A DNA stretch of 35,262 bases from an uncultured SAR86 cluster bacterium (GTDB lineage: Bacteria > Pseudomonadota > Gammaproteobacteria > Magnimaribacterales > AG-339-G14): assembly GCA_902528485.1 (NCBI GenBank), contig CABZTA010000008.1, forward strand, positions 1 through 35,262, in the 5' to 3' direction. A model generated the notes under the pieces. The model had not been told where the DNA came from and searched no databases. It saw only the letters and a program-made list of their open reading frames with translations. Shown here piece by piece: positions 1 to 35,262 of the stretch (the stretch's first letter is position 1; each line of letters begins with the position of its first letter). A program made the position numbers and the translations under genes.

Positions 1-1
1 A

Positions 2-736
2 CAATATGCATCAGAGTTAAAGATGTATTTAAGCGATTTTTCTGAATCTCTCGATGAGGATAGCTTGAAAAGACTTGAAACTAATCCTTTGAGAATCTTA
101 GATTCTAAAAATGAAGAAACTCAAAAAGTTATTAAAAATGCACCCAAAATATCGTCATTTCTCAGTCAAAAATCAACTGTTAATTATGAACTAATCAAAG
201 AAGGCCTTAATGATTTAGGAATATCCTATAAAGAAGAAGAGAAATTGGTCAGAGGTCTTGATTATTATAACGATCTAGTTTTTGAATGGACTTCTCCAGA
301 TCTTGGTAGTCAAAACACTTTTTGCGGAGGAGGAAGGTATGACAGGTTATCTAAACAACTTGGCGGAAGAGATTGCCCGGCTGCTGGTTTCTCAATCGGT
401 TTGGATAGACTTGCTTTGATTACTCAAAATAAAGAATCAACTTTTTCACTGTCTCTTCAAATAATACTTACAGATGAAAGTTATGTCACAAATGGATTAA
501 AGCTTTCCCAAAAGTTGAGAAAAGATAATAAAGATTTAAGAGTTTTATTTTCTGGTTACCAATCTTCACTGAAAAATCAGCTGAAAAAAGCTGACAAGAA
601 TAATATTGATTTTGCAGTTATAATCGGCCCGGAAGAAGTGAGGTCTAACAACTTTTCACTAAAAAAATTAAAAGAAGATGAGGATCAACTTACTCTTGAA
701 TATGATCAATTAGTTAAAGAGCTCAAAAATGAATGA
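2..736 (+). CDS. hisS: Histidyl-tRNA synthetase, C-terminal part (5' truncated by window edge)
   Basis: Frame is open back to base 2 (QYASELKMYL...); motifs LVRGLDYYNDLVFEW, GGGRYDRL and AAGFSIGLDRL are class II HisRS; followed by yfgM-bamB-der as in other gammaproteobacteria. Confidence 0.95.
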   Translation, partial: QYASELKMYLSDFSESLDEDSLKRLETNPLRILDSKNEETQKVIKNAPKISSFLSQKSTVNYELIKEGLNDLGISYKEEEKLVRGLDYYNDLVFEWTSPDLGSQNTFCGGGRYDRLSKQLGGRDCPAAGFSIGLDRLALITQNKESTFSLSLQIILTDESYVTNGLKLSQKLRKDNKDLRVLFSGYQSSLKNQLKKADKNNIDFAVIIGPEEVRSNNFSLKKLKEDEDQLTLEYDQLVKELKNE

Positions 737-1376
737 AGATCCGTTTAGTTCATCTGCAGAGACTAGATTATCTGGTTTTTTTTACTGGATAAGATCTAAC
801 GCAATATCAATAATTCTTGTTTTAGTCCTTTTAGCAGGTTTATTTTTTATTTATCTTTACTTTCAAAATAAAAACGAAGAGAAATTAATTAAAGCTTTTG
901 AAGCTTATCAAAATATAATTCAATCTTTTAATAATGAGGAATCAACATTAGAAAACCTTATGCAGCAAATGGATTCAGCACAGCTCAGTATTGAAAAAAC
1001 AGTCTACGAGACTGCATCAGATCTCTTAATAGCAAAGAAAGCTTTTGACGAAGCGAATCTAGATTTAGCAAAAGGAAAACTAGTTAAGATAATCACAACC
1101 ACTGATAACTCCAATAATCCCTTGCATGATATTGCAGTGATAAGATTAGGATATATTTTGATCCAAGAAAGAAATTTTGATGAAGCAAAGAAAAATTTAG
1201 GTTCAAAATTAGATTTTTATGAACCTAAGAGGCTTGAATTACTTGGAGACATTGCAAGTTTCGAGGAATCATACAACTCAGCAAACACATATTATGAAGA
1301 GGCTATAAAAGCTACAAGCGATCAAGGATTCATAGAGTTGATGAATATAAAATTGTCACTACTTCCATCGTCTTAA
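729..1376 (+). CDS. yfgM: YfgM/RlpB-type tetratricopeptide ancillary SecYEG translocon subunit
   Basis: Single N-terminal TM segment followed by TPR-like helices; position between hisS and bamB. Confidence 0.8.
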   Translation: MNEDPFSSSAETRLSGFFYWIRSNAISIILVLVLLAGLFFIYLYFQNKNEEKLIKAFEAYQNIIQSFNNEESTLENLMQQMDSAQLSIEKTVYETASDLLIAKKAFDEANLDLAKGKLVKIITTTDNSNNPLHDIAVIRLGYILIQERNFDEAKKNLGSKLDFYEPKRLELLGDIASFEESYNSANTYYEEAIKATSDQGFIELMNIKLSLLPSS

Positions 1377-1381
1377 ATTTT

Positions 1382-2515
1382 ATGAAAAAAGCAAATTTAA
1401 TATTTTTATTGATTACTTTTTTTGTTTTGCTTGGATGTGAGTCTGATGGAGAGGAAATTAATCTACCCACCCCTTTACAAGAAATAGAATCAGAGGTGAT
1501 GAGTGAAATTCTTTGGAAAAAGAAGATTCTGAAGAATTCTATTTTTGGAAGGTTTGATATTCACTTTGACGATAACTTTTACTATTACATAACTTCCGAA
1601 GGTTTTTTAGTTAAAGGAGATTTAGGTGGCGGTCAAGAAATTTGGAAAAAAGAAATTTCCAACAGTTTTTCAGCTGGTTTAGGCCATAGTTTCAGAACAT
1701 TATTCGCTGCATCTTCGGATGGAGATGTTTTTGCTTTGGATGATGAAAACGGTGAATTGAAATGGCAAGCTAGTGTTAATACTGAAGTTCTTTCCCCGCC
1801 GGTAGCAAATGGAAGGATTGTTGCTGTGCAATCTGTAGATGGAAGAATTACGGCATTAGATTTTAAAACAGGCGAATATAAATGGGAGTATTTAGCGGTA
1901 ATCCCTCAATTGACTCTTCGAGGAACTTCAGAACCTTATTTCTCTAATAATATGCTATTTATAGGTTTTGCCAATGGAAACTTAGCAATGATTGATCCAG
2001 ACTCAGGAGTAGTAAGATGGGAAATTCCTATGACTCTAAATGAAGCAAGTTCGGAATTTGAAAGAATTATAGATGTGGATGCTAAACCGCTAATAACCTC
2101 AGGATTAGCAATAGGAGCTGCTTATCAAGGAAGTATTTCTGCTATTGAAATTCAATCTAGTAGAACTGTTTGGCGACAAGATTCATCGATCTTTCAAGAT
2201 TTTATCTCTTACAGAGGAGATATTTTCTTCGTTGATGAGTTTGATGAGATTTTTTCTCACAGGACTGTGAATGGCGATTTAGAGTGGAAAAATTCTGAAC
2301 TAAAATATAGAGAACTAACAAAACCTATCAGATACAAGGATTATCTGGTTGTTGGCGATTTAGAAGGTTTTATTCATTTTGTTGACATGAAAACTGGCAA
2401 TTTGGTTGGCAGAACACAACCAACTAAAAATAAATTAGTTTCACTATTTTCCAAGGATAGCTTTTTATTTGGAGTTGATTTCAAGGGCGCTTCCTTTTTA
2501 CTTTCTGTAAAATAA
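1382..2515 (+). CDS. bamB: Outer membrane assembly lipoprotein BamB (PQQ-like beta-propeller)
   Basis: Lipobox-like LLGC near N-terminus, repeated propeller strands (GEYKWEY, GVVRWEI), synteny. Confidence 0.9.
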   Translation: MKKANLIFLLITFFVLLGCESDGEEINLPTPLQEIESEVMSEILWKKKILKNSIFGRFDIHFDDNFYYYITSEGFLVKGDLGGGQEIWKKEISNSFSAGLGHSFRTLFAASSDGDVFALDDENGELKWQASVNTEVLSPPVANGRIVAVQSVDGRITALDFKTGEYKWEYLAVIPQLTLRGTSEPYFSNNMLFIGFANGNLAMIDPDSGVVRWEIPMTLNEASSEFERIIDVDAKPLITSGLAIGAAYQGSISAIEIQSSRTVWRQDSSIFQDFISYRGDIFFVDEFDEIFSHRTVNGDLEWKNSELKYRELTKPIRYKDYLVVGDLEGFIHFVDMKTGNLVGRTQPTKNKLVSLFSKDSFLFGVDFKGASFLLSVK

Positions 2516-2529
2516 ACCGAAAAGCAGTT

Positions 2530-3906
2530 ATGAAACCAATTATTACGATATTGGGCAAACCAAATGTAGGAAAATCTTCCCTCTTTAATGCTTTATTAGG
2601 AAATAATGAATCTCTTGTTGCCAACATTGAAGGCCTTACAAGAGACAAACAATACGCAAATCTAATTATAAATAACAGAAGTTATGTACTCGTTGATACT
2701 GGAGGAATAGGCCTCACAGAAAATGAGATTGATTTTGCTGTAACAAAGTCATCGTTAAGTTCTTTTGAAGAATCTGATTTAATTATTGCTTTATTTGACT
2801 CATCTACCAATTTATCAAAAATAGACGCAGAGATCCTGAATTACATAAGAAAAGCATCTGTTCCTTTTATTCCAGTTCTAAATAAATGTGATCTAAAAGA
2901 AAGTGAAAACAATAAAGATCTTTATTACAAGGAAGGATTTCAAAATATTATTGAAATCTCAGTCACAAAAAAACAAGGAATAAGATCTCTTGAGAAAAAA
3001 ATAGAGGAAATTTTTCCTTCTGAAGAGCAAGAAGATGAAGCCAGTCAAATTAATTTGAGAGTCGGAATAATTGGGAAACCAAATGCCGGAAAATCAACTT
3101 TTTTTAACGAACTACTTCAAGCAGAAAGATCTTTAGTAGATAAATCCGCTGGTACAACAAGAGATTCAATCTCACATAAGTTAGACATAAATAAGGCTGA
3201 AATTATTCTTACCGACACAGCGGGAATCAAAAGAAAAAGTAAATTGAATGATCAAATAGATAATTTGATCACAAGGGAATCAATAACTACCTTGAAAAAT
3301 GTTGATGGTGTTGTATTTCTTATAGACGTTCAGAATTCCATATCAGATCAAGATCTTCAAATTATCTCCCTATGTCTAACTTCAGGAAAGCCAATCGTCA
3401 TAGGCTTAAATAAAAGTGAGAATCTTAGTAAAACAGATAAATTAATCTTTAAAAAAGAAATTAACAGAAGACTATCTTTTGCTAATCATTTAGAAAGTAA
3501 ATTTATTTCCGCAAAAAAAAATATAGGAACAAAAGCTTTAGTTAGAGGCTTAATCAAGATAATAAAAAACTCCAGAAACAAAATATCAAAAAAAGAATTA
3601 AATAATATTCTAGAAAGAATTGTAGAAAAAAATCCGCCACCAATTTCAGGCAGATTTAGACCAAACCTCAAATTTGTCCAGTTGTTATCGAATAGACCTT
3701 TCACCATTTCAATTCATGGAAATAAACTAAAAGATATAAGTAATTCCTACACGAAATACATTGAAAAACAATTCAGAAAAGCTCTTGATTTAAAAGGTGT
3801 TCCAATCAAAATTTCCTATAAGACTGACGATAATCCTTTTAAGGAAAAAAAGAACAAGTTGACAGAAAGACAATTAAAAAAGAGGGCAAGAATAAGAAGG
3901 CGTTGA
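2530..3906 (+). CDS. der: Ribosome-associated GTPase Der (EngA)
   Basis: Two tandem G domains: GKPNVGKSS and GKPNAGKST, DTGG and DTAG, NKCD; C-terminal KH-like domain. Confidence 0.97.
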   Translation: MKPIITILGKPNVGKSSLFNALLGNNESLVANIEGLTRDKQYANLIINNRSYVLVDTGGIGLTENEIDFAVTKSSLSSFEESDLIIALFDSSTNLSKIDAEILNYIRKASVPFIPVLNKCDLKESENNKDLYYKEGFQNIIEISVTKKQGIRSLEKKIEEIFPSEEQEDEASQINLRVGIIGKPNAGKSTFFNELLQAERSLVDKSAGTTRDSISHKLDINKAEIILTDTAGIKRKSKLNDQIDNLITRESITTLKNVDGVVFLIDVQNSISDQDLQIISLCLTSGKPIVIGLNKSENLSKTDKLIFKKEINRRLSFANHLESKFISAKKNIGTKALVRGLIKIIKNSRNKISKKELNNILERIVEKNPPPISGRFRPNLKFVQLLSNRPFTISIHGNKLKDISNSYTKYIEKQFRKALDLKGVPIKISYKTDDNPFKEKKNKLTERQLKKRARIRRR

Positions 3907-3930
3907 TCGTTTTGTTTTAAGCATTATAAT
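3903..3930 (+). promoter_or_regulatory. Candidate sigma70 promoter for sdhCDAB (TTGATC-N16-TATAAT)
   Basis: TTGATC at 3903-3908, TATAAT at 3925-3930, in the short gap before sdhC. Confidence 0.5.
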
Positions 3931-3953
3931 TCACCTGCCCGCCAATAAATAAA

Positions 3954-4325
3954 ATGTTAAAACAGCCAGTTAATTTAAATTTATTCACCATTCAGTTTCC
4001 AATCACTGCCTTATCCTCTATTTCGCATCGAATCTCTGGAGTAATTTTATTTTTTTTAACTTTTCCTTTCATTTCACTGATATTAGTTGCAATTCAATCT
4101 CAAGACGGATTTGATTACGCATCAATTTTAATGTCTCACTTTGTCATGAAATCGGCATTGACTTTATACGTCGCTGCAATCGTTTATCACTTTTTCTCTG
4201 GGTTGAGGCATTTGACAATGGATTTTGGATATTGGGAGACACTGAAGGCCTCTAGATACAGTGCTATGGGCGTGTATATTTTATTTTTGGCTGTCACAAT
4301 ATTTTTTAGTCTTTTGATATGGTAA
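3954..4325 (+). CDS. sdhC: Succinate dehydrogenase cytochrome b556 subunit
   Basis: SISHRISGVILF and HFFSGLRHLTMDFG motifs; three TM segments; directly upstream of sdhDAB. Confidence 0.95.
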   Translation: MLKQPVNLNLFTIQFPITALSSISHRISGVILFFLTFPFISLILVAIQSQDGFDYASILMSHFVMKSALTLYVAAIVYHFFSGLRHLTMDFGYWETLKASRYSAMGVYILFLAVTIFFSLLIW

Positions 4326-4684
4326 CCAAATTAAGATCATTTAAGAGAACGGGCGTTTTTGAGTTTTTTGTCATAAGGCTCACGGCAGCTTTTCAGGCAC
4401 TCTATTTTTTGGTTATATCCTTCTATTGGTTTCAGGTTGAACCTGTTAATTTTTTAGATTTAGCGGCATTATTTGACAATATTTTGATTAGGATTTGGAC
4501 CTTTTTGATACTTATATCAATTTCCTATCATGCAATGTCTGGAATGTTGAATATTGCACATGATTATTTAACTTCAAGACTTTTAGGAAGCGTATCAGGA
4601 TTTATAAAGAACTCCTTTCTGGCTTTATGTTGGATGCAAGTTTTAGGTTTAATTACGGTAGGAATTTTATTAATAGTGAGTTAG
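4319..4684 (+). CDS. sdhD: Succinate dehydrogenase membrane anchor subunit
   Basis: Three TM segments, [15 protein letters not shown] motif, synteny. Confidence 0.9.
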
Positions 4685-4688
4685 CTCT

Positions 4689-6494
4689 ATGGCAATGAAT
4701 GGTAAAGGTGAGGAATTAGACGCAAGTAAACTAAAAGTATTAGAGTACGATGGCATTGTAGTTGGAGGCGGTGGATCTGGCCTAATGGCTTCATTGCAAT
4801 TGGCCCAATCTGGTTTTAAAACCGCTGTAGTTTCAAAAGTTTTTCCTACGAGATCTCATACTGTTTCTGCTCAAGGAGGTATAACTTGCGCAATACAAAG
4901 TGCCGATCCAGACGATGACTGGAGATGGCATATGTATGACACTGTCAAGGGATCAGACTTTATTGGCGATCAGGATTCTATCGAGTACATGTGTCAAGAA
5001 GGCCCCAAAGCAGTTTTTGAGCTTGAGCACATGGGATTACCTTTTTCTAGAACAGAGGAAGGAAAAATTTATCAGAGAGCTTTTGGAGGCCAATCAAAAG
5101 ATTATGGAAAAGGAGGTCAAGCAGAGAGGACTTGTGCAGCCGCAGATAGAACTGGCCATGCTCTATTGCATACTCTTTATCAAGCAAACCTCAAGGCAGG
5201 AACAAATTTTTTAAGTGAATGGTTTGCAGTGGATCTCGTTAAAAATGGCGATAATCAAGTAGTTGGAGTTATAGCTTTTGAAATTGAGACCGGAGAGCCT
5301 TATTTTCTTAAGTCTAAAGCCACAGTCCTAGCAACAGGCGGAGCAGGAAGAATATATCAAACGACATCTAACGCGATGATTAACACTGGTGATGGCACAG
5401 GAATGGTTTTAAGAGCCGGCTTCCCAGTTCAAGACATGGAGATGTGGCAGTTTCATCCTACTGGAATTTATGGCCATGGTACTTTAGTTACAGAAGGATG
5501 CAGAGGTGAGGGCGGCTACCTAGTGAACAAAGATGGTGAACGATTCATGGAAAGATATGCACCCAATTATAAAGATCTTGCTAGTAGAGACGTAGTTGCA
5601 AGATCAATGATGTTAGAAATTCTAGAAGGTAGAGGATGTGGACCTAATGCAGATCACGTTTATCTTAAATTAGACCACCTCGGACCTGAGATTGTTCATA
5701 AAAGACTTCCAGGTATAACAGAGCTTTCTAAAACATTTGCCCACGTTGATCCTGTAGAACACCCCATTCCCGTCGTGCCAACTTGCCACTATGCAATGGG
5801 AGGAATACCAACTAATGTTCATGGGCAAGTACTAACTCAAGCAACAGATGGAACTGATAATGTCGTTCACGGTCTCTATGCAGCAGGAGAGGCAGCTTGC
5901 GTTTCTGTTCACGGCGGTAATAGATTGGGCGGCAATTCTCTCTTAGATCTTATTGTTTTTGGAAGATCTGCCGGACTTCATATCGAGAATTCGCTTAAGG
6001 ATGGAATAACATTATCTAAAGCTACAAATGACGACATTGATCAGGCTTTAGTTAACCTCAACAGAGTAAACATCAGCTCAACAGGTGAGGATGTTGCAAG
6101 CATAAAATCTGAACTACAAAAGAATATGCAATTGAACTTTGGTGTATTCAGAACTGGTGACTTAATGGAGAAAGGATTAGTAGAGTTAGAAAACATCAGA
6201 GAAAAAACGCAAAATATTCATTTAACAGATAAATCGTCTAGATTTAATACTGCAAGAGTCGAGGCATTGGAGCTTCTTAATCTAATGGAAGTTGCTCAAG
6301 CAACTGCTGTTAGTGCTAATGAAAGAAAAGAAAGTAGAGGAGCTCATGCAAGGGATGACTTCCAGGATAGAGACGATGAGAATTGGTTAAAACATTCTAT
6401 TTATTTTGCTGACACTAAAGAAGTAACAAAAAGAGACGTAAACTTCCGCCCTAAAATTGTTCAGGCCTTTCAACCAATTGTGAGAAGTTATTAA
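4689..6494 (+). CDS. sdhA: Succinate dehydrogenase flavoprotein subunit
   Basis: [13 protein letters not shown] motif, [10 protein letters not shown] flavinylation region, [21 protein letters not shown]. Confidence 0.98.
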
Positions 6495-6495
6495 G

Positions 6496-7233
6496 ATGGA
6501 CGCAATTGCATCAAAATCTATTTCCTCAATAAATCTCTCTATTTATAGATATGATCCAGACAGTGGAAAAAAGCCCTTCATGCAAGATTTATTAATCGAT
6601 ATTCCTGAAGGTCAAGACATCATGGTTTTGGATCTTTTGAATATAGCTAAAGAACAAGATCCAAGCATATCTTTCAGAAGATCCTGCGGCGAAGGCGTGT
6701 GCGGTTCAGATGGAATGAATATCAATGGTAAGAATGGATTGGGCTGTATTACTCCATTATCAGAAGCTTTGAGAGGAAATAAAATTGTCCTTAGACCATT
6801 ACCTGGACTGCCTGTGATTAAAGATTTAATTGTTGATATGAAGCAGTTTGTAGATCAGTACAAAAAAATCAAACCATACTTGATCAATGATGAAGAGAAA
6901 CCAGAAAAAGAAATCAAACAATCAGTTGAAGAAAGAGAGAAACTTGACGGGCTCTATGAATGTATTATGTGTGGATGCTGTTCAACAGCTTGTCCTTCAT
7001 TTTGGTGGAATCCTGATAAGTTTTTGGGTCCTGCAGCTCTTCTTCAGGCGCATAGATTCATTAGCGACAGTAGGGATACTGCTACCGAAGAAAGACTTGA
7101 TCAACTCGAAGATGCTTTCAGTGTATTTAAATGTCACGGAATCATGAATTGCGTTTCCGTATGTCCAAAGGGCCTCAATCCCACAAAGGCAATCAACGAA
7201 ATAAAGAAAAAATTAGTGAAAAGAGCTTTATAA
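6496..7233 (+). CDS. sdhB: Succinate dehydrogenase iron-sulfur subunit
   Basis: SCGEGVCGSDGMNING 2Fe-2S region, CIMCGCCSTACPS and CHGIMNCVSVCPKGLNP clusters. Confidence 0.98.
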   Translation: MDAIASKSISSINLSIYRYDPDSGKKPFMQDLLIDIPEGQDIMVLDLLNIAKEQDPSISFRRSCGEGVCGSDGMNINGKNGLGCITPLSEALRGNKIVLRPLPGLPVIKDLIVDMKQFVDQYKKIKPYLINDEEKPEKEIKQSVEEREKLDGLYECIMCGCCSTACPSFWWNPDKFLGPAALLQAHRFISDSRDTATEERLDQLEDAFSVFKCHGIMNCVSVCPKGLNPTKAINEIKKKLVKRAL

Positions 7234-7240
7234 TAAAAGC

Positions 7241-8398
7241 TTGAACATTCACGAATATCAATCAAAACAGATTTTCAAAGAGTACGGACTTCCAGTACCA
7301 AATTTTTTAACTGCAAATACAACCGAAGAGGTTTTAGCTTCTGCAAAGGAAATCTCAGATACAAATTGGGTTGTTAAAGCTCAAGTTCATGCTGGGGGAA
7401 GAGGAAAAGCAGGTGGAGTGAAAGTAACGGATAACTTGAGAGAAGTTGAAGAGTTTGCAGATAAATGGATAAACAATAAGTTGGTAACTTACCAGACAGA
7501 TGATCAGGGTCAGCCAGTTTCTTGTATTTTAGTAGAGGAGTGTACTGAGATAAAAGAAGAATTTTATCTTGGAGCAGTAATAGATAGATCAACAAGATCC
7601 CTTGCAATCATGGCTTCTCCTGAGGGAGGCATGGATATTGAGAAAGTAGCAGAAGATCATCCCGAAAAAATATTTAAAGTCTTTCTTAAATCTCCATCAG
7701 TAGGAACTGAAGATCATTTACCTCTTGCAGAAGGTCTTGGATTATCAGAAGAACAAACAATAGAATTCAAAGATATTTTCAGCAACTTAGTAAAACTTTT
7801 TTTTGAAAAAGATCTGTCTTTGGTTGAGATAAACCCTCTAGTTCTAAATGTATCAGGTAATTTAGTATGCTTGGATGGAAAAATTAATATCGATTCTAAT
7901 GCTCTGTTTAGACAAGATGAAATTCTAGAATTAAGAGATATTTCTCAAGAGGAAGAAAAGGAGTTAAGAGCTTCTGATTGGGATTTAAACTATGTTTCTC
8001 TTGAAGGAAACATTGGTTGTTTAGTAAATGGAGCAGGCCTCGCAATGGCGACTATGGACATCATTAAATTAGCTGGAGGAGAGCCAGCAAATTTTTTAGA
8101 TGTTGGCGGTGCAGTTGATGAGAAAAGAGTTGCCGAGGCATTTAAAATCATCTTAGAAGATGAGAACGTAAAAGCAATATTAGTAAATATATTTGGCGGC
8201 ATTGTAAGGTGCGATGTGGTTGCTGAAGGAATAATTTCTGCTGTAGAGGGGGTGGGCGTAGATGTTCCGGTAGTCGTCAGGCTTAAAGGGAATAATTCTG
8301 AGATTGCAAAGGAAATGCTGGCTAAAACTAACTTAAATATCATAGCTGCAACTGAATTATCTGAAGCTGCAGCAAAAGCTGCAGAAATAGTTAAATGA
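7241..8398 (+). CDS. sucC: Succinyl-CoA ligase (ADP-forming) beta subunit; TTG start
   Basis: [52 protein letters not shown]; start codon TTG at 7241. Confidence 0.97.
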
Positions 8399-9261
8399 GT
8401 ATCCTCGTTAATAAAGACACCAAAGTAATTTGTCAGGGCTTCACTGGTTCTCAAGCCACTCTGCATTGTTCTCAAGCCATTGATTATGGGACATGCATCA
8501 TCGGAGGAGTAACACCAGGAAAGGGTGGAGAAAGACATTTAGACCTTCCTGTATTTAATTCTGCAAAAGAAGCTCAGCAAGAGTTGGAAATAGATGCAAC
8601 AATCATTTTTGTTCCCGCAAAGTTTTGTAAAGATTCTGTTCAAGAGGCTATAGATGCAGAAATTCCATTGATCATTTGTATTACTGAGGGAATACCTACC
8701 CTAGACATGATGAAGTTAAAACAAAATGCAGACTCTGCAGGTTGCAGAATTATTGGTCCAAACTGTCCTGGTGTTATTACGCCAGATCAATGCAAACTTG
8801 GAATTATGCCTGGGTATATTCATAAGTCCGGGAAAATAGGAATTGTCTCAAGATCAGGAACTCTAACTTATGAAGCTGTTGATCAGACTACCCAAGCTGG
8901 TTTAGGTCAAAGCAGTTGTGTAGGAATTGGTGGAGATCCCATCCCAGGATCAAGTTTTATTGATATTTTGCAGCTTTTTGAAGAAGATTCGGAAACAGAA
9001 GGAATCGTAATGGTAGGTGAAATTGGAGGAACTGCCGAAGAAGAGGCTGCTGAGTTTATCCAGTCAAATGTTTCCAAACCTGTGGTTGCATACATTGCAG
9101 GAGTAAGTGCTCCCTCTGGAAAAAGAATGGGGCATGCTGGAGCAATAATTGCTGGCGGAAAAGGAACAGCAGAAGATAAATTCTTAGCTCTTGAAAAAGC
9201 TGGAGTTCATACAACTAGAAGCCCTGCTAAAATAGGAGAAGAAATAAGCAAACTAGTATGA
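8395..9261 (+). CDS. sucD: Succinyl-CoA ligase alpha subunit
   Basis: [37 protein letters not shown] active-site His region. Confidence 0.97.
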
Positions 9262-9881
9262 AAAATTTCCATTGGTATTTTTTCATTTTCTTTTATTCAA
9301 TTTTTTTTATCTGGTACTCAAATCTTTCAGGTCCATTGAATAATGAAGAGATTGATTTCTTTATGGAAGTCATTTCTGAAAGAAGCGGCAACGATGAACA
9401 AAGCATTCAACGTTTAAGAAAATTTATGGAAGAAGACGACGGAAAAGATTTCTTCATGGTTAACTTTTTAGACTACAACCAATCTCCACAAACAATGCCA
9501 GCAACCGGTAAAGGAGCATCTTCCTCAAATCTTATGAATTACTATATGGAATATATGTATCCTGAAATGTTTAAAAGAGCATCTCACCCAGTTTTTTTCT
9601 CTGATGTTTTTTTTCCTGCCATGGATATTGTTTCTGCTGAAGGCATGGAGGATTGGGATAACGTAGCATTTGTAAGGTATAGAAGCAGAAAAGATATGCT
9701 AGAAATTGGTCTTAACCCAATTTTTGATGAAAGGCATCTTTATAAGATAGAAGCTTTAGACAAAACAATAGCCATACCAGTAGAAACGCCTTTCTTAAAC
9801 GATTTAAGATTTATTTTATTTTTTCTTTTACTGACTTTAGGCTTATTAATCGAGCGGATTCGAAGTTGGTTTTATTTATGA
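9258..9881 (+). CDS. Small membrane protein with N- and C-terminal TM segments flanking a DUF1330-like (dimeric alpha-beta barrel) segment; function unknown
   Basis: ATGA overlap with the sucD stop; N-terminal [13 protein letters not shown] and C-terminal [14 protein letters not shown]; middle [12 protein letters not shown]...[21 protein letters not shown] resembles DUF1330. Confidence 0.7.
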
Positions 9882-11005
9882 GGTGTAACTAAATACTTTT
9901 CCCCAGTAGCCTGTTTTGCGTAAGTCAGAATTGAATCTGCATCCAACATCTCAGAAAGAGAAACTTCCTTAGTATAGTTACTAGCAAAAGTTGTCGTAAT
10001 CTCATCAGCCACGCGCTGCCTCATCTTTTGGAAAATTTCATTTCCTGCTTTTGCAATAAAAGGAGTCAGAAGCCATCCGCCAAGACCCCAATTGAGTCCA
10101 TAAGATCTATTTAAAACCGTTGGAGTAGGGTCTAAACCACCATAAATATAAACTTGTTTGTAAGTATCTGAGCCATAGCGGCTATATTCTTTCATATTTC
10201 TATTTGCAGCAGTTTCCATAGCAGATAATATTTGACCTGCTAATTTACCTTCATTACCTCCACCTGTTGCATCAAATCCGAGAGTGGCATTATTTTCAGC
10301 TATTGCATCAATGAGACTTTCCATGAAATTGTCATTTGTAAAGTTACAAACATGAGTAGCTCCCAGATCTTTGAGTAATTTTTCATGTTCTTCTTTTCTA
10401 ACAATGTTTACCAGAGGAATGCTATCTGCCAAGCAAATCTTAATTAGCATCTGACCTAAGTTTGAAGCAGCAGCTGTATGAACAAGAGAGGAGTGATTTT
10501 CCATTTTCATGGTTTCAATAAATCCTAGAGCAGTAAGAGGATTCACGAATGAAGAAGCAGCATCTTTAGATGATGTACCTTCATGCATCACAAGACAACT
10601 CTGTGCAGGTAAACATCTATATTGTGAGTACATTGCTCCGCCAGCGACACCAACAGTTTTGCCAATCATTTCCTTTGCATCTTTTCCTGCATCAATAACT
10701 TCTCCAGCACCTTCATTTCCAACTTGCATTGATTTATCTAATCTTGCCTGCATGGTCCTTAGCAGTTTTGGATGAACGTTCATAGTTGCTTTTTTGTCAT
10801 CACCTTCGCCTTCAACTTTCAAAGATGTGACATCGGCAGCAAAACTTATTAATAATCCAAGATCTGAAGGATTTATTGGAGAAGCTTCAACCTTAATTAA
10901 AACCTCATGATCTTTAGGTTTTGGAATCTCCGAAGAGGAAATGGATAAAGTTAATAATCCATCCGAGTTGATTTCAGACCTAATTTCTTTTGACACTTCT
11001 CCCAT
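9872..11005 (-). CDS. Zinc-type/quinone-oxidoreductase-like medium-chain dehydrogenase (MDR superfamily)
   Basis: GroES-like N-terminal domain (EVLIKVEASPINPSDLG), VGNEGAGEVIDAG, Rossmann region HTAAASNLGQMLIK. Confidence 0.85.
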   Translation of the reverse strand: MGEVSKEIRSEINSDGLLTLSISSSEIPKPKDHEVLIKVEASPINPSDLGLLISFAADVTSLKVEGEGDDKKATMNVHPKLLRTMQARLDKSMQVGNEGAGEVIDAGKDAKEMIGKTVGVAGGAMYSQYRCLPAQSCLVMHEGTSSKDAASSFVNPLTALGFIETMKMENHSSLVHTAAASNLGQMLIKICLADSIPLVNIVRKEEHEKLLKDLGATHVCNFTNDNFMESLIDAIAENNATLGFDATGGGNEGKLAGQILSAMETAANRNMKEYSRYGSDTYKQVYIYGGLDPTPTVLNRSYGLNWGLGGWLLTPFIAKAGNEIFQKMRQRVADEITTTFASNYTKEVSLSEMLDADSILTYAKQATGEKYLVTPHK

Positions 11006-11023
11006 TATTTTATCTCCCTTGAT

Positions 11024-11107
11024 TTAAGAAAAAAGCTGGACTACAGCTAGGACCAACATTACAGATAAAGTCATGTAGATCATCGAGCTTAAGATGAGTT
11101 TTTTCAT
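11024..11107 (-). CDS. 27-aa putative single-TM mini-protein MKKLILSSMIYMTLSVMLVLAVVQLFS, not in the supplied ORF list
   Basis: ATG at 11107-11105 overlaps the tusA stop (ATGA); stop TAA at 11026-11024; hydrophobic; ends just before the MDR gene. Confidence 0.45.
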   Translation of the reverse strand: MKKLILSSMIYMTLSVMLVLAVVQLFS

Positions 11108-11322
11108 TTTTTTATAACCGTGAATTCAAATAGATTATCTGATTCCTTTATTTCTTTCAATTTATGCTCTAAATATTCACAGAATTTCTTAACATCTGGA
11201 ACGCTCATAGGATCGGTAGAAATCAAATGAACTTCTTCACCGCTTCCAGCTTCATAAATTGCCTTATGCAAAAGCATAAGAGGTTCAGGGCATTTGAGAC
11301 CTTTTGCGTCAATTACTTTCAT
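11104..11322 (-). CDS. tusA: Sulfurtransferase TusA-family protein
   Basis: DAKGLKCPEPLMLLHKAI with catalytic Cys-Pro motif; size 72 aa. Confidence 0.9.
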   Translation of the reverse strand: MKVIDAKGLKCPEPLMLLHKAIYEAGSGEEVHLISTDPMSVPDVKKFCEYLEHKLKEIKESDNLFEFTVIKK

Positions 11323-12724
11323 AAGACTGCTTCAATTCAAAGGAATTCTTAGATACTAAATTTAATCTCCAGAGGACCAAAATAGATAAAATGAACATTC
11401 CTACTGCCATTCCAATCCACATGCCAAGCGCCCCTATGGGCTCAATTATATTTTCTGTTAAGGATATGTTGTAACCAAGAGGCATGCCTACGACCCAATA
11501 AGCTAATATCATTATTAAAAGTGGGACTCTTGTGTCTTTATAACCTCTTAATGCCCCCATGCCGCTAAATGCAATACCATCGGTGATTTGAAAGATGGCG
11601 GCAACAATTAAAAGGGTAGATGCTAAAGAAATAATCAGGCTATTAGGATTAAAAAAACTTGCAAGGTATTCACCATATAGAATCAAAACAGCAGCATTAA
11701 TAAAGGCAAGAGCTATTGAAAATCCTATTCCACAGAAGGCAGCAAATCTAGAATCCCTAGAAGCATTTGCGCCTACTAGATTTCCTACTCTAACGGAGGC
11801 TGCTAAGCCAATAGCTAGCGGTATCATGAATGTCACGGTTGAAACATGCATGGCAATAGAATGACTAGCTATTACGTCAGCCCCTAGTTGACCTAAAATT
11901 AGTCCAGAACCACTAAACATACTTATTTCGACAAAAAGGGTTCCTCCAATAGGAAGCCCTAAAACAACTATCTCTTTAATGATTTTAAAATTAGGTAAAT
12001 CAAACTGTTCAAAGAGCCCGCAGTCTTTGTAGTTATCACTCATAAAAATATAGGCTGCTAAAATAATAAGAGATAGCCAGGCTGATACTGCAAAAGAAAT
12101 TCCACAACCGGCACCACCTAACTCTGGAAAGCCAAATTTCCCAAATATGAATCCGTAATTAAGTATTGCATTCACAGCTACCATAAAAAGGTTTATGTAA
12201 GTTATAGGCAAAGGTTTTGTTATACCCTCGCTCATTGACCTCAAAGGTTGAAAAAAATATAAAGCAGGAAGCCCAACCATTAATCCATACATATATTTTC
12301 TGGTTATCTCTCTAACTTCATCAGGAGTACCAAGAAGGTTAAAAGCCCAAGAAGATTGACTCATTGCCCAGATTCCTAAAATAATTAGAGGTATACTTAC
12401 CCAAAAAGACTGCCGTATTATTTTCCCAACATTATCTAAAGTATTGGCTCCAAAATTTTGAGCTACCATTGCAGTTACTATGAATAGGGTTCCCATCAAT
12501 CCCATAGAGATTGGGAAAAAAAACATATTTCCAGTAGCAACCGCAGCTTGATCTATAGTGCTGTAATTTCCGGTCATCAATGCTGCAATTATTCCTGTTG
12601 CATGTCCTGCGAGTTGAGAAAAAAACATAGGTATGGCTAATTGCCTAAATTTTAAGAACTCAAACGAAACCTTGGGCAGAATTTTGTTTGGTCCCTCGTA
12701 AATTAATCTAGCAGTATTTGACAT
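11309..12724 (-). CDS. MATE family multidrug efflux transporter (NorM-like)
   Basis: 12-TM pattern; PMFFSQLAGHATGIIAALMTGNYSTIDQAAVATGN, repeated second half. Confidence 0.9.
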   Translation of the reverse strand: MSNTARLIYEGPNKILPKVSFEFLKFRQLAIPMFFSQLAGHATGIIAALMTGNYSTIDQAAVATGNMFFFPISMGLMGTLFIVTAMVAQNFGANTLDNVGKIIRQSFWVSIPLIILGIWAMSQSSWAFNLLGTPDEVREITRKYMYGLMVGLPALYFFQPLRSMSEGITKPLPITYINLFMVAVNAILNYGFIFGKFGFPELGGAGCGISFAVSAWLSLIILAAYIFMSDNYKDCGLFEQFDLPNFKIIKEIVVLGLPIGGTLFVEISMFSGSGLILGQLGADVIASHSIAMHVSTVTFMIPLAIGLAASVRVGNLVGANASRDSRFAAFCGIGFSIALAFINAAVLILYGEYLASFFNPNSLIISLASTLLIVAAIFQITDGIAFSGMGALRGYKDTRVPLLIMILAYWVVGMPLGYNISLTENIIEPIGALGMWIGMAVGMFILSILVLWRLNLVSKNSFELKQSYESN

Positions 12725-12882
12725 AAAAGGACGCTATCATATCACTTAGCACCAAAGCTGGAGTTATAAAATTAGAAAAGATAATCGACCATTTTGGTTA
12801 AAAAAGAGTTCATTGGTTTTTAGATAAACTTTATATTGAAAAAATTATCAGACCGCAATTTGACTACCTTGGAAAGGCTCCT

Positions 12883-13494
12883 ATGATCATGGGTGTTAAG
12901 TATGTTCAAGTCTTTGGCACAGGAATAAAAATGGGTGACTTTGCAACTTTGATAACTTCACCAGATGCTCATATTCATCTTACTACTTGGATAAGCGGGG
13001 AGTATGAAGGAAAAATAACTATTGGAGATTTTTGTTTAATTAGTCCTGGAGTCAGAATTTCTGCTGCCACAAACATTGAGATAGGTAACTCGTGTATGTT
13101 TGCCAACAATGCATACATATCAGATTCAGATTGGCATGATATTTACGATAGAGCTCAGCCAGTTGGACAATCAGAACCCATTAAATTAGAAGAAAATGTA
13201 TGGGTTGGAGATAGAGCTGTAATTTGCAAGGGAGTTACAATAGGAAAGAATAGTATTGTAGGTGCTGGAGCGATAGTCACGAAAGATGTGCCACCAAACG
13301 TTGTCGTAGCAGGTAATCCAGCAAAAATTGTAAAAGAGTTAGATCAAACAACAAAAATGAAATCCAGAAAAGATATGTTTTCTGACCCAGATGAAATGGA
13401 TGATTTGTATTTAGCCTTAGATAGATATAATCTCAAAGGCAACACCTTTTTTGGATGGATTAAAAGTAAAATTTTGCCCTCAAGCAAAAATTGA
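12883..13494 (+). CDS. Hexapeptide-repeat (LbH) acyltransferase, WbbJ/maltose-acetyltransferase-like; N-terminus probably mis-set
   Basis: Hexapeptide repeats ending VWVGDRAVICKGVTIGKNSIVGAGAIVTKDVPPNVVVAGNPAK; frame is open upstream to 12802 without a canonical start. Confidence 0.85.
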   Translation: MIMGVKYVQVFGTGIKMGDFATLITSPDAHIHLTTWISGEYEGKITIGDFCLISPGVRISAATNIEIGNSCMFANNAYISDSDWHDIYDRAQPVGQSEPIKLEENVWVGDRAVICKGVTIGKNSIVGAGAIVTKDVPPNVVVAGNPAKIVKELDQTTKMKSRKDMFSDPDEMDDLYLALDRYNLKGNTFFGWIKSKILPSSKN

Positions 13495-14618
13495 TAAAAC
13501 TAATAATAGATAAAAATATCCCTATTTCAGAAGAATATTTTGAGGGTCAGAATATTGACTTCGATTTTTTGCCTTTCGATAGAATAAATTCTTCAACGAT
13601 TAAAAATGCTGATGCTCTTTTCATTAGAACCACAACTAAGGTAAACAAGGAGCTTATTTCAAAATCTAACATTTCATTTATCGGATCTTTTGCTTCTGGG
13701 GAAAATCATATTTCTAATGATTTATTAGATGATAGTGAATGCTTAATACAAACTGCCAAAGGTTCAAATTCTCAAGCTGTTTTTGAATATGTACTCAGTT
13801 GTATATTAGAAAATGATTTTGAGGCATGTTCAGTTGGCATAGTGGGTCACGGCCACGTTGGGAAAAAAATCGATTCTATTTTAAGTAATCTTGGTTTTAA
13901 AGTAGAGATATATGATCCTTACTTATATGATCATTCAGAAGATGAGTTGAATAAAGTTTTATCGTGCGAGGTATTGAGCATCAATTGCTCATATTCAAAG
14001 GAAGGAAAATATCCCTCTCATAATCTAATCTCAAAAGAACAAAGACCGAAAAGTAAATTAGTAATTAATTCATCAAGAGGAGAGGTAGTTGATTATTCTG
14101 AAATAGCAAAATCTTCAGAAATATTCAATGATGTTTGGGTAAATGAACCAAAAATTTCCTCGACTGATATTTATTCTTTCATGAATCACTCAAATGCTTT
14201 TGGTACACCTCACATAGCGGGTTATACATTCTCATCTAAAGAAAGACAGATAGATTTAATTTTGGAAAAGTTTAATGATCTTTTTTCTAAATCTGTAGAA
14301 ACAAAAGAAGTTAAAAAGTTTATTAAACTCTCAAGCTGTCTTTCAGACAAATTAATAAAATCAAAGAATTTAGATTTTAAATCCATGATTTCAGAAGTTA
14401 TTTCAACGAGTAAAATCGCCACAGAATTTAAGGCTCTCTTGAGTGAATACGACGAGATGGGTAAAACATTTGGACCAGAGGAATTTGAAAAGCTAAGAAA
14501 ATCAAAAATGAGACAGGGCTTTGATGAAATTAATATAGATATACCTATGGGTAAAGATCTTTTACAAAGAATGGAGTTCTCTGGCTTTAAAAATCAAAAG
14601 AAAGAAAAATTTTCCTAA
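13491..14618 (+). CDS. pdxB: Erythronate-4-phosphate dehydrogenase; TTG start
   Basis: IIDKNIPISEEYF..., FIGSFASGENHI, GIVGHGHVGKKI Rossmann, GTPHIAGYT. Confidence 0.92.
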   Translation: MIKLIIDKNIPISEEYFEGQNIDFDFLPFDRINSSTIKNADALFIRTTTKVNKELISKSNISFIGSFASGENHISNDLLDDSECLIQTAKGSNSQAVFEYVLSCILENDFEACSVGIVGHGHVGKKIDSILSNLGFKVEIYDPYLYDHSEDELNKVLSCEVLSINCSYSKEGKYPSHNLISKEQRPKSKLVINSSRGEVVDYSEIAKSSEIFNDVWVNEPKISSTDIYSFMNHSNAFGTPHIAGYTFSSKERQIDLILEKFNDLFSKSVETKEVKKFIKLSSCLSDKLIKSKNLDFKSMISEVISTSKIATEFKALLSEYDEMGKTFGPEEFEKLRKSKMRQGFDEINIDIPMGKDLLQRMEFSGFKNQKKEKFS

Positions 14619-14644
14619 AAAACTCACTTAGTTATAATTAGCAT

Positions 14645-15559
14645 ATGAATGATTACAATTCTCTTCTAAGCGATCAAGAAATTGCAATTTTAAGAGAAAA
14701 AAAAGACTGGAAAACCACAATGACAATTATTTCAATGTGGGTTCAGGTTCTTTTCGCCTTTTCTTTATTCATTTATCTGCCTAATGTCCTAACTTTTATC
14801 ATTTCTTCACTGATCGTAGCTGCCAAGCAGTTCCAAATGACAGTTCTTATGCATGATGGTGCTCATGGTTTGATGTATAAAAATAGAAAATTAAATGACT
14901 TTGCATCGCAGTGGTTTTGCGCTTTTCCAGTGATGACTGATACTTTTCCTTATCGAAAAATACATTCACAGCATCATAAATATACCGAAACAGATAAAGA
15001 TCCTGACATAGGTTTAACCAAAGCTTTTCCGACATCCAGAGCAAGTCTCATCAGAAAATTTACAAGGGATCTAACTGGAGTCGCAGGGCTACGAAGATAC
15101 TTTGGGGCGCTAAAGTCTGCCTGGGGATCAAACTTGAGCCTATCTGCTCACATTTCAAGATTTTTAAGCAAAATGCACGGATTTCTCATAACTAACTTGA
15201 TTCTTTTTAGTATTCTTTATCTAAGCGGCAATCCTTGGCTTTACCTTTTTTTATGGTGGGTACCGATGATTACTCTATTCAGCTTTTTTTATAGAATAAG
15301 AAGTATCACTGAACACTCGGGCGTGGAAGGTGGTGATGACTTCAAAAACACTAGGACGACAAAAGTGCCATGGTATTTAAGATACTTTTTAGCTCCTCTC
15401 AATGTAAATTATCATGTTGAACATCACCTTTTTACATTTTGTCCTTGGTATAACTTACCAATGGCCCACAAAATGCTCAGAGCAAGGGGCCATACATCTA
15501 AAATGGAAATTGCTAATGGTTATGGAGAGGTTTTCAAAAAAGTATTAACGGCAAACTAA
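14645..15559 (+). CDS. Membrane fatty acid desaturase family protein
   Basis: Three His boxes: HDGAH, HSQHHKYT, HVEHHLF; multiple TM segments. Confidence 0.9.
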   Translation: MNDYNSLLSDQEIAILREKKDWKTTMTIISMWVQVLFAFSLFIYLPNVLTFIISSLIVAAKQFQMTVLMHDGAHGLMYKNRKLNDFASQWFCAFPVMTDTFPYRKIHSQHHKYTETDKDPDIGLTKAFPTSRASLIRKFTRDLTGVAGLRRYFGALKSAWGSNLSLSAHISRFLSKMHGFLITNLILFSILYLSGNPWLYLFLWWVPMITLFSFFYRIRSITEHSGVEGGDDFKNTRTTKVPWYLRYFLAPLNVNYHVEHHLFTFCPWYNLPMAHKMLRARGHTSKMEIANGYGEVFKKVLTAN

Positions 15560-15945
15560 TGGCAAAAGAAGATATAGATAAGAAGATTTCTGCAGAAGCC
15601 TATTTTGTTACTCAGCAACATGGAACCGAGCCAGCATTCTCTGGAGACTTAAATGATAATAAAGAGCCTGGAGATTATTTATGTGTCTGTTGCGGAGTAA
15701 AGCTTTTTGATCACAATTCAAAGTATGATTCTGGTTCTGGTTGGCCAAGCTTTTGGGAACCGAACGATAAAGAGGCGGTTGCTTATAACGATGATTATGA
15801 AATTGGTTACTTAAGAAAAGAAGTTCATTGTTCTCAGTGTTCTGCTCATTTGGGGCATGTGTTTGACGATGGACCACAACCAACAGGTTTAAGGTATTGC
15901 ATAAATTCAGTAGCTCTAGATTTTGTTCCTGAAGAAAAAGAATAA
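15559..15945 (+). CDS. msrB: Peptide-methionine (R)-S-oxide reductase
   Basis: CVCCG, GSGWPSFW, CSQCSAHLGHVFDDGPQPTGLRYCINSVAL. Confidence 0.96.
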   Translation: MAKEDIDKKISAEAYFVTQQHGTEPAFSGDLNDNKEPGDYLCVCCGVKLFDHNSKYDSGSGWPSFWEPNDKEAVAYNDDYEIGYLRKEVHCSQCSAHLGHVFDDGPQPTGLRYCINSVALDFVPEEKE

Positions 15946-15947
15946 TT

Positions 15948-17507
15948 TTGACTACACCTTCTAAATTGGAGAGCCCTCAAAAAGGTTTATTTTTTAAAAC
16001 GGGCTTAGTTTCATTTTGGACTTTTCTTTCTAGAATTTTTGGTCTGATAAGAGACGTTGTTACAACCAGTCTTTTAGGATCATCTCTTGCACATGATGTT
16101 TTTGTGGTCATGTTAAAAATACCAAATGTTTTTCGAAGACTAGTTGCTGAAGGGGCTTTTAATCAAGCTTTTGTTCCCGTACTCACAGAGTATAAAAATT
16201 TAAATAGTTTTGAAGAGATAAAAGAGGTTATCAATAAATCATTTACTTTCATATTTTTAGCTTCAGGGATTTTGGTGGGCTTAGTTTTTATTTTTACGCC
16301 TGTATTCGTTTTTATTTTTGCTCCAGGTTTTTTTTACGATGAGTCTAAGCTTGCATTGTCTCAAGATATTCTAAGGATAACTTTTCCTTATTTATTTTTT
16401 ATATCTTTGGTTGCCTTATCGGGCAGTATTTTGAATTCATTTGGTAAATTTTCAGTTCCTGCAGCTACTCCTATTTTTTTTAATTTGAGTATCATTCTCT
16501 GTGCAATTTATCTTAGAGACTTTTTTGAGAATCCAGTATTTGCACTGGCTTATGGTGTCATTATTGCTGGGATAATCCAATTATCCTTTCAAATAAAATT
16601 TTTGTTAGATTTAAAACTTCTGCCAAGACTTGATTTGAAAATTTTCAATAAAGGCACTAAAAAAATATTTAATTTAATGATCCCTGGTATTTTGGCTGGT
16701 GGAGTCATTCAGCTGAATATTTTAATTGATACTATTTTTGCTTCTCTTCTTGAAACAGGGAGTCCAACTTGGCTTTACCTCTCTGATAGATTGATACAAC
16801 TTCCTCTTGGTATTTTTGGAATTGCTATTGCTACAGTAATTCTTCCTAAATTATCAAGCGAGTATGTCACTGAAAAATATCTTGAATTTAAAGAAAATTT
16901 AAAATGGGGAATAGAACTCATTTTAATTTTTGCAATCCCATCTTCTGTTGCACTTTTTTCTTTAGGATTACCAATTATCGAATTACTTTTTGTAAGAGGA
17001 AACTTTTATGAAAGTGATGCAATTATGACCTCAATGAGCTTGCAAGCTTTTTCGCTTGGCCTCTTTGCTTTTATGTTGATTAAAGTCTTATCAGCTAGTT
17101 TTTTTGCGAGACAAGATACTTTTACTCCTTTAATTATTACTATTCTTTCTTTTGTGATGAATGTTTTTCTGAATTACTTTTTGGCTTTTTATCTGGGATA
17201 TGGGCATGTCGGACTTGCCTTAGGAAGCTCTATTGCTGCCATAGTTTCCGTAGTAATTTACTATGTGATCTTATCGAGAAATTCATTTATTGAAGTAACC
17301 AAGCAAAGTTTAATTGCAATAATAAAAATACTAAGTGCAAATTTACTTTTCTATTTTGTTATTAATTTCTTTGCCAACAATATTTCTGCTATCAAAGATC
17401 AATGGCTTTCAAACCTAGTTCTTTTGTTTGGAATATTATTTCTAATAATATTTTATTTTTTAATCCTATATTTATTAGGATTCAGAGCATCTTTTTTTAG
17501 AAGATAA
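15948..17507 (+). CDS. murJ: Lipid II flippase MurJ (MviN); TTG start
   Basis: SFWTFLSRIFGLIRDVV, RRLVAEGAFNQAFVPV, multi-TM; upstream of ribF-ileS-lspA. Confidence 0.96.
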   Translation: MTTPSKLESPQKGLFFKTGLVSFWTFLSRIFGLIRDVVTTSLLGSSLAHDVFVVMLKIPNVFRRLVAEGAFNQAFVPVLTEYKNLNSFEEIKEVINKSFTFIFLASGILVGLVFIFTPVFVFIFAPGFFYDESKLALSQDILRITFPYLFFISLVALSGSILNSFGKFSVPAATPIFFNLSIILCAIYLRDFFENPVFALAYGVIIAGIIQLSFQIKFLLDLKLLPRLDLKIFNKGTKKIFNLMIPGILAGGVIQLNILIDTIFASLLETGSPTWLYLSDRLIQLPLGIFGIAIATVILPKLSSEYVTEKYLEFKENLKWGIELILIFAIPSSVALFSLGLPIIELLFVRGNFYESDAIMTSMSLQAFSLGLFAFMLIKVLSASFFARQDTFTPLIITILSFVMNVFLNYFLAFYLGYGHVGLALGSSIAAIVSVVIYYVILSRNSFIEVTKQSLIAIIKILSANLLFYFVINFFANNISAIKDQWLSNLVLLFGILFLIIFYFLILYLLGFRASFFRR

Positions 17508-18460
17508 TGTATTTGATTAGAGGTCAATCCAACATAGAGCTTTTTAGAGAAAAGCACCCTAAAGATTCATTCATTGCAACAATAGGAAATTTCGACGGCC
17601 TACATTTAGGCCATAAAGAAATTCTTAAAAATATGCTTTCAATCGCAAAAAGAAAAAAGATTAAGAGGATGGTTATTTTTACCGAGCCCCATGCGAAAGA
17701 ATTTTTTGCTGAAGAAATTTCATCTGTTGAAGCTCCACCAAGGATTTCTCCTTGGAGAGATAAATATTTAAGTCTCAAAAAAAGTGGTGTGGATGTAGCT
17801 TTTTTTCTTAAATTCAACAGCAATTTAAAACGAATGACTCCTGAAATTTTTGCAGACGAGATTCTCGGAAATCTTCAGATTAGGTCTTTAATGATTGGCG
17901 ATGATTTTAAATTTGGAAAGGACAGGAAGGGCGATTTTAATTTTCTAGTTAATTGGGGAAAGAATAAAGGCGTGGATGTCTTAAAAACTGAAACATTTGA
18001 AATTAATGATAAAAGAGTGAGCAGTACCCGAATTAGAGAAGCTTTGATAAACAATGATTTTGATGAGGCTAAAACACTTCTTGATAGGCCTTATACCTTT
18101 TCTGGAAAAGTAGTCCATGGAAATCAACTGGGTAGAACAATTGATGTTCCTACTGCTAATTTATGGCTGCCTAAGACAAATTTACCTATTAAAGGAGTTT
18201 ACGGAGTAAAAATTCAATTAGAAAATAGAAAATTTTTAGGCATTGCTAACATGGGTCTGCGTCCAACAATTGGAGGAACAATGCCAGTTTTAGAGGTCCA
18301 TATATTTAATTTTTCAGAAGATATCTATGGCCAAAGAATTCAAGTAGAATTTTGTTTTAAAGTTAGGGATGAGAAGAAGTTTTCTGGATTAGACCAACTT
18401 AAAGAACAAATAAAAAAAGATATTTCCTACACGTTGAATACATTTGATTCGAATCTATGA
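17507..18460 (+). CDS. ribF: Bifunctional riboflavin kinase / FAD synthetase
   Basis: TIGNFDGLHLGHKEIL, IGDDFKFGKDRKGDF, GRTIDVPTANL, GVYGVKI. Confidence 0.96.
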   Translation: MYLIRGQSNIELFREKHPKDSFIATIGNFDGLHLGHKEILKNMLSIAKRKKIKRMVIFTEPHAKEFFAEEISSVEAPPRISPWRDKYLSLKKSGVDVAFFLKFNSNLKRMTPEIFADEILGNLQIRSLMIGDDFKFGKDRKGDFNFLVNWGKNKGVDVLKTETFEINDKRVSSTRIREALINNDFDEAKTLLDRPYTFSGKVVHGNQLGRTIDVPTANLWLPKTNLPIKGVYGVKIQLENRKFLGIANMGLRPTIGGTMPVLEVHIFNFSEDIYGQRIQVEFCFKVRDEKKFSGLDQLKEQIKKDISYTLNTFDSNL

Positions 18461-21219
18461 AAGATACCCTAAATCTTCCAAAGACTAAATTTTCCATGAA
18501 AGCAAATTTGGCTCAAAAAGAGCCAGAGATTCTTAAATTTTGGGAGGAGATTAATTTGTATGACGCTCTTCAGGAACAAAATAAGGATAAACCTAAATTT
18601 ACCTTCCACGACGGTCCTCCATATGCAAATGGCCCAATTCATTTGGGTACAAGTATCAACAAAATTTTAAAAGATATTGCCTGCAAATCTAGATTGTTAT
18701 CGGGTTACAACGTCTCTTTTGTTCCTGGATGGGATTGTCATGGATTACCTATTGAGTTAAACGTGGAGCAAAAATCAGGTAAGCCAAATAAAGATATTCC
18801 TGCAAAGGACTTCAGGGCCAAATGTCGTGATTATGCTAACCAGCAAATAGCTATCCAAAAAAAGGATTTTAAAAGATTGGGTGTTTTGGCTGATTGGAAC
18901 AATCCTTACAAGACAATGGATTACTCTTTCGAGGCAGGGATAGTCAGAGCTCTTTCAGAGATAGTCAAATCGGGTCATTTAGTGAAAGGGGATAAACCTG
19001 TCTATTGGTGCCCCAATTGCAACTCTGCACTTGCTGAGGCAGAAGTAGAATATAAAGATAAAACCTCTAGCTCAATAGATTTTCTTTTTGAGATGGAGAC
19101 ATCAAGAGTGAATGAAATTTTTAATACTTCAGTGGATGAAAACATTAAAACATCCTTTTTATCGTGGACAACAACTCCATGGACTATCCCAGGAAATGTA
19201 GCTTTATCAATCAACCCAAATCTTGATTATTCTCTGTTAGAGGTTAATAAAGATAACTCCATGCAATGCTTGATTATATGTAAGGATTTAATAGATAGCG
19301 TTCTTGAAAGATGTTCCATATCAAACTTTACAATCTTATCGACGAAACCTGGATCTATTTTAGAGTCTGTAGAAGCTAAACATCCTTATTTTGATAGAAA
19401 GTCCACAGTCATATTGGGAGATCATGTAACTACCGAAATGGGTACTGGAATTGTTCATACAGCCCCAGCTCATGGCTTAGAAGATTTTCATGCAAGCAAT
19501 AAATATAAACTCGAGATAGTAAATCACGTTGGCTCGGATGGAAGATTTTTAGAAACAGCTTTTGATTTTTCTGGAATGAATTTAGAGGAGGCAAATAAAA
19601 AATCCATTGAAATGCTAGAAGGACAATCAAACCTTCTTTCTAAAGATTCATATCAACATAGTTTTCCGCACTGTTGGAGACACAAAACACCGTTATTTTT
19701 CAGAGCAACTCCTCAATGGTTTATATCTATGACGGCAGAAAATCTATTGGAGAATTCTATGAATTCAATTGATTCTGTTAACTGGATGCCAGATTGGGGT
19801 AAATCCAGGATTACAAGCATGATGGAAGAGAGGCCAGATTGGTGTATATCGAGACAAAGAACCTGGGGTGTTCCTATAGTTTTGTATTTAAATAAGAAAA
19901 CCGGAGAGCTTCATCCAGATACCGTCTCTATCATGCAAAAAGTAGCAGATGAAATTGAAAAGTCAGGGACTGATGTTTGGTTTGAACAAAAATTAGAATC
20001 AGTGAATGTTGGTGATGAGTATGAGCCTGTTATGGATATTTTAGATGTATGGTTCGATTCTGGCGTTACACATTACTGTGTTCTGAATGAACAAAGAGGA
20101 TTGTCTCAACCTGCAGATTTATATTTAGAAGGATCTGATCAGCACAGAGGTTGGTTTCAGTCATCTCTTCTTACAGGGATGACAATTAATAATCTACCAC
20201 CGTTTAGAAATGTAGTAACGCATGGCTTTGTTGTTGATAGTGAAGGGAAGAAAATGTCTAAATCTTTAGGAAATGTTGTTTCTCCTCAATCTGTTTGGAA
20301 TCAAAAAGGGGCGGATATTTTAAGAGCATGGGTTGCCTCAACAGAGTTTAGAAATGAGATGAATTTCTCAAATGAAATTTTGGATAGAACGACTGATTCC
20401 TACAGAAAAATAAGAAATACAATTAGATTTCTTATGAGTAATTTGTATGATTTTGATGAAAGTAATCAACTGCAAAAGATTAATGAACTCGTTGAGTTAG
20501 ATCAGTTTATTGTTGCTAAGGCAATGGATGTCCAAAAGGACATAGTAGCCGATTACGAAAATTTTGATTTTCATTTGGCATTTCAAAAAATCCTAAATTT
20601 TTGTACGAATGAATTAGGTAGTTTCTACTTGGACATAATTAAGGATAGAGCTTATACATCTCATCAGGATGGACCTGCAAGAAAATCTTCTCAAACTGCA
20701 ATGTTCCATTTACTCCAAATGTTTATTCGTTGGAGTAGTCCAATCATTAGCTTTACAGCAGAGGAAGCATGGAAAGAATTTTCAAAAGATGAAAGTTCAA
20801 TTTTTGAGAAAGAATGGTATTCGCTGCTAGAACCACTCGAGTTAGACTTAGATGTTTGGAATGATTTAATTAATCTAAAAGACGAAGTAAATAAAAATAT
20901 TGAAATCTTAAGAGAGGAAGGAAGTATTGGTTCTTCTCTCGATGCAGAAGTTCATATAACTTTTAGCGAGAATGATTTCCTAAAATTTTCAAGATTTGGA
21001 GAAGAACTTAAGTTTCTCTTTTTAGTATCTAAAGTAAGTCTATCTGTTTCTGACAAAGATCCAGATGAGCCTAAAATTGATATCAAAGTTTCAATCGATG
21101 AAAAATGCGAGAGATGCTGGCATCATGTTGCTGATATATCTGATCATGAAGGCAATAAAATTTGTTCTCGTTGTATATCGAATTTATCTTTTCCTGGAGA
21201 AGAAAGACAGATGATATGA
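18457..21219 (+). CDS. ileS: Isoleucyl-tRNA synthetase
   Basis: HDGPPYANGPIHLGTSINKILKD, WDCHGLPIE, KMSKSLGN, C-terminal zinc motif CERCWHH...CSRC. Confidence 0.98.
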   Translation: MKDTLNLPKTKFSMKANLAQKEPEILKFWEEINLYDALQEQNKDKPKFTFHDGPPYANGPIHLGTSINKILKDIACKSRLLSGYNVSFVPGWDCHGLPIELNVEQKSGKPNKDIPAKDFRAKCRDYANQQIAIQKKDFKRLGVLADWNNPYKTMDYSFEAGIVRALSEIVKSGHLVKGDKPVYWCPNCNSALAEAEVEYKDKTSSSIDFLFEMETSRVNEIFNTSVDENIKTSFLSWTTTPWTIPGNVALSINPNLDYSLLEVNKDNSMQCLIICKDLIDSVLERCSISNFTILSTKPGSILESVEAKHPYFDRKSTVILGDHVTTEMGTGIVHTAPAHGLEDFHASNKYKLEIVNHVGSDGRFLETAFDFSGMNLEEANKKSIEMLEGQSNLLSKDSYQHSFPHCWRHKTPLFFRATPQWFISMTAENLLENSMNSIDSVNWMPDWGKSRITSMMEERPDWCISRQRTWGVPIVLYLNKKTGELHPDTVSIMQKVADEIEKSGTDVWFEQKLESVNVGDEYEPVMDILDVWFDSGVTHYCVLNEQRGLSQPADLYLEGSDQHRGWFQSSLLTGMTINNLPPFRNVVTHGFVVDSEGKKMSKSLGNVVSPQSVWNQKGADILRAWVASTEFRNEMNFSNEILDRTTDSYRKIRNTIRFLMSNLYDFDESNQLQKINELVELDQFIVAKAMDVQKDIVADYENFDFHLAFQKILNFCTNELGSFYLDIIKDRAYTSHQDGPARKSSQTAMFHLLQMFIRWSSPIISFTAEEAWKEFSKDESSIFEKEWYSLLEPLELDLDVWNDLINLKDEVNKNIEILREEGSIGSSLDAEVHITFSENDFLKFSRFGEELKFLFLVSKVSLSVSDKDPDEPKIDIKVSIDEKCERCWHHVADISDHEGNKICSRCISNLSFPGEERQMI

Positions 21220-21680
21220 AGGCCTATGCGGGATTATTAATTTTGATACTATTTATATTTGATCAATATTCAAAATATCTTATAAGGATAAATTTTGACC
21301 TTTTCCAACATAAAAGCGTTTTTTATTTCCTTGATTTTGTATATATCCCTAATTACGGAGTAGCTTTTAATATTCTTAATAATGAAGCCCTAAATCTAGG
21401 ATTTGTATTTAGCTTGCTTGTCTTTTTAATCTGCCTTTACTTAGCTTGGTTGATATTTATAAACCAAGAAAGGCCTAACAAAACTCAATTGATATCTTTG
21501 AGTCTGATTCTTGCAGGAGGATTTGGTAACTTGTTTGATAGAGTTTTTTTAGGGCACGTGGTTGATTTTATTGCTATTACATTCAATCCTTATGTATTCA
21601 ATTTAGCTGATGTATTTATAACAATTGGAATAGTACTTTATCTGATAAATTATTTTAAAGTTAAGGAGCAAAATTCTTGA
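21216..21680 (+). CDS. lspA: Lipoprotein signal peptidase (start placed at 21216 rather than 21162)
   Basis: DQYSKYLI, NYGVAFNIL, GGFGNLFDRVFLGHVVDFI, FNLADVFI. Confidence 0.95.
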   Translation: MKAYAGLLILILFIFDQYSKYLIRINFDLFQHKSVFYFLDFVYIPNYGVAFNILNNEALNLGFVFSLLVFLICLYLAWLIFINQERPNKTQLISLSLILAGGFGNLFDRVFLGHVVDFIAITFNPYVFNLADVFITIGIVLYLINYFKVKEQNS

Positions 21681-22618
21681 AAAGAGAGATTAAGTTAGCA
21701 AATCCAAGAGGATTCTGTGCTGGAGTAGATCGTGCCATTGAAATTGTAAATCAGGCATTATTGAAATTCGGTCCGCCAGTGTATGTCAGACATGAGGTAG
21801 TTCATAATCGAAATGTTGTAGAAGATCTAAAATCTAAAGGAGCAATTTTTGTTGAACAAATTGATGAAATACCAGAAGGTGCAATAACTATCTTTTCTGC
21901 TCATGGGGTTTCTAAAAAAGTTGTGGATGATGCTGAAACAAAGAATTTGAATTATTTTGATGCAACATGCCCTCTTGTCACAAAAGTTCATATGGAGGTC
22001 ATCAGATATGCGAGGCAAGGTTTGGATATTATTTTAGTTGGGCATGATAATCATCCTGAAGTGGAAGGAACTCTGGGAAGATTTCCTCACGACTCAAAAG
22101 GTAAAATTTATTTAGTTGAGTCAGAAATCGATGCAAAAAATATAGAAATAGATCAGCCTTCCAAACTTGCTATGGTTACTCAAACAACTTTATCTGTGGA
22201 TGATACAAAATCGATTATAGATATTTTGAAAAAGCGCTTCCCTAAACTAATAAGCCCTTCTTCTGATGATATTTGCTACGCAACACAAAATAGACAAGAT
22301 GCTGTTAAACAGCTCGCATTAGAAACAGAACTGATAATAATTGTGGGTTCTAACAACAGTTCTAACTCAAATAGACTAAAAGAATTGTCAGAAAATTGTG
22401 GTGTAAAATCCATATTAGTTGATGATCCTGATGAGATAGCTCTTGAACAACTAGATGGAATTTTCAAATTAGGAATATCCGCTGGGGCTTCTGCTCCCGA
22501 GTCTTTAGTTCAAAGTATTGTCTTAAAATGTCAAAAATTAGGATTTGAAATGTCTCAGGAACTGGACGGCTTGAAAGAATCGGTAAATTTTAAACTTCCA
22601 AAAGAATTAGTTTCATGA
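21677..22618 (+). CDS. ispH: 4-hydroxy-3-methylbut-2-enyl diphosphate reductase; TTG start
   Basis: ANPRGFCAGVDRAIEIV, VRHEVVHN, SAHGVSKKV, DATCPLVTKVH, SAGASAPE. Confidence 0.97.
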   Translation: MKREIKLANPRGFCAGVDRAIEIVNQALLKFGPPVYVRHEVVHNRNVVEDLKSKGAIFVEQIDEIPEGAITIFSAHGVSKKVVDDAETKNLNYFDATCPLVTKVHMEVIRYARQGLDIILVGHDNHPEVEGTLGRFPHDSKGKIYLVESEIDAKNIEIDQPSKLAMVTQTTLSVDDTKSIIDILKKRFPKLISPSSDDICYATQNRQDAVKQLALETELIIIVGSNNSSNSNRLKELSENCGVKSILVDDPDEIALEQLDGIFKLGISAGASAPESLVQSIVLKCQKLGFEMSQELDGLKESVNFKLPKELVS

Positions 22619-23853
22619 AAAGAATTGGTGTCATAGGTTCAGGTATAGCAGGAATTACAACTGCCTATTCATTAGCTAAAAGGGGTCATGAAGTTACGCT
22701 TATAGATGCTAGAAGATATCCTGCAATGGCCACCAGTTATGCAAATGGGGGCCAATTAAGTGCCAGTAACGCTGAAACTTGGAACACAACAAAAAATTTA
22801 TTCAACGGAATAAAATGGATGTTCCAGAAGGATGCTCCTCTTCTCTTCAATCCAACCCCAAACATAAATAAGTACAAATGGATGCTTGGATTTCTTGCAG
22901 CAACTTTTTCCGGTAAGCACAAATCCAATACCCTAAAAACAATAGATATGGCAAAAAAAGCAAGAGAGCATTACTTCAAAATTGCTGATGATGAAAAAAT
23001 TGAATTTAATTTATTAAAAAAGGGACTACTTCATATTTACGATAATGAAAATGAATTGCAGGCTGCTAGAGAAAAAAAGAATTGGATTGAGCAAGATGGA
23101 ATGGAATGGGATTATTTAGATCTTGATGAGATTGAGGACTTGGAGCCAGCATTCAAAACAGACAAAAATACAAAAAAAATTGTCGGCGGTATTTATACAA
23201 AATCAGATGCAAGCGGAGATATCCATAAATTCTGCGTGAATCTTCATAAGGTGCTTGAAGATAAATACAAACTCACTTCTAAATTTAATTCTGAGGTAGA
23301 AACAATTTTTAAAGAGAAAGATTGTGTCATTGTTTCAATTTCTGATGGAAATATTATTGAAGGTTTGGAGTTTGATAAGGTGGCGATTTGTGCCGGTGTC
23401 GACACTCAAAAGTTTGCCAATGTATTAGGCGATAGAATGCAAGTCTATCCAGTAAAAGGTTACAGCGTAACCATCAATCTAAATGATCAAGTTTCCCAGG
23501 AAGCAGCCCCTAAAGTTTCCTTGATCGATGATCCAGTAAAAATTGTTTCAAGTAGATTAGGCAATAGGCTTCGGGTTGCAGGAACAGCAGAGTTAGCAGG
23601 ATACAACAAAGATATAAGACAAGACAGGGTCAGACCATTATTAAACTGGGTAAAAAAATTTTTTCCAGATGTGAGTACAGAGAGCTATACGCCTTGGGCA
23701 GGACTTAGGCCAATGACTCCAGACATGATGCCGCTTCTTTTTGAAAGCAATCTTGGAGGCATTTTTTATAACACTGGACATGGGCATCTTGGATGGACAC
23801 TTAGTGCAGAAACTGCAGAAATATTAGCTAAAAAAATATTGAATGAGACTTGA
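22615..23853 (+). CDS. dadA: FAD-dependent D-amino acid dehydrogenase (DadA-like)
   Basis: GVIGSGIAGITTAYSLAKRGHEVTLID, SYANGGQLSASNAETW, GHGHLGWTLSAETAEILA. Confidence 0.85.
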   Translation: MKRIGVIGSGIAGITTAYSLAKRGHEVTLIDARRYPAMATSYANGGQLSASNAETWNTTKNLFNGIKWMFQKDAPLLFNPTPNINKYKWMLGFLAATFSGKHKSNTLKTIDMAKKAREHYFKIADDEKIEFNLLKKGLLHIYDNENELQAAREKKNWIEQDGMEWDYLDLDEIEDLEPAFKTDKNTKKIVGGIYTKSDASGDIHKFCVNLHKVLEDKYKLTSKFNSEVETIFKEKDCVIVSISDGNIIEGLEFDKVAICAGVDTQKFANVLGDRMQVYPVKGYSVTINLNDQVSQEAAPKVSLIDDPVKIVSSRLGNRLRVAGTAELAGYNKDIRQDRVRPLLNWVKKFFPDVSTESYTPWAGLRPMTPDMMPLLFESNLGGIFYNTGHGHLGWTLSAETAEILAKKILNET

Positions 23854-24385
23854 AAAAGGCTGGTTGGATAAAGCTAATAGACGTCCATCTCCTAATTATG
23901 ATGACAGGTCCAACGAAGAGATAGATTTAATTGTGATCCATTCTATAAGTCTTCCGCCGGGAATTTTTGGCAATAGCTTTGTAGAAGACTTTTTTCAAAA
24001 TAAACTTGATTATTCAAAAGATAAATATTTTCAAGAAATAAAAGATTTGAAGGTATCAAGTCATTTTTTGATAAAAAGAGATGGAAAAATTACCCAATTT
24101 GTTTCAATTTTAGACAGAGCCTGGCATGCGGGGGTTTCAAGTTTTGAAGGAAGAGAAGATTGTAATGATTACTCAATTGGAATTGAGCTTGAAGGTACTG
24201 ATGTTGATTCTTTTGAGGAGAATCAATACGAATCCCTGGCATCTCTTTCAAGCGTCTTAATGTCAGAGCTTCCAACAATTACACTCGATAGAATTGTTGG
24301 ACATAGTGATATAGCTCCTGGAAGGAAATCTGATCCGGGAAAAGGGTTCGATTGGGATAAATTTAAAGATAGAATAATCAAATAA
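23843..24385 (+). CDS. ampD: 1,6-anhydro-N-acetylmuramyl-L-alanine amidase AmpD
   Basis: VIHSISLPPG, RAWHAGVSSFEGREDCNDYSIGIELEGTD, VGHSDIAPGRKSDPGKGFDW. Confidence 0.95.
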   Translation: MRLEKGWLDKANRRPSPNYDDRSNEEIDLIVIHSISLPPGIFGNSFVEDFFQNKLDYSKDKYFQEIKDLKVSSHFLIKRDGKITQFVSILDRAWHAGVSSFEGREDCNDYSIGIELEGTDVDSFEENQYESLASLSSVLMSELPTITLDRIVGHSDIAPGRKSDPGKGFDWDKFKDRIIK

Positions 24386-24867
24386 TGCCTTCTTTTGATA
24401 TCGAATCCAAAGTTGATCAACACGAGCTGACCAATGCCATAGATCAAGCTAATAGAGTTATTGGAAATAGATTTGATTTCAAAGGCACTGATTCTGAGAT
24501 TCTTCAAAATGAAAATAAAATTACTTTGAAGTCTCAACAATCTTTTCAAATCGATCAAATGCTTCCGATACTAAAAGAATCTCTAGCTAAAAGGGGTATT
24601 GATATTAAATGTCTTTCTGAGGATGCAACAATTGAATCCAATAACCAAGCATCAAAGGAGATTATTGTTAATGAAGGCATCTCTCAAGATATTGGTCGGA
24701 TGATAAACCAAGCTGTTAAATCCTCTAAAATCAAAGTTCAGTCTTCCATCCAAGGGGATACGGTTAGAATTTCTGGAAAGAAGAGGGATGACTTGCAATC
24801 AATTATGGCTGAAATTAAATCGCTTGATATTGAGCTGCCTTTGCAATTTAAAAATTTTAGAGATTAA
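24385..24867 (+). CDS. yajQ: YajQ family nucleotide-binding protein
   Basis: MPSFDIESKVDQHELTNAIDQANRVIGNRFDFKG is characteristic. Confidence 0.96.
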   Translation: MPSFDIESKVDQHELTNAIDQANRVIGNRFDFKGTDSEILQNENKITLKSQQSFQIDQMLPILKESLAKRGIDIKCLSEDATIESNNQASKEIIVNEGISQDIGRMINQAVKSSKIKVQSSIQGDTVRISGKKRDDLQSIMAEIKSLDIELPLQFKNFRD

Positions 24868-26153
24868 TGGCTTCATTTAGTCAATCTTTTCTGGCTTATT
24901 TTCAGAAGAAAAATCTACAAATTATATTATTGGGCTGTTTATCTGGGGTCCCTTTAGGATTACTGATAGATCCATTAAATTATTGGCTCGCAGAAGCTGG
25001 TATTGAAAAGAGCACTATCGGTCTTTTTAGTTTGATTCTTATCGTCTACACAATTAAAGCTTTATGGGCTCCATTAATTGATAGATTAAGTTTGCCGATT
25101 CTCAACGGTTTTGGGCAGAGAAGAAGTTGGCTTATTTTTTCTCAGATTGTAACAGGCTGCTTTGTGATCTCATTAGGGATGATTGATCCAAATTCAAATA
25201 TCTTATTTTTTGCTTATATAGCTTTTTTCATAAGTATCTTTTCTGCAACCCAAGATATTTGTGTAGATGCACTGAGGATCGAACTTGTTCAAAAAAAAGA
25301 GCTTGGAGAAGCATCATCAGTTTATGTAATAGGTTATCGAATTGGAGCGGTCTTAATCTCTCAAGTTATTGGTTTATATCTTGCTGAAATTTTTGGATTC
25401 CAGACTGCTTATGTTTCTCTTGGGTTATTTTTTATTGGCTTCTCTATTCTAACTTTTTACTTTTTGGATGAGCCAGATAGGATTGCAAAACCCATGCTAT
25501 CCCCATTCACTAATTTTGGTAAATGGCTTAAAGATAGCTTTCTAGATCCATATTTAGATTTATTTCTAAGGTATAAAAATCATTTAATTATTTTGTTATT
25601 GGTTATGTTTACCTATAGATTAAGTGATATTTTTCTTGGTCCTATGGCAATGCCTTTCTACCAATATCTTGGATTTACTAAGTCTGAGGTGGCTACTTAT
25701 ACCAATCTTTATGGTCTTTCCATGACGATTGCAGGAGGTTTATTTGGTGGTTTATTAATCCATAGATTTGGAATTGCCAGTATGCTTGTTGCAGGCTCTA
25801 TTTTGGCTCCTGTAACTAACCTATTTTTTTTATTGCTAAATAATGTAGGTAGAGATTTGAGTTTTCTTGTTTTAACGATAACTGCTGATAATTTCACTCA
25901 AGGGTTTGTTGTAGTAGTAGTAATTTCTCTCCTTTCCAGTGTTGTTTCTAAAACATATACAGCAACTCAATATGCTGGCTTATTTTTGTTAGGAACCTTG
26001 CCATCAAGATTGATTTCAAGCTCATCTGGATTCATTGTTGATTCATACGGTTTTGGAGAATTTTTTGTCATCTGTGCGCTCTCCGGTATTCCGGCAATTA
26101 TATTTACACTATTATTGGTAAATAGTTCTTTTAAATTATCTTTGAAAGATTGA
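24867..26153 (+). CDS. ampG: AmpG-like major facilitator superfamily muropeptide permease
   Basis: 12-TM MFS; LSGVPLGLLID, ALWAPLIDR, QDICVDALRIE; adjacent to ampD. Confidence 0.9.
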   Translation: MASFSQSFLAYFQKKNLQIILLGCLSGVPLGLLIDPLNYWLAEAGIEKSTIGLFSLILIVYTIKALWAPLIDRLSLPILNGFGQRRSWLIFSQIVTGCFVISLGMIDPNSNILFFAYIAFFISIFSATQDICVDALRIELVQKKELGEASSVYVIGYRIGAVLISQVIGLYLAEIFGFQTAYVSLGLFFIGFSILTFYFLDEPDRIAKPMLSPFTNFGKWLKDSFLDPYLDLFLRYKNHLIILLLVMFTYRLSDIFLGPMAMPFYQYLGFTKSEVATYTNLYGLSMTIAGGLFGGLLIHRFGIASMLVAGSILAPVTNLFFLLLNNVGRDLSFLVLTITADNFTQGFVVVVVISLLSSVVSKTYTATQYAGLFLLGTLPSRLISSSSGFIVDSYGFGEFFVICALSGIPAIIFTLLLVNSSFKLSLKD

Positions 26154-26156
26154 AGA

Positions 26157-26480
26157 ATGTTTTTAAACTTTTGGCGGATATTATTTTGTTTCACCTTAGC
26201 TTTTGTTTCCTTCGGCTTGTTTTCTGAATCAAGCAGCGAAAAAAATTAACCTTTCCTGATTACTTGCTTCATTTTTCTGCATTCTTCTTTTTATCTTTTT
26301 TTAACAAAGGCATCAAATATTTTTATAGCTTCATTATTCATAAGTTTTTATGCTCCAACTACGGAAATAATCCAATTTTTTCTTACTTATAGAGATGCTT
26401 CACTTTTCGACCTCTTATTTTACTATTTAGGCATTTTTTTTAACTTTTTTTTTATAAAATTTATTGAAAATTTTTTTTGA
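26157..26480 (+). pseudogene. VanZ-like small membrane protein interrupted by two compensating frameshifts
   Basis: Frame 26157: MFLNFWRILFCFTLAFVSFGLFSESSSEKN*; next frame: TFPDYLLHFSAFFFLSFF; back in first frame: IASLFISFYAPTTEIIQFFLTYRDASLFDLLFYYLGIFF...* at 26478-26480. Shifts fall at A7 (26239-26245) and T7 (about 26296-26302). Confidence 0.65.
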
Positions 26481-26495
26481 GACTATATATATCTA

Positions 26496-26524
26496 TTGTT
26501 ATTGAATGGCGTGTCGCATACAAT
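26496..26524 (+). promoter_or_regulatory. Candidate sigma70-type promoter of groESL (TTGTTA-N17-TACAAT)
   Basis: TTGTTA at 26496-26501, TACAAT at 26519-26524, 17-bp spacer; GGAG Shine-Dalgarno upstream of groES ATG at 26566. Confidence 0.6.
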
Positions 26525-26565
26525 GCCGCACTCAATTATATTGAATTTTATTAAGGAGTAATAGT

Positions 26566-26856
26566 ATGAAATTTAATCCTTTAGGAGACAGAGTCCTTGT
26601 AAAGCGTAGTGATGAAGAAGAAACTACAGCCGGAGGAATCGTTTTACCTGGAAGTGCTGCCGAAAAGCCTTCTCAGGGAGAAATTCTAGCAGTTGGTCCT
26701 GGAAGAGTTCTTGATTCAGGTGAAACTCAAGGAGTTAGCGTTAAAGTGGGAGACATTATTGTTTTTGGGCAATATGCCGGAAGTAATACTGTCAAAGTTG
26801 ATGGTGAAGAGCTTTTGATCTTAAGTGAAAGCGATATTCTCGGCACCATTTCTTAA
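26566..26856 (+). CDS. groES: Co-chaperonin GroES
   Basis: [46 protein letters not shown]. Confidence 0.98.
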
Positions 26857-26865
26857 TATTATTAA

Positions 26866-28518
<1,653 letters not shown>

Positions 28519-28534
28519 GTTTGAATAATGTTAT

Positions 28535-28567
28535 AAAAATAGGGGCCGAAAGCCCCTATTTTTTTTT
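28535..28567 (+). terminator. Rho-independent terminator after groEL
   Basis: AAAAATAGGGGC-CGAA-AGCCCCTATTTTTTTTT: strong GC stem, tetraloop-like loop, T tract. Confidence 0.93.
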
Positions 28568-28586
28568 AATGAACTAAAATAGAGAT

Positions 28587-28733
28587 ATGAAAATTTACTT
28601 ATTAACCTTATTTTTGCCAAATATTTTAATTGCACATTCTTTTGATAATATTTTTCATTTTCATTTGGAAAGTTTATCTATTTTATTCATTGCATTAATA
28701 TTATCTAAATTTCTTTGGAGGAAGATTAAATGA
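28587..28733 (+). CDS. 48-aa putative secreted/membrane mini-protein with HS...HFH motif, not in the supplied ORF list
   Basis: MKIYLLTLFLPNILIAHSFDNIFHFHLESLSILFIALILSKFLWRKIK; ATGA overlap with sodN; carries the sodN SD GGAGGA in its last codons. Confidence 0.6.
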   Translation: MKIYLLTLFLPNILIAHSFDNIFHFHLESLSILFIALILSKFLWRKIK

Positions 28734-29194
28734 AATTTGATCAAGTTCTCGCGCATTGCGATATCCCTTGCAAAATTTATGACCCAATTGTCATTCAAGT
28801 TGCAGCTTTGAGCGTAGTAAGAATCTTGGATATTATTAACGAGACATCTCATGAAGATGAAAATTCTAATATTTCTGAAATTTCAAGACTAACTGCTGAA
28901 AAGGAAAAACAAGCTAGCATTGTAAAAGATGAGGTAAGAATCATCTGGGGAGACTACTTTAAAGAGCCTCAGATTAAATCATTCCCTAAAATTCATGATT
29001 TAGTGCATCAGATTATGCTTCAAGGATCTAAGTGCAAACAGGGTATTGATAGAAAAAATGGAGAAATTTTGGTTGATTTAGTAAATGAATTCAGCGAAAT
29101 ATTCTGGGCAACAAAAGATATTAAAACCAAAAGCGTAAAGGCTCCATATCCTCCTTCATTAAATATGATATATCCAGATCTTGATAATGTCTGA
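28730..29194 (+). CDS. sodN: Nickel-dependent superoxide dismutase precursor
   Basis: MKFDQVLA|HCDIPCKIYDP Ni-hook at the predicted mature N-terminus; EVRIIWGDYFKEP and SEIFWATK motifs; sodX downstream. Confidence 0.93.
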   Translation: MKFDQVLAHCDIPCKIYDPIVIQVAALSVVRILDIINETSHEDENSNISEISRLTAEKEKQASIVKDEVRIIWGDYFKEPQIKSFPKIHDLVHQIMLQGSKCKQGIDRKNGEILVDLVNEFSEIFWATKDIKTKSVKAPYPPSLNMIYPDLDNV

Positions 29195-29459
29195 TATTTT
29201 TTCCGTCTCAGGAAATAGCATGAATCCAATCTTGAAGGATGGAGATAAAGTTATTTGCTTGAAAAATACTGATATTAATAAAGGAGACTTGGTTATCTTA
29301 GATGTTGAGCCCTACGGTAAGATTATTAAGAAAGTTAAATGGATAAATGAAAATGAATTAAGAGTAGAGGGAACAAATCCAAGATGCTATTCATCGTCCT
29401 GCGACTTCAATCATTCTTTATCATCAATAATTGGTAAGGTTGAGAAGATTCTTGTCTAG
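29181..29459 (+). CDS. sodX: NiSOD-maturation signal-peptidase-like protease (S24/S26 family); start could be 29187
   Basis: SVSGNSMNPILKDGDKVI (Ser), GKIIKKVKW (Lys region), overlaps sodN. Confidence 0.87.
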   Translation: MIMSDIFSVSGNSMNPILKDGDKVICLKNTDINKGDLVILDVEPYGKIIKKVKWINENELRVEGTNPRCYSSSCDFNHSLSSIIGKVEKILV

Positions 29460-29548
29460 ATTTGCAAAATTTAATTTTTTTGCTCTCAAATTTTATTTAA
29501 ATTATAAATTATAGATAATCCCTCTATAATCTGAATGAGGTACAGATT

Positions 29549-30211
29549 ATGGAAGAATTATTTATTTACAATGTTCTCGTTAGATGGGGGCACGTCCTTT
29601 TTGGAATAGTTTGGATAGGATTACTTTACTATTTTAACTTCGTTCAAACAGAATACGTTAAAATTGCAGATTCAGATGCTAAAGCCGATGTAATGAAGAA
29701 ATTAGCACCTAATGCTTTATGGTGGTTCCGATGGGCAGCTTTCTTTACCTTTCTAACAGGATTAATCCTTCTTTACTTTCTCCAGGTCTTAGCTACTACT
29801 GAGATTATTCTCGGATCAATAATGGGAACTTTAATGATGCTAAACGTCTGGGGTATCATTTGGAGAAATCAAAAAATTGTTATCGGTCTTAAAGAAGGCG
29901 ATGCTGTTGCTGCTGGGGCAAAAGCAGGATTAGCCTCAAGAACAAATACTTTATTCTCCCTCCCGATGTTGTACTTTATGATTTCTTCTGCCCATAGTCC
30001 TGTGAAATCTTATTTCATGGGAACGCCCGCTACTGGCACTGATCCAGGATATTTAGGTCTGGATTTTCTAATCATTTGCTTAGTGATTGCCTTGATTGAA
30101 CTTAATGCAATTTATGGAAAGATGTATCCAGTTATAGCATCGGTAAGAAGTGTTATTACTTCAAGCCTTGCACTAACAGTAGTTTTCTCTGGCTTAGCTT
30201 TCTATATTTAA
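29549..30211 (+). CDS. PuuD-like (urate hydroxylase membrane domain) integral membrane protein, no cytochrome c domain
   Basis: RWGHVLFGIVWIGLLYYFNFVQ, PNALWWFRWAAFFT, NVWGIIWRNQK; ORF ends after the last TM, no CXXCH. Confidence 0.7.
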   Translation: MEELFIYNVLVRWGHVLFGIVWIGLLYYFNFVQTEYVKIADSDAKADVMKKLAPNALWWFRWAAFFTFLTGLILLYFLQVLATTEIILGSIMGTLMMLNVWGIIWRNQKIVIGLKEGDAVAAGAKAGLASRTNTLFSLPMLYFMISSAHSPVKSYFMGTPATGTDPGYLGLDFLIICLVIALIELNAIYGKMYPVIASVRSVITSSLALTVVFSGLAFYI

Positions 30212-31485
30212 TTTTCTGAATCCTCTTCTTCAGAAGATTTAAATAGCCTAGCTATCTTTATCATGTTGTTTCTGACCAATACCGTCTCAATAATTGTATC
30301 TTGAATACTAATACTGACATTAGCTTCTGGGATTGTTCCTATCTGTTCTAAAATAAGCCCATTGAGAGTTCTTGGCCCATTTAAAGGCAAATCACATTCT
30401 AATTTTCTATTAATCTCCCTGATTGGAATACTTGCATCAATTAAAAAAGATCCATCTCTTTGCTCCATTATTTCAAATTTAGAATCATCATTATTCTTCG
30501 CTAGCTCGCCTACAATTTCACCCAATATATCTTCCAACGAAAGCAACCCTTTAACTGAGCCGTATTCATCGATAACAATCCCAACTCTTTTTCTTTCTTT
30601 TTGGAAATTAAATAATTGTTGACTCAAAGAGGTATTTTCTGGGATGAAGTAAGCATCATCTGATACCTCAACTAAGTTGTCTAAATCTTTAACCTCTTGA
30701 GATAAAAAGTTCGTTATTCCGTAAAGGTCAAGCATTCCTCTCAAATCGTCTAAATTTTGATCAAAAATCGGCAGAAAATCGACCTGATTTTTTTGAAGCT
30801 GCTCTAGTATCTCTTCAAAATCATCGCTTAAATCAATACCAATAATCTCAGATCTTTGAGTCATTACTTCCTCAATAGAAATTTTATCTAGCTCTAAAAT
30901 ACTTAAGAGCATATCTTGATACCTTGTAGGAATTAAATCACCTGATGTCTCTAAAATAGCTTTGAGCTCCTCGGGAGAGACATCTTCGCTCTCGTTTTCA
31001 GTCTTATTGATTCCTAAAAATTTTAACAGAAAATTTGAAAAATAATTAATAACAGAAACCAAAGGAAAAAGAAGTTTTTGTAAAATCTTTAGAGGAAGAG
31101 ATGAGAAAAAAGCCAACGGTTCAGGTTTGATCGCCGCAAAAGTTTTTGGAGTAACTTCTGAAAAAATTAAAATTACGATTGTAAGAAGAATTGATCCAAT
31201 TAATACACCCACATCACCATATAACTTTATGAATAATATTGTGGTTAAAGCAGACGCAAGTATATTAACAAAGTTGTTTCCTATTAAGATTATCCCTAAA
31301 AGCCTATCAGGTCTCCTCAATAGTTTTTCTATTCTTATCGCAGATTTATTCTTTTCCCTTGCTAAATATTTTAATCTGTACCTATTAATTGCCATCATGC
31401 TAGTCTCAGAGCCAGAGAAAAAAGCAGACAAAATAAGTAAGACAAAAATACTAGCCAGGAGAAGCCAGACAGGGAGATCGTTCAA
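30208..31485 (-). CDS. CNNM/CorC/HlyC-type transporter-associated protein (DUF21 + CBS pair + CorC C-terminal domain)
   Basis: FFSGSETSMMAINRYRLKYLA, GNNFVNILASA, CBS region VMTQRSEIIGIDL, VIDEYGSVKGLLSLEDILGEIVGEL. Confidence 0.92.
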   Translation of the reverse strand: MNDLPVWLLLASIFVLLILSAFFSGSETSMMAINRYRLKYLAREKNKSAIRIEKLLRRPDRLLGIILIGNNFVNILASALTTILFIKLYGDVGVLIGSILLTIVILIFSEVTPKTFAAIKPEPLAFFSSLPLKILQKLLFPLVSVINYFSNFLLKFLGINKTENESEDVSPEELKAILETSGDLIPTRYQDMLLSILELDKISIEEVMTQRSEIIGIDLSDDFEEILEQLQKNQVDFLPIFDQNLDDLRGMLDLYGITNFLSQEVKDLDNLVEVSDDAYFIPENTSLSQQLFNFQKERKRVGIVIDEYGSVKGLLSLEDILGEIVGELAKNNDDSKFEIMEQRDGSFLIDASIPIREINRKLECDLPLNGPRTLNGLILEQIGTIPEANVSISIQDTIIETVLVRNNMIKIARLFKSSEEEDSEN

Positions 31486-31532
31486 TATTTAAAGTAATTA
31501 GTTAATTATTGTTAAATTATAGAATGTTTTCC

Positions 31533-31560
31533 TTGAATAGATAAATATTTAACTTAGAAT
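31533..31560 (+). promoter_or_regulatory. Candidate promoter for the rpsP operon (TTGAAT-N16-TAGAAT)
   Basis: TTGAAT 31533-31538, TAGAAT 31555-31560, about 20 nt before rpsP ATG. Confidence 0.4.
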
Positions 31561-31581
31561 GGCCTTCTTATTTTTTAGCAA

Positions 31582-32559
31582 ATGGTAACAATTAGATTAT
31601 CCAGAAGTGGGGCGAAGAAAAAACCCTTCTATCATTTCACCGTCACTGACTCTAGAAGGCCTAGAGACAGTGGTTATATTGAAAGGTTAGGTTTTTTCAA
31701 TCCATTCGCGTCCGGTCAAGAAATACGTCTCAAAATTGATCATGAGAGACTTGAATATTGGCTTAGCAAAGGTGCTCAAACCTCCGAGAAGGTAACTAAT
31801 CTTGTTAAGGAGTCAAAAATGACTCCTGATGAACTCTCTAAACTTCAGGATAAAAAGGAGTCAAGAAAGCAAAAGATTATTGCAAAAAAATCAGAACAAA
31901 ATAAAATTGACAACTCGTCAGATCAATCTAGCAATGAAAATTCAGACGTAGATGTTGCGGATGGAGAAAATTTAAATAAAGAGGAAGTAAATATGGAAGA
32001 TGATAAAAATATTATTGAAGAAAGCATAGAAGGAGTTGGTGAAACTGCTAAAGAAGCCATCGAAGGAGCTGCTGAAGTCGCTGGAGAAGGCGTAGAGGCT
32101 GTTGTTGAAACAGCTGGAGCTGCTGCTGAAGGGGTTGTCGATACTGCTAAGGAAGTTATCGAAGCAGTTGGTGAAACTGTTGATGCCGCTGTAGATGGAG
32201 TAACTGAAGTTGCAAGCGAAGTTGCTGAAGCAGCTAGCGAAGTTGCAGATGCTGTCATGGACGGTGATGTAAAGGGTGCCGTCAAGGAAGTAGCTGAAGG
32301 AGTTACCGAAGTTGCAGAAGCTGCAGTTGATGCTGTAACAGATACTGCATCAGAAGTAGTTGAAGGTGCTGCAGAAATAGTGGGTGAAGCAGCTGAGACA
32401 GTAGTTGATACCGCTAAAGAGGCTGTAGAAGGCGTCGGAGAAGTTGTTGAGGAAGCTGTTGAAGCGGTAAGCGAAACAGTTGAAGCTGCCGTTGAGGGAG
32501 TCTCAAACGTCGTTGAATCCATCAAGGATGCTGTAACAGGCGAAGACGACGAAAAATAA
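31582..32559 (+). CDS. rpsP: 30S ribosomal protein S16 with very long C-terminal Ala/Val/Glu-rich 11-mer repeat extension
   Basis: N-terminal ~85 aa [41 protein letters not shown] is S16; remainder is charged linker then repeats such as [22 protein letters not shown]; followed by rimM-trmD-rplS. Confidence 0.93.
32047..32540 (+). repeat. Degenerate coding repeat (about 33 nt / 11 aa) in the S16 extension
   Basis: Recurring GxxETVxAAVEGV / [11 protein letters not shown] / [12 protein letters not shown] units in the translated sequence. Confidence 0.75.
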
Positions 32560-32580
32560 TATCTATTTTTCATTAATGAA

Positions 32581-33084
32581 ATGGGGTTTGCTGAAAAAGT
32601 GAACCTCATTTTGATTGGTAGGCTTGGAAAACCGATAGGTTTGAAAGGTCATCTTAATCTAATAGCCCACTCAGATAATCCATCTGGACTGTCTAAATAT
32701 AAAGAATTTTTCATTGATGCTGACGGTATCCATAAATTTACTTTAGACAAAATATCCAAATCAGGAAAAAAAACTTTAATTAAGTTTGATTCTATAAACT
32801 CGATGTCCGAGGCAGAAAAACTCAAAAATCTGGATCTTTTTATTGATGAAGATAATCTGCCTGATCTTCCAGATGGCGAATTTTATTGGAAAGACTTGAT
32901 TGGAAAAAAAGTGATGAGTTTAAACAATAACTACAATGGATACGTTAAAGAAATAATGCCTACAGGAGCTAATGATGTTCTTGTTTGCGACATTAACAAT
33001 GAAGAAGTTTTAATTCCTTTGATATTTGGTAAGTTTGTAATTGAAATTAGCGAACACATAATAGTGGATTGGGAAATTGATTAA
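32581..33084 (+). CDS. rimM: 16S rRNA processing protein RimM
   Basis: LIGRLGKPIGLKGHLNL, GEFYWKDLIGKKV, EVLIPLI; synteny. Confidence 0.95.
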   Translation: MGFAEKVNLILIGRLGKPIGLKGHLNLIAHSDNPSGLSKYKEFFIDADGIHKFTLDKISKSGKKTLIKFDSINSMSEAEKLKNLDLFIDEDNLPDLPDGEFYWKDLIGKKVMSLNNNYNGYVKEIMPTGANDVLVCDINNEEVLIPLIFGKFVIEISEHIIVDWEID

Positions 33085-33868
33085 AAAATATGCCTTTATT
33101 TCTGTTTTCCCAGAAATTTTTGTTCCATTCTCTCAATCCGGAATCGTAAAAAAAGCTACGGATTCAGGATTAATTCAAATCAAAAGTTTTAATCCCAGAG
33201 ATTTTTTAAATAATAAAGACAGAATAGACGATAAGGTTTATGGGGGAGGACCTGGAATGGTATTTAAATCAGAACCGATACAAAAATGTATTAAACATAC
33301 TAAAGATACTTTTTCCGGCTCGTCAAAAGTAATTCATTTATCAGCATCTGGAGAAACCTTTACAGCACAAAAAGCCAGGGAGCTTTCAAAAGAAGATTCA
33401 CTAATATTTTTATCATCACGATACGAAGGTCTGGATCAGCGTGTCATAGACGCAGAAGTTGATAGGGAGATTAGCATTGGAGATTATGTATTAACGGGAG
33501 GTGAAATTCCCTCTATGGTTCTTTTAGAGGCCATCATCAGATTTATTGATGGCGTGGTTGGTGATGAAGAATCTGTAAATAATGATTCCTTCGAGAATGC
33601 TCTTTTGGAACATCCTCAATACACCAGACCAGACCAAAATGATCTTGGAGAAGTTCCTGAAACCCTACTGTCAGGAAATCATGACCAAATTGAAAAATGG
33701 AAGAGAAAACATTCACTTGGTAAGACTTTTTTAAGTAGGCAAGATCTTATCAGACAACATGATCTGAGCCAGCAAGATATCGACCTAATTAAAGAATTTC
33801 TTAGTGACCTTGGCTATGAATCTGATAGAATTGCCGAGCTTTTAAGCTTAATTGATAATGAAAACTAG
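33077..33868 (+). CDS. trmD: tRNA (guanine-N1)-methyltransferase TrmD; TTG start
   Basis: [45 protein letters not shown]. Confidence 0.97.
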
Positions 33869-34208
33869 AAAGTCAGTACAAATAGTCGAAAACGCTCAAC
33901 TAAAAGAGAACTTACCTGAATTCAATCAGGGAGATACAGTTTTAGTACAGGTTATTGTTAAAGAAGGGTCAAGGGAGAGAACACAACCTTTTGAAGGGGT
34001 TGTGATCGGTAGAAAAAATAGGGGTTTAAACTCATCATTTACCGTAAGAAAAATATCAAGTGGTATTGGTGTTGAAAGGACCTTTCAACTGCATAGTCCT
34101 TTGATTAAGTCAGTTGAATTAAAGAGAAAGGGTAAAGTTAGACAGTCTAAACTTTACTACCTTAGAGAAAGATCTGGAAGATCAGCAAGAATTCAAGAAA
34201 AAATCTAA
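33852..34208 (+). CDS. rplS: 50S ribosomal protein L19 (start may be 33858)
   Basis: [68 protein letters not shown]. Confidence 0.97.
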
Positions 34209-34220
34209 TCTCTCGTTCTC

Positions 34221-35117
34221 ATGAGAGAAAATAGTTTACAAATAGAAAGTTTCATAGACTCCCTATGGATTGAAAAAGGGTTATCTAAAAATTCATTGGA
34301 CTCTTACTCAAGGGATCTGAATCTTTTTTTGAAATATTTGGATAAATCAAAAATTGTATTAACTAATGTGACCAGAGCAGAAATCATGGAATTTATGTCG
34401 TTTAGACTTTCTAAAGGCCTATCAGCTAAAACGGTTGCAAGAAATTTGTCTGTTCTAAAAGCTTTCTTTGGTCATCTTGAATCTAGAAATTTAATTCAAA
34501 GCAATCCTACAAAAGATATAGAGAGTCCAAAATTACCTAGAAAACTGCCTAATACGTTAACTGAGCAACAAATTAATGATCTTCTCGATGCCCCAAACGA
34601 AAAGACAAACTTAGGTTTTAGGGATAAAACAATGATTGAAGCTTTATATTCTTGCGGTATGCGTGTGTCGGAACTTCTTAATCTTAAATTAAGTGATATA
34701 AATTTTAATCAAGGGGTAATTAGAATTCTTGGAAAAGGTTCTAAAGAAAGAATAGTGCCAATAGGGGAGGAGCTTATCAGCTTATTAAAAAATTATATTG
34801 AGCTAATAAGACCCGAGTTACTTAAAAATGTTACAGAGGATCATTTATTTTTAAATTCTCGTGGAGCAGGAATTACCAGACAAGGTTTTTGGTTAAGAAT
34901 TAAGGATTATTGTATGAAGGCAAACATTGATTCATCTAAAATATCACCTCATACTTTGCGACATGCTTTTGCGACTCACTTACTGAATAATGGAGCCGAC
35001 TTGAGGGTTGTCCAACTTTTACTTGGACACGCGAGTCTCAATACAACCCAAATTTACACAGAAGTGGCAAACGAAAGACTAAAGTCTATTCATAAAACTC
35101 ATCATCCAAGAGGGTAA
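34221..35117 (+). CDS. xerD: Site-specific tyrosine recombinase XerD
   Basis: ALYSCGMRVSELLNLKLSDI, GKGSKERIVPIG, HTLRHAFATHLLNNGADLRVVQLLLGHASLNTTQIYTEV. Confidence 0.93.
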   Translation: MRENSLQIESFIDSLWIEKGLSKNSLDSYSRDLNLFLKYLDKSKIVLTNVTRAEIMEFMSFRLSKGLSAKTVARNLSVLKAFFGHLESRNLIQSNPTKDIESPKLPRKLPNTLTEQQINDLLDAPNEKTNLGFRDKTMIEALYSCGMRVSELLNLKLSDINFNQGVIRILGKGSKERIVPIGEELISLLKNYIELIRPELLKNVTEDHLFLNSRGAGITRQGFWLRIKDYCMKANIDSSKISPHTLRHAFATHLLNNGADLRVVQLLLGHASLNTTQIYTEVANERLKSIHKTHHPRG

Positions 35118-35118
35118 A

Positions 35119-35262
35119 ATGAGATATTTTGTTACAACCTCAGTTATTTTTTTTAGTCTTGTTTTAAGTTCCCAAGATAATAGGTTTCTTGATTCTTTGC
35201 AGTCCATTTTACCTTCTAGTTTTGAAATTGAATCGGTTTCTGTCTCTCCGCAAGAAGGTTTT
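35119..35262 (+). CDS. dsbC: Start of a secreted thiol:disulfide interchange protein, DsbC-like (truncated by window end)
   Basis: MRYFVTTSVIFFSLVLSSQDNRFLDSLQSILPSSFEIESVSVSPQEGF: signal peptide plus DsbC-like N-terminal domain; xerD-dsbC order is known. Confidence 0.5.
   Translation, partial: MRYFVTTSVIFFSLVLSSQDNRFLDSLQSILPSSFEIESVSVSPQEGF

Follow-up and report, generated by a model that had tools for sequence, protein, structure and literature searches.

Our analyses indicate that a 48-codon open reading frame (ORF) immediately before sodN in a SAR86 genome is a real gene, and comparison with its relatives suggests that the product is probably a membrane-tethered, periplasm-facing nickel-capture protein that feeds uptake for the neighbouring enzyme. 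NiSOD, the sodN product, is among the main defences of ocean bacteria against superoxide and, to our knowledge, no nickel chaperone or dedicated nickel-supply factor is known for the proteobacterial enzyme. The short gene (hereafter the mini-gene) lies in the following setting in the window, by which we mean the whole 35,262-nucleotide stretch of DNA that was analysed:

26881–28518, + strand: groEL, the upstream neighbour, in an arrangement common to most SAR86 sodN loci
28535–28567, + strand: intrinsic terminator of groEL (stem 28535–28563, T-run to about 28567)
28587–28733, + strand: mini-protein gene, 48 codons plus stop
28717–28723, + strand: Shine-Dalgarno sequence of sodN, GGAGGAA, within the mini-gene
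28730–29194, + strand: sodN, encoding the NiSOD precursor, in which 8 pro-peptide residues (MKFDQVLA) precede HCDIPC
29187–29459 from ATG, + strand: sodX, maturation peptidase of the S24/S26 type (a TTG start at 29181 is possible)

The sequence bears out the initial annotation, which had placed a 48-aa ORF after the groEL terminator and in ATGA overlap with sodN. The mini-gene stop codon TGA (28731–28733) shares bases with the sodN ATG (28730–28732), sodN in turn overlaps sodX, and, with the terminator ending at about 28567, only about 20 nt separate it from the mini-gene ATG. Equivalents of the terminator are also present in loci L005, L008, L011, and L013. A promoter scan gave no + strand promoter upstream of the mini-gene; some SAR86 loci have TATAAT-like boxes immediately 5' of its ATG, which are no more than suggestive. 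An Rfam search and RNA folding around the sodN start gave nothing convincing. The sodN product is a bona fide NiSOD (Sod_Ni, E 2.3e-43; TIGR02753, 148 bits), whose closest counterpart in the named collection is that of SAR86 AG-337-I17 (95% identity), and the best NCBIfam model for sodX is sod_Ni_protease at 31.7 bits, which is under the model cut-off of 63. Two further genes were observed downstream in the window. A Urate_ox_N-like 220-aa membrane protein is encoded 3' of sodX (29549–30211), with equivalents after sodN-sodX in the SAR86 loci L008, L018, and L019, and a ribosomal protein S16 (31582–32559; S16 residues 8–68) is unusual in being extended at its C-terminus by about 250 residues that show helical similarity of the phasin/apolipoprotein type.

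A chance ORF is ruled out by the statistics of the slot before sodN, by co-occurrence with sodN in SAR86, and by dN/dS. Of 94 sodN loci, 71 have, within the 300 bp before that gene, a pattern consisting of a leader, an [AGS]H junction (His required), and a transmembrane (TM) helix, compared with 27 of 3777 windows of the same size elsewhere in those loci. As this first scan demanded His, it was repeated without that requirement, and a small ORF (40–115 aa) with signal peptide and TM helix then occupied the sodN slot of 70 of 89 distinct loci. The [AGS]H junction after the leader was present in 67 of these 70 slot ORFs vs. 37 of 277 comparable ORFs outside the slot in those loci, and two of the three slot ORFs without the junction His are HupE-like proteins entered at an internal start. 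The true slot frequency is higher than 70/89, because at least two loci that failed the thresholds carry clear members (L012, which is in alignment A1, and L065, read by eye). Conservation of the frame and its His residues upstream of sodN in relatives, on which the initial annotation had staked its proposal, was thus looked for and found.

Within 40 SAR86 genomes, a SAR86-type profile has convincing matches at sodN only, in 12 of the 14 genomes that carry sodN and in none of the 26 that do not. The other two sodN-carrying genomes (G018 and G020; loci L008 and L011), which are related to each other, have kept sodN and sodX, and a relic of the mini-gene (SHIEMIYFIFLLRK...) lies between the terminator and sodN. 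These relics, together with the roughly 15% of sodN loci that are without the mini-gene, imply that it is not strictly required. Close mini-gene pairs have dN/dS of about 0.1–0.5, and the window gene compared with its nearest relative (L007 vs. L015) has a value of 0.26 over 42 codons, with the sodN-proximal end removed; conservation of the SAR86 tail is not independent evidence, because WRKIK partly encodes the sodN Shine-Dalgarno sequence. Minis linked to sodN are also found beyond the SAR86 family, within its order (L102, AH EGNATFHYH) as well as in Marinomonas, Alteromonas, Pseudoalteromonas, Halieaceae, Porticoccaceae, and PS1-clade alphaproteobacteria. A plasmid search for annotated sodN operons yielded two distant matches. 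Other proteins were observed near sodN. In L099, about 50 bp upstream of sodN, the slot is occupied by a divergent protein with the junction SA-RPELETNLW, in which His1 is lost, and the adjacent NiSOD carries the hook HCDVPCG. In many sodN loci of the Marinomonas/Alteromonas type (viz. L033, L038, L071, L079, L089, L091, L100, and others) the next conserved gene upstream, about 100–350 bp from sodN, encodes a TPR-like cytosolic protein of about 150 aa (QANRAYSNHAFTDAVDLNRQAL...) without a Pfam match.

The mini-protein, split at its predicted junction, reads MKIYLLTLFLPNILIA then HSFDNIFHFHLESLSILFIALILSKFLWRKIK, and its parts are encoded as follows in the window:

28587–28634, + strand: predicted Sec signal peptide, residues 1–16 (MKIYLLTLFLPNILIA), with a hydrophobic core and Ala at −1, called on composition and motif only
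28635–28637, + strand: codon of His17, the predicted mature His1, invariant in A1
28656–28664, + strand: His24-Phe-His26 (mature H8-x-H10), second part of the putative metal site
28674–28718, + strand: single TM helix, about residues 30–44 (hydropathy, AlphaFold), followed by the basic tail RKIK

The peptide HSFDNIFHFHLES, with a free N-terminus, would carry the putative metal site. In the SAR86-type alignment A1, only His17 and His26 besides Met1 are invariant and Ala16 is nearly so, and alignment A2 has the invariant string A-H-x-G-H; the features that the initial annotation had read from one sequence, viz. a predicted mature N-terminal His, more His before one TM helix, a basic tail, and tight linkage to sodN, are supported. 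Among 63 distinct members the leader measures 16–24 residues, the residue at −1 is Ala in 60, at least two His precede the TM helix in 59, and a basic tail that would lie on the inner side is present in 62, its length varying widely. Lys and Arg occupy 3 of 812 positions in the outer loop vs. 293 of 1031 in the tail, a bias from which, by the positive-inside rule, an N-out/C-in topology after the predicted cleavage is expected, with the His cluster outside. AlphaFold models the window protein as two helices (2–18 and 22–47; pLDDT 75, pTM 0.39), with pLDDT of 82–88 over the last part of the second, and is uninformative on the metal site. We define the sodN-linked group by a small slot ORF, a leader, [AGS] followed by H, at least two His, one TM helix, and a basic tail, all of which the window protein possesses.

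No Pfam or NCBIfam family fits the mini-protein, a PDB profile search with the combined profile A5 found no relatives, and the literature on sodN operons, DUF6732, truncated HupE, and small membrane proteins (a survey mostly outside subscription journals) yielded no description of the family. A close known counterpart is HupE/UreJ (PF04955), with which the window protein shares a signal peptide ending in A followed by H and a His-containing N-terminus, and whose niche in hydrogenase, urease, and some sodN clusters is also that of the minis. However, HupE has six TM helices compared with one after the leader in the 48-aa window protein, which also lacks the HX5DH at the first TM helix that HupE has in common with two hydrogenase minis (L228 and L229). 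The window protein has no match to PF04955 at E <= 1, and three A2 members match it weakly (best E 0.0083). Full-length profile-profile comparison reached up to 93% probability, mainly from the leader and A-H, and was rejected as proof of homology; with the leader taken away, the scores drop to about those of shuffled sequences (fully so for A1), and homology with HupE can no longer be demonstrated. DUF6732 (PF20506) has the same small SP-AH-x-GH-TM architecture (SP, signal peptide) and is matched by 10 of 25 A2 members at E <= 0.1, but members scanned singly fall under its gathering score and the window protein does not match.

Three other systems resemble the mini-protein in function or setting. 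The Ang-1/Ang-2 "anglerase" domains likewise have a mature N-terminal His on the periplasmic face and are proposed to catch metal for a permease (PMC12537917), but they are larger and fused to a HupE_UreJ_2 permease, whereas the mini is encoded beside the enzyme as a stand-alone 48-aa ORF, and its one-helix product, separate from any permease, would present just about 13 residues. SodT, a UreH-family protein of marine cyanobacteria whose gene accompanies sodN-sodX, has been proposed as a nickel supplier for NiSOD (PMC4284471), yet it is a six-TM transporter of another architecture. The CutF/CopL/CzcI-like sensors are also small Sec-exported proteins with a metal-binding motif encoded upstream of a metalloenzyme (PMC9973294); unlike them, the mini has a TM anchor, sits up- or downstream of the enzyme gene, has no Cys and hence no CxxxC, and with its single Pro (position 11) has no Pro-rich stalling motif.

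Profile searches have also identified relatives of the mini-protein beside two other nickel enzymes. An HPGHDH-type profile gave three strong matches in 299 proteobacterial genomes, each at sodN, and its weak matches include two short SP-AH-x-GH-TM proteins directly downstream of ureG (L127 and L131). A HupE profile gave exactly two frames under 100 aa in 115 genomes, both in [NiFe]-hydrogenase maturation loci (L228 and L229) and both with the exact HupE-type HX5DH before one TM helix. Profile A5 gave seven short-frame matches outside its training set in 340 gammaproteobacterial genomes, and five of these seven, a small independent sample, are in nickel-enzyme operons (four hydrogenase, one urease); of the remaining two, L261 is at a contig edge and L247 has a context outside this count. 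The minis of the hydrogenase loci, six undescribed SP-AH-TM proteins of 56–77 aa, and those of the urease loci, which are of the SP-AH[PS]G-TM type, are located as follows:

L258, 4355–4567, + strand: hydrogenase mini, after hypD-hypE
L259, 8104–8319, + strand: hydrogenase mini, directly after the [NiFe]-hydrogenase large subunit
L260, about 7741–7914, + strand: hydrogenase mini, directly after the [NiFe]-hydrogenase large subunit
L262, 4462–4665, + strand: hydrogenase mini, directly after the [NiFe]-hydrogenase large subunit
L228, 4239–4442, + strand: hydrogenase mini, after a HycI-type protease
L229, 3975–4208, − strand: hydrogenase mini, between the large subunit and hypC
L127, 4951–5133, − strand: urease mini, directly downstream of ureG
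L131, 4879–5058, − strand: urease mini, directly downstream of ureG
L263, about 3349–3519, + strand: urease mini, directly upstream of ureD

The urease minis are rare: among 56 ureG loci, which include the selected L127 and L131, minis of this type occur in those two only, and HupE/UreJ proper follows ureG closely in two. Two alphaproteobacterial sodN loci have, in place of a mini, a multi-TM protein that is HupE/UreJ-like (L046:3494–3865, E 8.8e-5; L093, E 0.0025) and shortened to 124–151 aa, and in other bacteria HupE/UreJ and SodT permeases occupy sodN, urease, and hydrogenase clusters (PMC4284471). The architecture alone is no proof of nickel, because SP-AH-x-GH-TM proteins also occur outside nickel loci (L118, which is DUF6732-like, L119, and L120). 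Judged from their sequences, the one-helix N-terminal-His membrane proteins are a widespread, undescribed family, where "family" denotes a common architecture and a common genomic niche, since outside the leader and His the subfamilies are mostly no more, or hardly more, similar than shuffled sequences; the subfamilies may also have converged.

In the mechanism that we propose, the 48-residue precursor would be exported via Sec and lose its leader to signal peptidase I at the predicted site after Ala16, giving a 32-residue product anchored N-out/C-in by one helix. On the periplasmic face, His1 (with its free alpha-amine plus imidazole), Asp4, His8, and His10 would bind scarce Ni(II) by chelation and pass it on to a nickel permease of the inner membrane. 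From there it would reach NiSOD in the cytosol, which is encoded on the same mRNA and matured by SodX. In favour of this, a DUF4198 protein whose N-terminal His is exposed by signal-peptide removal binds nickel in vitro with a Kd of 18 nM (PMC12537917). The likeliest partner in SAR86 would be the HupE_UreJ_2 permease found in nearly all of its genomes: 36 of the 40 have a HupE_UreJ-like match, mostly in frames of about 320 aa, and NikM/CbiM and NicO transporters were found in 0 of 40. The one SAR86 permease scanned (L230:500–1456, about 318 aa) is a HupE_UreJ_2 (PF13795, E 5.6e-40) with SHEF after a hydrophobic leader, as in the anglerase-permeases (PMC12537917), and its N-terminal His domain resembles Ang-1. 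As HupE_UreJ_2 is not restricted to the sodN-carrying SAR86 genomes, we can only infer this partnership. The initial annotation had offered nickel delivery or NiSOD anchoring as a role, and it is the former that comparison strongly supports, because related minis occur in urease and [NiFe]-hydrogenase operons.

The choice of metal is the point on which the best-surviving alternative differs. In vitro, the affinity of N-terminal-His sites for Cu(II) is at least equal to that for Ni(II), and given the tight copper binding of such sites (CopC, LPMO) the mini-protein might be a periplasmic copper or zinc binder co-expressed with sodN in an oxidative-stress or metal-sparing response. Iron limitation does induce NiSOD in Alteromonas (PMC7190382), but linkage to three nickel-enzyme systems is unexpected for a copper or zinc protein, and we regard this explanation as unlikely.

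A second alternative is that the ORF acts in cis as a CutF-like metal-sensing leader, whose exported nascent peptide would sense periplasmic metal and set sodN translation by stalling or coupling, the finished mini-protein having no job. The ATGA overlap and the sodN Shine-Dalgarno sequence inside the ORF agree with this, as does the precedent of CutF, which controls cutO translation via a metal-binding exported nascent chain and whose relatives have short intergenic gaps (PMC9973294). Such a leader is nevertheless rather improbable here, because its defining motifs (CxxxC and a proline-rich C-terminus) are missing, no stem-loop hides the sodN Shine-Dalgarno sequence (shuffled sequences fold as well, z = 0.46), and the mini-gene does not in every case precede that of the enzyme, hydrogenase and urease minis often following the enzyme gene, which they cannot then lead. 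In many relatives, moreover, the mini stop lies tens of nt before sodN, and the TM helix and basic tail are conserved.

The anchoring role named above, in which the mini-protein, as a subunit or partner, would use its basic cytosolic tail to fix or arrange NiSOD or SodX at the membrane, finds some favour in the overlap with sodN and in the prevalence of that tail (62/63). It is, however, very improbable, because the best conserved part is the outside His segment and not the length-variable tail; the His motif is predicted to be periplasmic, whereas a cytosolic location is expected for NiSOD, and minis of this architecture also serve urease and hydrogenase loci, where there is no NiSOD or SodX. 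A minimal permease, i.e. a HupE reduced to its first helix and oligomerising into a nickel channel, has in its favour the HX5DH of the hydrogenase minis and the presence in the same slots of HupE-like proteins whose length is intermediate (L046, L093, L231), but is scarcely credible for a SAR86 form that lacks HX5DH, has almost no polar residues in its helix, and gives an A1 mature-only profile at shuffle level against HupE.

Under the preferred reading of periplasmic nickel capture, a conserved third operon gene, easily overlooked for its shortness, is a direct candidate for the nickel-supply factor of NiSOD. That urease and hydrogenase operons share the architecture suggests a general component for nickel handling, unnamed by Pfam and NCBIfam, and the one-helix N-terminal-His proteins may be a general proteobacterial nickel-acquisition accessory, dedicated to nickel enzymes in separate versions, mostly for NiSOD and, in other bacteria, for urease and [NiFe]-hydrogenase. 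If so, the minis would be the missing metal-supply component of proteobacterial NiSOD operons, and one chemistry, that of a His1 exposed by proteolysis, would serve both to capture nickel outside and to put it to work inside.
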